Shown: positions 1-64,000 of the stretch, one piece after another
Numbering within the stretch: position 1 is the stretch's first letter
Layout: each line of letters opens with the position of its first letter
Assembly (NCBI GenBank): GCA_020696345.1
Contig: JAEHCK010000004.1
Location: 22,916 to 86,915, forward strand
DNA length: 64,000 nucleotides
Direction: 5' to 3'
Source of the DNA: Thermoplasmata archaeon
GTDB lineage: Archaea > Thermoplasmatota > Penumbrarchaeia > JAEHCK01
The notes under the pieces: model-generated
What the model was told of the DNA's origin: nothing
The model's database searches: none
The model's input: the letters and a program-made list of their open reading frames with translations, nothing else
Position numbers and translations under genes: made by a program

Positions 1-897
1 AAAACAATATTAGAAATACTCAAACTCGAAGTAGTAAATGATGAAAGAAAAAGTATCCATATTAAATTCCTAAGAAGTTGTATTTCCGCTGCTAAAATGT
101 ATGAATATCCGCAAGCCCCTAAAGAAAACATAGCAAAGGCCATGAAAGCCGATGGTGCCAACTTTCATGGTAAAGGACCAGGTAAATTTATTAAAAGTCT
201 GGAAGATGGGATAACTAATGCTTTAAAACAATATGGGCTTTTATTTACAGTTCCAAAAGAACCTTTAGACCAAAAAGTAATTAGACGCAAAAGAACCTCT
301 AAGAAAAAAATAATTGAAGATGAAACTATTGAACTGCAAGAAAAAACGGATGATATTGGTTTAAATCTCGAATATATAAACCAATATGAACAACAAATTG
401 AAGCGAATTATCGAGGAAACAAACTTATTATACAAACAGCCAAAGCTGCGTTGGAAATACCAGGACTTAAACAATATATTGATGAGCTGCAAAAAAAAGT
501 AATTGATCTGGAAAATAAATTAGATCTATATTCTACGGATATCGAACAACAACCGGATCAATCAACAGAAGTATCAAAACCAATGGAAAGTAATAAAAAG
601 GAAAGTAGTGAAAAGAATAGGGCATACGTTCGGCAAGATTATGTAGATCAAACTACGTTTAATATTATATCAAGTGAAGGTAAAATAACCAAAGGTGAAC
701 TTGAAGCTCATTTTGAGTATCTTGCCGGAGTAGATAAAGTCAAACTTCCTGCAAATATATATGGATTTTTTCAAAGACATTTACATAGAATGGAAGAAGC
801 TTATCTTATTAAGATCAAGGGTGATGGTCAAGATGCTCACGTTTCATTGGGTAAAATTGGTAAAAAATATCTAGCCCATCACAAAAATAAGAAATGA
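1..897 (+). CDS. Hypothetical protein, 5' truncated by window edge (reading frame open from base 1)
   Basis: Frame open from base 1 through the listed ATG at 97 to a stop at 897; lysine-rich, central coiled-coil-like segment; no family recognised. Confidence 0.6.
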   Translation, partial: KTILEILKLEVVNDERKSIHIKFLRSCISAAKMYEYPQAPKENIAKAMKADGANFHGKGPGKFIKSLEDGITNALKQYGLLFTVPKEPLDQKVIRRKRTSKKKIIEDETIELQEKTDDIGLNLEYINQYEQQIEANYRGNKLIIQTAKAALEIPGLKQYIDELQKKVIDLENKLDLYSTDIEQQPDQSTEVSKPMESNKKESSEKNRAYVRQDYVDQTTFNIISSEGKITKGELEAHFEYLAGVDKVKLPANIYGFFQRHLHRMEEAYLIKIKGDGQDAHVSLGKIGKKYLAHHKNKK

Positions 898-963
898 GCT
901 TTTAATCAACTTACTGCACTTTTGCGTTTTGATTTGATAGAATAATAATTTTAGTTCAACGAG

Positions 964-1036
964 ATGGTCGACTTGTCAGTCTGTCGACCAGTCGGCTGGT
1001 CAGTTAGTCAGCTGGTCGACTAGTAGACCGATAGAC
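964..1036. repeat. Degenerate 8-bp periodic array (TGGTCGAC/TAGTCAGC-like units)
   Basis: Reads as TGGTCGAC|TTGTCAGT|CTGTCGAC|CAGTCGGC|TGGTCAGT|TAGTCAGC|TGGTCGAC|TAGTAGAC|CGATAGAC. Confidence 0.8.
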
Positions 1037-1119
1037 AAATTAGGGGTCGGGGATCCAATTCAGGGGTCAGAAATAAGCAGTATTAAAAATTCTTCGGGAA
1101 TGGGGAATATATTTATCGA

Positions 1120-1250
1120 CCGTTTCGATGGATTACTAATGTAAACCACTGATGGAAGGGAGACCACTACAAGTAATGATCACTTGGAATCGTTGGGAGA
1201 CCACTTCAATGAATTATTGTTTACGATCGTTGGGGGAGGGCAGTTTCTCT
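1120..1250 (-). repeat. Dispersed intergenic repeat family, copy 1
   Basis: GAGACCACTTCAATGAATTATTGTTTACGATCGTTGGG is the reverse complement of copies 2/3. Confidence 0.8.
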
Positions 1251-1602
1251 AAATTGTAAAATGTTAAAAGTAAAAATTAACAACTTGTTGTGACCCCTAA
1301 ATTGTAACCCCTAATCCCTGATAATAACTCCTACTTTTGACTGGGTAAGAATTCTGAATTAATTGTAATGCATTTTTAAGAATTCTTAGTTCCAGAAAAT
1401 TTTTTTATGAAAAATTGTTGAGGTTTAAGATTTTACTTCTAAAATTTGACTTTAAAAAAATTGCGTTGATCATCATTCCCTTTACCGAGTAATTTTTTTA
1501 TTAGAAAACCTTAAACATTAATAACTAATTCGCATGACCGAATTCAAGTAATAATAACATATTCCTAGGAGATAATTATTGTGCTCTTCAGGGGGAAGTT
1601 TC

Positions 1603-2658
1603 ATGGCGGAAGAGATGCAAGCAGTAGTTAAGGTTCGTGGAGAGCCAAATGGCACCGAGCTGCTGACCGTTGACGTGCCGCGGCCAGGAGTAAACGACGT
1701 ATTGATCAAGATCAAAACAGCCTCGATCTGTGGCACCGATGTACACATATTTAACTGGGATGCCTGGTCAGCTAACAGGATCAAACCACCATTAATATAT
1801 GGTCATGAGTTTGCAGGGGAGATAGTAGAGGTCGGCAATAATGTAAAGAATGCAAAGGTTGGCGATCATGTTTCCGGCGAATGCCATATTGCCTGTGGGT
1901 ATTGTTTTAATTGCCGCAGCGGCCTGGCTCATGTTTGTAAAGATACAAAGATATTTGGTGTGGATGTACCGGGGATATTTGCCGAATATGCTGTTATTCC
2001 TGCAGCAAATGTTTGGCATAATGATCCTGCCCTGTCACCGGAGATATGCTCGATCCAGGACCCGTTGGGAAATGCGATCCATACCATTTTTTCTACAGAT
2101 GTGGTCGGTCGTGATGTTGCAGTTCTTGGTGTGGGACCTATCGGTGCAATGGCAGTTTCAATTTGTAAAAATATCGGCGCCGCACAGGTGTTCGCAATTG
2201 GCAGGAAAAATACATATAGAACCGAGCTTGCCAAGAAGGTTGGCGCAGATTTCACATACCTGGCAGCTGACGATGTAAAAGGAGATGTCATGGACAAAAC
2301 AGATGGTAAGGGTGTTGATGTTGTACTTGAGATGTCGGGTAATACAAATGCGGTAGTCCAGGGTTTGGACCTATTACGCCCAGGAGGCACAATATCGTTA
2401 TTGGGCGTATATGCCGACAAATTAACTCTCGATCTATCTACCCAAGTGGTATTTAAATATGCCACGATAAAGGGTATTAACGGCCGGTTGATGTTCGATA
2501 CATGGTACCGGATGAAAGGATTATTGAAAAACGAACGAATAGCGAACGATATGAAAACAATAATCACTCACAACTACGAATTCAAAGATTTCCAGCAGGC
2601 AATGGAGAAAATGCGCAGTGGCAATAGTGGTAAGATCACTTTGCATGTTGGTGATTAA
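1603..2658 (+). CDS. tdh: L-threonine 3-dehydrogenase (zinc-dependent medium-chain dehydrogenase)
   Basis: GHEFAGEIVEVG, SGECHIACGYCFNCRSGLAHVC zinc motif, VLGVGPIGAMA Rossmann motif; next to kbl; ATG at 1603 preferred over upstream TTG. Confidence 0.9.
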   Translation: MAEEMQAVVKVRGEPNGTELLTVDVPRPGVNDVLIKIKTASICGTDVHIFNWDAWSANRIKPPLIYGHEFAGEIVEVGNNVKNAKVGDHVSGECHIACGYCFNCRSGLAHVCKDTKIFGVDVPGIFAEYAVIPAANVWHNDPALSPEICSIQDPLGNAIHTIFSTDVVGRDVAVLGVGPIGAMAVSICKNIGAAQVFAIGRKNTYRTELAKKVGADFTYLAADDVKGDVMDKTDGKGVDVVLEMSGNTNAVVQGLDLLRPGGTISLLGVYADKLTLDLSTQVVFKYATIKGINGRLMFDTWYRMKGLLKNERIANDMKTIITHNYEFKDFQQAMEKMRSGNSGKITLHVGD

Positions 2659-2683
2659 AAATTTTAATAGAAATGGAGTTGAT

Positions 2684-3871
2684 ATGATGCGAGACGCCAA
2701 TGCTTTCATGAAAGATGAATATAATGAATTAGTGAAGAATGGTTTTGATTGGAAAATACGAATATTACAGGGCCCATCCGCACCAGTATGTAATGTTGAT
2801 GGAAAAGAAGTAATTATGTTGTGTTCGAATAACTACTTGAATCTGAGTAACCATCCAAGGATCATTAATGCTGCAAAAGAGATCTTGGACACTCACGGCG
2901 CAGGTTCGGGCTCGGTGCGGGCAATTGCCGGCACCATGGATATCCATATACAAGCAGAGAAAGAGTTGGCCAAGTTCAAGGGCACGGAATCGGCATTGAT
3001 CTATCAGACCGGTTTTGCCGTGAATGCAGGTTTGATACCGCAATTGGTCGGTAAAGGTGATGTGATAATTTCCGATGAATTGAACCATGGCAGTATCATT
3101 GATGGTGTAAGGCTTACAAAGGCGGACAGAATGGTATTTGCACATAATGACATGGGCGAATGTGAGAAAGTTCTGCATGAAGCCGACAAAAAGGGCTATC
3201 GCAGGATCCTGGTCATCACCGATGCGGTATTCAGCATGGATGGCGATATCGCCCAGATGGATAAGATCGTAAAATTAGCCGCTGAGGTCGGGGCAATGAC
3301 CTATGTTGATGATGCACACGGCGAGGGTGTGATCGGCCCTGGTGGCCGCGGGATCGGCGCACATTACGGTATCGAGGGCAAGATCGATGTTGAGATGGGT
3401 ACGTTTTCCAAAGCCTATGGTGTTGTCGGCGGTCTGGCCGCAGGCAGCCAGGATCTATATAATTTCGCTCTTAATAAATCAAGAACCTGGTTATTATCTG
3501 GCTCACACCCACCGCAGGTGGCAGCTGCACAGCTGGAAGCGATCAGGGTTCTAGAAGAAGAACCCCAACATGTGAAGAACCTGTGGGATAATACGAACTA
3601 TTTCAAGAAGGAATTAGTTGGCATGGGCTTTGATTGCGGCCACAGCGAATCACCTATCACACCGGTGATCTGCGGTGAGAGCCACCTGGCCAAGAAACTC
3701 AGCGATAGGATGTATGAAGAGGGTATATTTGCCCTACCTATAGTATTCCCGATGGTGGCGCGCGATAAAGCACGGATACGTACCATGATGAACGCAGGTC
3801 TGACTCGCGAACATTTGGATAAAGCTCTGGCTGCGTTTGAGAAACTCGGAAAAGAGCTGAAAATAATTTAA
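2684..3871 (+). CDS. kbl: Glycine C-acetyltransferase (2-amino-3-ketobutyrate CoA ligase), PLP-dependent
   Basis: NNYLNLSNHPRI, YVDDAHGEGVIGPGGRGI, GTFSKAYGVVGG (PLP Lys); directly downstream of tdh. Confidence 0.9.
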   Translation: MMRDANAFMKDEYNELVKNGFDWKIRILQGPSAPVCNVDGKEVIMLCSNNYLNLSNHPRIINAAKEILDTHGAGSGSVRAIAGTMDIHIQAEKELAKFKGTESALIYQTGFAVNAGLIPQLVGKGDVIISDELNHGSIIDGVRLTKADRMVFAHNDMGECEKVLHEADKKGYRRILVITDAVFSMDGDIAQMDKIVKLAAEVGAMTYVDDAHGEGVIGPGGRGIGAHYGIEGKIDVEMGTFSKAYGVVGGLAAGSQDLYNFALNKSRTWLLSGSHPPQVAAAQLEAIRVLEEEPQHVKNLWDNTNYFKKELVGMGFDCGHSESPITPVICGESHLAKKLSDRMYEEGIFALPIVFPMVARDKARIRTMMNAGLTREHLDKALAAFEKLGKELKII

Positions 3872-3999
3872 TTATGGAGTTTGGTACTTAGTGCTTATTT
3901 TTAACTTTCTTCAATATTAATTTTTAAAAATTCCAATAATCAAGCACCAATAATCAAATAAATTCCAACTTTGGAAATCCCTGAGGGATTTACAATGCT

Positions 4000-4025
4000 C
4001 GATAATTTGTTTGAACAAATTATCG
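4000..4025. terminator. Perfect 12-bp inverted repeat (CGATAATTTGTT-TG-AACAAATTATCG) downstream of kbl
   Basis: Exact palindromic arms in the kbl / 4168 ORF convergent intergenic region. Confidence 0.45.
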
Positions 4026-4167
4026 CAGTTGTCCAATGACCTAATCACCAAAACACGGATCAATTGAAGTTTCTATCATTGGAATTTCGGTAATTGGTGC
4101 TTGTTTGGTATTTGTAATTTGGAACTTGTAATTTAACTCATTGATCAATAATCTTCAAAAAAACAAA

Positions 4168-7100
4168 TTACCTAATACCTATCATATGTGAATAATCCAA
4201 CCCTGACTCTTTTTTAGATTTACCGTTTCTATTATTGATACTTCTTACCGTTTTTCTTTTCTTTTTTGTTTCTTCATCCTCCCCATCATCATATTCGAGT
4301 TCTTCTACCTCAACTACCTCAGCCTCGGTTCCATCTTCACCGTCACCGATCACCAGCACCTCGGCAACATCTACTTCTATTTCTTCGATCTCTTCAACAA
4401 CTTCTGGAACCGTCTCTACTTCTTCTACTTCAACTGCAATTTTATCTTTTTTGGTTTTTGATTCTGATTTTGATTGTAATGGTCTCTTCCCTTTACCTAA
4501 ACCGCCGAATAACCCGGTTAACCGTTCGGTCACGGTATCTACCAGGTTTGGGCTTGGGTGGCTCTTACGCGTTTTTGGTGGTTCTTTAAGTGACTTCGTT
4601 GTACTTTTTCGTGCAACCTTATCTTCTATTTTTGATACCGAGCCTTCACCTCTTCTAATACTTTCAGGCTCCACTCTGCCCAATTCGTTTACTTCCAGCT
4701 CTTCTTCTTCATCTTTTTCGGGTTCTTCTTCTGTTTCCGCTCCAAGCTCGATGAACTTGACACCTTTTTTCAGATCTTTAACCATTGTTTTTCTTTTTTC
4801 CGAATGCTTAATTCGATCTTTGGGTTTAGCTTTACCCTTATCCTTACCCTTACCTTTATATTTATTTTTATATTGTCCACTTCTTGAAGATGACGGGTGT
4901 TTGCTGGGAGTTAACACCAAGAATACTATGATTATAATGGCAACAAAGAATATCAATAATATCCAACTTGTATAATCTCCAAACTCTTCCGATCTGGGTT
5001 TATTGGATATCTGTATCGTTGCGGTAATTGCATTGTTATCGTAATCATTTTCCGTAAAATTGATCTCAGGATTTGCTTCTACATAGATCGTGTGCTGCCT
5101 GCCGCCGCCGGTGGTTTTCCAACTAACTGTGATGATCACATCATCACCCGCCGTGAGGTCATCATTAAGTGTATATCTGGCAAAACGCTTGCCACCCATA
5201 GATGGCTCGCCGTCGTAGAAATCGATCTGGAACGATTTGGTGATATCTACACTGCCGATATTATCCACCGTAATTGAGATCTTGATACGTTCACCCTCCA
5301 CCGGGTTATCCTTCGAAAATACAGGTTTGTTAAGTAATGCCACATCAACCTTGAATTCCAGTTCCAGTTCGAATATATTATTCTCTGTATCCGCTTCAAT
5401 GATATTATTATCCGGATCGATCTCAAACTCCAAAAGGTATTCTCCAGCATCGGTCGGTGTCCATTGAAAACTTATTTGTTCAAAATCATCTGCACTCAAA
5501 TTATACACGATCTTGCTCTCGTATGCCGAGCCATCAACTCTGAACTCCACAATACACGCAGCCACATACGAACTGCCGTTATTATAGATATTCGCATCAA
5601 ACGTAATGACCTCGGATAGTTTCGGATCTGATGGCGTCATGGTCACATCATTGAAAAATTTCAGATCTGGTCTTAGAATATTTACCGTAAGTTGTGTGGA
5701 TGTATTACCCTTACCGTCTATCGAGCTTACTTGGATATTAATAATCTGGTCTCCTGCCCCTACAAAGATATCGCATTCCAGGATTATTTCCACACGCTTT
5801 TCTTCACCCAAAAGCAGTTCTATTGTGTCGTTGTATTTTGCATTCCAATTTTCGGGCATATCCAGGTCTATAATGCCAATGTCATCATCATTACCATTAT
5901 TTTTAATATCAACACCGAATTCTACGGTTTGGTTCTCGAACGGATCCAGGTCATATTCCGTTTCATCCAGATCTAAAATAAAGTCATATACGCGCCCCAC
6001 CGTGGTGGTCATTCCTAATATGTCCATCTGTTTTGGATCAAACACAGATTTTGCCGTAACTGCCACCAGTACTTGGTCGAGTGCACGAGCCTGGTCGTTT
6101 TTCTGCGGCGCTTTGAGCGTTAATACAATTCCACCCTGTGAACTTCGTGGCGGGATGTTTCGAACCATGTATTCGTTTAAATATGCGTTCCAATCACTGG
6201 TTGATTGGCTGCTTTGAACATCCTTTATCTCGCTGAGCGATAAATTCACAGTATTTTCCTTGTTGCCCCTGTTCGTGATGATGATATCATACGTGATCTC
6301 CTCATTGGGATAGACGACCTTACTGCTGGAATCCACCGACAAGGTTATTGCGTATGTGGGGACCATTACTAAAGTGAGATTGTCAAACCGGTTTTTATCT
6401 TCCGAATAGATATTGAACTTGATCGTAGACTCATTTTCACCGTCCGAGGCGTGAATAATGATCTCATCGCCCTCTTGATATTGGTCTGGTAATGTCTTTA
6501 GATCGATCGAATAATAACCGGTAGAGTTGGTTGTAGTACTTTTTTGAGAGCCTGTCCGATTATTCTTGAATACAACCTCGACTCCTACGGCAGGTTCATT
6601 ATCTTCAGGTTGAAATACCCTGCCATCACATTTGAAATCAAGGTTCGTGGGGTCTTTACTATTTACGATCACCAAATCTTTATGTTCATTATTGGTCTCA
6701 TTGAGTTCTTCGATCGTATTTCCAAAATCCACCTGTACTTTTAGATCATGACTGCCAAGTTCAGGGCGCCAGACATAAATAAGCCATTTACTCTCTTTAA
6801 GGTCCAGGTCGGTTATTTCTTTAACCTCGTCGATCGGCAAGTTAGAATCCAGCACACGAACCTTAATATTTTCCGCTACATCGGCGCCAATATTTTTTAC
6901 AGTAATGTTTATTGTGGCGTTTTCATCTTCTATCAGGTGTAGATTATCATTATCCACCTCTTTTCCGTCACCACGATAATACTTGACATCTTCAATGGCC
7001 AGATCGGGATAAGATGCTTCAATGAATATTTCTTTGCTGATCTCATTATTATTTTCATTGTTCTCTTCGATGAAGTTCTCGGGATCGATGATAACCTTTA

Positions 7101-8979
7101 ACGTTCGCGTTCCTTCATTTTTTGGCGTCCATTCTACACGAATTTCACGGCTGTCCTTACCTGGGATCGTATCCGAGCCATTGCCAATGAGTTTGTCATT
7201 TTCGAAAAAACTAATCTTTGCATTTCTGGCATCTGCCGTGCCGTTGTTATGTATTGTAGCTTTGATAGTAACGGGCATGTTCTGGGTCACGGTCTCACTG
7301 GACAATGATACATCGGTGGTTTCCAGAGATAGGTCTATTATCACATGTGATATCACTGCACATTCAATGATAACATCTAGAAATCCATCATTATTGACAT
7401 CACCTGCCGCTGGTGTTGACCACAGCTCACGACCGGTTTGGGCAAATGTAATTTCCCAGAGATCTGTACCGTTCTCGCCGCTGACCGCATAAATGTCCGG
7501 TGATGTGGTGAAGATCACATCCAATTTATTATCTGTATTAACATCAGCGAGAATGGGTGAACCGATGGCACGTTCATTAGTGTACAGCGGTGGCATACCG
7601 ATCGTATCCTTTACAATGTGCCAGAGTAAAGAGCCATTATTTCCATGGAAAGCATAAGCATGTGTTATTGGACCCAAAGTGCCAAGACCCCATGAGATGA
7701 TAACGATCTCCGGTATATCATCGCCATCTAGATCACCGATCGCGGGAGTGGCCGCGATATGGCCGTAGATAAAATTCTCAGGGGTCGACCAGAGTAAAGT
7801 GCGATTGTTATTATAAACATAAACACGACCATTACCCAAGTCTTCATAGGGTGTACAGATTACCAGCTCGAAATCATTATTTTTATTCCCATCAAGTTCG
7901 GCAGCGGCAGGTGAAGGTATCAGATCGGGGGTTGGGAGTGTATTAATATTGTAATACAGGACATCCAACCTGTTTCCTGATGGTGATTGAGCATCAAAGA
8001 AACTTGCTGAGTAGTTATAATTTGTGATGTTAAATGCAGTTATTAAAACATTTTTCTTTGTTCCATCTTGATAGACAATTGGAGTTGAAACCATATTGCC
8101 AGGTAATGTCTGGTTCCAGAGTTCATTACCCGTTTTGGTCGATAATGCAAAAAGTTTATTACTGGCACTCACTACCAGATCGAGATAATCATCCTGGTCG
8201 AGCAATGCAAGAACCGGTGACGAATGTGTGAAGTTCTCACCAGTGGATAATTGCCAGACCCTATCCGAATTCACATTGTTACTGCTCCAATAATAGCCAT
8301 CCGAGCTGTCATAATTGGACTCGGGTTCATACATGAACAGGTTACCGTCCGTGGTTCCAAAGATTATGTCCAGTTGGTCATTGTTATCAAAAAAACCTAG
8401 TGTGGGAGAAGTATATACAAGATCATTATCTGGCAAGCTATCTATAAGATCAGCATTAAGGCGCCAGACATAGTCACCATTGGCGCCATCGACAATATTG
8501 ATGAATCCGTCCTCGGCATATACCACATGTTGCACATTTCGTCTATTTCCACCCGGCCAAACGATATTGTTGGAAAAGTTGCCTATTGTGGTTCCCCATG
8601 AATCGATACCAAAGCCCACGATCTTATTATCATTCCAGCCATCCCAGCGTATTGTAGGTTCATAGATGCCTTTGTTTATTTGGTCGGCAACGTGAGAATG
8701 AGACATATCTTTACCGAACATGGGCCACGCAGGTTCGATCGATCTTGAGAGACGGGTGCTGGTGGGCGGTTGATACACTAATACGGCATCTTGATCAGCT
8801 GTAATTTCTTGGTCGAGTCCCTGTTCCAGGTTAACCGTAAAAGACCCAGAGCTAGGTTGTGCAAAACTGGCCATCGAGACGATGAACCCTTCAAACACAA
8901 CAGAACACAGGATGAAAATTATTACCCAAAACATACAATGTTTATTTGGCCGGTTAAAAAGTCCAGCAGGCATGATCAC
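4168..8979 (-). CDS. Large secreted/membrane-anchored protein: FG-GAP/VCBS-like propeller repeats, CARDB-like repeats, C-terminal TM helix and charged acidic cytoplasmic tail
   Basis: 1603 aa; N-terminal signal; repeated 'GDLDGDDIPEIVI'/'DVNNDGFLDVII' motifs; repeated 'NNENNNE' CARDB endings; TM 'WILLIFFVAIIIIVFLVL'. Confidence 0.8.
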   Translation of the reverse strand: MIMPAGLFNRPNKHCMFWVIIFILCSVVFEGFIVSMASFAQPSSGSFTVNLEQGLDQEITADQDAVLVYQPPTSTRLSRSIEPAWPMFGKDMSHSHVADQINKGIYEPTIRWDGWNDNKIVGFGIDSWGTTIGNFSNNIVWPGGNRRNVQHVVYAEDGFINIVDGANGDYVWRLNADLIDSLPDNDLVYTSPTLGFFDNNDQLDIIFGTTDGNLFMYEPESNYDSSDGYYWSSNNVNSDRVWQLSTGENFTHSSPVLALLDQDDYLDLVVSASNKLFALSTKTGNELWNQTLPGNMVSTPIVYQDGTKKNVLITAFNITNYNYSASFFDAQSPSGNRLDVLYYNINTLPTPDLIPSPAAAELDGNKNNDFELVICTPYEDLGNGRVYVYNNNRTLLWSTPENFIYGHIAATPAIGDLDGDDIPEIVIISWGLGTLGPITHAYAFHGNNGSLLWHIVKDTIGMPPLYTNERAIGSPILADVNTDNKLDVIFTTSPDIYAVSGENGTDLWEITFAQTGRELWSTPAAGDVNNDGFLDVIIECAVISHVIIDLSLETTDVSLSSETVTQNMPVTIKATIHNNGTADARNAKISFFENDKLIGNGSDTIPGKDSREIRVEWTPKNEGTRTLKVIIDPENFIEENNENNNEISKEIFIEASYPDLAIEDVKYYRGDGKEVDNDNLHLIEDENATINITVKNIGADVAENIKVRVLDSNLPIDEVKEITDLDLKESKWLIYVWRPELGSHDLKVQVDFGNTIEELNETNNEHKDLVIVNSKDPTNLDFKCDGRVFQPEDNEPAVGVEVVFKNNRTGSQKSTTTNSTGYYSIDLKTLPDQYQEGDEIIIHASDGENESTIKFNIYSEDKNRFDNLTLVMVPTYAITLSVDSSSKVVYPNEEITYDIIITNRGNKENTVNLSLSEIKDVQSSQSTSDWNAYLNEYMVRNIPPRSSQGGIVLTLKAPQKNDQARALDQVLVAVTAKSVFDPKQMDILGMTTTVGRVYDFILDLDETEYDLDPFENQTVEFGVDIKNNGNDDDIGIIDLDMPENWNAKYNDTIELLLGEEKRVEIILECDIFVGAGDQIINIQVSSIDGKGNTSTQLTVNILRPDLKFFNDVTMTPSDPKLSEVITFDANIYNNGSSYVAACIVEFRVDGSAYESKIVYNLSADDFEQISFQWTPTDAGEYLLEFEIDPDNNIIEADTENNIFELELEFKVDVALLNKPVFSKDNPVEGERIKISITVDNIGSVDITKSFQIDFYDGEPSMGGKRFARYTLNDDLTAGDDVIITVSWKTTGGGRQHTIYVEANPEINFTENDYDNNAITATIQISNKPRSEEFGDYTSWILLIFFVAIIIIVFLVLTPSKHPSSSRSGQYKNKYKGKGKDKGKAKPKDRIKHSEKRKTMVKDLKKGVKFIELGAETEEEPEKDEEEELEVNELGRVEPESIRRGEGSVSKIEDKVARKSTTKSLKEPPKTRKSHPSPNLVDTVTERLTGLFGGLGKGKRPLQSKSESKTKKDKIAVEVEEVETVPEVVEEIEEIEVDVAEVLVIGDGEDGTEAEVVEVEELEYDDGEDEETKKKRKTVRSINNRNGKSKKESGLDYSHMIGIR

Positions 8980-9138
8980 ACCGCAATTTGATATGGTAAA
9001 GGCATAAAATAATTAATTTGCCAGGCCACCTATCCCTATCTTATCTATAATAACTGAATAGATTAATAGTAATAATCTTTAACTACTATATTTATTTTAC
9101 TGATTAACCACTGATTAACTAACATAGGGGTATTCGAA

Positions 9139-9603
9139 ATGGCGACGGACATTGAGGCAGGTTACGAGATCTTTGACCATACTGCAGATATTGGTATCCG
9201 AATGTATGGTAATTCGATTCCAGAATTATTCGAGCAAGCGGCAATAGGCATATCCGCCGTGATATTCCACGAGTCAATTCCAAAAATCGAGCTGAAAGGC
9301 AAATATCGCATACAACTTCAAGCAGGAGATCTTGAACAATTGTTGGTAGACTGGCTGAATGAATTACTATTTATTTTCGTTACTGAACATATTGTGTGCT
9401 CTGAATTTCAAATTGCCATTGAAACACCAAATACACACAAGAAAATTAACACAACGGTTTATTCGTTAGATGCCTATATGTCAGGCCAGATTATATCTGA
9501 TGATATGTTGATGAGCACCTGCGAGATCAAAGCGGTGACTTATCATATGTTATATATAAAGAAGACCACACAATGGGAAGCGCAAGTGCTGTTTGATATA
9601 TGA
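9139..9603 (+). CDS. Archease (tRNA ligase cofactor family)
   Basis: 'YEIFDHTADIGIRMYGNSIPELFEQAAIG...' and 'LLVDWLNELLFIF' archease motifs. Confidence 0.9.
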   Translation: MATDIEAGYEIFDHTADIGIRMYGNSIPELFEQAAIGISAVIFHESIPKIELKGKYRIQLQAGDLEQLLVDWLNELLFIFVTEHIVCSEFQIAIETPNTHKKINTTVYSLDAYMSGQIISDDMLMSTCEIKAVTYHMLYIKKTTQWEAQVLFDI

Positions 9604-9610
9604 CAATTTG

Positions 9611-9795
9611 CTGAATTGATGCTGAACAGATACCGGGCTGGGTTTGTGATGAACAGATACCGGGCTGAGATTGTGATGAACAGATACCGGGCTGAGATTG
9701 TGATGAACAGATACCGGGATGGGTTGATTTCTGGAATTTATTTTAAAAGCTAGGTATCTGTCAATCAACAATCGATCAAAGCATCTGTCAATCAA
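9611..9795. repeat. 27-bp tandem array plus conserved core and partial opposite arm
   Basis: GATGAACAGATACCGGGCTGAGATTGT (27 bp) repeated ~4x; core CTGGAATTTATTTTAAAAGCTAGGTATCTGTCAATCAACAAT is the reverse complement of the core at ~23,440. Confidence 0.85.
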
Positions 9796-9885
9796 TAAAA
9801 AATCAAGACTACGTCTCTACAATAACTCTGCTTGACTACAAAATAGCAATATTATAGCTTGATATGATAAAACAGAAAACTTCAA

Positions 9886-10278
9886 TTATGCAATATTCTT
9901 TGAGATCAAAATAGCATTAATTACCCCGTGCTGCCCTGGACGCGAAGTCACTCTTGCTGTGCCCACTTCGGTTTCGATAATTGCACCTTTGTTAATGATG
10001 TTTCTTCGGACATAAAAAGGATTAGCATTATTTTCTATGACGGTCAGGATCTTTGTTTTTTTGGACTTTTTCGTTTTTGGATCAATAATATTGGCAACCT
10101 CAGCACCCACTAATTTCATTTTAACATTATCTCCACGAGTGCGTATTTTCATTGCTTTTGTTTTATCCACGGTTGTAAATAGTTTCTCGCGTCCGATCTC
10201 AAAAGGGCGTTTTTTACGGTGTAGGCGGATCCTACCGCCTGATACCTTTTTTTTCGACCGTCCTTGCCATTGTGCCAT
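9886..10278 (-). CDS. rps8e: 30S ribosomal protein S8e
   Basis: [31 protein letters not shown]...[47 protein letters not shown]. Confidence 0.95.
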
Positions 10279-10550
10279 AATATACCTCACTTGGAATCCT
10301 TCTAAATAGCTGATTATATATTTCAAGGTTTCTATTTAGATTGGTAAGTGTGTTATCCTGTAATTATTTCGTTTCATTTCATATTCACGAATACAAACTC
10401 ACCTAATAAACCTTGACGAAATTTTTCGGGGATAACACAGTGTATCCAAATTACCGAAACATTTATATTAAATTCATACATTCTGTAATAATATCCAAAA
10501 AGTTTATAAATAAAAAGTTATGTTATTTATATGTCAGAATTATCTCTGGC

Positions 10551-10567
10551 AGGAAAGTTTATATATA
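10551..10567 (+). promoter_or_regulatory. Archaeal BRE/TATA-like element (GGAAAG-TTTATATA)
   Basis: AGGAAAGTTTATATATA ~45-60 nt upstream of the RDD-family start; matches archaeal BRE+TATA consensus. Confidence 0.5.
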
Positions 10568-10612
10568 ATAATAGAAAATAGTATTCAATACATTTTCATC
10601 AGAGGTGAGAAA

Positions 10613-11386
10613 ATGGTAGAAGAAGAAGAGGAGTATTTTGTTCCTGAATCAAATTGGGGACGTCGAGCTGGTGCATTTTTCATTGACCTGTTCATTGTTT
10701 TCATTTTGACTTATGCAATATTTCTCCTATTTATTTCGAATTATATGATATTTTTGCCTTTTCCGGTTGATAACCTACTGCTTTTCGTAATATTCTGGAT
10801 AGTTGTTGGAATAATTACGATCGTATTTTCGGGTGTTCTCGAAGGTACTATTGATACCACGGTTGGCAAAGGCGTATTTGGTTTACAGGTCTATTCACTG
10901 GACACCGAGACCATGACCGTGGGCAAAGGCATTCTACGAAGTGTCAGTAAATTGGTCTGGTTCTTTGTGCCGATAGATATGGCTGCAGGAAAAGGTAAGG
11001 GCGACCCACGCCAGCGAGCATTGGACTTATCGGCTAACACGATCGTAGCCGATCGGATGCTTGTTGAGCAGCCAGCAGCTGAACCAAGTGGTTTGCACCG
11101 GGGTGAAATTTATGTTAAACCCATTGAAACCAAGTCGAAGGAAGATAAGGATTCTAAAGGAAAGTTCTCAAAAGAATTCATTGCAAAGCAACTTGCCGCG
11201 GGCAAAGAAGTCCCAATCCCGAAAGAACTTCGGTCCGGCAAATGTTCACGGTGCGGTACTCCATATAATATCGTAAAAAAAGAAGATGGCAGATGGTCCG
11301 GGTTATGGAATTTACGCTGTATATGGTGCAATAAAATGGTTTTCGAGGAATATACACGCCGGTCCCAACCAGGTAAATGGGTGTAA
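10613..11386 (+). CDS. RDD family membrane protein with C-terminal zinc-ribbon-like Cys motifs
   Basis: GRRAGAFFIDLFIVFILTYAIFLLF and GTIDTTVGKGVFGLQVYS; CSRCGTPY...RCIWCNK; GAGGTGAG SD before ATG 10613. Confidence 0.8.
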   Translation: MVEEEEEYFVPESNWGRRAGAFFIDLFIVFILTYAIFLLFISNYMIFLPFPVDNLLLFVIFWIVVGIITIVFSGVLEGTIDTTVGKGVFGLQVYSLDTETMTVGKGILRSVSKLVWFFVPIDMAAGKGKGDPRQRALDLSANTIVADRMLVEQPAAEPSGLHRGEIYVKPIETKSKEDKDSKGKFSKEFIAKQLAAGKEVPIPKELRSGKCSRCGTPYNIVKKEDGRWSGLWNLRCIWCNKMVFEEYTRRSQPGKWV

Positions 11387-11722
11387 TTAATATAGTCTTA
11401 CTCCCGATTTAGGTAAAGATAAAAATTATTATGTTGAAAATAACAAATATATTCAGGGGTCGGGGGTCACAATTTAGGGGTCAGGGTGATTTAGTAATTG
11501 AATTTATTTCGAATTATTTGTAAGTAATTTCACCATATCTGCAAATTGTTTTCTATGCCATATAATGTTAAAGTTTATTTTAAGATTTAATATGAAATGC
11601 ATAATGAACAAAAATATCTATAATTATGGGATAAAAGAAAAAATTAAATTTAGAAACTTAAGAAACCCTGACCCCTCTCGATAACACCTTGGTAATCAAC
11701 ATTAACCATTCAAGTTCATATC

Positions 11723-12129
11723 CACCGAGTAGCGCAGGGGAATTTCACCCCCACGCCCTCACAGAACCGGACGTGAACCTCTCGATTCATCCGGCTCTTA
11801 TTACAGAAGTTTCATCGCTACTACGAGTTGTTCCACCCCTGTGCCCTGGATCGGTATTCTCGGGAGCGGGATCTAATTTATTATTACTGGATTAGGATCG
11901 GGTTCTGATTTGTTTTAGCTGAAATAGGTTCGGGTTAATATCTTATCTACAACCGAGCCTAAACCAACGAAATATATGCAGAGCCTGCCAAGCGGTTTTT
12001 CTACAGAGCCTAACGCAGTGGAGCCCGAGCCCGATAATAATGGAGTGATATCTTAGATTTACATGAATTCTGCTCCTGAAAGCCGACTCCGAGGGACCTA
12101 CCCTCATCTCCTGTGCCACATCGTGGCAC
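11723..12129 (-). mobile_element. ORF-less/degenerate group II intron (domain V and VI recognisable; 5' end candidate GTGCC...)
   Basis: Reverse strand contains GAGCCGGATGAATCGAGAGGTTCACGTCCGGTTC (34-nt domain V), then GTGAGGGCGTGGGGGTGAAATTCCCCTGCGCTACTCG (domain VI with CTACTC 3' end); upstream GGAACAACTCGTAGTAGCGATGAAACTTCTGTAAT; 5' GTGCCACGATGTGGCAC...GAGTCGGCTTTC. Confidence 0.8.
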
Positions 12130-12200
12130 AATGACCCCAGACCCCTAGTTGAACTGATATTATTTACTTTAGAAAGTAATTGGTAACAGCAACCTGGCGG

Positions 12201-13793
12201 CTATTTCCGTGGTTTGATCTTTTCGGTTGAACCTGTAGCGCTCAACATCGTTTGTAAAGAGTTATTATATTCCGGCGGCTCGGACCTGAGTAAATTTTCA
12301 GCCGGGTCTTTTAAAAATTGTGCGAAATCGAACTCGGTCTGTGTGTACTGCCATTTCTTACCCTCACCACGATCCATAGCCAATAAAAATGCATAAGCCA
12401 CCGCTTTCACCTTTGTGTCTCCACCGCGATACTTGTCGATGGCACGAACTGTATCGTCTACACCCTTGGTCATGTATATTCGTGCAATTTGGTCTGCAAA
12501 TTGAGCGATCTCCGGTAGTTTTTCGTATTCTGGCAGCAAAGAAATTATGGTTTTCTTTTTGATCTGAACATCGGCTTCTTTTAGTATTTCCGAAGCTTTG
12601 ATCTTATTGATATCGAACTTTTTATAGGTGTTCTTGGAGATCTTATTGTCGTGTGTAATAGCATATATCGCACTTTTTCCGAACCTGGACCAGTAATGCC
12701 CAAGAATTTTACTTGGAGTCGCCTTGTCGAATACCACGGATTCGTCCGCTTTTTTCATAACAGCCCATAATGCCTTGCGCTCTAGTGGTGTTGGCGATAA
12801 TGCTTTGATGAATGCCTTTAAATTTGATCCGTAACAGTGGTTATTCATGATATAGATATTCCTACCCAGGCTCTGATAACTGCTCCGAAGCTCTTCAAGA
12901 TGTTTAGCGAACAGATCGGAATCCATAATTTCACCCAATTGATATTTTTTTAAAATTTCGGACGAAATGACGGGTGGTTCTTCGATCTCGCAGTCCTTGC
13001 ATTTATCCTTGCAAATGGGTTGTGCGATTATATTTACACTGAAATCGTCTGTCAGGTTTCTATCAGCTATACGCTGTACCAAAATGCCCAGGGTATGGCC
13101 CTTACTCTTCCTGGAACAGCGTTCACAGATACCGAGAGTAATATCTGCAGAGTGCCACTCGATCTCAAGATAAGGTTCGCCTCTCTGCTGGCGTTTTCGT
13201 ACAGCTTTTGGCACGAGGTGCGGGCAGGTATAGACCTGTCCTTTTCGTTCTAAGTTCATCTTTAATCCGCCAATAGCCTCGCGTATGAATTCAGTTGGCG
13301 GTTCCGAGGTACGCCCGGTGCATATCAACCCATTCTTGGTAGCATAAACATGTAATCTCTTCTTTTTTACAATGTCCAATACACCCATCAATAACCATTT
13401 TGGTTCATCATAATGCTGCACTGCCACAAGTTTCTCCTTCTTGGTTTTTCCACGAAATGCGAATTGGACTGTGCCGTATGGTGTCTTAAACGGTGCAAGA
13501 TATGGTGCCTTGCCCTCGATCGCCAGTGTCAAGGTGGCCGCATACGCGCGTGCCAATAGATCACCGCGTGCCGAGAACTTCTTTAACATACGCTCATCAT
13601 CGGCAAAGCTCTGGATGCGCTCTACCTGTTTACGTACAACATCAAAATAGCATCTGCTGTGGCCTATGCATTTTGGTAGAATTAACTCGGGATCCTTCTT
13701 TAACCTCTTTGCTTTTTTAATAAGATCTTTTTCCAGTACCTTTGATGCTGTTCGTGCACCGGTCCGGATTCGATATTTTTTCGTTGATGGCAT
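12201..13793 (-). CDS. Hypothetical protein with Cys-rich (putative zinc) motifs
   Basis: 530 aa ORF; basic N-terminus; CERCSRK, CKDKCKDCE motifs. Confidence 0.7.
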   Translation of the reverse strand: MPSTKKYRIRTGARTASKVLEKDLIKKAKRLKKDPELILPKCIGHSRCYFDVVRKQVERIQSFADDERMLKKFSARGDLLARAYAATLTLAIEGKAPYLAPFKTPYGTVQFAFRGKTKKEKLVAVQHYDEPKWLLMGVLDIVKKKRLHVYATKNGLICTGRTSEPPTEFIREAIGGLKMNLERKGQVYTCPHLVPKAVRKRQQRGEPYLEIEWHSADITLGICERCSRKSKGHTLGILVQRIADRNLTDDFSVNIIAQPICKDKCKDCEIEEPPVISSEILKKYQLGEIMDSDLFAKHLEELRSSYQSLGRNIYIMNNHCYGSNLKAFIKALSPTPLERKALWAVMKKADESVVFDKATPSKILGHYWSRFGKSAIYAITHDNKISKNTYKKFDINKIKASEILKEADVQIKKKTIISLLPEYEKLPEIAQFADQIARIYMTKGVDDTVRAIDKYRGGDTKVKAVAYAFLLAMDRGEGKKWQYTQTEFDFAQFLKDPAENLLRSEPPEYNNSLQTMLSATGSTEKIKPRK

Positions 13794-13950
13794 GATATTG
13801 ATTCCAAAGATTTTTGATTGTAATATATATTATTGAGATTTAAATCTTTATGATTAAATTAAGTATTATTGAATTGGATGTCAACATATATTTTTGATGT
13901 TAGGTTATGGGTTATGGGTTATAGATGATAAAGTTAAAGGCTGAAAGACG

Positions 13951-14005
13951 AGAGACCGGTTGACTGGTTGACCGGGTGACCAGTTTACCAGATGATCGGC
14001 GGACC
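13951..14005. repeat. Degenerate 8-bp periodic array (GTGACCGG-like)
   Basis: gagaccgg|ttgactgg|ttgaccgg|gtgaccag|tttaccag|atgatcgg|cggacc. Confidence 0.7.
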
Positions 14006-14010
14006 TTCAA

Positions 14011-14628
14011 TTAATCCACCTTGAAATCCTTTTCGATCACGAACGAACCAATATAATCGCAATCTTTACAATGGTATTTATATCCACTGATAAGGCCAGC
14101 TTCATAGTACAGTTCCTTGCTGCCGCATTCAGGGCAGAGGAACGTTGTGACCTTATTGGGCTTTTTTATCTCGTCTTTATCTCCATGGTGCACTTGTTTT
14201 TTAACCTCATATTTTTCGTGCCAACTAGTCTCTTCCATAGGGACCGAGCCTATCTTAAACTTCTTTGAAGGTCGTGATTTGGATTTGGTTTTCGCGCTGA
14301 TTTTCTCTCTTTTCTTGAATTTCTGTTCGGCTTCAAATACCTTTTCCAAACCTGATCTTTGTGCAAGATCGATACTTTCTTCACCACCATCCCCAGTAAA
14401 CAGTTGGGGTGTACCAGATGTGAGAAAATAGAATATATACATCATAAGTAAAATTATTCCAACACCGAGCCCCAAGGCGCCATAATAAAACATTGGCATG
14501 TTGGCATAAAACAGAAACCCGCTTGACATTACCAAAATAACCAGAAATATGACTAGGAGCTTGGTTCTGAACTCTACACGGTGAGCTTCACGGTCCCCGA
14601 CACTGAATATATCATTTTCTTTTTTCAT
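14011..14628 (-). CDS. Membrane protein with two TM helices and C-terminal zinc ribbon
   Basis: LLVIFLVILVMSSGFLFY; YYGALGLGVGIILLMMYIFYFL; CPECGSKELYYE...YHCKDCDYIGSF. Confidence 0.75.
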   Translation of the reverse strand: MKKENDIFSVGDREAHRVEFRTKLLVIFLVILVMSSGFLFYANMPMFYYGALGLGVGIILLMMYIFYFLTSGTPQLFTGDGGEESIDLAQRSGLEKVFEAEQKFKKREKISAKTKSKSRPSKKFKIGSVPMEETSWHEKYEVKKQVHHGDKDEIKKPNKVTTFLCPECGSKELYYEAGLISGYKYHCKDCDYIGSFVIEKDFKVD

Positions 14629-14811
14629 TGTAATGAATGGTATGTTTCTAATACGATTTAAAAATAACTGAGATACGGCTTGAAGTGAATATTAAATTTA
14701 TTTTAATATAAAATATAAATGGAAGTAGATTTAAATATGTTAAATATAATTCAGATTAAGACCCATATGGTATTATTGATTACTGATATCAAATTTTAAG
14801 GGGGTAGTAAA

Positions 14812-15735
14812 ATATTAGCAGACAAGTATAAATTTTCCCGCCACTCCAATTACGTGTTGAGCTGTATCATATTCACTGTGTTATTGATAGGCCTTATACC
14901 CTTAGGGCAAATCTCTTTCAATTCAGAAGCAGCTGCCGAGCACAAAGAATACGAAACTGAAGGGTTTTCGGTAAATATCACTATCCCAAAGAACACTTAT
15001 AAATCTGTGGACGTTAGCTTCATAACTGGCAACTCACTTGAAGTGGTGTATACCTTACAGGTGAAGGACAACCTTCCGGTTGATGCATGGTTCGTGAACA
15101 ACGATAATTATTTGCTCCTCTCTGGCGATGCACAGTTTCTATTTTTCATGGATGGTACCGGTCAGCAAGTATCATACATGAAACGAATAGTAACGTTGAC
15201 CAAGTACGACAACTATAAGCTGGTGATCACTAATTATTATGCCAACCAGACCGTAGAAGTGAATATTTTTGGTGAGGTCAGGACCTATTTCGATGTGCCG
15301 CCTGAAGAACCGCCTACTGAAGACGATGATGTAAAAGAAGACTCAACTGAATATCCGCCAGTGATGTATTATTCTTTGGCTGCTGTCATTGCGATCATTA
15401 TCATTCTGTTAATAATTGTAATAATTCTTTATAATAAGCTGAATGAGGCCATTCATGGTATAGAAAAGGTTCAGGAAAAACAGCCTTCCAGAAAGCCCAA
15501 GAACAAGCCGAAGGCCCGTAAAGATAAAGCAAAGGCCAAGGCTAAACCCAAGCCAAAACCGGAAGCGCCCAAGAGAGCCCCAACCAAAAAGGCCAAACCG
15601 ACCAAAGAGAAAGAGAAAGCTCCGCCTGCGAAAAAGCCTGAAGATGGCAAAGAATCTAATTCGGTCATGTTCTGCGGTCACTGCGGCGCGCCAACGGAGA
15701 CGCCGTTTTGCAAGAAATGCGGCAAGAAAGCGTGA
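14812..15735 (+). CDS. Secreted/TM protein with Lys/Pro-rich linker and C-terminal zinc ribbon; probable start ATA at 14812 (listed GTG 14854 would truncate the signal region)
   Basis: ILADKYKFSRHSNYVLSCIIFTVLLIGLIPLGQ; TM 'MYYSLAAVIAIIIILLIIVIILY'; MFCGHCGAPTETPFCKKCGKK. Confidence 0.7.
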   Translation: MLADKYKFSRHSNYVLSCIIFTVLLIGLIPLGQISFNSEAAAEHKEYETEGFSVNITIPKNTYKSVDVSFITGNSLEVVYTLQVKDNLPVDAWFVNNDNYLLLSGDAQFLFFMDGTGQQVSYMKRIVTLTKYDNYKLVITNYYANQTVEVNIFGEVRTYFDVPPEEPPTEDDDVKEDSTEYPPVMYYSLAAVIAIIIILLIIVIILYNKLNEAIHGIEKVQEKQPSRKPKNKPKARKDKAKAKAKPKPKPEAPKRAPTKKAKPTKEKEKAPPAKKPEDGKESNSVMFCGHCGAPTETPFCKKCGKKA

Positions 15736-15854
15736 ACTGACCAGTATTTTTAACTGGTGTTTATTTATCATAGCTTGATTGTGCATTTTTTAATTGCACA
15801 TATATGACTTATTAGTAGATGACGCCACAAGTCATATATACTTATAGATTATAT

Positions 15855-16769
15855 ATGATTAATAGTGATATTTTGGATACAGTCATATTGGAAGCGCTAA
15901 GGTCAAAACTCCTAGAGCGAATGGATTTTAACACGCTGCCGGGATCTATCTGGAAACGCTGTGCAGCACTCAACACATGGGGTACAAATGCCATCGAAGG
16001 TAGCACAATTACACACGCAGAAGCTGAGAAAATATTACTGGAGGGGCGCAGTGTCGCAGGTAAACCCATAAAAGATGTAATGGAGACCATCCATCACGAA
16101 CGTGCGTTCAGGGGTCTTTTAGAAAGGCGAAAAAAAGAGATCTCTCTAGTAACTATTCTTGAGCTTCACGAGGAGGTGTTTCGAGCTATACTCTCTGATG
16201 CGGGGCAATGGCGTAGGATCAATGTACGAATTTCCGGCGCCAGTTTCACACCGCCAAGACAAGAAAAGGTCCTCAACGAGATGGAGGCCTGGGTAAAGGA
16301 TAACAGGCAATGTGATGTTGAAGGTATGGATACTTTTGAACTAGGTGCAAGAATGCATTTCGGCTTCGAGCGTATACATCCATTCAGCGATGGCAATGGA
16401 CGCATAGGAAGACTTCTTTTGAACCTGCATTTTATTCGGAGAAATTGGCCTTTTGTCCACGTACTGCCGCGGCATCGGGATGAATATTTAGAAAGCCTGG
16501 ATGCAGCATTTGGAGGTGATCCTACCTTGCTTGTGAACTTATTGAAGATGCTTATGGGCGCAAGCCTGCTCGACCTACTGGACCAGGTTGGAACTCAAGA
16601 GGACACGCTAATATCGTTAAAAGAGGCCGCAAGATCTTACCCGTACAGTGAAAAATATCTTGCATTGCGGTGCAAGCAGGGTGAGCTGCCCGCATTGACC
16701 TCAGGCCGGGAATGGAGAACAAGCCGACGGGCAATGGAGCTGTATGGAGATATCATTGGAAGGAAGTGA
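15855..16769 (+). CDS. Fic family protein (AMPylase-type) with N-terminal inhibitory motif and C-terminal HTH-like region
   Basis: HPFSDGNGRIGR catalytic motif; TNAIEG matches the (S/T)xxxE(G/N) inhibitory helix; C-terminal 'LKEAARSYPYSEKYLALRCKQGELPALTSGREWRTS' excisionase-like. Confidence 0.9.
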   Translation: MINSDILDTVILEALRSKLLERMDFNTLPGSIWKRCAALNTWGTNAIEGSTITHAEAEKILLEGRSVAGKPIKDVMETIHHERAFRGLLERRKKEISLVTILELHEEVFRAILSDAGQWRRINVRISGASFTPPRQEKVLNEMEAWVKDNRQCDVEGMDTFELGARMHFGFERIHPFSDGNGRIGRLLLNLHFIRRNWPFVHVLPRHRDEYLESLDAAFGGDPTLLVNLLKMLMGASLLDLLDQVGTQEDTLISLKEAARSYPYSEKYLALRCKQGELPALTSGREWRTSRRAMELYGDIIGRK

Positions 16770-16835
16770 AGAATTGATTGTGAATTGTTAATCATGAATG
16801 GGGAATTGAACGAATGGGGGAATGAAAGACTGGGG

Positions 16836-16870
16836 ATCGACCAGTCGGCTAGTCAACCAGCAGACCAACC
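16836..16870. repeat. Short 8-bp periodic array
   Basis: gatcgacc|agtcggct|agtcaacc|agcagacc. Confidence 0.6.
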
Positions 16871-17040
16871 CACTAAAATGATACTTAATTCTTTATTTTG
16901 TTCCAGCCTTATGGCTACGAATAAAAAAAGAAAAAATTAGGGGCCTTTGCGAGACCCCTAAAAGTTCCCGAAATGGGATATCATTGTAGTTGTTAGTTAT
17001 CTCTCAACTAACTATCTTTCGGGTGACTTCCCCAGATTTT

Positions 17041-18726
17041 TTATGGAAGTGGCGTTGTAATCGTGTACTCAATGAATATTCCTTCCAGATGGATATCCGT
17101 GGGGTTCGTTGGCACTTTCCATAGCGCATGTACGAGGTACACATTGGTTGTTGAGTTGACCGGGGTAAAGGAGACCGAAGTTGTACTCAACGTTGATCGT
17201 CCGGGAGTACCGCTGCTCGACAACGCACCAGTCATTCCCCCCATACCCCCCGTACTTGGATTGTAACGAAGGAGCGACACTGTAATATCTTCTGTCGAGT
17301 CGCTGTCTTTGATGTACGCAGTGAATTTTGTAATGTCCGCGCCGTCTGGAAGCTGGACGGAAGCATAGAAACTGACGGTCTGTGCGGAGGTAGTGCCTCT
17401 TATATTGTGATAACTTCCATAATTATCGATGCAATACGAATAGCTACTTGACCCAGGGGCGAATTCACTTGGTGGTATCGAGAGGTGGCGTGTTGTTATC
17501 GGAATTGTGATGCTACCATCGACTTTCAAATTACCTGCTATGTGCAACTTTTCTGTCGGGTTCGTTGTGCCGATGCCGACATTGCCGGAAAAATATGCAG
17601 TTCCGTCGTTCACCACCCAAAACCGGTTGGCGCCACCAGTGCGGATACGGAAGGCCAGATAGTTAGGGTCTGAACTGCCTGTATCTACTGTCATGCCTAA
17701 GCCTGTCGTTGACGGATTTACAATTTTGGCCGCCCATTGACCACCTATATTGTGCTCGACATGAAGGCGGGTTATTGGATTCGTCGTCCCTATGCCGACA
17801 TTACCTGATGTTGTGTATACATTTCCTGTACCAGTCCATGAATCATCAGTATCATCATACCCAACTGCTGCGTGGTCACCCCAGCCGTAGGCGGTGTTCC
17901 ATTGACCGGAATTACCACCTGTGGCAGTGATGACACCGTTAACTTCTAACTTGGTTGACGGGCTCGTCGTGCCGATGCCGACATTGCCGGAAAAATATGC
18001 AGTTCCGTCGTTCACCACCCAAAACCGGTTGGCGCCACCAGTGCGGATACGGAAAGCCAGATAATTAGGATCTGAGCTACCTGTATCTACTGTCATGCCT
18101 AAGCCTGTCGTTGACGGATTTACAATTTTGGCCGCCCATTGGCCACCTATATTGTGCTCGACATGAAGGCGGGTTATTGGATTCGTCGTCCCTATGCCGA
18201 CATTACCTGATGTTGTGTATACATTTCCTGTACCAATCCATGAATCATCAGTATCATCATACCCAACTGCTGCGTGGTCACCCCAGCCGTAGGCGGTATC
18301 CCAATTGCCTATTTGTGTACCTGTAATACCTGCCGCCGGGCTAACACCGAACACGGGGTCGGTCTCGGTGTATGATGACATATACCCAGCTGCTGCATGA
18401 TCGCCCCAGCCGTAGGCGGTGTTCCATTGACCAGAATTACCGCCTGTTGCGGTAATGACACCGTTCACGTCCAGCTCAGTTGTGGGCGCTGCAGTCCCGA
18501 TACCAACCTTGCCATCTGCTGTAATAACCATCCTCTGTTGACCATTTGTAACTATCCTCAGATCTTGGTTATTTGTCGTTCCAAAAACATCGCTGCTGCT
18601 GACTGAATTGCCTTGTGTGCTCCATTTTTTACCGGCCGCTGCGTTCACCGACGGGGCCAAGGTCATTGTTACAAGCAAAACCAATGTTAGCAACATGATG
18701 ATCTTTCCAATTTTTCTAACTTTCAT
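17041..18726 (-). CDS. Secreted fibre/adhesin-like repeat protein ('GIGTTxPxxxLxVxG', 'AYGWGDHAAxGY', 'YTETDPVFG' repeats), copy 1
   Basis: 561 aa, signal peptide; shares N-terminal ~150 aa with 19282..21090; internal near-identical duplication. Confidence 0.75.
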   Translation of the reverse strand: MKVRKIGKIIMLLTLVLLVTMTLAPSVNAAAGKKWSTQGNSVSSSDVFGTTNNQDLRIVTNGQQRMVITADGKVGIGTAAPTTELDVNGVITATGGNSGQWNTAYGWGDHAAAGYMSSYTETDPVFGVSPAAGITGTQIGNWDTAYGWGDHAAVGYDDTDDSWIGTGNVYTTSGNVGIGTTNPITRLHVEHNIGGQWAAKIVNPSTTGLGMTVDTGSSDPNYLAFRIRTGGANRFWVVNDGTAYFSGNVGIGTTSPSTKLEVNGVITATGGNSGQWNTAYGWGDHAAVGYDDTDDSWTGTGNVYTTSGNVGIGTTNPITRLHVEHNIGGQWAAKIVNPSTTGLGMTVDTGSSDPNYLAFRIRTGGANRFWVVNDGTAYFSGNVGIGTTNPTEKLHIAGNLKVDGSITIPITTRHLSIPPSEFAPGSSSYSYCIDNYGSYHNIRGTTSAQTVSFYASVQLPDGADITKFTAYIKDSDSTEDITVSLLRYNPSTGGMGGMTGALSSSGTPGRSTLSTTSVSFTPVNSTTNVYLVHALWKVPTNPTDIHLEGIFIEYTITTPLP

Positions 18727-19281
18727 TTATTTTCCTCCACGTTTTTATCTAATTTTTTTTTCTTATTATCAAACGCTATCAAAATTCTAACACGATCAAA
18801 ACTTTCAATTAATTCGATCTGTTTGTTCTTTACGGCATGACCACCTCCACTTTTCATAGGGGTTTGTTTTGTTTTGGAAAGTTATCAAATTCTTATCAGT
18901 TTTTCTTTTTTTCTCGAATTTATTTTACAAAACTGATTTACAATTTGATTTGCCCCCAGATCATATTATTTTTCAGCCTCCCAGTAATCTGTTCATCAAC
19001 CCATTAGCAAGAAAAAACGAGAATGTTGTTCGATCCTACTCATCAATATATCTATTACTTAGACCTATTCCCTACTCTTCCCAGAATGGGTTTCCTTTCT
19101 ATCCCAAATGGGTTTTTAAATATTTATCTCTTGCTATTAGATAAAAATATTATTTTAAATTAGGATCAATATATCTAATTTTCAATAATTAAGAGATTAA
19201 AATAGAATAATAAAAACAAGAAAAAGAAAAAAAGAAGGATAGACAAAATGTCCATCCTTTTATTTTCGGATAAATTCTGTT

Positions 19282-21090
19282 TTAATGTACTACACAAACA
19301 TAGTCTCCGTTTCTGTAGAATGCTCCTACTGTTAGTCCACCCGATATGGCTGCTGTATTACTTCCGTATGATGGAAGTCCAACAACATGTAACGCGCTTG
19401 TGGGTGCTGTGGTTCCGATGCCGACGTTTCCATTCGAGGCTACTAATAGGTCTGGTGCTGCCGGTGCAACGTAGGTTTTGAAGGTATAATCGCTTATGCC
19501 ATAATAGGTTTTTAGATCATTGGTTCCGCCCGGATAAGGGTCGCCTCCTGCCTTCCACAACATACCGGTTCCACTTGAATAAGGATTGGAACCCTGTACA
19601 CGATAAGTGTATATGCTACCACCAGTAACATCCACTGGTGTGCTGAGTGTGCAAGCTACCCAGGCGTATTTATTCCCACCAGTAATGGATTGAGTGTGTA
19701 ATAGCGTACCGCCAACTCCTTGACCCGAATAGATTTTCAATGTAAAAGTGGCTGTTGTCGAGGGATTCCGCCACATCAAGTCCAGGCGCGTCAACTGACC
19801 ACTCACTCCGGGTGTGAATGATTGCCAGTTGTCGGAATCACTTGGTTGATAATGGGAAAGGGCGGTCTGGAACTGGTCCAATGCTGCCGGGCCAAAAGAG
19901 TTTCCAGTTGTTACTTCGAATTTGCCAGTAGGGGTTGCGGTTCCGATACCAACTTTACCATTGTTAAGCACTAATTGGTTAGTTCCAGCCACCAGTCCAT
20001 TCGTGGGAAGGTTGAGTATTCCAGTCATGGTGTCGCCAGCCTTTTCTACCCATACATCACCTGCTCCACCTGCAACTAAACCTAGGTTGGTTCGTGCGAT
20101 GGCAGCATTTAGACCAGTGGAGCCGCCATCCCATTTCAATCGATCAGTGTAAGCAGTGTTCCAATTGGAAACCTGTGTGGCAGTTATTCCCCCTGCGGGG
20201 CTTGCACCGTAAACTGGGTCGGTCTCGGTAAAGCTTGTCAAATAACCGTTATTGGCGACATAAGCATCCACTTGTCCTTCTGATAGTTGTGTATTGTCGT
20301 CACCATCAGCGATTCCAGCGGGTATGCCGGAAAGCTCAGACCAGTCGATACCGTCCTTTACGGAAGCAAGAACAGTGGGGTCGGTCTCGTCAGTGTTCGT
20401 GAAATGGTCGAGATCACTAATCTGGCTCTCGGTTATGGAAATACCTGTGCTTTTATCCCATGCACCGAACACCGGGTCGGTCTCGGTGTATGATGTGAGA
20501 TACCCCGCTGTTGCATGATCGCCCCAGCCATAGGCAGTATTCCATTCTGATACATCCGTACCATCTATCCCAAATGCAGTGCTTGCACCAAACACTGGAT
20601 CTGTTTCGGTGTACGAGGTTAGATAACCCACTGTGCTGTGGTCACCCCAGCCGTAGGCGGTATCCCAATTGGCTATTTGTGTACCTGTAATACCTGCCGC
20701 CGGGCTAACACCGAACACGGGGTCGGTCTCGGTGTACGATGACATATACCCGGCCGCTGCATGGTCGCCCCAGCCGTATGCGGTGTTCCATTGGCCAGAA
20801 TTGCCGCCTGTTGCAGTAATGACACCGTTCACGTCCAGCTCAGTTGTGGGCGCTGCAGTCCCGATACCAACCTTGCCATCTGCTGTAATAACCATCCTCT
20901 GTTGACCATTTGTAACGATCCTCAGATCTTGGTTATTTGTCGTTCCAAAAACATCGCTGCTGCTGACTGAATTGCCTTGTGTGCTCCATTTTTTACCGGC
21001 CGCTGCGTTCACCGACGGAGCCAAGGTCATTGTTACAAGCAAAACCAATGTCATAAGCATGATTATTTTTCCAATTTTACTAACTTTCAT
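19282..21090 (-). CDS. Secreted fibre/adhesin-like repeat protein, copy 2
   Basis: 602 aa, signal peptide; same N-terminal repeats as copy 1; divergent C-terminal half. Confidence 0.75.
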   Translation of the reverse strand: MKVSKIGKIIMLMTLVLLVTMTLAPSVNAAAGKKWSTQGNSVSSSDVFGTTNNQDLRIVTNGQQRMVITADGKVGIGTAAPTTELDVNGVITATGGNSGQWNTAYGWGDHAAAGYMSSYTETDPVFGVSPAAGITGTQIANWDTAYGWGDHSTVGYLTSYTETDPVFGASTAFGIDGTDVSEWNTAYGWGDHATAGYLTSYTETDPVFGAWDKSTGISITESQISDLDHFTNTDETDPTVLASVKDGIDWSELSGIPAGIADGDDNTQLSEGQVDAYVANNGYLTSFTETDPVYGASPAGGITATQVSNWNTAYTDRLKWDGGSTGLNAAIARTNLGLVAGGAGDVWVEKAGDTMTGILNLPTNGLVAGTNQLVLNNGKVGIGTATPTGKFEVTTGNSFGPAALDQFQTALSHYQPSDSDNWQSFTPGVSGQLTRLDLMWRNPSTTATFTLKIYSGQGVGGTLLHTQSITGGNKYAWVACTLSTPVDVTGGSIYTYRVQGSNPYSSGTGMLWKAGGDPYPGGTNDLKTYYGISDYTFKTYVAPAAPDLLVASNGNVGIGTTAPTSALHVVGLPSYGSNTAAISGGLTVGAFYRNGDYVCVVH

Positions 21091-21614
21091 TTATTTTCCT
21101 CCAAATTTTTTTTCTATATATATCTTTATTTTTTCTTGTTATCGAATGCTTTCAAAATTCTAATTCTTTATAATTTTTTTTTAAACAATTCTGGTTTGGG
21201 AAATTCTACTTTTTTACCACCTCCAATAATTAAAAGTTAAATGACGCCCATTGAGATTGAATTATTATTTCTTACATAATTAAAATTATTTTTATTGTTT
21301 TAAAATAAAAATAAAATTGGAATCTCTCGCATATACAATCTAACTCCTTGCCTCCCAATTATCCAATTTTTTCCGCACATTAATAGACGAAAAATAGCCT
21401 TCTAACAAATTTTATCCGATTGCTTTAAAAACATATTGAACTCTCTTAAATTATTCTGCTATTCATTGAGATTTTGAATTATAGGGGCAAGGTATTTCGC
21501 GTATATAGGTATTATGCACAAATTTATTTATTATCAAATATTAAATTAAAATATTGAGAAAATACATAATTTATAAACATCGACTATTTTTATTTTAAGA
21601 ATTTAATGATCCTA

Positions 21615-22022
21615 TTATTTTTCTTTCTTTTTGAGAGCGCGCTTTTTTTTCCGATACTCGCGTTTGGTGGATAATCGGACAAGGTTCAGACTAAGCAAGG
21701 TTTCTAAAAATTTTACGACGCGGTCTAAAACGGGTTCCACATCCTCATGATACTGGTCATCAAGTTCGGTGCAAATACTGGAGATATCATGTTTGCCGTC
21801 ACACATAAGCCATATCTTTGAACCGATCTCATCAAGTGGCCGCCGGATCATGTCGGGCCCGCTAATTTTTTTGTGCAGCCACTCTTCGAACTTTGTAAAA
21901 TTCTTGGGATAAATAAGCACAACTTGCCCGTCATCATCTTCCCATTTCACACGGCCGCGTACAGGGTATAATGATAACAACCGCTGCATTTTCGGGTCTA
22001 GCTCTCCAAATTTTACGGGCAT
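21615..22022 (-). CDS. PqqD-like domain protein
   Basis: MPVKFGELDPKMQ...RPLDEIGSKIWLMCDGKHDISSICTELDDQYHEDVEPVLDRVVKFLETLLSLNLV; listed upstream extension is translated repeat DNA. Confidence 0.7.
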   Translation of the reverse strand: MPVKFGELDPKMQRLLSLYPVRGRVKWEDDDGQVVLIYPKNFTKFEEWLHKKISGPDMIRRPLDEIGSKIWLMCDGKHDISSICTELDDQYHEDVEPVLDRVVKFLETLLSLNLVRLSTKREYRKKKRALKKKEK

Positions 22023-22099
22023 GTGATCGCAGCCATAGTGATCTATTATAATAAAATTATTGGGTTCTTCTCCCAATTTTGGTAATAATAAAAAATTTA

Positions 22100-22306
22100 T
22101 TGAGTTAAGGATTGTGTGATAATTTGATGAGTTGATGTTGGGTTGATAACTTGATGAATTGATGCTGGTTTGATAATTTGCTGAATTGATAATGGGATGA
22201 TAATTTGCTGAATTGATTCTGGATTGATCAAGAAATTGATATTCCATTAAATTATCATGATATCGACATCTCCTCAAATTATCAAGTCATTGACATCACA
22301 TCAAAT
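22100..22306. repeat. 27-bp tandem array with partial opposite arm
   Basis: GATAATTTGCTGAATTGATAATGGGAT-type units of 27 bp (~5x), then ATCATGATATCGACATCTCCTCAAATTATCAAGTCATTGACATC. Confidence 0.8.
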
Positions 22307-22307
22307 A

Positions 22308-23171
22308 CTACAAAATATGATGTGGACAATCGGGGTTAATATCGATCTCTAATTCATCAGCAATATTACGTTTCCCATCATAATAGAACAGATTATGGAT
22401 GATAGCATCGGAGTGCCCCGAGATTATCTTTATGGCCTCGCGCACCTGGATGGCAGATACTATCGCAGTTGTTGTGATCTCTGCCGCCATTTTCTGCTCG
22501 AAAAATGTAATGTCCGTTCCAGTACAGCTGAAGCGTTTCTCCAGGATCTTCATATGTGTTTTGTTCATACCGCATTCTAAACAGCTGGTTTCGGGCGGGA
22601 ATACAACCTGTACCTTTCCTACGAATCCAAGTGTAGCGGCATCAACATATGGGATTTTATTATAATAACTGTGGGCATTAATATGCAGCCTGGCACCGAC
22701 ATTATCCAAACATCCAAGAACTATATCATGGCTCGGGATAAATTCCTCTGGCATATCTTCGATCTTACTGGTGAAATGATCCACTTTGATATCTTTATCC
22801 ATCAGTTTCATCTTTTCTGCCACGACCTCGGCTTTCAAGCGTTTCTTATCTGCATCCAGATCAGAAAAGAACAGGCAGCGGTTCAAATTTGAGCGTACTA
22901 TATAGTCCATATCGATAATAGAAATGTTTCGAAATCCGGATAATATCAGATTTTTTGCCACTTCGTTCCCAATGGCACCAACACCGACCATGAGCACCTT
23001 GGCTTTTTGTATCTTCTCCAGATCCAGCCACGCTATTCTTTTTGTGCGCTCGAATTTATCCTCGTTTAAACTATCTGCGCGAAGGACGAGTGTTTCTGAT
23101 CCGGATTTGGATACATTATTTATTTTTATTTTGGCCTTCGCGTCTTTTGTATTTACCACCTTGGCCGCCAT
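22308..23171 (-). CDS. ThiF/MoeB/E1-like adenylyltransferase
   Basis: VLMVGVGAIGNEVAKNLILSGFRNISIIDMDYIVRSNLNRCLFF; DAATLGFVGKVQVVFPPETSCLECG; RFSCTG; C-terminal CPHH. Confidence 0.85.
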   Translation of the reverse strand: MAAKVVNTKDAKAKIKINNVSKSGSETLVLRADSLNEDKFERTKRIAWLDLEKIQKAKVLMVGVGAIGNEVAKNLILSGFRNISIIDMDYIVRSNLNRCLFFSDLDADKKRLKAEVVAEKMKLMDKDIKVDHFTSKIEDMPEEFIPSHDIVLGCLDNVGARLHINAHSYYNKIPYVDAATLGFVGKVQVVFPPETSCLECGMNKTHMKILEKRFSCTGTDITFFEQKMAAEITTTAIVSAIQVREAIKIISGHSDAIIHNLFYYDGKRNIADELEIDINPDCPHHIL

Positions 23172-23269
23172 GTTCCATCACCTGCTCTTGTAAGGTTAAA
23201 TAGAACCATTATTTAATGATCTTGTGCAAATGAGTGATTAGTTATAAATAATTAACTAACATGGGAAAA

Positions 23270-23595
23270 TGGTAATTGATTGACAGTAGCCGTGATGAGC
23301 TATTGATTGACAGATGCCTGGATTCATTGTTGATTGACAGATACCTTGATTCATTGTTGATTGACAGATGCCTGGATTCATTGTTGATTGACAGATGCCT
23401 TGATTCATTGTTGATTGACAGATACCTTGATTCATTGTTGATTGATAGATGCCTAGCTTTTAAAATAAATTCCAGGAATCACCTCAGCCCGGCAACTGTT
23501 CAGCATCAACCCATCCAGGTATCTGCTCAGCATCAACCCAGCACGGTATCTGCTCAGCATCAACCCATCCAGGTATCTGCTCAGCACCAATTAAG
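23270..23595. repeat. Two-armed 27-bp tandem repeat element around a conserved core
   Basis: Left arm ATTGTTGATTGACAGATGCCTGGATTC (27 bp, ~6x); core CCTAGCTTTTAAAATAAATTCCAGGAATCA; right arm CAGCATCAACCCATCCAGGTATCTGCT (27 bp, ~3x). Confidence 0.9.
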
Positions 23596-23605
23596 CTCCG
23601 CAACA

Positions 23606-26377
23606 TTACAACCATTCTTCTTCTATTGTCACAGATTTATCGAAGTATTGTTCTATAACCTTTTGAACATTCGGGTTTGATTTATCATCCATGATTATTA
23701 TTCCACATGCCCTGGTTATTTTTTTTATACTTTGAATGAGATCTTGAGTAAATTGTCGTATCTTTTCTTCTGTAATGTACGTACTCAGGTTGGTTATATT
23801 ATCTACCAATACAAAGTCGATATTATCAAAATCAAAATTATACAAATTATCTTGGTCATTTTTCTTTTTGTTGAACGCATCCAGCATTCTGTCCAGAGAA
23901 AAGGCTTTATCGATCACACATACATTATCTCCCACCTCATGTTCCACACCGGCGATCGATGTAATGAAATCCAGGAATAGTAGGTTCTTGGTTGGTATGT
24001 TATGTGACCTCAATAATTTATCAATTAAAGTCGATGGATGGTTTATGCAAATATAGATACCCTTAAAATTTTCTTTTGATAGTATCTTAATAAGCGAAAT
24101 ATTTGCACGAATTACATATTTAGGATTTATTTTGACCAATAAGATCTCTTTATGTTTACCATCTAATTTCAAGCCCAATACTTCTTCCAGTTTTCCCACT
24201 GCTTTTGACCATCTATCTTTTTTAATTTCTATCTGACTTAATTTTGAAGTGGATTCGATCTTTTTAAGGTCATCACCGGATTCTTTACTGATCTCCAAAG
24301 CCTTTTCGAAATAGAATTTGGCATTACTCCATGTGCCTAGGATCAATGATAGATCACCAAGATTGATATGTAGATTGATCAATTGGGTCAGGTCCACCTC
24401 GGGCTCCGATGATGATGATGATGGTGTTTGTGATGTTGACATGTCAAGAGCCGAACGATAGTGAAACAGCGCTTCGTCATATGCGCAAAGCTCTTTTGCG
24501 ATCTCAGCTTCTCTTATTGAATAATAAACCGCTTTATCGATGACACCGCCGCAGGAGAAATGATGGGCAAGCTCGACATAATGATCTTTCAAATTTTTAT
24601 GATAAAGTTTCTCGATGCTAGCACCGATCCTAGCGTGTAGTATTTTCTTCCGTCTCGAGCCAAGATCGTTGTAAATAACCTCACGGATCAAAGTATGATC
24701 GAATTTGTATCGATCAACATCCACTTCATGAATTATATTAGCGTTCATTAGTTTCTCGATATTATCTAATAGAAGCTCTTCATTGAGATCCATGGCCTCA
24801 AGCAAAATATCAAAATTAAAGTTACTACCAATGACCGATACATATTTCAATATCTGATCCACAAGGTCGTTATCTTTGGTTACCCTATTTATTCGCATAC
24901 GAATTACTTCAGTGATCGAGTCTGGAATCTCGATCTTGGAAATATCCAATTTTTTATAATGTGTTTTATCTTCCAGATCTATCAAATTCTCCTCCAGTAA
25001 TGATTTCAAGATCTCTTCTACATACAGCGGGTTACCTTCGCTCTTCTGAAAATTAAAACTTATCAATTTTTCAGGGACATCTTCATCAAGAATATTCTTC
25101 ACCACTTGCACGATGTCTTTTCTTGTAAGGCGATCTAAAATGATTTCATTTAAACTATCTTGGAGATTTAACTTCTTTATATTTTCCATCATTGTTTGGA
25201 TGAAGTTCTCACTCTCATTAATGTCTTCAGGGCGATAAGAACCGATTATAACAATATTTTTATCTACCATATTCTGGAATAAATATTGTAATAGCTGAAT
25301 TGACGACCTATCTGCCCAATGCAGGTCATCAATAAATAGAATTAACGGCTTTTTCGAAGCAATGTTTTTTATTAATAAAAGAATGGCTTGGAACATTTTA
25401 TCCTTTTCTGCCACATAATCCATGTCAATTGGCCTAACTTGATATCCGGAGGCTTGGTATTCGGGAATTGATATATTTGAAAGATTTGGCATATTTGGCA
25501 TTTTTGATGCAATTGTCGAGTCTTCAAATTCTGATGAGATCACGTGCATATACCGTTCAAATAACGCAATTTGTTGGCTGCCCAAGGTAGCGGGGTCGAT
25601 GGGTAAAATCAAAACCGCATTATTCAATGCAATATCGTCTTTTAATAATTCGACAAATTTTAAAACATTCTCAAAATTATTTTGCAAAATTAGATATTCC
25701 AGGCCATCGAGTAATACAACACTGTTTTTATTTTTTGAAACGAAATCCTTGATCACCCACCGTAATTTTTCAATGTGTGACGGGTCCAGTGACGGTATCT
25801 CCGTGGGGCTGCGGGTGAGCCAGTACATCTGGGAACTTTCCAGTTCATATTGCTTGTTGACCTCATCTGGATGTGTACGTGTAATGCATAACCCCAAGCG
25901 TTTCGGTTGCATCAATTCCTTGAAGGTATTGAAACTCTTTTTTATATTACTACCTTTGAACAGATAGCTGCCATAGATCGATGTGCCTGCAGATAGAAAT
26001 CCGCGGATCAATGGCATTATACTTATCAACTCGGGCGATACCTTGCAGATGATATCACTTATCTTTTCATTCTCATTTTTGTCATCCATTGATTCCAGAA
26101 GGCCGAACCAATTGCGTAATGCTTCGATAAAAGGCGAATATGGATCCAACCCTTGATGATATTTACATCTCCCTCTAAGATATTGTATATTTTGGTCAGA
26201 ACTCCGATCTACAAATTCTGAGACCAATCTGGTTTTTCCGATTCCCGCTTCACCGCTGAGCAATAATAAAGTGCCTTTGCCAGTACTTGCTTCATTTACC
26301 ATATCTTGGATCTCAGCAAGTTCATTCTTTCGGCCAATAAATTCCTTTGAGGTGATCTTGATCTTAGAAAACTCCAT
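23606..26377 (-). CDS. AAA-family (AAA_16/MalT-like) ATPase with nested DUF835-like domain, TPR-like region and C-terminal RecA-like degenerate domain
   Basis: GEAGIGKTRL Walker A; LILFIDDLHWADRSSIQLLQYL Walker B; insertion 'GLCITRTHPDEVNKQY...SVVLLDGLEYLILQNNFENVLKFVELLKDDIALNNAVLILPIDPATL'. Confidence 0.8.
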   Translation of the reverse strand: MEFSKIKITSKEFIGRKNELAEIQDMVNEASTGKGTLLLLSGEAGIGKTRLVSEFVDRSSDQNIQYLRGRCKYHQGLDPYSPFIEALRNWFGLLESMDDKNENEKISDIICKVSPELISIMPLIRGFLSAGTSIYGSYLFKGSNIKKSFNTFKELMQPKRLGLCITRTHPDEVNKQYELESSQMYWLTRSPTEIPSLDPSHIEKLRWVIKDFVSKNKNSVVLLDGLEYLILQNNFENVLKFVELLKDDIALNNAVLILPIDPATLGSQQIALFERYMHVISSEFEDSTIASKMPNMPNLSNISIPEYQASGYQVRPIDMDYVAEKDKMFQAILLLIKNIASKKPLILFIDDLHWADRSSIQLLQYLFQNMVDKNIVIIGSYRPEDINESENFIQTMMENIKKLNLQDSLNEIILDRLTRKDIVQVVKNILDEDVPEKLISFNFQKSEGNPLYVEEILKSLLEENLIDLEDKTHYKKLDISKIEIPDSITEVIRMRINRVTKDNDLVDQILKYVSVIGSNFNFDILLEAMDLNEELLLDNIEKLMNANIIHEVDVDRYKFDHTLIREVIYNDLGSRRKKILHARIGASIEKLYHKNLKDHYVELAHHFSCGGVIDKAVYYSIREAEIAKELCAYDEALFHYRSALDMSTSQTPSSSSSEPEVDLTQLINLHINLGDLSLILGTWSNAKFYFEKALEISKESGDDLKKIESTSKLSQIEIKKDRWSKAVGKLEEVLGLKLDGKHKEILLVKINPKYVIRANISLIKILSKENFKGIYICINHPSTLIDKLLRSHNIPTKNLLFLDFITSIAGVEHEVGDNVCVIDKAFSLDRMLDAFNKKKNDQDNLYNFDFDNIDFVLVDNITNLSTYITEEKIRQFTQDLIQSIKKITRACGIIIMDDKSNPNVQKVIEQYFDKSVTIEEEWL

Positions 26378-26490
26378 TTAAATTAACCACCGATTATTTC
26401 CTCTACCAATTTAATTATATTCAATACCAATCCTTGACTTTCTCCTCTCAACTTGGTTTTTTGGTTGGAATACTTAAATATTGAATTAAC

Positions 26491-27177
26491 CTATCGCAAG
26501 CCGGCCTGGACCGAGAATCCTTTCTGAGAAAGATCCACGGCGTGTTTACCAGTGGTATGGTCTGAGCCGCGCATCTTTAGGACCTCTAAATATTTCCTAC
26601 GACCGTCCTCGTATTCAATATTAGATAATATGATCACACCATCTGCGGTGTACGCAATGTCTAGAGGATACTCTTCATTCTGTTTGGACTCACCGGTCAA
26701 AATCGTGACCGCCTGCCAGTTTTTTAATGATGCAGATAGATCATATAAAAATTCACGATAATTAATATTTAAAAGAGTATCCACAACAGTAATCGGGTCG
26801 ATCACTATACGTTGTGGCATGATCTCAGCGATCTTATCCTCGATAAAATTACGAAGCTTATGGGGCTGTTTTTTTATAACCGAGCTCAGATCCAGGTATT
26901 TGATCTCATTACCCAAATAATCCTTATTAACGAATTCATATCTGGAAGTGAACCGGAGCATCCATTGTGTGGGTTCACTGAAAGTCGTAAAATATAATCC
27001 TTGTTCACCATTCCTTGCACCTTCGAACAAGAACTGGAGTGAAAAGGTCGTTTTGCCGGTGCCTGGGTTGCCTGCCAAAAGTATTGTTGACGGGAACGGG
27101 AAACCACCTTCTAACATCTCGTCCAAACCAGGAATCCCACTTTCAATTCGAACAAAATCAACGGTCATTGTTATCAC
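26491..27177 (-). CDS. KaiC-like RecA superfamily ATPase
   Basis: GIPGLDEMLEGGFPFPSTILLAGNPGTGKTTFSLQFLFEGARNGEQGLYFTTF. Confidence 0.85.
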   Translation of the reverse strand: MITMTVDFVRIESGIPGLDEMLEGGFPFPSTILLAGNPGTGKTTFSLQFLFEGARNGEQGLYFTTFSEPTQWMLRFTSRYEFVNKDYLGNEIKYLDLSSVIKKQPHKLRNFIEDKIAEIMPQRIVIDPITVVDTLLNINYREFLYDLSASLKNWQAVTILTGESKQNEEYPLDIAYTADGVIILSNIEYEDGRRKYLEVLKMRGSDHTTGKHAVDLSQKGFSVQAGLR

Positions 27178-27308
27178 ATTGCCTCATCGGATGAACTGTT
27201 TTAAATTATATTCAAATAACTTTCACACTAATCTTTATTAAATTCTAATTTATCGAAACCAATCCTTTCTTATAAATAGTATCTAATTACCAATACAAAT
27301 AATTTTTG

Positions 27309-28061
27309 TTAGCTCGAAACGTTGTTGGTAATTGCCAGGCCATTTGCAGTAAAAGCCAATGGGTGAAGTCGATTGTCATGTCGAGTTCCACGCATTTTTA
27401 TTATTTGGATCCCATGCTCAATCTCAGAATCCTGACCGGTTAGATTGTGCAAAAAAATTACACCCGATGCCAGATAATGCTCGAGTTTAAACGATTCGGG
27501 TTTTTCATGCTCGGAAAGCAGCAATACTGTTACATCTAATTGTTTTAACGAATTCATGATCTTCAATATCTCTTTTTCTTCTTTACCGCGGTTTCGGCCT
27601 TGGCCTTTGGTGATAAATGCAAGTGCTGCAGTAGAATCCAAGACCAAGCGTTTAATGTCGGTCTTTTTTATGATGGGTTCGATCTTCTCGAACACGTTTT
27701 TCGTAGTTGTTGTAGTCTGACTGGCACTTAGGTCATATATCATATCACGGGAGCTTTCGGTTTTTTTATCTTCATCCGAAAATAGTTCGGAACCCGCATC
27801 CATAAAAAATATCTTCTTGCTTTTTACATGATCTATTAAATTAAAATTATATCTTGACATATATTTGATAACGTTTGTTGGGTTATCTGTAAATGATACA
27901 TACAATCCTTTTTCATCACGAAGCGCGCCCTCCACAAGAAATTGTATTGCAAATGTTGTCCTCCCACTACCGGGGGGGCCACATATAATATATACCTGGT
28001 TATTGATCAAACCGCCTTCCAGCAACTTGTCAAAACCTGCTACACCTGTTTTTAATCTCAT
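27309..28061 (-). CDS. KaiC-like RecA superfamily ATPase
   Basis: GVAGFDKLLEGGLINNQVYIICGPPGSGRTTFAIQFLVEGALRDEKGLYVSF. Confidence 0.85.
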   Translation of the reverse strand: MRLKTGVAGFDKLLEGGLINNQVYIICGPPGSGRTTFAIQFLVEGALRDEKGLYVSFTDNPTNVIKYMSRYNFNLIDHVKSKKIFFMDAGSELFSDEDKKTESSRDMIYDLSASQTTTTTKNVFEKIEPIIKKTDIKRLVLDSTAALAFITKGQGRNRGKEEKEILKIMNSLKQLDVTVLLLSEHEKPESFKLEHYLASGVIFLHNLTGQDSEIEHGIQIIKMRGTRHDNRLHPLAFTANGLAITNNVSS

Positions 28062-28105
28062 GCAAAGACCCTCGGAAAAAAAATATTCTAATAATGGAAA
28101 ATAAT

Positions 28106-28179
28106 AGCGGGGGATGGATTTGAACCAACGATCTACGGGTTATGAGCCCGTCGGGATTTCCTGGCTACCCTACCCCGCT
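28106..28179 (-). tRNA. Initiator tRNA-Met(CAU)
   Basis: Reverse strand AGCGGGGTAGGGTAGCCAGGAAATCCCGACGGGCTCATAACCCGTAGATCGTTGGTTCAAATCCATCCCCCGCT; A1-U72 pair, anticodon CAU, three consecutive G:C pairs in the anticodon stem. Confidence 0.95.
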
Positions 28180-28369
28180 ATCTAAATTCATATCTGTTAT
28201 GTCAAAGTTAAACAATTTGTTATGACGGTATGATGCCATGAGGTTATAATGTTATAATATAATTATTTTAATGTTAGAAACCGGGTATACAATGGGATAT
28301 TAATTAAAGTTACTGCACTTCTGCGTTTTGATTTGATAGATTTATAATTTTAGTTCCACAAGATGGATT

Positions 28370-28580
28370 GACGCAGAACTGTAATCGAGATGAATTGACA
28401 ATGAGTGGTAGTCAAAATGAATTGATGCTGAATCGTGGTCGAGATGAATTTAAGCTGGATCGTAATCGAGATGAATTTATGATGGATCGTAGCTGAGCTG
28501 AGTTGATGTTGAATCGTAATCGAGCTGAATTAATAATGAATCGTAATCGAACTGGATTGACGCTGAATTGTAATTTTCCA
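28370..28580. repeat. 27-bp degenerate tandem array
   Basis: AATCGTAATCGAGCTGAATTAATAATG / GATCGTAATCGAGATGAATTTATGATG units of 27 bp, ~7 copies. Confidence 0.85.
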
Positions 28581-28660
28581 GCTCAACAATAATTCTACCC
28601 GACTACAGTCAAGCAATAAATAATCTCGATTATTACCCTGCAATAAGCAAGCACCGCTAA

Positions 28661-28879
28661 TTACTCGGCCACTATCCGGATCCCACCATCTTCATAATAT
28701 ATCCAGATGTTATCCTTTATCTCCTTTGTTAGGTTTGACAATGCATTGTATATGTCATCTTCCGATAAGTTCAATGCTTTTGCTGCGTCAGGGGTTGACC
28801 ATTTCTTACTTTGGAAATCATTGGCCTTGATAAATTCATATACCTTTTTTTCCAGCTCGCTTAGATCTTCATAAGACAT
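28661..28879 (-). CDS. Small winged-helix/HTH-like protein
   Basis: 72 aa; ELEKKVYEFIKANDFQSKKWSTPDAAKALNLSEDDIYNALSNLTKE. Confidence 0.6.
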   Translation of the reverse strand: MSYEDLSELEKKVYEFIKANDFQSKKWSTPDAAKALNLSEDDIYNALSNLTKEIKDNIWIYYEDGGIRIVAE

Positions 28880-28902
28880 TTATTCCACCTAAACATCTAT
28901 AA

Positions 28903-29889
28903 TTATTCCAGGCGGTCATTGCTCAATAACCTGATCTCAAATATCAGTGTTAATCCTTTGAGCTCTCCAGCATCATAAGCCTGCTCGGGTGGTATTGCCA
29001 CCACATGTGTTTCACCAGGTATCATGCCGATGATACCGTTTTCAAAGCCAGGTATTACAACAACATATTCCAATTCTTCATTGAACTTGTTATATTGAGA
29101 TTCATCACTTAATGATATTAATAACGGTTGTGGAGCCTGCACATCACGCATAGATTTATCGAATACGGTCCCATTTATGAACGAACCGAGGTAATAGGCA
29201 GATACCTTATCTCCATCTAATGCTTCGTTTTTCTCGTCCAACTGCTTGATCGTCAAGTCGATCTGGACCGTATCCAAGATCAATGTCGAAGATCTGGCTT
29301 TTAGAAATACATTTATTGGTGTTGGAACTCGGTATTCATTAGTCAGATCTGAGGTAACATCCAATATTACTGCCGAACTTGAACCGGGTTTTAATTTAAA
29401 ACTGTTCTTATTATATTTGATTTGAATATTTTTGATTTCATTATCATCGGATAATTCGTATATCTCCTCTCTGGCTCCAGTATTTGTTACTTTTAACAAA
29501 TAATTTGTAATACCGTTGATGTTCAATATATGCCAACTGTGCTTATCCCACTCCTGGGTTAGATCTGAAATAACAAATAACTCACCCGATAGATTACCAG
29601 TGGTTTGTTGATCATTATCCGAACTTGTATCTGCACCAAAAAAACCGTAAACAAAAAAGTAGCCGCCCAGGGTTCCTGTTATTAAAATAATAGCGATAAC
29701 AAGCACAAGCATATCTTGTTTTTTTCGTGATAGCTGCTGCTTGGCCGGAGCTTGACTGCGTCTACGCGATCTGGATAATGAGCTTAAATCCTCGTCAACA
29801 TCAAGATATTCATCATCATCCTCGAACTCGAGCAGTTCTTCATCTCGTTTGGTCTTTCGTCGACCAGCCCTATCACGTTTCTTTGCCAT
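28903..29889 (-). CDS. Membrane-anchored FKBP-type peptidyl-prolyl isomerase-like protein
   Basis: N-terminal charged region, TM helix, C-terminal 'DKVSAYYLGSFINGTVFDKSM...PGFENGIIGMIPGETHVVAIPPEQAYD'. Confidence 0.8.
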   Translation of the reverse strand: MAKKRDRAGRRKTKRDEELLEFEDDDEYLDVDEDLSSLSRSRRRSQAPAKQQLSRKKQDMLVLVIAIILITGTLGGYFFVYGFFGADTSSDNDQQTTGNLSGELFVISDLTQEWDKHSWHILNINGITNYLLKVTNTGAREEIYELSDDNEIKNIQIKYNKNSFKLKPGSSSAVILDVTSDLTNEYRVPTPINVFLKARSSTLILDTVQIDLTIKQLDEKNEALDGDKVSAYYLGSFINGTVFDKSMRDVQAPQPLLISLSDESQYNKFNEELEYVVVIPGFENGIIGMIPGETHVVAIPPEQAYDAGELKGLTLIFEIRLLSNDRLE

Positions 29890-29948
29890 GGACCCTCAGC
29901 CTTTTATATTGATAATTAATATAATTATTATAATAATAAATTTCCTCT

Positions 29949-30914
29949 TTAATCACGCTCGATCTTTATTATTTTAAATTCATATCTTAATTCCACACCA
30001 AAATTCTCACGGTTGAAATCTATGGTTATTCCATCCTGGATGGAGATTATAATTCCGGGATATGGTTGTTGTGACTCGATGATCTGAGCAGTAAGGTCTT
30101 CAAAGGTTTTATTGTAAAATTGCAATGCCTCTGCGTCAATGGCCGAGTTGATAATGCTCATATCGGGTCGGTGCTGGATGCTAATGACTCCGGCGCTGCT
30201 TGATATTGATTCAACTGTAACGCTCCACGGAAAAATGTCAAGCGTCATGCCAATATTCGGTTCGTTTTTGATAGTGATCGTTTCATTGGTGATCGATTCG
30301 ATCCGGATCGTCCAATTCCAATAAATATCATTGAAGGTCATACCAAGCATTAATGGTAGTTCATTTGGATATCTTGCCTCGAACTCTACACGATCGATCA
30401 TCTTGTAAATGTCTACAGTGTCCATTAATTGTATCTTCTTTTCCAATGATTCATTTCTCTTGCCATACCCATCTTCCATCGAAATATCACCATGATATGT
30501 TTTATCCTCACGTACATTAAGAGATAACATTAGATCATTGAAACCCGGGTTAACTTCATCGCTTAGGTCGCGGCCTATGATCGCAGTCATCTGTTCACGA
30601 ACGATGGGGTCGCCAGTTGAATTTAACAAGATCGTGTTAAAGGTCACACATTTTGGTATTGAATCGTCGAGGGCAATTTCTTCATCGGTTGTCTGATAAA
30701 CACAATAGCCCAAATTACCGTCTGCATCTTTCGTGTAGATATATTCGGTAAAGTCAAATGTGATCAGATCTCCTTCCTGGACAGTCAGCGAGTTATCATC
30801 CTTACTCTTACCTTTCTTATCTTGATCCTTATACCAGGAATAAGCAAGAGCGCTGACTATGCCTACGATGACCAGTATTATTACGAGGACGCAAATTGCA
30901 TCGGTACGATTCAT
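29949..30914 (-). CDS. Membrane-anchored SlyD/FKBP-like protein
   Basis: Signal anchor; 'VQEGDLITFDFTEYIYTKDADGN', 'PGFNDLMLSLNVREDKTYHGDISMEDGYG', C-terminal 'LRYEFKIIKIE'. Confidence 0.65.
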   Translation of the reverse strand: MNRTDAICVLVIILVIVGIVSALAYSWYKDQDKKGKSKDDNSLTVQEGDLITFDFTEYIYTKDADGNLGYCVYQTTDEEIALDDSIPKCVTFNTILLNSTGDPIVREQMTAIIGRDLSDEVNPGFNDLMLSLNVREDKTYHGDISMEDGYGKRNESLEKKIQLMDTVDIYKMIDRVEFEARYPNELPLMLGMTFNDIYWNWTIRIESITNETITIKNEPNIGMTLDIFPWSVTVESISSSAGVISIQHRPDMSIINSAIDAEALQFYNKTFEDLTAQIIESQQPYPGIIISIQDGITIDFNRENFGVELRYEFKIIKIERD

Positions 30915-31033
30915 GATATCACATTATAATTAAATTATATATTTTATTACCAGAATTTTTGTAATGAATGTTATTCTCATATAATATATTTTAGTTACTC
31001 ATAATCATTCAATTCAATCGAAGAGTTATTTAA

Positions 31034-32356
<1,323 letters not shown>

Positions 32357-32574
32357 TGTTGAGGATATTTGAAACACACAAAAATAAGCTAATATAAAAA
32401 GAGAATCTTATTTTTGTTAGGGCTAAAAATTCTTTATATATATTTTATACTGACAACAGAATTGTTACCCTTGTAAAAATTTGCTAAAGCAAATTGACAA
32501 GTCAAATTGGAAAATGAAAAGTGAAAAGTCAAATATTAAAAGTAAAAATGTAAAGATGGGAATGGGGAATACAA

Positions 32575-32692
32575 TTCATTATTGCTGAGCATGGGAATGC
32601 GATTTATTATTGCTGTGCATGGTAATGCGATTTATTATTGCTGTGCATGGGAATGCGATTTATTATTGCTGTGCATGGGAATGGAAACGACT
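32575..32692. repeat. 28-bp tandem array
   Basis: GGGAATGCGATTTATTATTGCTGTGCAT repeated ~4x. Confidence 0.9.
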
Positions 32693-32721
32693 AAATAAAT
32701 TTCAATTCTCTATCCCCTCTC

Positions 32722-32815
32722 CCCAAACGATTGTAAACAATAATTCATTGAAGTGGTCCCCCTTCCCCAAACGATTTTATTTATTAAACAATCGTAGTGG
32801 TCGGCCGAAGGCCAT
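32722..32815 (+). repeat. Dispersed intergenic repeat family, copy 2
   Basis: CCCAAACGATTGTAAACAATAATTCATTGAAGTGGTCCCCC...CAATCGTAGTGGTCGGCCGAAGGCC. Confidence 0.85.
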
Positions 32816-32920
32816 GACTCTCGACTCTTTAGACCCTCGACTCTTTAGACTCCCGACTCCATAGACTGCCGTGTGTAATCTTTAAATCATAATTAAACCA
32901 TTCCCCATACGGTGTGATCA

Positions 32921-34930
32921 TTGGCAAAAATATTTATCGGTGTTGCGTGGCCGTATGCGAACGGCCCGATCCATGTGGGTCATGTTGCAGGTTGTTATCT
33001 ACCGCCCGACATCTTCGCACGGTACCACAGGATGATCGGCAATGAGGTGCTAATGGTCTCTGGCTCTGACGAACACGGCACACCAATTACCGTGACTGCG
33101 GAACAGGAGTGTGTGGAACCAGCTGTAATAGCCAAGCGTTATCATGAGATAAATGCAAAGGCGCTGAATGATCTGGGCATTTCATTCGACCTGTTCTTCG
33201 AAACCTCTGACCCGAACCATAAAATCGTTGTACATGACATTTTCTTAAAGTTGCTGGAAAAAGAATACATTTACAAAAAGACCATGGAATTATTGTTCTG
33301 CACCCAGTGCAACCGGTTTTTACCCGATAGATATGTCGAGGGCCAGTGTCCGCACTGCGATCACGAGGCGGCACGAGGCGACCAGTGTGATGAATGCGGT
33401 AAACCGCTGGACACCATAGAATTGATCGGACCAAAATGCAAGCTCTGCGGTTCATATCCTGAACTACGCGAGACCGAGCATTTCTTTTTCAAACTAAGTG
33501 CGTTTCAGGAAAGGCTGATAGAATATACAGCAGATAAAGAACATTGGCGGCATAATACAAAAAACTTCATCCGCAACTGGCTCACGGGCGGGCTTCGTGA
33601 CAGGGCCATCACACGCGATATCCGGTGGGGCGTGGATATACCCCTCGATGGGTTTGAGGATAAACGTATTTATGTCTGGTTCGAGGCGGTGATCGGCTAT
33701 TTATCCACATCCAAAGAGTGGTCGCGGCGGTCGGGTGACCCTGACAAGTGGAAGGAGTTCTGGCAGGATACAAAAGTTAAGCATTATTATTTTTTAGGTA
33801 AGGATAACATCCCATTCCACACCATTATCTGGCCGGCAATATTACTCGGTTACGGCGGCCTCAACCTACCATACGATGTCCCGGCCAACGAATATCTGCG
33901 GTTCGAGGGCGAGCAATTCTCCAAAAGTCGCGGGGTGACCATTGATGTGCCTGACTTACTCAAGCACTACGACCCTGACCAGCTCAGATACTATCTGGCG
34001 ATCAACATGCCAGAGAACCGTGATGCCGACTTCTCATGGGACGATTTCGAGAACAGGATCAATACAGAGCTTGTGGGCACCCTGGGAAATTTCATACATC
34101 GTGCTTTGACATTTACCGCCAAGAACTTCGGTGAGATACCCACCCTTGATGAAACAAAACTAACTGCCGAGGACCATGAAGCATTGCAGATGATCGATAA
34201 AACTTTTAAAGATGTATCTGTTAATATTGAGAAGTGCCAATTCAAAAATGCAATAAAAAATATAATGGCGCTTGCACATTTCGGCAATCGATACTTTGAT
34301 AAAAAGGCGCCATGGTCACTCTTGAAAACCGACCGTGACGCGTGCGCAAACGCATTACATTTAAATCTGCGGCTCGTGAAAGCGCTGGCGGTTTTAACAT
34401 ACCCGTTCATGCCGAATGCTGCATTGCGGCTTTGGAACATGATAGGTTATCCGGATCCTATTGAAAATGCAGCTTGGTCGGCCGGTGTCGAAGGGCTCAC
34501 GCAGGGTGCTAAATTAGCACATCCAGTTCCGTTGTTCAAAAAGATCGTGGTGAATGGTCAAGATAAAATTAAGGAAAAAAAGATAGAGGGAGTTATTGAC
34601 ATGATGAAATTTACGGATTTTCAGAAAGTAAACTTACGTATAGGCAAAGTGACCAAGGTCGAAGACCATCCGGATGCAGACAAATTATATGTGCTGCAGG
34701 TGGATTTCGGCAATGAACAGCGTCAATTGGTTGCTGGGCTGAAAGGGTATTATGAGAAAGAAGAGATCTTGAACAAGAATATTGTCGTGGTCATGAACCT
34801 TGAACCGGCAAAACTACGCGGTATTGATTCCAATGGTATGCTGTTAGCGGCTGATGATGGTAAGGGCGGCGTGGCATTGTTGATCCCTGACCCTGACCGC
34901 AATATTGCAATTGGTTCACGAGTGAAATAA
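32921..34930 (+). CDS. metG: Methionyl-tRNA synthetase with C-terminal tRNA-binding domain (TTG start)
   Basis: VAWPYANGPIHVGHVAGCYLPPDIFARYHRM; EQFSKSRG (KMSKS-equivalent); C-terminal 'FTDFQKVNLRIGKVTKVEDHPDADKLYVLQVDFG'. Confidence 0.95.
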   Translation: MAKIFIGVAWPYANGPIHVGHVAGCYLPPDIFARYHRMIGNEVLMVSGSDEHGTPITVTAEQECVEPAVIAKRYHEINAKALNDLGISFDLFFETSDPNHKIVVHDIFLKLLEKEYIYKKTMELLFCTQCNRFLPDRYVEGQCPHCDHEAARGDQCDECGKPLDTIELIGPKCKLCGSYPELRETEHFFFKLSAFQERLIEYTADKEHWRHNTKNFIRNWLTGGLRDRAITRDIRWGVDIPLDGFEDKRIYVWFEAVIGYLSTSKEWSRRSGDPDKWKEFWQDTKVKHYYFLGKDNIPFHTIIWPAILLGYGGLNLPYDVPANEYLRFEGEQFSKSRGVTIDVPDLLKHYDPDQLRYYLAINMPENRDADFSWDDFENRINTELVGTLGNFIHRALTFTAKNFGEIPTLDETKLTAEDHEALQMIDKTFKDVSVNIEKCQFKNAIKNIMALAHFGNRYFDKKAPWSLLKTDRDACANALHLNLRLVKALAVLTYPFMPNAALRLWNMIGYPDPIENAAWSAGVEGLTQGAKLAHPVPLFKKIVVNGQDKIKEKKIEGVIDMMKFTDFQKVNLRIGKVTKVEDHPDADKLYVLQVDFGNEQRQLVAGLKGYYEKEEILNKNIVVVMNLEPAKLRGIDSNGMLLAADDGKGGVALLIPDPDRNIAIGSRVK

Positions 34931-35598
34931 TGAGATTAGACCTTCATGCACATACGATCTATTCTGCCGATGGCAATGTTGAGCCCGAGATATATATTAA
35001 ACATGCACAAAAAATTGGATTGGCCGGGCTTGCAATTACCGACCACAACGAGGTCAAAGGTGCAATAAAAGCATACCAATTGGCTAAAAAAAATAAAGAT
35101 GTCACCATCGTACGCGGAGTTGAGGTCTCGACATCGAACGGACATGTTTTGGCTTATGGTGTAAAAGACAAAATACCGCGCGGCCTTACACCTGAAGAGA
35201 CCAAAGAGCGGATCGTAGAACTGGGCGGTGTGGCTGTTGCCGCACACCCGTATAGGCTCGTATCCGGCCTTGGAGTTGAAACTGTAAAACAGGCCAAGTT
35301 TGATCTTGTGGAAGTATTGAACCATCGTTCACCCAAACATGAGAACGGCCGGGCCTTAAAATTAGCAAATGAACTTGGGGCGGGGTTGCTTGGCGGCTCA
35401 GACGCACATTATACCTGGGAACTTGGTCTGGCTGCAACCGAGTTTAAAATTGAAACAGATAATGAAGGAGATATTATTGCCGAGATCTCAAAAAAACGTA
35501 CCGAGCCGATCGGCGAGAGCTCAACATTCTTCCAGGGCGTGGCCATGTACTCTAAACTTGTAGTACATTGGTTGAAACGCGGCTTTAAGAGGATTTAA
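34930..35598 (+). CDS. PHP-domain phosphoesterase
   Basis: MRLDLHAHTIYSADG; AITDHNEVKGA; GGVAVAAHPYR; GSDAHY. Confidence 0.9.
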   Translation: MRLDLHAHTIYSADGNVEPEIYIKHAQKIGLAGLAITDHNEVKGAIKAYQLAKKNKDVTIVRGVEVSTSNGHVLAYGVKDKIPRGLTPEETKERIVELGGVAVAAHPYRLVSGLGVETVKQAKFDLVEVLNHRSPKHENGRALKLANELGAGLLGGSDAHYTWELGLAATEFKIETDNEGDIIAEISKKRTEPIGESSTFFQGVAMYSKLVVHWLKRGFKRI

Positions 35599-35684
35599 TT
35601 AGATTATAGATTATCAACAGGTCATCGTATTCATCTTTCTGCTAATAAAGGTTCAGAATCAAACACTTGTATATCGTGAACTGT

Positions 35685-36959
35685 TTACACACTCGGGTCT
35701 TCTACCTTCCCCATGAACAGAATTTGACCTGTCTCTTTGTGCTGGATAAAGAAGATGAAAGGGTGGTCGGCTTTGAACTCGATAGGTTGTGGAGAAGAAG
35801 ATCCTCCACCTCCTTTTTCCTGCATCACCACAGCCGTAGCTGCTGCTGCTTCTGTGCCTTCCTCGTTGACCTCAACAAAGGACTGGTGAATGACTTTATC
35901 TATATACAATTCAGTTTCCGACGTGATCCCTGAAAAGTCAGCTCCCATTCCGAAAGCGGTAGGCATCCCCATGGAGATGAGCTTATCTGCCAGGCGATAC
36001 TTTTGTTCGAACTTGAACTTTGGAAGGTATAGATCGACCCACTCCCCACTAATCTTATCCTTCAGGTCGTTCAGATATGTATGATCGAGTTTGGACTCAA
36101 GTGATGCAATATCATTCTCTTTTGGGAGCATAATATACATAGAAAGTTCTTCATCTTTGTAGGGTAATTGTAGTAATTGTGTATCAGAGTTGCTTGCATA
36201 ATTGAGTTTTTTTGATTCATCGCACATATGCATCATGTCTGTCATGGTCTCCCCACTGCTCGAATTATAGAAGTTCATTTCATTTGTTGCGCTTTCGTCG
36301 AACTGATATTTCCAGTCTGACTTGAAATATATCGCATTGGTCAGTATCAAATAAGTTAGTACGTTTATATCACTTGGAGATAGCAGGTCATTGATCTTCT
36401 CATTGGTCTCTTTCTCAACCCAGTCATTGATCGTATCAACAGAACCGGCGGGGTCGCCGACGAAGTCTAGTTCTTGACCATGTGCCAGGTAACACGACTC
36501 AATTACATTCTTGTAATCCGCATCTATATTCCTTCCTTGTTTGAGCCAATAGGCATTCGCTGTTGAGAGCTCGTATGTGGTGCCATCTTTATTCAACTGA
36601 CTTTGTAAAGACTTGACCATGCCCCATCTGGCCTGGTCGTCTTCCGGGAAGTCCAATACCTGCACCATTTCGGTAGCCGTCTGTCCTCTGGCCCCTTCGA
36701 AGGCCATGCCAAGAGCAATGGAAATACTGTATGGTGAAAAGAATACGTTCTCATCTGAATCAATTAGCTGTTTATACATCTGAAAAGTGAATTCGTTACT
36801 GCTGTTGACAAATTCGTTCATGCCTTTATTGATAACCGAATAAGTAGGGTGAATCGGTTCGTTGTCATCCTCATTATCATTATATTCAGTACACCCAGCC
36901 GCAACAACTACAGCAACTAGCAACAAGGCCACGAACATGTTCGGGAGTGCCTTTTTCAT
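35685..36959 (-). CDS. Serpin lipoprotein (serpin 1)
   Basis: Lipobox 'VVAAGC'; EEGTEAAAATAVV hinge; 'FKADHPFIFFIQHKETGQILFMGKV'. Confidence 0.92.
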   Translation of the reverse strand: MKKALPNMFVALLLVAVVVAAGCTEYNDNEDDNEPIHPTYSVINKGMNEFVNSSNEFTFQMYKQLIDSDENVFFSPYSISIALGMAFEGARGQTATEMVQVLDFPEDDQARWGMVKSLQSQLNKDGTTYELSTANAYWLKQGRNIDADYKNVIESCYLAHGQELDFVGDPAGSVDTINDWVEKETNEKINDLLSPSDINVLTYLILTNAIYFKSDWKYQFDESATNEMNFYNSSSGETMTDMMHMCDESKKLNYASNSDTQLLQLPYKDEELSMYIMLPKENDIASLESKLDHTYLNDLKDKISGEWVDLYLPKFKFEQKYRLADKLISMGMPTAFGMGADFSGITSETELYIDKVIHQSFVEVNEEGTEAAAATAVVMQEKGGGGSSSPQPIEFKADHPFIFFIQHKETGQILFMGKVEDPSV

Positions 36960-37158
36960 TTTATCACCAATAACATAATCCTATTATGTGCATATAAAAA
37001 GATTGGAACAGTTTTAATACAATTACATAATCCTAATATTGACCGATGAATGCCTATATTTTTTGCATAGACTAAATTGTGATCGAAAGTTTAATAAATA
37101 ATTGGGTGTGCCTACGCTTTTTACTCTCCTATAATGGTCAACCTTTCAACACGATTTT

Positions 37159-37268
37159 AGATAACGGCTCGCGGGTATGCGAACCAGCCGAATATAAACG
37201 TTTTCTAAATAAAGGCAATTTAGGCGGAAAACCTGCAAGGTCTGGAGCCGTATACCCGCTTGTTGTGC
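37159..37268 (-). repeat. attC-like recombination site A (downstream of radical SAM gene)
   Basis: Minus strand GCACAAC-AA-GCGGGTATACGG ... GCATACCCGC-GAGCC-GTTATCT; starts ~14 bp after the stop codon. Confidence 0.65.
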
Positions 37269-37282
37269 GAAGTTGCCTAAAA

Positions 37283-38200
37283 CTATACCAAACCATAAAT
37301 CTGCCTCGGTGCAAGGTATTGTGGGAATCTATTTAAAAGATTTAAACGAAGAAGAAAACAAAGATGGCATTCGTCAACATACTTATCCTCATGTTTAACA
37401 TTGTATTTTTTAGCTAAAAAAGCAGGACCTCCTTTAACCAATGGACCACAAATTGGGTGTATATCGGCGTTGTAGCTCTTAACAAGTTTTGACAACGGAG
37501 TCTTCCACATATTGCCCATACTCAGTCCCTGACAGAGATGAACGTTGCCATATGGATCAAGGTGAACTCTCTTTGGTTCTTTCAAATCTTCATATGGACA
37601 TTCTGTTAGTTCTTCCCAAAATTTTTGTGGAAGTCCTTCTACTAATTTCTCAACTGCTCTACCTCTAAACACAACACCACCACTGACAATTGGCTCTCCT
37701 GTACTCAACTTATTTTTAATGTCTGTCCTGACCGTAGGTTTCTCAATACAAATAGGCTTAGCTAGTATGCCCAATCTTTTTGCCGCAGATAAAGATCGTT
37801 TAGCTGGATTATCTTTTTCATTTTCATAATGGAACAGATCATCACTTACCCGAAAATCAGATATATCCAATTTGTTGAGAGGGTCCAGCCAAAGTTCTGC
37901 ATCTTCCTCAGATGTTGCATAATACCCATTAGTTACTACCCCCACTTTGAATCCAAGGTTACGAGCAATTTTAACTCCTTCAAGCATTATTGGGTAAAAC
38001 AAAAATGGTTCACCACCTTCAAAGTATATCCATTCTATTGTTCCAATTTTGACTGCTTCATCAAGAGCCTCTCGTACCTGTCTCAAAGTGAAAGTCCCTT
38101 TAGCATCAGGTCCACTATATACAAAACAATCATCACATTTTAGATTGCACATATAAGTTAGAAGAAAATGAATTCCCGTTAACATGAGATTCCTCCTCAA
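37283..38200 (-). CDS. Radical SAM protein
   Basis: YMCNLKCDDCFVYSG (CxxxCxxC), EGGEPFLFYP; strong GAGGAGG SD before ATG. Confidence 0.9.
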   Translation of the reverse strand: MRRNLMLTGIHFLLTYMCNLKCDDCFVYSGPDAKGTFTLRQVREALDEAVKIGTIEWIYFEGGEPFLFYPIMLEGVKIARNLGFKVGVVTNGYYATSEEDAELWLDPLNKLDISDFRVSDDLFHYENEKDNPAKRSLSAAKRLGILAKPICIEKPTVRTDIKNKLSTGEPIVSGGVVFRGRAVEKLVEGLPQKFWEELTECPYEDLKEPKRVHLDPYGNVHLCQGLSMGNMWKTPLSKLVKSYNADIHPICGPLVKGGPAFLAKKYNVKHEDKYVDECHLCFLLRLNLLNRFPQYLAPRQIYGLV

Positions 38201-38216
38201 TTAAATATCGGCAATT

Positions 38217-38305
38217 TCGTAACGGTTGGCGAGTATCTGAAGTTTGCGTAGCAAATTTGGGTCGAGCGAGTGCAGCGAAGCGAACCGTATACCCGCGTGT
38301 TATAT
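38217..38305 (-). repeat. attC-like recombination site B
   Basis: Minus strand ATATAAC-AC-GCGGGTATACGGTTCGCTTC...GATACTCGC-CAACC-GTTACGA; interior homologous to site C. Confidence 0.65.
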
Positions 38306-38408
38306 TCTTTTTTCCGAAGGAAAAAATGAGCCATAGTCTGCAAAATGGTTTTGTCGAAGGTAAAAAATGGCGAAGAGTCAACGGAAAAGACAGTAAGAAA
38401 ATCAGATA

Positions 38409-38852
38409 TTATTTTAGTTCACAAGCAACTAGATCGTCAATAAAAGAACGTGTTTTTTTTAAATTTTCTGTAAAACTTTGTGGATATTGGTATAATGGTG
38501 TCCTATCAACACCATGTTCATCAAAATATTCTCCACCTTCTCTAATTGTCCTTCCTTCACATAATGTTTTTGCTATCTTATTACAAAATTGTTTAAACTC
38601 TTCACCTCTACCATGTCTAAACAAGTATAAACCTAATGTTGAAAGTTTGGTACTATAATGCCTAATGCCATCTATACCTGGGCCATCATCTTCACCATAA
38701 CTTTCTATATCTTCTGGAATTTGGCTTATTGCACTTTGTATTTCCAAATACTTTTGTTGCCCAAGTATTTCTAAAACATTATGTGTAAGCGATTTATCTA
38801 ACCAATTAAAACCTGCCCGTTCTACTTTTTTCTTATTGTTTGATTGTTTCAT
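38409..38852 (-). CDS. Hypothetical cassette-like gene product (147 aa)
   Basis: Complete ORF between sites B and C on the same strand as flanking cassette genes; no family recognised. Confidence 0.65.
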   Translation of the reverse strand: MKQSNNKKKVERAGFNWLDKSLTHNVLEILGQQKYLEIQSAISQIPEDIESYGEDDGPGIDGIRHYSTKLSTLGLYLFRHGRGEEFKQFCNKIAKTLCEGRTIREGGEYFDEHGVDRTPLYQYPQSFTENLKKTRSFIDDLVACELK

Positions 38853-38929
38853 ACTAAATATAAATAAGATTGTATTATTTAAAACTTCATTTTTTATCGA
38901 TATAATAATTTACCTTCTCCGTCGATTGA

Positions 38930-39025
38930 ATATAACGGCTGCGGATATCTGAAGTTTGCGAACCTAGTGAGCAAATTTGGGTCGAACGAGTGAAACGAAG
39001 TGAGCCTGATATCCGCATGTTATAT
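38930..39025 (-). repeat. attC-like recombination site C
   Basis: Minus strand ATATAAC-AT-GCGGATATC ... GATATCCGC-AGCC-GTTATAT; perfect R (7 bp) and L (9 bp) arms. Confidence 0.7.
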
Positions 39026-39120
39026 GACCGAGCCGAAGGCGAGGCAAGGAAACTGAAGGTTTTCGTAGAGTTGCCCGCATTTTTGGGCTGTGTGCCCTTT
39101 ACTTTCTTCCCATTCTCATT

Positions 39121-40374
39121 TCATTTTGTTGGATCAATAACTCTGCCTAAGAATAATATATTTCCCGATTCTCTATCTTGTATTATAAATATGAATGGGT
39201 GATTTGCATAGAAGCTGATGGAAGGAGCGCTTATAACCATAACACCTCCAGTTGCTGCTGCAGCTTCTGTACCTTCTTCATTCACCTCAATAAAAGCTTG
39301 ATGAATTACAGAACTAATAAAAAGATTGTTTGTGCCATCCATTCCCGAAAAATCTGCACCTGATGAAAAAGCTGTTGACATACCCATTTCTTTTAGTGTT
39401 TCAGCCATGTAATATTTGGTTTCAAACTTAAATTTTGGTATGCTAATATAAACTTCTTGCTCCGTGAAATTATTTTTCCATTCGTTGAGTTTTTCTAGAC
39501 TAATAGATGCTTCAATCGAATCAAGATTGTCTGCTTTTGGTAAAAGTATATGCATAGACAATTCTTCGCTTTCGTAAGGCATTTCAAGAATCTGTAGTTC
39601 ATCTGTCTCTGCATAATTGAAGTTTTCAGTTAAACTCATCATTGGGACTTTAACTGTTTTTTCAGAGTTTATTTTGAAATCTTGTTCCCATGTATTGTTT
39701 TCATCAAACTGCTTAACCCAGTTACTTTTAAAATAAATTGCATTAGTAAGTACGAGCCGTGTCATTTGATCAATATCACCCTTTTGAATCAAATCCTTAA
39801 TCTTATTGCTTGTTTGCTCTTCCACCCAAGCATTAATCGTCTCACGAGATTTTTCAGTTTCCCCTATAAAATCAAGATTAGTTGCTTTTCCTCCATAATA
39901 TTGTTCTATTAGATTTAAATATTCTTCTAAGAACTGATAATTCTCATGAGCCCATAATGCATTCGCTGTGTGAAGTGTATATTCTTTATCTTTTTTATTG
40001 ATCTGAGTATAGATATTAACAAAATCAGATCTTCGTGTATCGTTATCTTCTGGAAAATAAAGTACCGACCCCATTTCTTCTTCTGTTTGACCTCGGGCAC
40101 CTTCATAAATCATTGCTAAAAGTACTGACATACTGTATGGAGAAAAAAAGATATTTTCTTCTTTATCTTTAAATTCTGAATAAAGATCAAATGCAAATTG
40201 AGTGGTAGCATTCACAACACTACTTGCTCTTTCCGGAGTTATTTCGCTGTCATCTGTTTTAGGTGTTGGTTGTTTACTATTGGGTGTTGATTGTTTAATA
40301 CAACCACACAAAAAGATATTTGAAATAATTGCAACGATTACTATTATTCCTATTGCTTTAATTTTTCGATTCAT
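39121..40374 (-). CDS. Serpin lipoprotein (serpin 2)
   Basis: Lipobox 'FLCGC'; EEGTEAAAATGGV hinge; 'FYANHPFIFIIQDRESGNILFLGRV'. Confidence 0.92.
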   Translation of the reverse strand: MNRKIKAIGIIVIVAIISNIFLCGCIKQSTPNSKQPTPKTDDSEITPERASSVVNATTQFAFDLYSEFKDKEENIFFSPYSMSVLLAMIYEGARGQTEEEMGSVLYFPEDNDTRRSDFVNIYTQINKKDKEYTLHTANALWAHENYQFLEEYLNLIEQYYGGKATNLDFIGETEKSRETINAWVEEQTSNKIKDLIQKGDIDQMTRLVLTNAIYFKSNWVKQFDENNTWEQDFKINSEKTVKVPMMSLTENFNYAETDELQILEMPYESEELSMHILLPKADNLDSIEASISLEKLNEWKNNFTEQEVYISIPKFKFETKYYMAETLKEMGMSTAFSSGADFSGMDGTNNLFISSVIHQAFIEVNEEGTEAAAATGGVMVISAPSISFYANHPFIFIIQDRESGNILFLGRVIDPTK

Positions 40375-40484
40375 TTATAAATTAATAGGTCTCAGTAGTA
40401 TATAAGGTTAATTAACTTAGTATTACACATCCTGACGGGCACACAGCCTTTTTTATTTTTCCCTCTTGAAATGCGGGCGATTTC

Positions 40485-40542
40485 ATATAACTCGAATTAT
40501 GGGTATAATACGTTCGCTTAACCCCTGTAATTTGAGTTATAT
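40485..40542. repeat. attC/attI-like palindromic site D
   Basis: ATATAACTCGAATTATGGGT ... ACCCCTGTAATTTGAGTTATAT; 24 bp upstream of recombinase fragment ATG. Confidence 0.55.
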
Positions 40543-40566
40543 GACCACCTTGCCCTATATTCCTAC

Positions 40567-40767
40567 ATGAACTTTGATAATAAAAATATTTGCCCTCAAT
40601 ATCCACAAGCCCTGATTGGGAAACTCCATGAAGAATTAACCCTGAGAAAATATTCAGCTCGAACCAGTAAATTATATGCCTCCATCATTGAACGATTCCT
40701 AGGATATGGAAGATCTCCAAGAGAATTCTTGTTGCTTCGCTCAGATAAAAGCAGGTCCACCATGTGA
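40567..40767 (+). pseudogene. N-terminal fragment of a tyrosine recombinase (SAM-like/core-binding domain; IntI/Xer type)
   Basis: LIGKLHEELTLRKYSARTSKLYASIIERFLGYGRSPREFLL matches 'LRxxxYSxRTxxxYxxxIxRFLxxxxxxxPxE'; truncated at 66 aa, no catalytic domain. Confidence 0.65.
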
Positions 40768-40844
40768 GTGTAAGAGTGTGTGAGTGTAAGAGTGTGTGGG
40801 TTTGGGAGTGTAAGAGTGTAGGAGAGTAAAAGAGGGATGATAAA

Positions 40845-41100
40845 ATGGTTTTAATAAAAAAATTTGAAGAAATTGAAGCATATTGCAGAAGGTTTTGCAA
40901 GAAGATCTAATCGTGAATTTAGACAATTCTTGGATTATGCTCATGGATCATGTGCTGAGGTTCAATCAGCATTATATGTTGCTTTTGACCAGAAATATAT
41001 TTCACAACAGCAATTTAAAAATATTTATAAACATACTGAAGAGATCTCAAGAATGATCACTAGTTTTTCCATTTATTTGCGTAATAAAATTGCCAAGTGA
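40845..41100 (+). pseudogene. Four-helix-bundle (23S rRNA intervening-sequence-type) protein, degenerate with internal deletion/frameshift
   Basis: Frame 1 gives MVLIKKFEEIEA, frame 2 continues HIAEGFARRSNREFRQFLDYAHGSCAEVQSALYVA; the helix between is missing. Confidence 0.7.
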
Positions 41101-41227
41101 AAAATGCAAATAACTCCCCAAACTCAAACCAGTTGTCAGTTGTTAGTTGCCATTGAAATGAATTTAAACTGAAAACTAGTAACTGTTTTTGACTCCCTAA
41201 ACTCACACACTCCCTAAACTCACACAC

Positions 41228-41345
41228 ACCCCAAACGATTGTAAACAATAATTTATTGCAGTGGTCTCCCAACGATTCCAAACAATAATCACTTGCAGTG
41301 GTCCCCCCTCCACAAGTGCTTAACATTGATAAAACATCAAAACGG
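41228..41345 (+). repeat. Dispersed intergenic repeat family, copy 3
   Basis: CCCCAAACGATTGTAAACAATAATTTATTGCAGTGGTCTCCCAACGATTCCAAACAATAATCACTTGCAGTGGTCCCCCC. Confidence 0.85.
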
Positions 41346-41465
41346 TCTATTATACACAATCAAATTATTATCGTACTTTCAATCGAAAAATAATTAAAAT
41401 TAATCAGAAATCTATTTATAATAACACCTACTTAAATATTTAATCTTCAGTCTCAGGGGTATTTA

Positions 41466-43112
41466 ATGACACATTGGATATCGTTAAAAATTGCTCGGAA
41501 AATTTGGATGTTAGCCTTATTTTTTGTTGTGATCTTTTTTACAGTTTCAATATTTGGTACAAATATAATAACACTAACATCAAATGTTGAAAGTGAAAAA
41601 AACCTGAACCAACCTATTGACACCACCCGCAGTCGGGCCCAGACCCATACCGTATTCGCGGAAGACTTCACAGCTGAATGGTGCCAATACTGCCCCGCAG
41701 CATCCGAGACATTACGGCAATTGTCCAACTCGGGTGGATATCAATTCTACTTTGTTTGCATGATCACCCAGGATGAGAATCAAACCGTGATCTCCGATGA
41801 TGCTCAGAACCGAGCAGATGAAATGAGTGTCTCGAGTTATCCCACCGTGGAGTTCGATAGCGGTTATTATGAAGAAACAGGCGCACCACAGGATGAAAAT
41901 GGATATGTCCAGGCAATTGAGGCATGCGGCGATCGAAATGTAGCGGATATAGATATAAAGTTAACCTCGGAGTATTTGGGCACTGCAAAATTGGACATTG
42001 ATGTGGAGATCGTAAATAACGATGATTCAACGTATTCCGGCAGACTCAGAGTGTATATTGCAGAGATCGATTCAAGATATTACGATTACGACGGTAATCC
42101 CTACCCAAACGGTTTTTTGGATTTTGCCATAAACAGGGATATTGATGTTTCATCGGGCAGCACAATTTCCGAGTCGGCCACTTGGGATGGTGCGGCGGTT
42201 GTAGATGGTCTGGGAGATGATTATGGCGATATTGACCCGAACAACATAATAGTGATCGCCGCGATGTTTAACGGCGAGAGCACACCATTTCGTGAGCGTG
42301 ATCTGCAGCATTCATCAAAAGTTCCTAATCTATTCTTAGTTGATGAAGCTGACGCAGTATATTTAAGTGGAGAATCGGTTATTGATGAGGATCCACCGGT
42401 TGTGAATATTTTATCGCCTACAGAAGATGAAGTGTTGCCAGGAGCGGATGAAGAACAAAGTGATTCAGTTAAGATCATAGCCGAGATATCTGATGATGCA
42501 AGTATTAAAAGTAAAGAGTTCGAGATCGATAATAACGGCATTTGGATGCGTATGTATCCACTTGTACCCTATGATGACCAATATTTTGTATTTTGGAATC
42601 TGGACAGTACCGATACCCAAGATGGAGAACATATAATAACAGTACGGGGCATAGATGTAAATGATAACATAGGTCAAGATTCGATCACGGTTATTGTTGA
42701 AAGAGATAATGAGCACCCCAAGATCGTTTTTAATGACCTGGAAAATGACCAGGAAGTCAAAGAAACATTTTCTTTTTATGTCCAGGTAACCGATGATAAG
42801 GCTGTTTCAAGGGTCAGTTATAATATAGATGATGGATCATGGAGAGATATGGAGGCCGAAGGGTACAATCAATATACGGCCGAGCTTGATACGACCAAAC
42901 TCAGTGAAGGCAGGCACACCTTAACGATCGAGGCAGAAGATACTTCGGGCAAGATCATAACTGAATCGATCAACATCAAAGTAAAAAATGATGTGTCCGA
43001 AGGATCTCCGGAGTCGGCCACACCAGGATTCGAGGGGATTTTTTTGATCATCTCTGCGGCAATACTGGTCATCTATTTTTCGAGATATTCAAAAAGACTT
43101 ATCCAATATTAA
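41466..43112 (+). CDS. Secreted/anchored protein with thioredoxin-like domain and Ig-like repeats
   Basis: VFAEDFTAEWCQYCPAASETLRQL; 'DPPVVNILSPTEDEVL' repeats; C-terminal TM. Confidence 0.75.
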   Translation: MTHWISLKIARKIWMLALFFVVIFFTVSIFGTNIITLTSNVESEKNLNQPIDTTRSRAQTHTVFAEDFTAEWCQYCPAASETLRQLSNSGGYQFYFVCMITQDENQTVISDDAQNRADEMSVSSYPTVEFDSGYYEETGAPQDENGYVQAIEACGDRNVADIDIKLTSEYLGTAKLDIDVEIVNNDDSTYSGRLRVYIAEIDSRYYDYDGNPYPNGFLDFAINRDIDVSSGSTISESATWDGAAVVDGLGDDYGDIDPNNIIVIAAMFNGESTPFRERDLQHSSKVPNLFLVDEADAVYLSGESVIDEDPPVVNILSPTEDEVLPGADEEQSDSVKIIAEISDDASIKSKEFEIDNNGIWMRMYPLVPYDDQYFVFWNLDSTDTQDGEHIITVRGIDVNDNIGQDSITVIVERDNEHPKIVFNDLENDQEVKETFSFYVQVTDDKAVSRVSYNIDDGSWRDMEAEGYNQYTAELDTTKLSEGRHTLTIEAEDTSGKIITESINIKVKNDVSEGSPESATPGFEGIFLIISAAILVIYFSRYSKRLIQY

Positions 43113-43376
43113 TAACAGGGGTCGGGGTTTGAACTCATATATTTGATGCAGGGGACATTTGAAAAGTCAAATTGTAAATTGTAAAAAATTTGAAAGTGTA
43201 AAAATAAATCCAAATTTTTCAATTTGCATTCTCCAATTTCCAATTTCCAATTGCCTTAGCATACATGTTGCGGGTTAACCCCCGACCCCTAGTTGATGCT
43301 TAACATTTTTATTTTATGTTTCAACAGGATATTTTCCTGCTCCCTTAAATCGGGAGAAGAACCATTATTATTAATT

Positions 43377-45338
43377 TCAATTTTTCAATTTCCTTTGCTC
43401 ATTGAATAATATTATGATCAATATCATAATTAGGGAAATGGTTATCATTGCCACCAATAGTAAATGAGTATTTAGCCAACCAGATGTGTCTTCTGGATCA
43501 TTATTATCATCCACATCGTTACCATTGCCGTTATTATTGTTATTATCCTTTTTAGTATAGTTCAAAGTTATATTAATTGCATATTCTGCCGAATATGTAA
43601 TTCCGTTGAATGAACGGACGGTTATTACATGAACACCGTTTTGAAACCCGGAAAAATTGAGCTTGATTTTCCAATCTGTAGTACCATTCACCTTTAACCA
43701 AGAATCGTTATTCATCCTAAGCTCCACACGTTCTATCGACCCGTTCGCTACTGACACATTACCTTGTATTTCAAACTCCAAAGTAGTAAGCTCTTGTAGA
43801 TTTACGGGTGTTATGATCGATACTGATGGCTTCCATGGCTCGTCATTTGAGTGGCTAAGAAATATTATCGTGATATTCTTTTCCGCAGAAAAATTACTAC
43901 CATCATTCGCTCGGGCAGAAATTATATGGGTGCCCTTCTTGTATTCGGAAGAATTAATAATGATACTCCAATTAGATGTGCCATTAGCTTTTATCCAACT
44001 GCCGTTATCTATCCGAGCTTCCACATACTTTATTGAACCTTTTTTTATAGTTGCATTGCCATAAACCTCGAATTCATAGGTTGTAATATTTTGAAAATCT
44101 TTTGGTGAATGAATATACAATAGTGGTGTACCTGGTATTGGCTGCTCGACACTTTGGTTGCCAAAACAATATAATGTACCGTCATCAGAGCCAATAAATA
44201 CTTTGTCATTGGCAATTGCGGGTGATGAGTCAACAACTCCTCCAGTGGTAAAACTCCACACATGCTCACCCGAGAACAGGTCCAAACAATATATCTTATG
44301 ATCAGCTGAGCCAACTACGAGCTTATCTCGGGCTATTGCGGGTGATGAATATATCTCACCTTCTGTTGTAAACTCCCATAGTAACACACCAGTGGTTGTA
44401 TTAAAACAATAGACCTTACCATCTTCTGCGCAGAAGATCACCTTGTCATTTGCAATTGCCGGTGATGATTTTATGGTACTATTTGTAGAATTTTGCCAGA
44501 GCAAGTCACCAGTCAATGCATCCATGGAATAGATATTACCATTATGCGTTCCAAAATACACTCGGCCCAAACTTATCGCAGGTGAACTCACGATATAGTT
44601 TCCTGTGGTAAATTCCCAAGCAGTGGTGCCGTTCGAAATATAGACGGAATGTAGTATACCGTCACAACCGCCAAAATATATTCTATCGTTCCAAATGGCC
44701 GGTGATGTATGCACCCAACCCGATGTGGAAAAATTCCAAATAGTTATTCCATTTGTTAAGTTCAAAGCGTATAAATTACCGTCATATGATGTGATAAATA
44801 CGGTATTGTTGTAGATTCTAGGTGAAGAGGGGATCTTGTCTTGTGTAGTTCTGTTCCAGAGCATAGAACCCGTCTTTGAATCCAAACAAAAAATGGTGCC
44901 GTTCAAAGTACCTATTACGATCTTTCCATCTCCAAAACCTGGTGATGAATAATCTATTGCCTCAATTTTCTTTCGCCATACCTCAGTTCCATTTGTTTCC
45001 CAGACACAATAAAGAGTGCCTCCCGAGGTCGCGAAATATACAAAACCGTTATTTATAATTGGAGAGCTTTTGATCGTGTCAGATGTGTCGGATGTGTCGA
45101 ATGTCCAGAGTGTCTGATTGTTTGCGGGTAATGTTGAGTCTCCAGTGGCGCCCGTGTTTTGAATATCGCCCCTGAACAATGGCCAGGATATCGTAGGTGC
45201 CCGGGTAAAACGAGCTCCATCATTATGATCCAAATCAACTTTGGTGTGAAACGGAGAAACAATTCCTACACTGAGAAGTAGAATTGCCTGAAATAGCACG
45301 ATGATCATTAGAATTCTAGTTTTGAGGATTTTTCTCAT
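43377..45338 (-). CDS. PQQ-like beta-propeller surface protein with Ig-like repeats and C-terminal TM
   Basis: Repeats 'SSPAIANDKVFIGSDDGTLYCF'; signal peptide; TM 'LLLVAMITISLIMILIIILF'. Confidence 0.85.
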   Translation of the reverse strand: MRKILKTRILMIIVLFQAILLLSVGIVSPFHTKVDLDHNDGARFTRAPTISWPLFRGDIQNTGATGDSTLPANNQTLWTFDTSDTSDTIKSSPIINNGFVYFATSGGTLYCVWETNGTEVWRKKIEAIDYSSPGFGDGKIVIGTLNGTIFCLDSKTGSMLWNRTTQDKIPSSPRIYNNTVFITSYDGNLYALNLTNGITIWNFSTSGWVHTSPAIWNDRIYFGGCDGILHSVYISNGTTAWEFTTGNYIVSSPAISLGRVYFGTHNGNIYSMDALTGDLLWQNSTNSTIKSSPAIANDKVIFCAEDGKVYCFNTTTGVLLWEFTTEGEIYSSPAIARDKLVVGSADHKIYCLDLFSGEHVWSFTTGGVVDSSPAIANDKVFIGSDDGTLYCFGNQSVEQPIPGTPLLYIHSPKDFQNITTYEFEVYGNATIKKGSIKYVEARIDNGSWIKANGTSNWSIIINSSEYKKGTHIISARANDGSNFSAEKNITIIFLSHSNDEPWKPSVSIITPVNLQELTTLEFEIQGNVSVANGSIERVELRMNNDSWLKVNGTTDWKIKLNFSGFQNGVHVITVRSFNGITYSAEYAINITLNYTKKDNNNNNGNGNDVDDNNDPEDTSGWLNTHLLLVAMITISLIMILIIILFNEQRKLKN

Positions 45339-45498
45339 GATTTACTCTAACGTATTAGATTTCTTAGATTATTTAAAATTATTGTTTAATCTTTGGTATA
45401 AAATGTAGTGCTTTGTCACCCAAATAATTTTATAGGTGTGTTATTATTTACTTATAGTTCAACAAGAATGGCAATTGTTGCGGAGGGGGCTTAAATAC

Positions 45499-48400
45499 AT
45501 GACTTTTAAAAATCCTACCAAAATAGGGGTAAAAACAAATAATAATAATAATACCTTTTCGAAACAAGCGAAATGGAATAACCCAGACAAGAGTAAAGAG
45601 ATAAATAAAGTTAATGAAAAAAAATATCATCATCCTCAACAAATCTTCTCGGATATTGCATATTTAAATCCAACCAATATCGGAGGTTTAGTAAACGGCA
45701 ACGGTCTGACAAACGGCAATGGATTAACAAACGGCAACGGTCTGACAAACGGTAACGGTCTGACAAACGGAAACGGTCTGACAAACGGCAATGGACTGAC
45801 AAACGGCAATGGATTAACAAACGGTAACGGTCTGACAAACGGCAATGGACTGACAAACGGCAATGGACTGACAAACGGAAACGGAATGACAAACGGTAAC
45901 GGATTATCTCTAAAGATCAAATTCGGCCTGACAAACGGCAATGGTCTCACCAATGGTAACGGCCTGACAAATGGCAATAACACTACCCGGAAAAATTATC
46001 CACGACGTAAACATAATAAATTAGCAAGTATGCAGCATAAAACCAAACGCTCGCGTGTAATAGGTGCAGTTATTGGAATAATTATTATCTTAACTCCTCT
46101 ATTAATATATTTAATAGATTTTGATGCAGAGCAAAATTATGTTAATGTTCTAATTGATGGAAATTTTCATGATTGGGACAATATAATTACATATAAAGAT
46201 TCAAATCTGGACGTAAAAACCGATCGTGATAATACAAATATTAATATCCAGGAATTCAGTGTGATAAAGGATAATAACAGAATTCTCGGTTACCTTAAAG
46301 TGGAAGATAATATTTTTGAAGGCACCAACAATAAATATTTGGACTCGATCCGGCTCTTTCTTGATACCGATTACAACCCGGCTACCGGATATCAAATACG
46401 TTCGATCGGTGCGGATTATATGTTCGAAGCACATGGCGTCAATGGTATAATCAAGAGCCAAAAAGTTAGCAAATATGTGGATTCTGGTAACATTAATTGG
46501 CATGGTTGGAAATTGATCAGTAATGGTGATCTTTCATATAACCAAGATACCTTGGAATTATCTTTTTCTCTGATCGATAATGTTGACAATCTCAATGATA
46601 ATATTCAAGCTGTGTTCCATGCTTCCAATAATATGGGGGTCGAAGATTTTTCCGATTATATAATCGATAATCGGGAACACGGGGCATTACAGATAGTCCA
46701 GCGCCCATTGGTAACTGACATTATTTCAGCGCCGCAAACAAATAGAGATATTCCAATATTCGAACTTGAACTCGCCGCCAAGGGGCAGGATATCAAGTTA
46801 GACCCGGAAACATTATCAAAACATATATTATCCACAACACCCGGCATAACAATATCTACACAAACCGAGGTTCTGGAAGTTGGAAAAAAGATCAATTACC
46901 AAATCTATCTGAACCCGACCACGATCTCTGATGGTGAGCTGGTCGAGGTTCATTTTGCGGCTACTGAATTAACAGATGCGAACGGTATAAACATCCCGGT
47001 CACAACGGTCGGTGAACCGGTGTGTGGTTATTTTAACCGGCCGCCAAGTGAGATCAGCATTGATGGTGCATTTGCAGATTGGTCGGATATAGAAATGGAC
47101 CGTGATCTACCATCAGAGCTGTCCATTTTTGAAAACCCTAATATTGATATCCGGGAGTTCCAGAATGTAGAAATGAACGATAAATTATCATTTTATCTTC
47201 AAGTAGACGGCACAATGATGAACGGCGCTGAAATACTTACAAAACCATTATTATTTTCCGAACCTGTTAATTCTGACCCGGACACAACTCAAGATAAGGA
47301 AACAAAAACCACTCCTCCCGAACAAACCCATCTTGATGGTGTCGATGGAGCATATATCTTTATTGATACAGGCTCCAGTTCCAGTCTAGGTTTGGAATTG
47401 GACGATCTCGAAGAGAATAAAGCAATCTTTAAAGCAAATTACATGGTGGAACTCCTGGGGATGAACGGTGAGATCATCTCAAGCAAGTTCTATGAATTCG
47501 ACCCTGACAGATCGAGTGAGGATAATAATGACTGGGTCGAGATACCTGGCGTTGAGATCTCAGGGGCCACTGATACTCATAGATTGGAGGCGCAATTGGA
47601 CCTTAACCAACCGGGTAATTTCTTGGATCGCGGGTTTAATGATCTTGACAACATACAAGTACTCTTTAAAATGACTGATTGGTCGGATGGGCAAGATATT
47701 GGTATCAAGATCCCAACCTATGTTTTTAAGGCTGGCCCTGGTGATGGTGACGACGTTATTGATACTACAGATAGTGATAGGGCTTTAGGCACACGCGCGC
47801 CGCCTGGTGGCTGGCCCACAGTGCCGTGGACCTCATTAACACCTACTGAAAGCGGGTTTGACAGCACAGGTTTTTTTACAGAAACTGAAATTAAGGGCAT
47901 TTTTGCTAATGATACGGAATTTATTCTACGGCTCAAGATCGAGGTTGATTTTATCTTTGGAACACCGGGCGCGGGTACCACTTATGATTTCTATTTCAAT
48001 GTTTCTGCCACAAGTTGGTATAAGATCCAACTTTGTAGAGCCAATGGTTCGGCGTGGGAACTGCATTTGAATTATACGACAAATGGGTCGGTGCCCGATG
48101 ATAATAGTACCTGGTCTAACGAGTTCAGTGCCACAAATATTTTGACAAATTCTTATGATAATTCCACAAAAGGTATTGGATTCGAATTTCAACCCATTTT
48201 TCAAAATTTCATTTACTTTTGGGTCAATAAGACCAACCTAAGCCAGGGATTTTCATCACTATGGCAAGGCAACAATGTAAGTATGTTTGCCGATACACAT
48301 GAAGTGAATTGTACCAACTGGGCCCAGGTCGACCGGGCGCCAGATACTCTTTCTGTCAATTATACTTGTTCGAAAGGCCCAGTAGGTATCCCGGAATATG

Positions 48401-48522
48401 ACTGGGTCGTGGTGCCACTACCCATTCTGGTTATATTTGCCTTAATGCTTGTAACTCGTCGTAAACGGCGGCGTATACTGAGCCAGAACCGCTGTCATGG
48501 TCATGGTGGTGATTCGCCATGA
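45499..48522 (+). CDS. Membrane-anchored surface protein with N-terminal (GLTNGN)n hexapeptide array
   Basis: ~17 tandem GLTNGN units before the TM 'VIGAVIGIIIILTPLLIYLI'; ectodomain 'VLIDGNFHDWDNI' and 'ISIDGAFADWSDIEM'; C-terminal TM. Confidence 0.8.
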   Translation: MTFKNPTKIGVKTNNNNNTFSKQAKWNNPDKSKEINKVNEKKYHHPQQIFSDIAYLNPTNIGGLVNGNGLTNGNGLTNGNGLTNGNGLTNGNGLTNGNGLTNGNGLTNGNGLTNGNGLTNGNGLTNGNGMTNGNGLSLKIKFGLTNGNGLTNGNGLTNGNNTTRKNYPRRKHNKLASMQHKTKRSRVIGAVIGIIIILTPLLIYLIDFDAEQNYVNVLIDGNFHDWDNIITYKDSNLDVKTDRDNTNINIQEFSVIKDNNRILGYLKVEDNIFEGTNNKYLDSIRLFLDTDYNPATGYQIRSIGADYMFEAHGVNGIIKSQKVSKYVDSGNINWHGWKLISNGDLSYNQDTLELSFSLIDNVDNLNDNIQAVFHASNNMGVEDFSDYIIDNREHGALQIVQRPLVTDIISAPQTNRDIPIFELELAAKGQDIKLDPETLSKHILSTTPGITISTQTEVLEVGKKINYQIYLNPTTISDGELVEVHFAATELTDANGINIPVTTVGEPVCGYFNRPPSEISIDGAFADWSDIEMDRDLPSELSIFENPNIDIREFQNVEMNDKLSFYLQVDGTMMNGAEILTKPLLFSEPVNSDPDTTQDKETKTTPPEQTHLDGVDGAYIFIDTGSSSSLGLELDDLEENKAIFKANYMVELLGMNGEIISSKFYEFDPDRSSEDNNDWVEIPGVEISGATDTHRLEAQLDLNQPGNFLDRGFNDLDNIQVLFKMTDWSDGQDIGIKIPTYVFKAGPGDGDDVIDTTDSDRALGTRAPPGGWPTVPWTSLTPTESGFDSTGFFTETEIKGIFANDTEFILRLKIEVDFIFGTPGAGTTYDFYFNVSATSWYKIQLCRANGSAWELHLNYTTNGSVPDDNSTWSNEFSATNILTNSYDNSTKGIGFEFQPIFQNFIYFWVNKTNLSQGFSSLWQGNNVSMFADTHEVNCTNWAQVDRAPDTLSVNYTCSKGPVGIPEYDWVVVPLPILVIFALMLVTRRKRRRILSQNRCHGHGGDSP
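45685..45980 (+). repeat. 18-bp coding repeat array (CTGACAAACGGCAATGGA-type) encoding GLTNGN
   Basis: Direct 18-bp periodicity in sequence. Confidence 0.95.
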
Positions 48523-50498
48523 AATTCTATAAAAAGCTCGGTATTGTTGCATTTGCATTATATGTGACATTTATTTTATTATCCATGGTGCCTTATATGG
48601 CCGAGTCACAAATACGGACTCGTCAAGGTAGTATGGATGCTAGTTATTCATATCACCTGGTATTTCAAGAAGACGGTAGACAATCGCATTATGATGTGAC
48701 GCTGGTGGATCCGTCGAAAGAAGGTGTTATTGATATAACCTATACCACTGCTAGCAATACTCTTGACGTTACTACAACGAATATTGAAAATTTAGATATT
48801 TATTGTAAAGATATATATAATGATGAATCCGAAAATGTCTTTAAATTAGATCCGAACGATGACGATGATTATTATAAAAATTATTTTATCGACCAAAATC
48901 TATTCACTGTGAAAGTGGAAACTGACCACGCAATAACTGAACTCAGATTTAGAGACGCCCCGGAACCGGGTGCGGTATATGTAGACGGCGATGAGTGGTG
49001 GATGGCGGAAACGATAGATTATAGCTTCGATGGAAAAGATATAGTTCTGACCCATGTGCCTAAGGACCGAACCACGGTGGAGATATATTTCAAGGTACTG
49101 CCGCCTGAAGCAAAATTCACCATCGGTGAACAAAACACTATTACTCAGGAAAATGTTATATATGGGTACATAAACAAGGATATTCTTTTTGATGGTTCCG
49201 GGTCAAATGATGCTGATGATGAGGGGATAATAGAAGAATATACCTGGGACTTTGGTGATGATTTGAGTGACACCGGTGAAAAAGTGACCCATAAATATTC
49301 CGGTTTAGGTGTTTATACCGTTACTCTAACGGTCACTGACGATCATGGCTTGAAGAATGAATATACGGAAAAGATATCGATACGCCGCGTAAACGACCTG
49401 GATCTTGATGGTATGGATGATGATTGGGAGATAGATCACGGCTTGGACCCGACCGTGGATGATAGCAAGGATGATCTTGATGATGACGATTTGAACAACT
49501 TTCAGGAATTCGAAAATGGGACCGACCCGGAAGAAGAAGATAGTGATGAGGATGGTTATTTAGATATTGAAGAGATCAGGGAAGGTTCAAACCCGAATGA
49601 CCCGGATGATATACCTGTCGAGAAAGGAGCAGATGGCGATGATAAAGAAGATAACTCATTATTGTATATGATGATCTTGGGATTGGTTTTAATTATTATT
49701 ATTGTAATAATTCTATTTGTTTTAATTCAAAAGCGTAAAAAGAAAGGAGAAATCGAGGCCACATCTGAAGCAGTACCTGGACTTGAGCCAGGTGCGGTAG
49801 GAGTTGCAGGTGAACCACAAGGTCAAGTTCAACCACAAGGTCAACCTCAACCTTTCATGTATCCAACCACAACCGCGGATGTTCGGGCTCCAGAACCTGC
49901 ACCAACTTATGCTGCAGATGAAGATGTTTATGATTATGGAGTTGAAGAACCCATAGAAGAGAAGCATGTTGAATACGAACCGGAACCTGCACCTGAGTTT
50001 GAAGTTGAAGCAGGTGTTAGTGAAGAGCCACTTTACACCGAGCCCGAAGGTGAGGTTGAGATGGAGGTAGAGGCACAGGCTCCACTACCACCATCACCAC
50101 TAGCAATGGAGGTGGAAGAGCTACCCGTGGAGGAAGCGGTAGAAATGCCTGTGCAAAAACAAGAGGTTGAAGTCCCTGTAACACCACCAGCAACTCAAAT
50201 TATTACCCCCGTTGAGGCTCCGCCGCCTGAAAGTGAACCGGAATCAAAGGAAGAAGAACCTAAAATGAACATTAAATATTATGTGAAAAAGGGAGCATTG
50301 TATTTTAGAAAGCACCATTATTCAAAAGCCATTATGGAATGGCAGAGGGCCTTGGAGCTAGAGCCTGACCATCCCGAGATCGTGGCGTCTATCAATGAAG
50401 CTTTGGCAAAATTGAAAGAAAAAAGAACCCACAAAACAAAAAAAATAAAAACAAAAATGAAAAGGATCAAAGGACCGCTATTGAAAGTGAAAAAGTGA
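48519..50498 (+). CDS. PKD-domain/TSP3-like membrane protein with cytoplasmic TPR
   Basis: 'DGSGSNDADDEGIIEEYTWDFGDDLSDTGEKVTHKYSGLGVYTVTLTV' PKD; TM; C-terminal 'AIMEWQRALELEPDHPEI' TPR; 4-bp overlap with preceding gene. Confidence 0.85.
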   Translation: MKFYKKLGIVAFALYVTFILLSMVPYMAESQIRTRQGSMDASYSYHLVFQEDGRQSHYDVTLVDPSKEGVIDITYTTASNTLDVTTTNIENLDIYCKDIYNDESENVFKLDPNDDDDYYKNYFIDQNLFTVKVETDHAITELRFRDAPEPGAVYVDGDEWWMAETIDYSFDGKDIVLTHVPKDRTTVEIYFKVLPPEAKFTIGEQNTITQENVIYGYINKDILFDGSGSNDADDEGIIEEYTWDFGDDLSDTGEKVTHKYSGLGVYTVTLTVTDDHGLKNEYTEKISIRRVNDLDLDGMDDDWEIDHGLDPTVDDSKDDLDDDDLNNFQEFENGTDPEEEDSDEDGYLDIEEIREGSNPNDPDDIPVEKGADGDDKEDNSLLYMMILGLVLIIIIVIILFVLIQKRKKKGEIEATSEAVPGLEPGAVGVAGEPQGQVQPQGQPQPFMYPTTTADVRAPEPAPTYAADEDVYDYGVEEPIEEKHVEYEPEPAPEFEVEAGVSEEPLYTEPEGEVEMEVEAQAPLPPSPLAMEVEELPVEEAVEMPVQKQEVEVPVTPPATQIITPVEAPPPESEPESKEEEPKMNIKYYVKKGALYFRKHHYSKAIMEWQRALELEPDHPEIVASINEALAKLKEKRTHKTKKIKTKMKRIKGPLLKVKK

Positions 50499-50524
50499 TT
50501 CGACATTTTGTTTCGTCATATATT

Positions 50525-50944
50525 TTACCTAACAATTAACAACGGTTTATTTGCTTTTTTTGCAACCATACCGGACACGCTGCCCAGTTTAAACCCACCT
50601 AATCTTGACACACCCCTATAACCCATCACTATCAATTTGCATTCTGGTTTTTCACTCGCTTTCAATATTTCTTCTACTATATTACCCTGGCATACCTTGG
50701 TAATTATTTGTAACTTGGTATTTTGATATTTGATCTTTAATGAATCCAGGTGATCGCTGGCCTCTTGTATAGAAAATTCTTCAGGTATATCCAAAAAAAA
50801 GCTTGGATCGGGTTCAGGTATTACCCACAAAATAAGGATCTCATCATCAGGTTCCGCTATCGCCAATGCATGCTCAACTGCTTTTTCTGCCTCTGGTGAG
50901 CGGTCAAAGGCCACCAGGATCTGGTTTCTATTGTTCATGATCAT
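50525..50944 (-). CDS. Universal stress protein (UspA family)
   Basis: ILVAFDRSPEAEKAVEHALAIA...LIVMGYRGVSRLGGFKLGSVSGMVAKKANKPLLIVR. Confidence 0.9.
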   Translation of the reverse strand: MIMNNRNQILVAFDRSPEAEKAVEHALAIAEPDDEILILWVIPEPDPSFFLDIPEEFSIQEASDHLDSLKIKYQNTKLQIITKVCQGNIVEEILKASEKPECKLIVMGYRGVSRLGGFKLGSVSGMVAKKANKPLLIVR

Positions 50945-51019
50945 ATATTTATCTAGATATATTTAATATTTCAGTGAATCACAAAATGATTAATAATCAA
51001 TACCCATTATGTATTCCCG

Positions 51020-51691
51020 ATGTCAGAGAATATCTCCTCGGAATTTCCAAACACATTTTATGTAAATGATATATTATGCACACGAAACCTATGCCCAGGC
51101 AACCAGGTCTATGGAGAGGCTTTATACAAGATCAAAGGAGAAGAATACCGATCTTGGGACCCGAACCGAAGTAAACTTGCCGCATTGATCTTGAAAGGTT
51201 GTAAATTTTTACCCATTACCCCAACCACGGATGTATTATACCTGGGCGCAGCGAACGGCACTACCGCAAGCCATGTTTCCGATATTGCAACGTTGGGCAA
51301 GATATTTTGTGTCGAGTTTTCAGCGCGTGCGTTTAAGGACCTTCTAAAAGTTGCTGATACACGAAATAATATGTATCCGATTTTGGAGGATGTATTTTAT
51401 CCGGTGAGGTATGGTCCTCTGGTGGGAAAGGTAGATGTTCTATACCAGGACATATCCCAACGCGATCAACTAAGGGCTTTTATCATCAATGCACGAAATT
51501 TTCTCAAACCACACAGCCATGGTATCTTAATGATAAAATCGAGAAGTATAGATATCACAAAAGCGCCAAAGCAAATATTCAAAGAAATAATCACACAATT
51601 GAATGACCAAGGTTTCAAGATCCTTGAACAGCACACCTTGGAACCTTATACAAAAGATCATCTTGGTATTATTATCAAAAGCAGTGTGTAG
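51020..51691 (+). CDS. flpA: Fibrillarin-like rRNA/tRNA 2'-O-methyltransferase
   Basis: EYRSWDPNRSKLAA, VLYLGAANGTTASHVSDI, VDVLYQDISQRDQ, GILMIKSRSID. Confidence 0.93.
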   Translation: MSENISSEFPNTFYVNDILCTRNLCPGNQVYGEALYKIKGEEYRSWDPNRSKLAALILKGCKFLPITPTTDVLYLGAANGTTASHVSDIATLGKIFCVEFSARAFKDLLKVADTRNNMYPILEDVFYPVRYGPLVGKVDVLYQDISQRDQLRAFIINARNFLKPHSHGILMIKSRSIDITKAPKQIFKEIITQLNDQGFKILEQHTLEPYTKDHLGIIIKSSV

Positions 51692-51800
51692 TTTTGTAGT
51701 TCAACGATGATCCAAAATAAAAAAAAAGAACGATTAATATTAAATATCTAATATTCCATCCTTGCTTTTCATTTGAAATAACACACCAGGGGATGATACT

Positions 51801-52124
51801 ATTATAATAACTACAAGAGATAGTATAACCAATCATACAGTTGGAAAATATCATGGCATTGTTACTGGTGTCTGCGTTCAAACAGAAAATATAAGTAAGG
51901 ATATTGGCACAAGCTTTCGCTCTGTGGTCGGTGGCGAGGCTATTGGATATACTAAAATGGTGGAGATTTCTGTGAGAACCGCAATGAGCAGGCTGCAGGA
52001 GAACGCAAAGAAACTTGGTGCAAATGCAATTGTATGCATAAGGTTCAGCACGAGCCAGACCAAGGACGGTGCCGCTGAGATCATAATTTACGGTACTGCA
52101 GTGACAATTAGAAAGTGTAAGTGA
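51801..52124 (+). CDS. YbjQ/UPF0145-like (heavy-metal-binding) protein, apparent AUU/AUA start
   Basis: IIITTRDSITNHTVGKYHGIVTGVCVQTENISKDIGTSFRSVVGGEAIGYTKMVEISVRTAMSRLQENAKKLGANAIVCIRFSTS; in-frame stop at 51774, no ATG/GTG/TTG before 51924; GGGGATGAT SD-like. Confidence 0.75.
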   Translation: MIITTRDSITNHTVGKYHGIVTGVCVQTENISKDIGTSFRSVVGGEAIGYTKMVEISVRTAMSRLQENAKKLGANAIVCIRFSTSQTKDGAAEIIIYGTAVTIRKCK

Positions 52125-52285
52125 AACCTTAAAAGTAGGAGTTATTATCAGGGATTCTGCACAAAAATAAGATAGATTAATATTTAATTCTTATTTTTAT
52201 GTATAGTTTGGGATTTTGAGTTTTGGATTTATTCTTTATCTATTAAATTGGAGAAGAAATTATTTGTTATATCCAGTCAGCGATC

Positions 52286-52386
52286 CCCCCCCTCTCCAAG
52301 TGCTTTCCATCGATAACTAATCGAAACGGTCTCCCCTCACCAAACGATTATATTTATTAAATGATAGTAGTGGTCGGCCGTAGGCC
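52286..52386 (+). repeat. Dispersed intergenic repeat family, copy 4
   Basis: CTCTCCAAGTGCTTTCCATCGATAACTAATCGAAACGGTCTCCCCTCACCAAACGATTATATTTATTAAATGATAGTAGTGGTCGGCCGTAGGCC. Confidence 0.8.
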
Positions 52387-53042
52387 TAAGGCTTCAACGC
52401 ATGCCCCTCAATACGCAGTTCCAACCTGCGTTCCAGATCAAGCTCGGTACTCTCTTTACGTGTGAACCAGCTTAAAAGAAAACGTTTCATGGTATCCTGG
52501 ATGAATTCTTCGAATTTATCATGTGCAGAGCCGTTGTTTTTTATCTTCCCCGCCGATAATAGATCATAGGCATTCAATACAAGTTTCCCATCTTTCAATT
52601 CGATCTTGTACATAAGATCAAGGCGGTTTACATCTGATAATTCCGGCATGAAAAGCACAAGCTCGGCCTCACCCTCCTTGATTATTGGAACCGCCACACG
52701 TTCACCGCGCCGGCAGGCCTCCAGAAACGCCGAGCTTTTATCACCAGACACAGATACACGATTAACAACACCTTGAGCCTGAACCTCGTTTGCAATACCT
52801 GCCTTCGTACCTTCCGTTTTTAGTTGATCGGGCCTGGCCGGTTCTATTGTTGAAATTAAATATTTTTCTTTCTCAAAAAGCTCTTTTACAAATTGCAACC
52901 GTGGTATTATGATGTTTTTAATTTCTTTTATCTTTTTCAGGCGTTCCTTCTCTCGACCATCACGGTCATCGATCACCTTTTTGACCCGGCCTAACTTGCT
53001 GTTGATAATCTCTTTTAGTTCACTCTTCCAATCTTTTGCCAT
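52386..53042 (-). CDS. Hypothetical protein, charged N-terminal coiled region
   Basis: 218 aa ORF; directly abuts 53043..55010 (probable operon). Confidence 0.65.
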   Translation of the reverse strand: MAKDWKSELKEIINSKLGRVKKVIDDRDGREKERLKKIKEIKNIIIPRLQFVKELFEKEKYLISTIEPARPDQLKTEGTKAGIANEVQAQGVVNRVSVSGDKSSAFLEACRRGERVAVPIIKEGEAELVLFMPELSDVNRLDLMYKIELKDGKLVLNAYDLLSAGKIKNNGSAHDKFEEFIQDTMKRFLLSWFTRKESTELDLERRLELRIEGHALKP

Positions 53043-55010
53043 TTAATTTACCTCTCTAACTATTTTGGGTGGTGGTGGGCGTTTCTTTGGCTTCTCAGGT
53101 TCGTGTTTTGGTTTAGGTTTAGGTTCGGGTTCGCGCAATCGTTCGGGTTCTTGTTCTCGTTCCTGCCTGCGCCGCCGTAGCCGCCTATCCTGGGCACTCC
53201 AGTCTTCCACATATCCGGAATCAGCCTCATCTATATCATTATCTTCATCCACTGCCGGTTCGGGCTCTTCATCTTGGGCATAACGCTCACGGTTGCGCCC
53301 ACGGCCGCGTTCACGCCCTCGCTCATGTTTGTGACGCTCTTGTTCTTCTTCATATTCATAGTCGTACCTAGGCCCTGCCTCACGCTCTTTTTCTTTATCT
53401 TGATACCTTTTCTTCTTTTCCGAACCCATTGGTGATCCCAAACCCAGAAACGGTCGGTGAACAAGCTCCAGATCGTAATAATCCAACCCACGCTCTCTAC
53501 CGCTGTCTTCAACCTGAAATCCATTGGCTTTGCATAACTCCAATTTATCATCAAAATGCGCATCCGAACCGTATAAAGAATATTTCAGTGCTTTTGCAAC
53601 CGGCTCTTTGTTGAACAACGGCCCCTCCTTGCCACGCATCTTGTTAACGAAAACGTTCATGGCCAGCCTACCCTGCGCCCGACCGGTCCGTGTTTCCCAA
53701 TCACGCAGCTGGACCACTTCCATCTGGACAGTCTTGTCTTGCATCTGTTCGTACGATATTTTTACCACGACCTTACGCAAATATTCGCGTTCTATAAGGC
53801 CTCGTGGTCTGCTTTTTATCTCAAACATATTGAGCGATCTTCGCCAGCCGCGAGTTGTCTGGCTTTCACCACGTGTCTCAAAATAGAATGTATCATTACG
53901 CAGCACCGGCCAGCTAGCGAGAAGCATAACCACTGTCAAGACGCCGCCTATGGCTGCGGTGATCCACCAGCCAATAAATTGAATTGCGGAGAGTATTACA
54001 AATACGGTCATGATCACGAAAAAGACCAGTGAGAGAATAACTACCACTAATGCGATCAATTCACCACGCTTTTCCGTCAACCAGTAAAGCAGAATTGAAA
54101 TGAAGAAAATTATCAATGCAGCCAATAACAGACCTGCGCTTACCACCAGCCCATCCGCCTCGTGGTCCGACCATGCACCTGCGAGTGCGGTAGCGATCAA
54201 CGAGATTATGATCAATATCAGATATATTATGAAGTTCGTGACATTACGGTCAGAGAACGTCCAGTATGTAACTAGCATGACCAGACCCAAACTCGATAGA
54301 CACAATATGAACCCAAAAAGCCCCAGATCGGAAGTAATACAGACCGCCATGCCTGCAATAGTGAATAGTAACGTGATGAGCATGGACATGTATGCCATCA
54401 TTGGTAGTTTCTTTTCTACATTTTTTGGCTCGAACCGGAGTTCGGTCATGACCCTTTTATTTTTCAGCCACGACAAAATAAAAAATATGATCGAAAGAAC
54501 GATGAATAATATTAGAATAACCGCGCAGAACAGCGGCATGTAAAAGGCCGGCTCTTTCTCATCTTTTGCTCCCTTGATGTCGATATTGAATGTTGTTTGG
54601 TCTATTGTTTGATTGTTCTGGTCTTTTGCTATTAAGGTCACATTGTAATTTCCCGAGGCCCAGTTCTTCACCGATACTTCGAATTTCCAGATATAATCAT
54701 TTACGATCGAATATTGATCTAATTTTGTCTGGTTGTCTTTCGAGATTTCGACCTGTATAGTTCTTACATTCTTGGGAAAGCCGCTTTCCATGGTTAACTT
54801 GTCTTTAAATGACTTTCCACTGTTCGTACTCTTTACACTCTCGAACAGGTCATCATCATCATCATCACTTTGGCTGTGGATGGTCGGACTTATCAAGGGA
54901 ATAAATAATAATATTATGATAAAAATAAATATAAATGCTATTTTCAGTGGTTGTCGCTCAAACCCATTATTATTGCAATGTTCCCTCTTCTTGGAAAAAA
55001 ACATTTGCAT
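53043..55010 (-). CDS. Polytopic membrane protein with charged Arg/Glu/Pro-rich C-terminal tail
   Basis: Signal/TM at N-terminus, multiple TM helices, tail 'RGRERGRGRNRERYAQDEEPEPAVDEDNDIDEAD'. Confidence 0.7.
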   Translation of the reverse strand: MQMFFSKKREHCNNNGFERQPLKIAFIFIFIIILLFIPLISPTIHSQSDDDDDDLFESVKSTNSGKSFKDKLTMESGFPKNVRTIQVEISKDNQTKLDQYSIVNDYIWKFEVSVKNWASGNYNVTLIAKDQNNQTIDQTTFNIDIKGAKDEKEPAFYMPLFCAVILILFIVLSIIFFILSWLKNKRVMTELRFEPKNVEKKLPMMAYMSMLITLLFTIAGMAVCITSDLGLFGFILCLSSLGLVMLVTYWTFSDRNVTNFIIYLILIIISLIATALAGAWSDHEADGLVVSAGLLLAALIIFFISILLYWLTEKRGELIALVVVILSLVFFVIMTVFVILSAIQFIGWWITAAIGGVLTVVMLLASWPVLRNDTFYFETRGESQTTRGWRRSLNMFEIKSRPRGLIEREYLRKVVVKISYEQMQDKTVQMEVVQLRDWETRTGRAQGRLAMNVFVNKMRGKEGPLFNKEPVAKALKYSLYGSDAHFDDKLELCKANGFQVEDSGRERGLDYYDLELVHRPFLGLGSPMGSEKKKRYQDKEKEREAGPRYDYEYEEEQERHKHERGRERGRGRNRERYAQDEEPEPAVDEDNDIDEADSGYVEDWSAQDRRLRRRRQEREQEPERLREPEPKPKPKHEPEKPKKRPPPPKIVREVN

Positions 55011-55099
55011 CTTTTACTAAATATAGTAGTGATTATTTAAAATCTTGGTTGAGTGATGTACTTGACTGCTGAAATATTTAATGAATTATGGATGGTGGA

Positions 55100-55203
55100 T
55101 GGTCATCTGGTCAGCTAGTCGATCAGTCAGCTAGTCAATCGGTAGACTAACGAACTAGTAGACTGATAGACCAGTAGACTGATAACAGGTAGACCGGTGG
55201 ACT
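55100..55203. repeat. Degenerate 8-bp periodic array
   Basis: tggtcatc|tggtcagc|tagtcgat|cagtcagc|tagtcaat|cggtagac|taacgaac|tagtagac|tgatagac|cagtagac|tgataaca. Confidence 0.85.
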
Positions 55204-55344
55204 ATCTCTCGTTACCCATCATTCCATTACCTCAACACCCCTTATTCCATCACCACTCATTAATTTCTGAATACTAAACCATTAACCCACAAAGTAGTAT
55301 TAATCAATGGTAATATTCCCTTTCACACCGTATTCCCATAATTT

Positions 55345-55545
55345 ATGAAAAATTTAATAACTTTAATAGAAAAGCATCCCGAAGGTTATGTTGCATATCC
55401 TCTGAGATTAAAAGGTGTTATTGTTGGTGAGGGTAATACTTACGAAGAGGCCTTAAAAGATGTAAAGTCTGCAATCAAATTCCATATAGAAACATTTATT
55501 GCAGAAGTGGCGATGAAAGATGAAATTCCCCAGAGAAGCACCTAA
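55345..55545 (+). CDS. HicB-like antitoxin
   Basis: MKNLITLIEKHPEGYVAYPLRLKGVIVGEGNTYEEALKDVKSAIKFHIETF. Confidence 0.8.
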   Translation: MKNLITLIEKHPEGYVAYPLRLKGVIVGEGNTYEEALKDVKSAIKFHIETFIAEVAMKDEIPQRST

Positions 55546-55639
55546 ACGTAAGGTGATCAAGGCCCTTCAATTAATTGAAGATCTTAAAAAAGAAAATAAT
55601 AAGTTAGGACAGAGAATTGAAGCATTAGAAGGGGAATAG
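55520..55639 (+). pseudogene. Truncated HicA-like ORF (39 aa) overlapping hicB 3' end
   Basis: MKFPREAPKRKVIKALQLIEDLKKENNKLGQRIEALEGE; HicA-like N-terminus, no GSHxxx catalytic His region. Confidence 0.5.
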
Positions 55640-55669
55640 GATATTTAGACCAAAATAATTTCAGTTCTC

Positions 55670-57688
55670 CTATTTTTCTTTTTTTATTCTGGTCAATGTG
55701 AATTTTACTATTATTAATATTACTACGATTATGATGATCCCAATAATTATTATATAAATATCTACCGAGGGTTTGTGATCAACGATGCTTTTTTCATGTC
55801 GATCAGGGTCGTTCGGAGAATCATCAAGTTGTAACCCAGTTGTCGAATCCTTCTTTGACATACCCGGGTTCCAGTGGTCAGGGTATTTGTCACCATCAGA
55901 ATCCACGCTAGCTGCTTTATCATTGGGGAATGCATCAGTACTATCATAATAATCATCACCATCAGTATCCGCATGAATGGGACTTGTTTTATAAATTTTG
56001 ATCTCATCTCCATCTGATAATCCATCCAAATCGGTATCATTATAATAAGGATCTGTATTATTTTTAAATTCCTCAAAATTCGTTAAATCGTCGTTATCTG
56101 AATCATTATTAGCATCCATCGGATCATTTTTATCGAAACCATGACCTTCTTCCCAGCTATCAGGCATGCCGTCTCCATCTGTGTCGTTGTCCTCTGACTG
56201 GGTCGTATTGCCATTACCAGATACAGAAATTATTAAAATATCAGTAGCTGATAATTCTCCGTCATTGACAATAAGTATCACGGTATAATTTCCGGATTGA
56301 TTGTATATATGAGATGTATTACAATCATTTTGCCAATTAGTTATAATTCCATCCCCAAATACCCATGTATAAATTAGATAAGCTCCTTCAGGATCATATG
56401 AGCCGTTACATTCAAAATACACGATTTTACCTACAGTAGCATTTTGATCTGGACCGGCATCAGCAACTGGTGGTTGATTTACCTTTAATTCTAGTGTATT
56501 TGGATTAGGTTTTGTTAAAAATGGTATATAATTGACTTTTCCCAAATCCCAGTCATTATTATAATCATATATTTTTTCATCAATAATACTAGTATCGGTT
56601 GTCCCCCACCAATTATATCGAAAATCAAAATCGCCATATTTTTTTGGAGAATTGATATAAACATTGAATTTGCTATTATTATTAATATTATTATCTTTTA
56701 TATCTCTTATATTCCCAGGAGATAATAATATGCCATAATTATTATTAGAAATAGAATTATTTTTTAATATTATCTCTTCATCCCATGGTGAAACTTTAAC
56801 ATCATTATTTGAAATTTTAAAACCATATTCATTGAAGGATATTAAATTATTCATAATAGTAACAACATTTTTAATTTTACTCAAAGAATCGGTATTTAGA
56901 TATATCCCCTTTATACTTGAAATAATAACATTTTCGAGAATTTTTGTGTTAACTCCTTTATTATTAAAAACAATTCCATTGTCAGCATTTTCAATTTTAT
57001 TGTTTTTTATCAACAAAGTGTAATTATTAGTAGAGATATTTTCAATATTATTCCGAAGATTGGGGTATAGATCAATTGCATTACCCCTTATACTTCTAAA
57101 AGAATTGTTAATTATTTGATCTGTAATAATGGATTTAACATAGTCATCATAATAGAAATAAAAAATATTTATTCCATCGGATTGCTCAACAATATTATTT
57201 TGAAAGATTGGAAGAATATGTGGATATTTATTATGTAATATAATACCATCAACAGCATATTCAATCTTACACCATTCAATAATAGAACTATTATTAGGAT
57301 TATTTAGTAATTCTATCGAAGTCCACTCTTCTTCTGAGTTTGTTTGTTCATTAATTGTAAAAGTGATCATTTTATTTTTTGTACCTTTTGCAATAAGCGT
57401 TCCTTCAACTCTTATTAAAGATTTAAAATTGAATTTAATGATCGCTCCAGGTTGAATCGTTAATGTAGTATTTTTGTCAACCAAAATACTTTCTTTTATT
57501 ATATACGGACTATCTTCAAATGTCCAGGTAGTATTTATTGAAATTATTCCTTTAACTTCTGTTGAACTGCCTGCACTAACTTGAATAGGTTCAATAAATA
57601 ATCCAATTAATACACTAAACGTAAACATCCAAATCGTTAAAATCAATACTAAATGCTTATAAAACTTTTTATTTTTCTTAAATAACAT
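55670..57688 (-). CDS. Secreted right-handed beta-helix (NosD/PbH1-like) protein with PKD and TSP3-like repeats and C-terminal TM
   Basis: 'IENADNGIVFNNKGVNTKILENVIISS'; 'VADAGPDQNATVGKIVYFECNGSYDPEG'; 'DNDTDGDGMPDSWEEGHGFD'. Confidence 0.85.
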   Translation of the reverse strand: MLFKKNKKFYKHLVLILTIWMFTFSVLIGLFIEPIQVSAGSSTEVKGIISINTTWTFEDSPYIIKESILVDKNTTLTIQPGAIIKFNFKSLIRVEGTLIAKGTKNKMITFTINEQTNSEEEWTSIELLNNPNNSSIIEWCKIEYAVDGIILHNKYPHILPIFQNNIVEQSDGINIFYFYYDDYVKSIITDQIINNSFRSIRGNAIDLYPNLRNNIENISTNNYTLLIKNNKIENADNGIVFNNKGVNTKILENVIISSIKGIYLNTDSLSKIKNVVTIMNNLISFNEYGFKISNNDVKVSPWDEEIILKNNSISNNNYGILLSPGNIRDIKDNNINNNSKFNVYINSPKKYGDFDFRYNWWGTTDTSIIDEKIYDYNNDWDLGKVNYIPFLTKPNPNTLELKVNQPPVADAGPDQNATVGKIVYFECNGSYDPEGAYLIYTWVFGDGIITNWQNDCNTSHIYNQSGNYTVILIVNDGELSATDILIISVSGNGNTTQSEDNDTDGDGMPDSWEEGHGFDKNDPMDANNDSDNDDLTNFEEFKNNTDPYYNDTDLDGLSDGDEIKIYKTSPIHADTDGDDYYDSTDAFPNDKAASVDSDGDKYPDHWNPGMSKKDSTTGLQLDDSPNDPDRHEKSIVDHKPSVDIYIIIIGIIIIVVILIIVKFTLTRIKKEK

Positions 57689-57848
57689 TTTTTCACCCTA
57701 TTGTTAGAAAAACCTATCAATAATATCCTATTTAAAACATTGAAGCTATAATTATTTATTGACAAACATATGCATAAACAGTTATCAAATAATATATAAA
57801 TTTATTTCTAATTCGGGCTTCATCACAATTATCATTATATTTATGCAA

Positions 57849-58220
57849 TTATTCCCTAGTTCGCTTGGAACGCAGAGGTATACGTTTAACTCTACCACAA
57901 TTTTTACAACATATAATGATCTTGCCACCAAGAGTTCGCACCCGTGCCGAGGCGCTGTTACCCAAGAACGAATTACATGATCGGCACACCAGCAACCCGA
58001 AATATCTATCCATGCGTACATTGTACCGCATTCCAATTTTACGGGCCAGCTCCACATATCTTTTGGCACGCGGCAGGTTCTTGTTCTCGACACTCTCACG
58101 TTCTGCCAGTGTAAATAGTATGTGCATGCGTTCTTTGGCGATCGCGGTCATCTCTTTGGTACGCCTACCCATGCGGCTGCGTCTTCGAAATCTTTGAGTA
58201 ACAATTTTTTTATTATCCAT
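57849..58220 (-). CDS. rnp4: RNase P protein component 4 (Rpp21/Rpr2)
   Basis: ERMHILFTLAERESVENKNLPRAKRYVELARKIGMRYNVRMDRYFGLLVCRSCNSFL...CKNCGRVKRIPL. Confidence 0.92.
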   Translation of the reverse strand: MDNKKIVTQRFRRRSRMGRRTKEMTAIAKERMHILFTLAERESVENKNLPRAKRYVELARKIGMRYNVRMDRYFGLLVCRSCNSFLGNSASARVRTLGGKIIICCKNCGRVKRIPLRSKRTRE

Positions 58221-58254
58221 GGAAATTATAAATTGTGATATAATATTTTAAGGT

Positions 58255-58755
58255 TGGCATTTTCTATATTGCAATTAATTGTTGGGATGTTCTATATTGC
58301 GATTAATTACTGGGATGTTCTATTTTTCAATTAATTACTGGGATGTTCTATTTTTCAATTAATTACTGGGATGTTCTATTTTTCGATTAATTACTGGGAT
58401 GTTGTATATTTTGATTAATTATTAGGATGTTCTATTTTGTGATTAATTATTAAGATGTCCTAAAGTTAGGTCATTGGTTATAGGCCATAGGTGGTAGGTT
58501 TTCAATTTATATCGCTAGATACCTATAACCTAAGTCCTACCACCTATTACCTTTATCTAGCATCCTGCCATCTCAACGACATATAGAACATCCTGCCATC
58601 CCAGCGATATATAGAACATCCTGCCATCCCAGCGATATATAGAACATCCTGCCATCCCAGCGATATATAGAACATCCTGTCATCCAAACGACATATAGAA
58701 CATCCTGATATCCCTACGACATATAGAACATCCTGATATCCCTACGACATATACA
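58255..58755. repeat. Two-armed 28-bp tandem repeat element around a palindromic centre
   Basis: Left arm ATTAATTACTGGGATGTTCTATTTTTCA (~7x); centre GGTGGTAGG...CCTACCACC; right arm CATCCTGCCATCCCAGCGATATATAGAA (~8x). Confidence 0.92.
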
Positions 58756-61700
58756 ACATCTTCTTTTTCCGCTGTCCGTATTTATTGACCAGAACAATGA
58801 CAATAAATAATGCCCCAAGCGGTAGGAAGATCGTAGAATATTCCGGGATCACGACGCAAATATCCACTGCAAAATCCGATATTGTCGGATCATAATTCGA
58901 TGTTGCAATGATCTTTATTGTCCCATTCACATAACCTGAACCAACCGGAACATGTACCATTACTATTATCTGGAACTCTTCATCAGGGTCTAGCATATCG
59001 GTATCGGGTTGACCGTCGGAATCGCTGTCGAACGATGAGTTCACCCAGTCCCAGGTACCATCACCTGTGTTATCGATCGCGATCATTTCGTCATTAGAAT
59101 CAAACAATCCGTCATCATTCGTGTCATTATATATGGTGATCTTCCAACTCTGACTCGAGGTTACGGAAAGTTCAAAACTATCGGTGAACGGTGCGTTATT
59201 TGTAATTGTATGTGCATAGGTTTCATTGGTTCCCGGCGCCACCTCCGAATAGTGATCAGGTGTAACCGATACATTTGCACCGGGTACGGAGAATGTGGTG
59301 GTTGAATTCATATAGACGCCATTCGTTTCCATTGCAACGACGGTTACACTATAAGTACCATTAACTGGCACAGATGGTAATTTATAGCTGTAGTTGTAAA
59401 TTTGCCAGAAATATGGTGATGTAGGGTCAGTTATATAACTACTCATGGCGGCGCCGTTCACGATATCTCCAAATGTCCCGCCAGGCGAGGTAATATAGAC
59501 ATTCGCACTAGTATCTTGCACTCCAAATGGATCAGTGATATTTGCCCGGATCTCAACATACTCATCTTTAAAGAATTCATCCTGTATGGTGTCAGAAGTC
59601 AAATTATAGATATTAACCCATTCAACATCAATATAGGTATCAGTTGGCAGATCGATCCGAGAATCGTATGTTGATGAGTCATAATACAGCTCGATAAAGC
59701 CATCCTTACCCTTACCACCTCTATGCGCACTATCCACATTGATAGTTATGGTAAGGGCCTCGCCAACTGGTATTGTTGCAACACTAGGCGTTATTTCGAA
59801 TGTATACCACTGTGCTGACACCAAGTCAGTGATCTTTTTTGAACCTATGATAGTAGCGCCATAGCTTAAGATCACTTCAACATCGGGATCACCCTCAGAT
59901 CCCGGACCAGTAGCGGCTGTAGGGTCGATGTAAAGATAGACCGGAATATTGCCGGAAAGGTTAAAATCCGATGCAAACACGGGTGAAAGGTCCCACACAT
60001 GATTTTTATTGTCATTTATCTTCACACGAGTATTGGCAGGGTTGGTTCCGACGAATGTGTCCATAAGATCATCCCGACCGTTCTCATGTAAATATGAGTT
60101 CTTGACCTTCTTGGTTGCGGAAACCTCGGTTGTTGCTTTAGCAGTATCAAATATACTTGAATTGTAAGCTGATGTGGCAGTGATCATTGTAATATCACTT
60201 TTAGATTCAGCACCGGTTGGTATGGTCTTTTGCAGTGTAATGCTTGTCTCCTGTAACGGGTTGAGAGTCACATCCGGATTTCCGTCAGTATTGGAATCAT
60301 AATTCGAGTATATCCAGTCCCAGGCGCCATCACCATTCGAGTCATAGGCCACCGGAACACCATTGAATAATAGATCCGAGCGCCAGCCCTGGGTAGACCC
60401 GCCAACTGAAATGTCATAGGTATCTGTAGTATTACCAATGTTCATCACATTGAACGAATAATTCTCAATACTATTTTCCGAGGCATATTTAACAAGGTCG
60501 GGATAGACCGAAACACCGTACATTGGTTGGATTATGAAATATTCTTCCCACATATCCTTGACATCATTAGATTCTGTTGCATTCACGCGGACAGTATACC
60601 AACCAGCTTCAAAGCCTTGGGGGATCGTATAATTATATTCGTAAATTCGCCAAAAATATGGCGATGTGCCATCTTCTGAAGATACATTTATCATCTCAAC
60701 ATCATTCAGATCCGGGTTGATCGAATTATCCGGCATCAGCATTGTGAGGTTCACATATTTGATATCATACAGTCCAAGTGGGTCGGTGACATTTACACGT
60801 ATCGTAACATTTTCTCCGGAATTGATCAGTGAAGTCTCATTACCTGTCTGGTTGTAGATCTTTATCCAGTTGACATCAATATATGTATCGGTCGCCAAAA
60901 CCATTCTTGAATTTTCATTAACGGAATCGTAAGATATATCGATCTTACCTGATTTCGCCTTTTTACCGGTACCTGCTGCTGCACTGGTTACTTTTGTATT
61001 AAGATTGATCGCACTATTTTCGGGTATTGACGAAACTAACGGGGTGATAGGAAAAACATACCAGTCTTTTTTATCAACATCGGTTATATTAAAAGTGCCA
61101 ATAGTTGTAGAACCGTAGGTTAGATTTACGGTTAGGTCTGGCCAACCTTCGTTACCATCGCCGGTAGCTGCCTTTGGGGCAAGAAAGAGATGCACAAAAA
61201 TAGTATCGTTTAGATTAAAGTTGCCTGCAAACGAAGGCATTTGTACCCAGCTATGAGCTTGATTATTTTCTAATTTCACATTTGTTGCTCTACCCTCAGT
61301 AGATTCTGCAGTGTTCATTACATCTCCAGTGGGTGTATTTAGCAGGTATAATGTCTTGGTTTCCTCAGAGGTTGCACGGGTGCCGGACCTATTGGAATTA
61401 ATACCAAAGAGATCTGAACTCGTTAAAAAACTAAAATTGATATGATCACCGGAATTTACCTCGCGTATTATCTGTGCTCTGGACTCGTTGTAAGGGTTCA
61501 TCATCGCATACTTGGTATCACCGAAACTGAATTCAACGATCTGCTCATCATCGGTTCTTGGTTCAAATATTGCCAGTCCAAGAGTGAACTGCCAGTTTGC
61601 TAAGATAGAGCTATTGCTGATGTCAAATTTAACGGGCAGCCGGTAATAGAGATCCTCATCAGGATCGAAATAGTATAACCCCTTGAAATCAACATAATTC

Positions 61701-64000
61701 GGAAACGAATGATTCCCTATGGATAATAATCCCACACCATCGGTCATAAAGTTGATGTACCACTGGTCGCCATCAGGGTACGATACCGGGTTTAAAATGG
61801 TAATGTGCCGTTCTTCAGATTTCTGGCCGATATCACTTGCCAGTAAGATGTTTGACGAGTCGGAAGAGCGTAAGTTCCAGTCATGGATCATGAACTCTAC
61901 ATCCACACCCTGGGTTGAATTGATTTCCAGGTCCGCTAAAAGCACCGATGTCTCCAGCCGATGCGCATCCGTACCAAGATCGATCTTCTCTGTAAACGCG
62001 AAATTTGACATATCCCAACGATTGGTACCCTGGAATTCGAAAAGACTGCTGTTTATTATATAGCCATATTTACCGCGGATCCGGATCATATAGTCCGCCC
62101 CGATATGCAGCCCGGGAGTGATAAGCCCCGTAGAAGTATCCTGGTCAGTATCCAGGAAGATCATAGCAGTATCGTTGCCGTCTATAAAGGTTTGGAATTC
62201 AGGAATTGGCGGTATTTTCGGGTTTAATGGCGCAACATCCTGCGAGTCTGTAACGTTATCATCGTCCGTATCATCATTGGTCTTATTGGTAAAACTCATT
62301 ACATCTTCATAATCGTCAGACCAGCCGTCCGAGTCGGTATCTATATTAAGATATGGGTTCGGGTCTATTTCATCGGGCACACCATCATCGTCAGAATCGG
62401 GTTGCTTAACATACCTGTAATGCATCTGCGGTGAAACCAGGATCGAGGTGCCGCCAAAGAGTTCGCCTTTTACCTGGAAGAAGAAAGATAATTTATCGTT
62501 CTCTTGATAGATATTATAACGGTTTATATCAACATCGGGATTTGTTACCTGTACCTGGTCTGCATCGATGAAATGGTTCAGTCGCCCCCAATCGGCAAAT
62601 GCACCGTCGATCGTGATATTTTCAGGTACACCACCGATATATGTGGTCGGTGACATACAGCCGATTGGTTTGGTTGAATGTATGGTTGTTGAAAACCTTG
62701 GATTTGTATTATCCGGATCGGATTTGATGCCGATAGTACTGAATTTGGCCAAGTCCTCGGATCCGGGTATATCGAGGATCATCAGAAGATCTACTGCTCG
62801 TTCTCCCGTTATTACCAGGTCCTCAATGAATTTGTACTTTATTTCGGTTACCTTATTGACCGAATCACGGGTTGTATGGTTCCCGGTATCACGTTCTATA
62901 ACACGGGGTAATACCTGGTCAATGCTGCTGGAATATGTCCCTGAACGATCGTTATCAATGCAAAGTCTTATGTTCAAATTATCAATGTATTCACTATCGA
63001 AGTTGCCCGTGATAATGAACTCGAGCTCGTCGATCACAACTGTATCGCTGCCATGACCCAGTAGTTCCAACCTTAAGAACGGCACATCGGTTTGATCGAA
63101 TAAAACCACATCCGGCGCCATGATGGATTCTTCTATCAATAACACGGGTTTATGCGGGCTGATGACTGTATCGGACAGGTCGAAGTTGTTTTGGTGATCT
63201 TGGAATAAAAATAGGACCCTGGAATCCTTTGATGAAATATCGCCGTTATTTCCGAATTTAACGCGCGCCTCTAACTTAGAACCATGGTTTTGTGCATCGA
63301 AAGATCTTACATATTTCCAATCTTCCCAGTTGTAGTTATCGTTGTGTGAATCAAATTCATATAAAGACTTGGTTTTGAGTTTGTGGCTCATCCCAGAAAG
63401 TTCTAAACGGTAATCGGCACCTAACTCGTTCAACCTGTATCCGGATTCCGTATCGTTGTCTATGTCAATGAAAATGTTCAATGTATCATAAGCATAAACA
63501 TTCTCGACCGAATATCCTTCAAACATATCATCCTGGGTGGACACATATAGTAAAAGGTCACCCTCTTGTACGGTTGCTGAATATTCAACAATGTTGATAT
63601 TTTGGTTAACTACTTGATCCAATTTATCATCTTGAAATCTTTCTATATCTGCCCAGTCACTGAAGTCACCATCAATCACCATGCGCTTTTCAAGGATTAG
63701 ATCTATATTATACATTAAGATAGGCACCAGAATGAGACCGACTATGATCATCAAGATCGCGATCCTCGAATGCTTGAACCTATTCCTAATAACCTCGATA
63801 CGTCCCATGCGCCGGATTGCTTTATCTCTACCGGAACCACTGGCCGTTAAATGTGAGGGTGTAAACCCCCAGCCATTTGTAAACCCGTTTCCATTGGTGA
63901 GGCCATTCCCGTTTGTCAGGCCGTTTCCGTTGGTGAGGCCAATACCATTTGTCAGGCCGTTTCCATTGGTGAGGCCAATACCATTTGTCAGGCCGTTTCC
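58742..64000 (-). CDS. Giant membrane-anchored surface protein with N-terminal GLTNGNG/GLTNGIG array, truncated by right window edge
   Basis: Frame stays open upstream of the listed ATG 63808 through 'LTNGNGFTNGWGFTPSHLTASGSGRDKAIRR'; TM 'IAILMIIVGLILVPILMYNIDLI'; TSP3-like 'DSDDDGVPDEIDPNPYLNIDTDSDGWSDDYED'; C-terminal TM. Confidence 0.85.
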   Translation of the reverse strand, partial: GNGLTNGIGLTNGNGLTNGIGLTNGNGLTNGNGLTNGNGFTNGWGFTPSHLTASGSGRDKAIRRMGRIEVIRNRFKHSRIAILMIIVGLILVPILMYNIDLILEKRMVIDGDFSDWADIERFQDDKLDQVVNQNINIVEYSATVQEGDLLLYVSTQDDMFEGYSVENVYAYDTLNIFIDIDNDTESGYRLNELGADYRLELSGMSHKLKTKSLYEFDSHNDNYNWEDWKYVRSFDAQNHGSKLEARVKFGNNGDISSKDSRVLFLFQDHQNNFDLSDTVISPHKPVLLIEESIMAPDVVLFDQTDVPFLRLELLGHGSDTVVIDELEFIITGNFDSEYIDNLNIRLCIDNDRSGTYSSSIDQVLPRVIERDTGNHTTRDSVNKVTEIKYKFIEDLVITGERAVDLLMILDIPGSEDLAKFSTIGIKSDPDNTNPRFSTTIHSTKPIGCMSPTTYIGGVPENITIDGAFADWGRLNHFIDADQVQVTNPDVDINRYNIYQENDKLSFFFQVKGELFGGTSILVSPQMHYRYVKQPDSDDDGVPDEIDPNPYLNIDTDSDGWSDDYEDVMSFTNKTNDDTDDDNVTDSQDVAPLNPKIPPIPEFQTFIDGNDTAMIFLDTDQDTSTGLITPGLHIGADYMIRIRGKYGYIINSSLFEFQGTNRWDMSNFAFTEKIDLGTDAHRLETSVLLADLEINSTQGVDVEFMIHDWNLRSSDSSNILLASDIGQKSEERHITILNPVSYPDGDQWYINFMTDGVGLLSIGNHSFPNYVDFKGLYYFDPDEDLYYRLPVKFDISNSSILANWQFTLGLAIFEPRTDDEQIVEFSFGDTKYAMMNPYNESRAQIIREVNSGDHINFSFLTSSDLFGINSNRSGTRATSEETKTLYLLNTPTGDVMNTAESTEGRATNVKLENNQAHSWVQMPSFAGNFNLNDTIFVHLFLAPKAATGDGNEGWPDLTVNLTYGSTTIGTFNITDVDKKDWYVFPITPLVSSIPENSAINLNTKVTSAAAGTGKKAKSGKIDISYDSVNENSRMVLATDTYIDVNWIKIYNQTGNETSLINSGENVTIRVNVTDPLGLYDIKYVNLTMLMPDNSINPDLNDVEMINVSSEDGTSPYFWRIYEYNYTIPQGFEAGWYTVRVNATESNDVKDMWEEYFIIQPMYGVSVYPDLVKYASENSIENYSFNVMNIGNTTDTYDISVGGSTQGWRSDLLFNGVPVAYDSNGDGAWDWIYSNYDSNTDGNPDVTLNPLQETSITLQKTIPTGAESKSDITMITATSAYNSSIFDTAKATTEVSATKKVKNSYLHENGRDDLMDTFVGTNPANTRVKINDNKNHVWDLSPVFASDFNLSGNIPVYLYIDPTAATGPGSEGDPDVEVILSYGATIIGSKKITDLVSAQWYTFEITPSVATIPVGEALTITINVDSAHRGGKGKDGFIELYYDSSTYDSRIDLPTDTYIDVEWVNIYNLTSDTIQDEFFKDEYVEIRANITDPFGVQDTSANVYITSPGGTFGDIVNGAAMSSYITDPTSPYFWQIYNYSYKLPSVPVNGTYSVTVVAMETNGVYMNSTTTFSVPGANVSVTPDHYSEVAPGTNETYAHTITNNAPFTDSFELSVTSSQSWKITIYNDTNDDGLFDSNDEMIAIDNTGDGTWDWVNSSFDSDSDGQPDTDMLDPDEEFQIIVMVHVPVGSGYVNGTIKIIATSNYDPTISDFAVDICVVIPEYSTIFLPLGALFIVIVLVNKYGQRKKKMLYMS

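Follow-up and report, generated by a model that had tools for sequence, protein, structure and literature searches.

Is the group II intron sequence that lies in an intergenic spacer of this Thermoplasmata archaeon an isolated relic, or does it belong to something that has spread through the genome? The window, by which we mean the whole 64,000-nucleotide stretch of DNA analysed here, carries this sequence on its minus strand between two genes that converge on it, one of the RDD family (10520-11386, +) and one for an unassigned 530-aa protein (12201-13793, -). It runs in the sense of the latter gene, in the spacer about 70 nt beyond its stop codon. Genes for ribosomal protein S8e and archease are neighbours, which identifies the host as an archaeon, and the genome examined is a bin of 4.97 Mb in 272 contigs. 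Elsewhere in the window, the protein encoded at 17041-18726 contains repeated blocks (VGIGTTNPITRLHVEHNIGG, WNTAYGWGDHAAVGY) resembling those of phage tail fibres or adhesins, with similar DNA at 20377-20719. A preliminary description of the locus had correctly placed the sequence between genes on the minus strand and had called it the remnant of an ORF-less group II intron. The origin and the lack of an ORF both stand; what the description did not notice is that most of domain I is gone and that a foreign repeat takes its place.

Borders and anatomy of the window copy

When the window flanks are joined, they match an intron-free repeat on contig C196 without a gap over 75 nt (89%), so the group II-derived insert is 12131..11724 on the minus strand, 408 nt reading TTGTGCC...CTACTCGGT, and the junction shows no target-site duplication relative to the empty C196 site. 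This comparison moves the ends from 11723 and 12129, as they had been placed, to 11724 and 12131, and it makes UUGUG, not GUGCC, the real 5' end. The precise, sequence-specific insertion without duplication that characterises group II introns is therefore seen here, both in the C196 match and in the shared GGGGTC-type 5' exon. A second, larger homologous copy without an intron, on C35, has a junction that differs by 7 nt (one GGGGTC vs two). The parts of the locus are as follows.

11724..12131 (-): entire chimeric intron-derived element, 408 nt, TTGTGCCACG...CTACTCGGT; ends set by the joined flanks against C196 and common to other copies
12132..12146 (-): 5' exon or target motif, AGGGGTCTGGGGTCA, which precedes other chimeric copies and is present in empty sites
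12064..12131 (-): 5' arm, the start of domain I of a group II intron (~68 nt), with U1 replacing G1; 81% to nt 1-68 of the related intron L004
11860..12060 (-): ~200-nt dispersed repeat (R element) instead of the remaining domain I/II; 92% to a free-standing intergenic copy at C244:12498-12702
11800..11859 (-): segment that stands immediately 5' of domain IV/ORF in the RT-bearing relative, the domain III region by position; 90% to L004 nt 385-444
11764..11797 (-): intact 34-nt domain V; RF00029, 58.2 bits
11727..11760 (-): domain VI with a bulged branch-point A at 11730, followed by the 3' end CGGT; RF00029 and fold
11664..11723 (-): 3' exon, the other part of the host repeat, GGATATGAACTTGAATGG...AGGGGTCAGGG; unit present 13 times in the genome, this copy included

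Domains V and VI are those of a group II intron. RF00029 (domain V/VI; cut-off 40 bits) has one match in the window, at 11799-11724(-), with 58.2 bits and E = 7.6e-9 (window), in agreement with the canonical 34-nt domain V and the domain VI that had been read from the letters. The folding check proposed at that stage gave the same answer, with the single bulged A of domain VI present in both the minimum-energy and the centroid fold and located at the 7th base from the 3' end, within the 7-8 nt of group II introns. Over domains V-VI the window copy is 99% identical to L004 (contig C138), a related ORF-deleted intron. RF01999 (domain I; cut-off 36 bits) finds a complete domain I core in L004 (113.8 bits) and, in the window copy, a partial match to the first ~41 positions of the model that falls under the cut-off (12105-12063, 30.8 bits); a domain I with exon-binding sites is missing. 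Nucleotides 69-384 and 445-611 of L004 are absent from the window copy, the R element stands where L004 has nt 69-384, and with domain IV and the ORF gone there is no intron-encoded protein in cis, as had been claimed. The GTAGTAGCGATGAAACTTC segment, which had been assigned to the interval between the stop codon of such a protein and domain V, is found ahead of the ORF in L061, the RT-bearing relative (205-225, with the ORF from 307). The window copy is a chimeric derivative of a group II intron that has kept both termini and lost domains I and IV, and it lacks two defining group II features, domain I and canonical ends: by the empty-site definition its ends are UUGUG and GGU, where group II introns have 5' GUGYG and 3' AY. 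It is now probably inert.

The R element is represented by 46 matched pieces in the genome, and about ten loci have no adjoining intron sequence; the free-standing copy on C244 folds strongly (z = -4.3). We rejected the idea that R is a divergent domain I, since L042 gave no Rfam match at E <= 0.1 and R has no similarity to the L004 intron. The host repeat that supplies the 3' exon is likewise dispersed, its copies including the window one and several without an intron. The exact double motif GGGGTCNGGGGTCA occurs 29 times in the genome and never in the reversed control, in line with the earlier remark that GACCCCT-type motifs, here the GGGGTC flanks, border the element on both sides and recur elsewhere. 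Repeats of the GGGGTC type, dispersed and often accompanied by inverted copies close by (TIR-like), also lie in the window at 11455-11490, 1043-1070 and 43118-43289. They are probably short mobile units in which the introns reside.

A dispersed family with common internal junctions

RF00029 matches at least 42 domain V copies in the bin, an unusual number, given that a survey of complete archaeal genomes published in 2022 counted no more than 10 group II introns in any of them (PMC8919778). The word remnant thus fits the catalytic ability of the window copy, with domains I and IV gone, and misses its membership in a dispersed family. Two types of copy can be told apart by their ends. G1-type copies start with GTGTG and end in CGAC or CGAT, a 5' exon ending in AGAATTC is common to nine, and domain I scores above the cut-off in 10 of the 14 G1-type 5' ends listed. 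U1-type copies start with TTGTG or TTGTA, domain I is found in 0 of about 15, and in most of them the 5' exon terminates with a motif containing GGGG, commonly GGGGTCNGGGGTCN. Strict covariation between the first and the penultimate nucleotide (G1:A vs U1:G) was rejected as a general rule, because C124, C89 and C197 combine U1 with A.

What unites the chimeric copies is their 5' side. The left junction GAATTCATG|TAAATCTAAGATATC (intron|repeat) is common to nine copies on eight contigs, and the 5' arm of C129 differs from that of C97, C238, C61, C41, C69 or C31 at 0-2 positions in 81 nt, with 0/81 differences among C129, C97, C61 and C31. The proposal that the arms evolve more slowly than the interior was rejected, a significant difference appearing in some pairs only. 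The inner repeat differs in patches between copies, a clear sign of recombination or gene conversion, through which interiors could have been spread. The interiors of C129 and C97 consist of the repeat, the domain III segment and domain V, and these are complete copies with domain VI; C41 has the repeat, another hairpin repeat and a domain V without its 5' strand, the catalytic one; C123 has the repeat, scraps of domain I and a broken domain V. A domain V without its 5' strand also occurs in C31 (seen from the 5' side) and in C8 and C115 (seen from the 3' side), which places such copies at two or more unlinked sites (both halves in C41, one half each in C31, C8 and C115). Mini forms of ~200 nt or less are present on C124, C89, C23 and C208. 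One of them, L015 (C23:3268-3381), is a 114-nt mini-intron whose 5' arm is joined straight to domain V at a shared GAGCCGG, as a deletion between short direct repeats would produce; two forms similar to it, with the same 5' flank, lie at C23:13710 and C208:1228.

Contig ends truncate many of the chimeric copies, and both ends at a single site are seen for C129, C97 and C123 only. Further 3' ends with differing 3' flanks lie on C134, C188, C209, C8 and C115, and the 3' flanks of the copies read GGATATG, GATGGTAAT, GGTTGGAAA, GGAGTTCGG, CAATTTAGG and GAAACAGTT. Empty counterparts were identified for C41 (on C198, 96% over 100 nt) and for C69 (on C244, 92% over 88 nt), and the left flanks of C41 and C69 belong to different repeats. 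The 3' end of C115 joins CAATTTAGGGGTCAG, which in the window at 11456-11490 follows GGGGTCGGGGGTCA uninterrupted. Taken together, the different left-flank repeats and the C115 junction indicate insertions of the family into GGGGTC sites of several kinds. The window copy is not an isolated relic; it is a member of a dispersed chimeric family whose copies have internal junctions in common and stand precisely at GGGGTC-type motifs. None of 56 related genomes from its phylum contains the chimera.

The bin contains one reverse transcriptase, a group II RT/maturase on C220 (TIGR04416, 428 bits, with a GIIM domain) whose relatives by contig scan are bacterial only, at about 60% identity. Its intron is ~99% identical to the window copy over domain V-VI. 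Of the two things expected of an ORF-less intron driven in trans, a related RT-bearing intron in the same genome is therefore present, and a competent ribozyme core is missing from the window copy, which lacks domain I. Two further high-copy group II families were seen, with 14 and 5 near-identical 3' ends and other 3' exons; the assembly breaks at their copies (for example on C29, C33, C39, C48, C74 and C103), and their RT is not in the bin. At L021 (C89:82338-82371) introns stand in tandem, the 3' end of one abutting the GTGTGCC 5' end of the next with no exon between them.

Proposed mobilisation in trans and its alternatives

On balance, we infer that these copies form a terminus-defined, non-autonomous group II intron family that was mobilised in trans. 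A single hollow source would have been copied to several sites, both recognition and catalysis being provided in trans, and the family would thus have spread as a unit. The two intron termini would act as cis signals, and a related full-length intron would provide the ribozyme core and/or the reverse transcriptase, much as short non-autonomous retroelements rely on partner machinery. Catalysis in cis cannot explain the copies with a broken domain V at two or more sites. The suggested search for full-length relatives with an RT was productive in part: an RT-bearing intron exists, but no driver with matching target specificity was found in the bin, because its only RT belongs to a G1-type intron, and the sister copies of that intron have ...GAATTC as their target instead of GGGGTC. 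Since many contigs begin or terminate within an intron, full-length interiors of high copy number have probably escaped binning, and little can be concluded from the lack of a driver in the bin. A bolder version of the proposal, in which the 5' tip, the distal strand of domain V and domain VI suffice as cis signals and site-specific retro-insertion is catalysed wholly in trans by the RNA and protein of another intron, strikes us as rather unlikely.

Several other histories could produce copies of this kind. In the main alternative, competent full-length introns entered the GGGGTC sites and were hollowed later by deletions between short direct repeats and by gene conversion with other repeats, which would also have spread their interiors. 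The fusion of 5' arm and domain V at C23:3268-3381 displays such a deletion, the interiors are mosaics of repeats found elsewhere, the inner repeat differs in patches, and decay by fragmentation has been described for bacterial group II introns (PMC4496777). Even so, a U1-type copy with domain I was seen nowhere in the assembly, even though domain I of G1-type copies is captured at contig ends, and unlinked sites that carry an identical 5' arm and internal junction must have drawn on a single source; we regard this course as possible but doubtful. Alternatively, an intron may have entered one GGGGTC-bounded repeat and then been carried along by DNA transposition of that repeat. Every best target does lie within dispersed GGGGTC-bounded repeats, but the 3' flanks differ and the left flanks come from different repeats, each with its own empty copies, which indicates that the insertions were independent and makes a passenger history improbable.

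That the window copy is a functional ORF-less intron, spliced in trans from its transcript, might be argued from its intact domain V, domain VI and branch A and from its sense orientation downstream of a gene. Against this, both terminal nucleotides are non-canonical (U1, and G for the penultimate A), domain I is absent, and the element lies outside coding sequence, where splicing would not be selected, so we consider this very improbable. It is scarcely credible that metagenome assembly fused an intron with a repeat: the bin has 272 contigs and many of them do terminate in introns, but the junction occurs with sequence variants on eight contigs, one of them 86.9 kb long and bearing archaeal genes.

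Relation to known group II systems

Dai and Zimmerly reportedly described, in 2003, archaeal ORF-less group II introns in Methanosarcina that home into intron ORFs. Compared by description, not sequence, those introns resemble the window family in their archaeal host and in the presence of ORF-less copies beside RT-bearing ones, and differ from it in that the target here is intergenic GGGGTC repeats and the core has been replaced. In Thermosynechococcus elongatus, ORF-less TeI3 introns are driven by TeI4 proteins (PMC2882425). As proposed for the window family, one ancestral deletion was followed there by the multiplication of ORF-less copies beside related RT-bearing introns, but TeI3 has lost only the domain IV ORF and keeps the ribozyme and its exon-binding sites (PMC2882425), whereas the window family has lost domain I and, in some copies, half of domain V as well. 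The group III introns of Euglena chloroplasts offer a likeness in their extreme domain loss, retained ends and presumed help in trans; they lie within genes and retain motifs of domains I and VI (PMC2882425, PMC4424553), whereas the window family has kept domain V-VI together with the 5' tip and occupies spacers. Circularly permuted group II RNAs likewise have rearranged domains in prokaryotes, but in those domains V-VI precede domain I (PMC8637638), while the window copy has the canonical order. Circular permutation was accordingly rejected for the window copy, in which the 5' arm precedes domain V and no domain I match lies downstream.

The non-autonomous prokaryotic group II introns in the literature compared here keep their ribozyme, and our literature search found no relevant paper on chimeric or MITE-like group II introns. 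A dispersed family without a domain I scaffold, and partly without domain V, would capture, in a living archaeon, the transition from a self-contained ribozyme to intron ends served in trans, a step that is assumed in models of spliceosome origin. If insertion from termini only is indeed what happened, it would be a natural counterpart, in prokaryotes, to introns whose catalytic core has been handed over to a common machine acting in trans.

What the first reader, a model, noticed from the sequence alone, without database searches (positions are those of the whole stretch)
37159..40767. Integron-like gene cassette array in an apparent archaeon: attC-like sites after each same-strand gene plus a divergent tyrosine-recombinase remnant
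Seen directly: three minus-strand genes (serpin 39121-40374, 147-aa unknown 38409-38852, radical SAM 37283-38200) are each followed in the same orientation by a 90-110 bp imperfect palindrome with TAAC...GTT cores and a short 5' / longer 3' spacer asymmetry (AAC-2 nt-GCGG...CCGC-4/5 nt-GTT). A fourth, shorter palindrome (D, ATATAAC...GTTATAT) lies 24 bp from the start of a divergent ORF resembling a tyrosine-recombinase N-terminal domain. Gene + attC units with a divergent intI next to the first site is the defining integron layout. The cores are GTTAT/GTTGT rather than strict GTTRRRY, so this may be a divergent site family. With the recombinase truncated, it would be a CALIN or dying integron.
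Basis: partly seen in the sequence, partly recalled or inferred. Interest (0 to 1): 0.93.

Follow-up and report, generated by a model that had tools for sequence, protein, structure and literature searches.

The report
Archaeal integron with a different integrase
This stretch of an archaeal chromosome is a real gene-cassette array of the integron kind, with its own attachment site and a broken integrase; intact relatives of that integrase sit beside similar arrays in many archaea and lack the insert thought to define integron integrases, so archaea appear to run integrons on a different enzyme.

Summary
Sites A-C form one structured family: a model built from them alone finds about 30 more in this Thermoplasmatota genome. 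Site D is an attI-like site, present nine times. Each cassette runs from a GTTA core to its own hairpin, and the hairpin's 5' box complements the start of its own cassette rather than the adjacent 3' box (15/29 perfect against 0/29; replicated 17/28 against 1/28), as in a class 1 integron: the footprint of circular cassettes joined at G|TT. Related loci lose homology at that core. The 66-aa ORF is the N-terminal relic of a recombinase found whole beside divergent arrays in many archaeal phyla; it forms one clade apart from XerA and IntI and lacks the IntI insert. A second insert-less type has attI downstream of its gene. Sampled cassettes carry Gabija, restriction-modification, DSR1, TIR and toxin-antitoxin genes. 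Integrons in archaea are known (Ghaly 2022) but were called by IntI and attC models; this integrase family, its attI sites and the boundary evidence appear new in the papers I could search. Nothing was tested at the bench.

The parts
37165..38222 (-). cassette 3: radical SAM gene (37283-38200) plus site A
   Evidence: bounded by GTT cores of sites B and A; PF04055 E=4.8e-11. Own-start complementarity not kept (GTTGTGCGA against GTTACGAAA); the start looks as if two bases were lost
37156..37271 (-). attC-like site A
   Evidence: R1/R2 family member; one of the three sites R1 was built from
38223..38935 (-). cassette 2: 147-aa orphan ORF (38409-38852) plus site B
   Evidence: R'' of B complements own cassette start GTTATATTC 9/9, in-place R' GTTACGAAA does not; no Pfam match
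38214..38308 (-). attC-like site B
38936..40490 (-). cassette 1: serpin gene (39121-40374) plus site C
   Evidence: R'' of C complements own start GTTATATGA at D 9/9; PF00079 E=3e-125
38927..39028 (-). attC-like site C, best-scoring member of the family
   Evidence: 112.9 bits (R1, by construction), 99.3 bits (R2); bottom strand folds more stably
40483..40544 (-). site D: attI-like site (palindrome ATATAACTC...GAGTTATAT); crossover inferred at AAC 40489-40491
   Evidence: nine copies in the genome; six compared: right side 86%, left side 33% identical; head of an array in 6/6
40486..40640 (+). attI plus leader repeat unit (155-bp query)
   Evidence: 81-94% identical copies on C170, C74, C67, C189, C230
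40567..40767 (+). N-terminal relic of the type A integrase (66 aa)
   Evidence: 55% identity to the intact G066 protein over the aligned part; no intact copy in G000
40864..41100 (+). 23S rRNA-intervening-sequence-like four-helix protein that follows the integrase relic
   Evidence: PF05635 E=2.4e-20; in-frame fusion of relic and this protein on C74

Best explanation
The region is the head of a decayed chromosomal integron in a Thermoplasmatota archaeon. D is the attI-like site. Serpin, the 147-aa ORF and radical SAM are three gene cassettes captured at D, each ending in its own attC-like hairpin (C, B, A). Capture and excision are inferred to work by a tyrosine recombinase (type A) that binds the folded bottom strand of the hairpin and joins it to attI, or to another hairpin, within the GTTA core, via a circular cassette. 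Shown by sequence: the site family and its stem, cassette limits at GTT, the circularisation footprint, attI polymorphism, one-way orientation, and linkage to one recombinase clade. Inferred: that this recombinase is the enzyme, that the folded bottom strand is the substrate, and that in this genome cassettes now move only if an enzyme comes from elsewhere or from an unassembled copy. The recombinase is not an IntI: it lacks the IntI insert.
For: Own-start test: 29 site pairs in five genomes, matches to own cassette start 113/145 against 57/145 in place, 15 perfect against 0, permutation p about 1e-5; replicate in named archaeal contigs 114/140 against 60/140, 17 perfect against 1, p about 5e-5. 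In a class 1 array the same comparison gives 7/7 for cmlA1 and qacL (sequences, compared by eye). attI breakpoints, including one at an attC-like site (L170/L247). R1, trained only on A-C, finds 31 sites in the genome-contig loci of the recombinase, 30 on the divergent strand and upstream, though downstream sequence is more abundant. 60 of 65 cassette ORFs of 80 aa or more share the site's strand. Bottom strand more stable in 60 of 63 sites. Type A clade 100/99 support. Archaeal contig: single-copy MetG 2.2 kb from the array, 63% to the same-order genome, about 50% to most of the same class.
Against: No recombination assay. IntegronFinder/HattCI could not be run, so standard attC model scores are unknown, and strict R boxes are rare (15/71 GTTRRRY). 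R2 does not find class 1 attC sites and canonical extrahelical bases were not shown. Several pairs fail the own-start test, including cassette 3 here. The R1/R2 alignments were fitted to the stem, so pair counts lean that way. The IntI comparison uses few IntI sequences (two in the tree).
Confidence: 0.88

Rival explanations
1. The arrays are integron-like, but the working integrase is another recombinase (the type B recombinase with an N-terminal extension, a true IntI elsewhere, or XerA), and type A is a passenger beside attI.
For: Type B copies in this genome (C13, C21) and in G066, G002 and G033 have attI-like sequence right after the stop codon, with own-start matches 9/9 (G066 C143; C21) and 8/9 (C13). 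Archaeal IntIs with the insert exist (PMC9668308).
Against: Type A lies directly at attI with a divergent array in over a dozen genome-contig loci across phyla and in more metagenome loci, and its leader and attI are conserved together. XerA forms a separate clade.
Confidence: 0.15
2. The hairpins are ordinary dispersed repeats (MITE- or REP-like, or terminators) that happen to follow genes.
For: Multi-copy, palindromic, gene-terminal; inner sequences are conserved within a genome.
Against: A transposed repeat predicts complementarity within one copy, whereas R'' matches the far end of its own gene unit. Breakpoints lie at the core, not at repeat ends. Sites are one-sided relative to the recombinase.
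Confidence: 0.03
3. The contig or array is bacterial contamination of the MAG.
For: Contamination estimate 6.2%; bacterial integrons are common.
Against: Single-copy MetG on the contig follows archaeal kinship. Same system in a single-contig 1.4-Mb genome of the phylum (G074) and in 43 archaeal-titled loci of 44 in a scan of one genome per species of bacteria and archaea.
Confidence: 0.02

Closest known systems
Integrons with IntI and attC (bacterial, and archaeal per Ghaly et al. 2022, PMC9668308)
   Same: attI next to a tyrosine recombinase, same-strand cassettes, hairpin sites with AAC/GTT cores, cassette limits at GTT, own-start complementarity, more stable bottom strand, many arrays without an integrase
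   Different: recombinase lacks the IntI insert (IntI4 residues about 181-240 have almost no counterpart); R box usually GTTAT rather than GTTRRRY; long L stem with two inner hairpins in 53 of 71 folded bottom strands; attI conserved as an inverted repeat
XerA (archaeal dif recombinase; PDB 4a8e, 5hxy)
   Same: domain plan, size, catalytic motifs; NF040815 just below its cut-off for two type A proteins (207 and 218 against 220 bits)
   Different: separate clade (100/100 against 100/99); type A is linked to attI and cassette arrays
Anti-phage cassettes of sedentary chromosomal integrons in Vibrio and Xanthomonas (from knowledge; PMC12409362 and PMC12444791 listed, not read)
   Same: defence and toxin-antitoxin genes carried as cassettes
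   Different: archaeal hosts, multi-gene cassettes up to about 6 kb, non-IntI recombinase

Membership tests
integron (as a working plan) | array of same-orientation genes each followed by a recombination site | tested here: met
   60/65 cassette ORFs on the site strand in 46 cassettes
integron (as a working plan) | attI site at the head of the array, beside a tyrosine recombinase gene | tested here: met
   D in 6/6 copies compared; conserved attI upstream of type A in many archaeal loci
integron (as a working plan) | cassette insertion/excision at the GTT core, via circles | tested here: met
   breakpoints and own-start complementarity; comparative evidence, not an assay
IntI-type integron integrase | IntI-specific additional domain near patch III | tested here: not met
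   TIGR02249 and IntI4 match in two stretches with the insert skipped; alignment to IntI1; all below the 265-bit cut-off
attC site | R''/R' boxes RYYYAAC and GTTRRRY | tested here: not met
   strict forms in 16 and 15 of 71; AAC and GTT cores in 68 and 68 of 71
attC site | imperfect hairpin with R and L stems and variable loop, bottom strand favoured | tested here: met
   covariation; bottom strand more stable in 60/63
attC site | extrahelical bases in the L arm that select the strand | tested here: inconclusive
   folds show spacer asymmetry and an unpaired base at the branch, no clear canonical pair of extrahelical bases
attC site | score in the IntegronFinder or HattCI models | not testable with these tools
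   models not available here; Rfam has no match
XerA | belongs to the XerA clade / passes NF040815 | tested here: not met
   separate clade; type A scores below the cut-off

The most novel reading that the evidence does not exclude
There is a broad class of integrons that run without IntI: tyrosine recombinases lacking the IntI insert (type A, divergent from the array; type B, with attI downstream) mobilise hairpin-ended cassettes across many archaeal phyla, and also on Bacteroidota plasmids and viral contigs, and are the missing integrases of most archaeal CALINs. The insert held necessary for integron recombination would then be one solution among others.
Probability: 0.6. Interest if true: 0.93.

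Novelty: new variant of a known kind. Interest (0 to 1): 0.88.

Why it matters
Ghaly et al. (PMC9668308) found 539 attC sites but only six IntIs in 75 archaeal genomes, so most archaeal arrays had no known enzyme. A recombinase clade found at conserved attI sites beside such arrays is a direct candidate. Because it lacks the insert, it makes testable how integron integrases arose from Xer-like enzymes and whether the insert is needed to handle folded cassette ends. The arrays also appear to be portable stores of defence genes in archaea, including uncultured lineages.

Tried and rejected
Rfam search of the region: no match. Site D as a fourth attC: rejected by R1. Scan of metagenomes with this genome's D sequence: none. 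Type A in viral contigs: none. A reference attC covariance model from class 1 plasmid cassettes was not built, because few distinct sites were recovered; they served as a positive control for the own-start test instead. Automatic attI calling misplaced L187 and probably L178, which lowers the reported totals. RNAalifold on the gappy site alignment returned no structure; the named-structure count was used. A wider phylum search for type B added nothing beyond G066 and G002 at its strict limit.

Full report
OBSERVATION. The window is C129:22916-86915 of a 4.97-Mb, 272-contig genome, 91% complete. Minus-strand genes serpin 39121-40374, a 147-aa orphan 38409-38852 and a radical SAM protein 37283-38200 are each followed by an imperfect palindrome. 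The three palindromes align with one another. A covariance model from these three alone (R1) finds about 30 further sites at E<0.001 in the genome; a model from 71 sites (R2) finds 35 at E<0.01. Across 71 sites the stem shows 74 cells with changes on both sides against 21.4 in shuffles, 91% of cells paired, and collapses when slid by one column.

HOST. Methionyl-tRNA synthetase lies 2.2 kb from the array on the same contig, is single-copy, and is 63% identical to the same-order genome and about 50% to most same-class genomes. One same-class relative, G005, is the record titled Candidatus Thermoplasmatota archaeon (contig of 137,602 bases). The host is therefore a Thermoplasmatota archaeon.

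SITE D IS attI-LIKE. D is not in the A-C family. A 155-bp query around it has nine copies in the genome. Six were compared: all lie between a divergent leader and an array of sites pointing away. Right of the AAC core these copies are 86% identical on average, left of it 33%. In the window, D is 40483-40544 and its core AAC is 40489-40491.

CASSETTE FOOTPRINT. If cassettes circularise at G|TT, the 5' box (R'') of a hairpin should complement the start of its own cassette, which in the array sits at the preceding site, and need not match the 3' box beside it. In 29 site pairs from G000, G005, G074, G033 and G024, five bases beyond the core match the own start in 113 of 145 positions and the in-place box in 57; 15 pairs are perfect against 0; within-genome shuffling gives a mean of 73 and p about 1e-5. 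Serpin and the 147-aa cassette match 9/9; the radical SAM cassette does not. An independent set from named archaeal contigs gives 114 of 140 against 60, 17 perfect against 1, p about 5e-5. In a class 1 integron array (L194) cmlA1 and qacL show the same pattern, 7/7 to the own start (sequences; compared by eye).

BREAKPOINTS. Five DHVE2-group genomes are 92-97% identical over 130 nt right of the attI core and 20-42% left of it. Pairs L205/L243, L216/L218, L259/L274 and L151/L167 lose homology at the core; L170 and L247 share attI and first cassette and diverge at the core of the first hairpin.

THE RECOMBINASE. The 66-aa ORF (40567-40767) is the N-terminus of a recombinase whose intact relatives are in G066, G074 and G005 (53-68% identity to the G066 protein). 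No intact copy is in the assembly, only N- and C-terminal pieces. A scan of one genome per species over bacteria and archaea found 44 loci, all with archaeal titles but one (WOR-3): Thermoplasmata, DHVE2, Aenigmatarchaeota, Nanohalarchaeota, Woesearchaeota, Pacearchaeota, Archaeoglobaceae, Geoglobus, Bathyarchaeota and others. R1 finds 31 sites in those loci, 30 on the strand divergent from the recombinase; R2 finds 35, 34 divergent (R2 was trained partly on these). In 80 metagenome loci 47 of 52 sites are divergent. Of 28 full-length genome loci, 10 contigs end within 300 nt upstream of the recombinase and 1 downstream; in the metagenome set the bias is weaker (26 against 18). The upstream attI is conserved across phyla.

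NOT IntI, NOT XerA. TIGR02249 and IntI4 (2a3v) match in two stretches that skip the IntI insert, and the alignment to IntI1 shows the gap. In a 34-protein tree type A is one clade (100/99), XerA another (100/100), with IntI (two sequences) and type B apart. Ghaly et al. required a match to the IntI-specific domain (PMC9668308), so these would not have been called. Another survey notes that the insert is not fully conserved in its integron-like subgroup (PMC8138268), and Escudero et al. describe the insert (I2) as the adaptation to single-stranded sites (PMC4792948).

A SECOND TYPE. Type B recombinases carry an N-terminal extension that I recognise as HARP-like from memory only. They occur in G066, G002 and G033, and as relics on C13, C21 and C201. 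Each has an attI-like sequence ending ..GTTA right after the stop codon, on the same strand. Own starts match the next site 9/9 (G066 C143), 9/9 (C21) and 8/9 (C13); these three were compared by eye. Type B also lacks the insert. Relatives of it in IMG/VR contigs have 33 weak sites, all divergent, and a Chryseobacterium plasmid shows similar co-oriented units; this extension is preliminary.

STRUCTURE. The bottom strand folds more stably in 60 of 63 sites and shows two hairpin loops in 53 of 71 (31 of 71 for the top strand). Strict attC boxes are rare: GTTRRRY 15/71, RYYYAAC 16/71, while GTT and AAC cores are each present in 68/71. I therefore write attC-like.

CARGO. In 46 cassettes (median 1.3 kb) 60 of 65 ORFs of 80 aa or more lie on the site strand. 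By profile they include a ThaI-type restriction-modification pair, GajA with GajB (Gabija), a WD40-Ras-like-TIR protein, PIN and MazE/PIN toxin-antitoxin genes, a Mrr-type nuclease, and elsewhere TmtA-like, DSR1 (1806 bits), ThsB-like, HerA and methyltransferase genes. These are profile matches on a sample of cassettes; defence was not tested and enrichment over the genome was not measured. The window's own cargo is a serpin, an orphan and a radical SAM protein; another serpin, 47% identical, follows the array.

MECHANISM AND CONFIDENCE. Integron-like cassette exchange at GTTA: about 0.9 or more. Type A as the enzyme for these arrays: about 0.75-0.8. Folded bottom strand as substrate: about 0.6, by analogy and fold preference. 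In this genome the platform is probably inactive unless an intact enzyme is unassembled or comes from outside.

LIMITS. The literature search covered open-licence full texts only, so novelty is judged against those; the supplement of Ghaly et al. could not be read.

Noticed in passing
L292 (C74) about 1398-1890; window 40567-41100: On C74 the integrase N-terminal relic is fused in frame to a 23S rRNA-intervening-sequence-like four-helix protein; in the window the same two pieces are adjacent but not one reading frame.
   Followed up: partly
L061 (C67) 2756-3847 and 9104-10194: Two 1.1-kb direct copies (85%) carry a ParB-like gene behind the attI leader in place of the recombinase; why attI leaders are joined to ParB-like genes is unexplained.
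   Followed up: no
L388 (Chryseobacterium plasmid NZ_CP041688.1) 4971-8410; L315, L325, L353, L381 (IMG/VR): Insert-less recombinases with attC-like units on a Bacteroidota plasmid and viral contigs.
   Followed up: partly
L060 end and L068 end (C45, C33): Two contigs end in the same 148-bp cassette end plus site (98.6% identical), so repeated cassettes probably break the assembly.
   Followed up: no
window 35685-36959: A second serpin gene just beyond the array, 47% identical to the cassette serpin, without a recognised site of its own.
   Followed up: partly
L066 (C129) 8514-10106: Another small array of sites lies just outside the left end of the window (C129 20513-22105).
   Followed up: no
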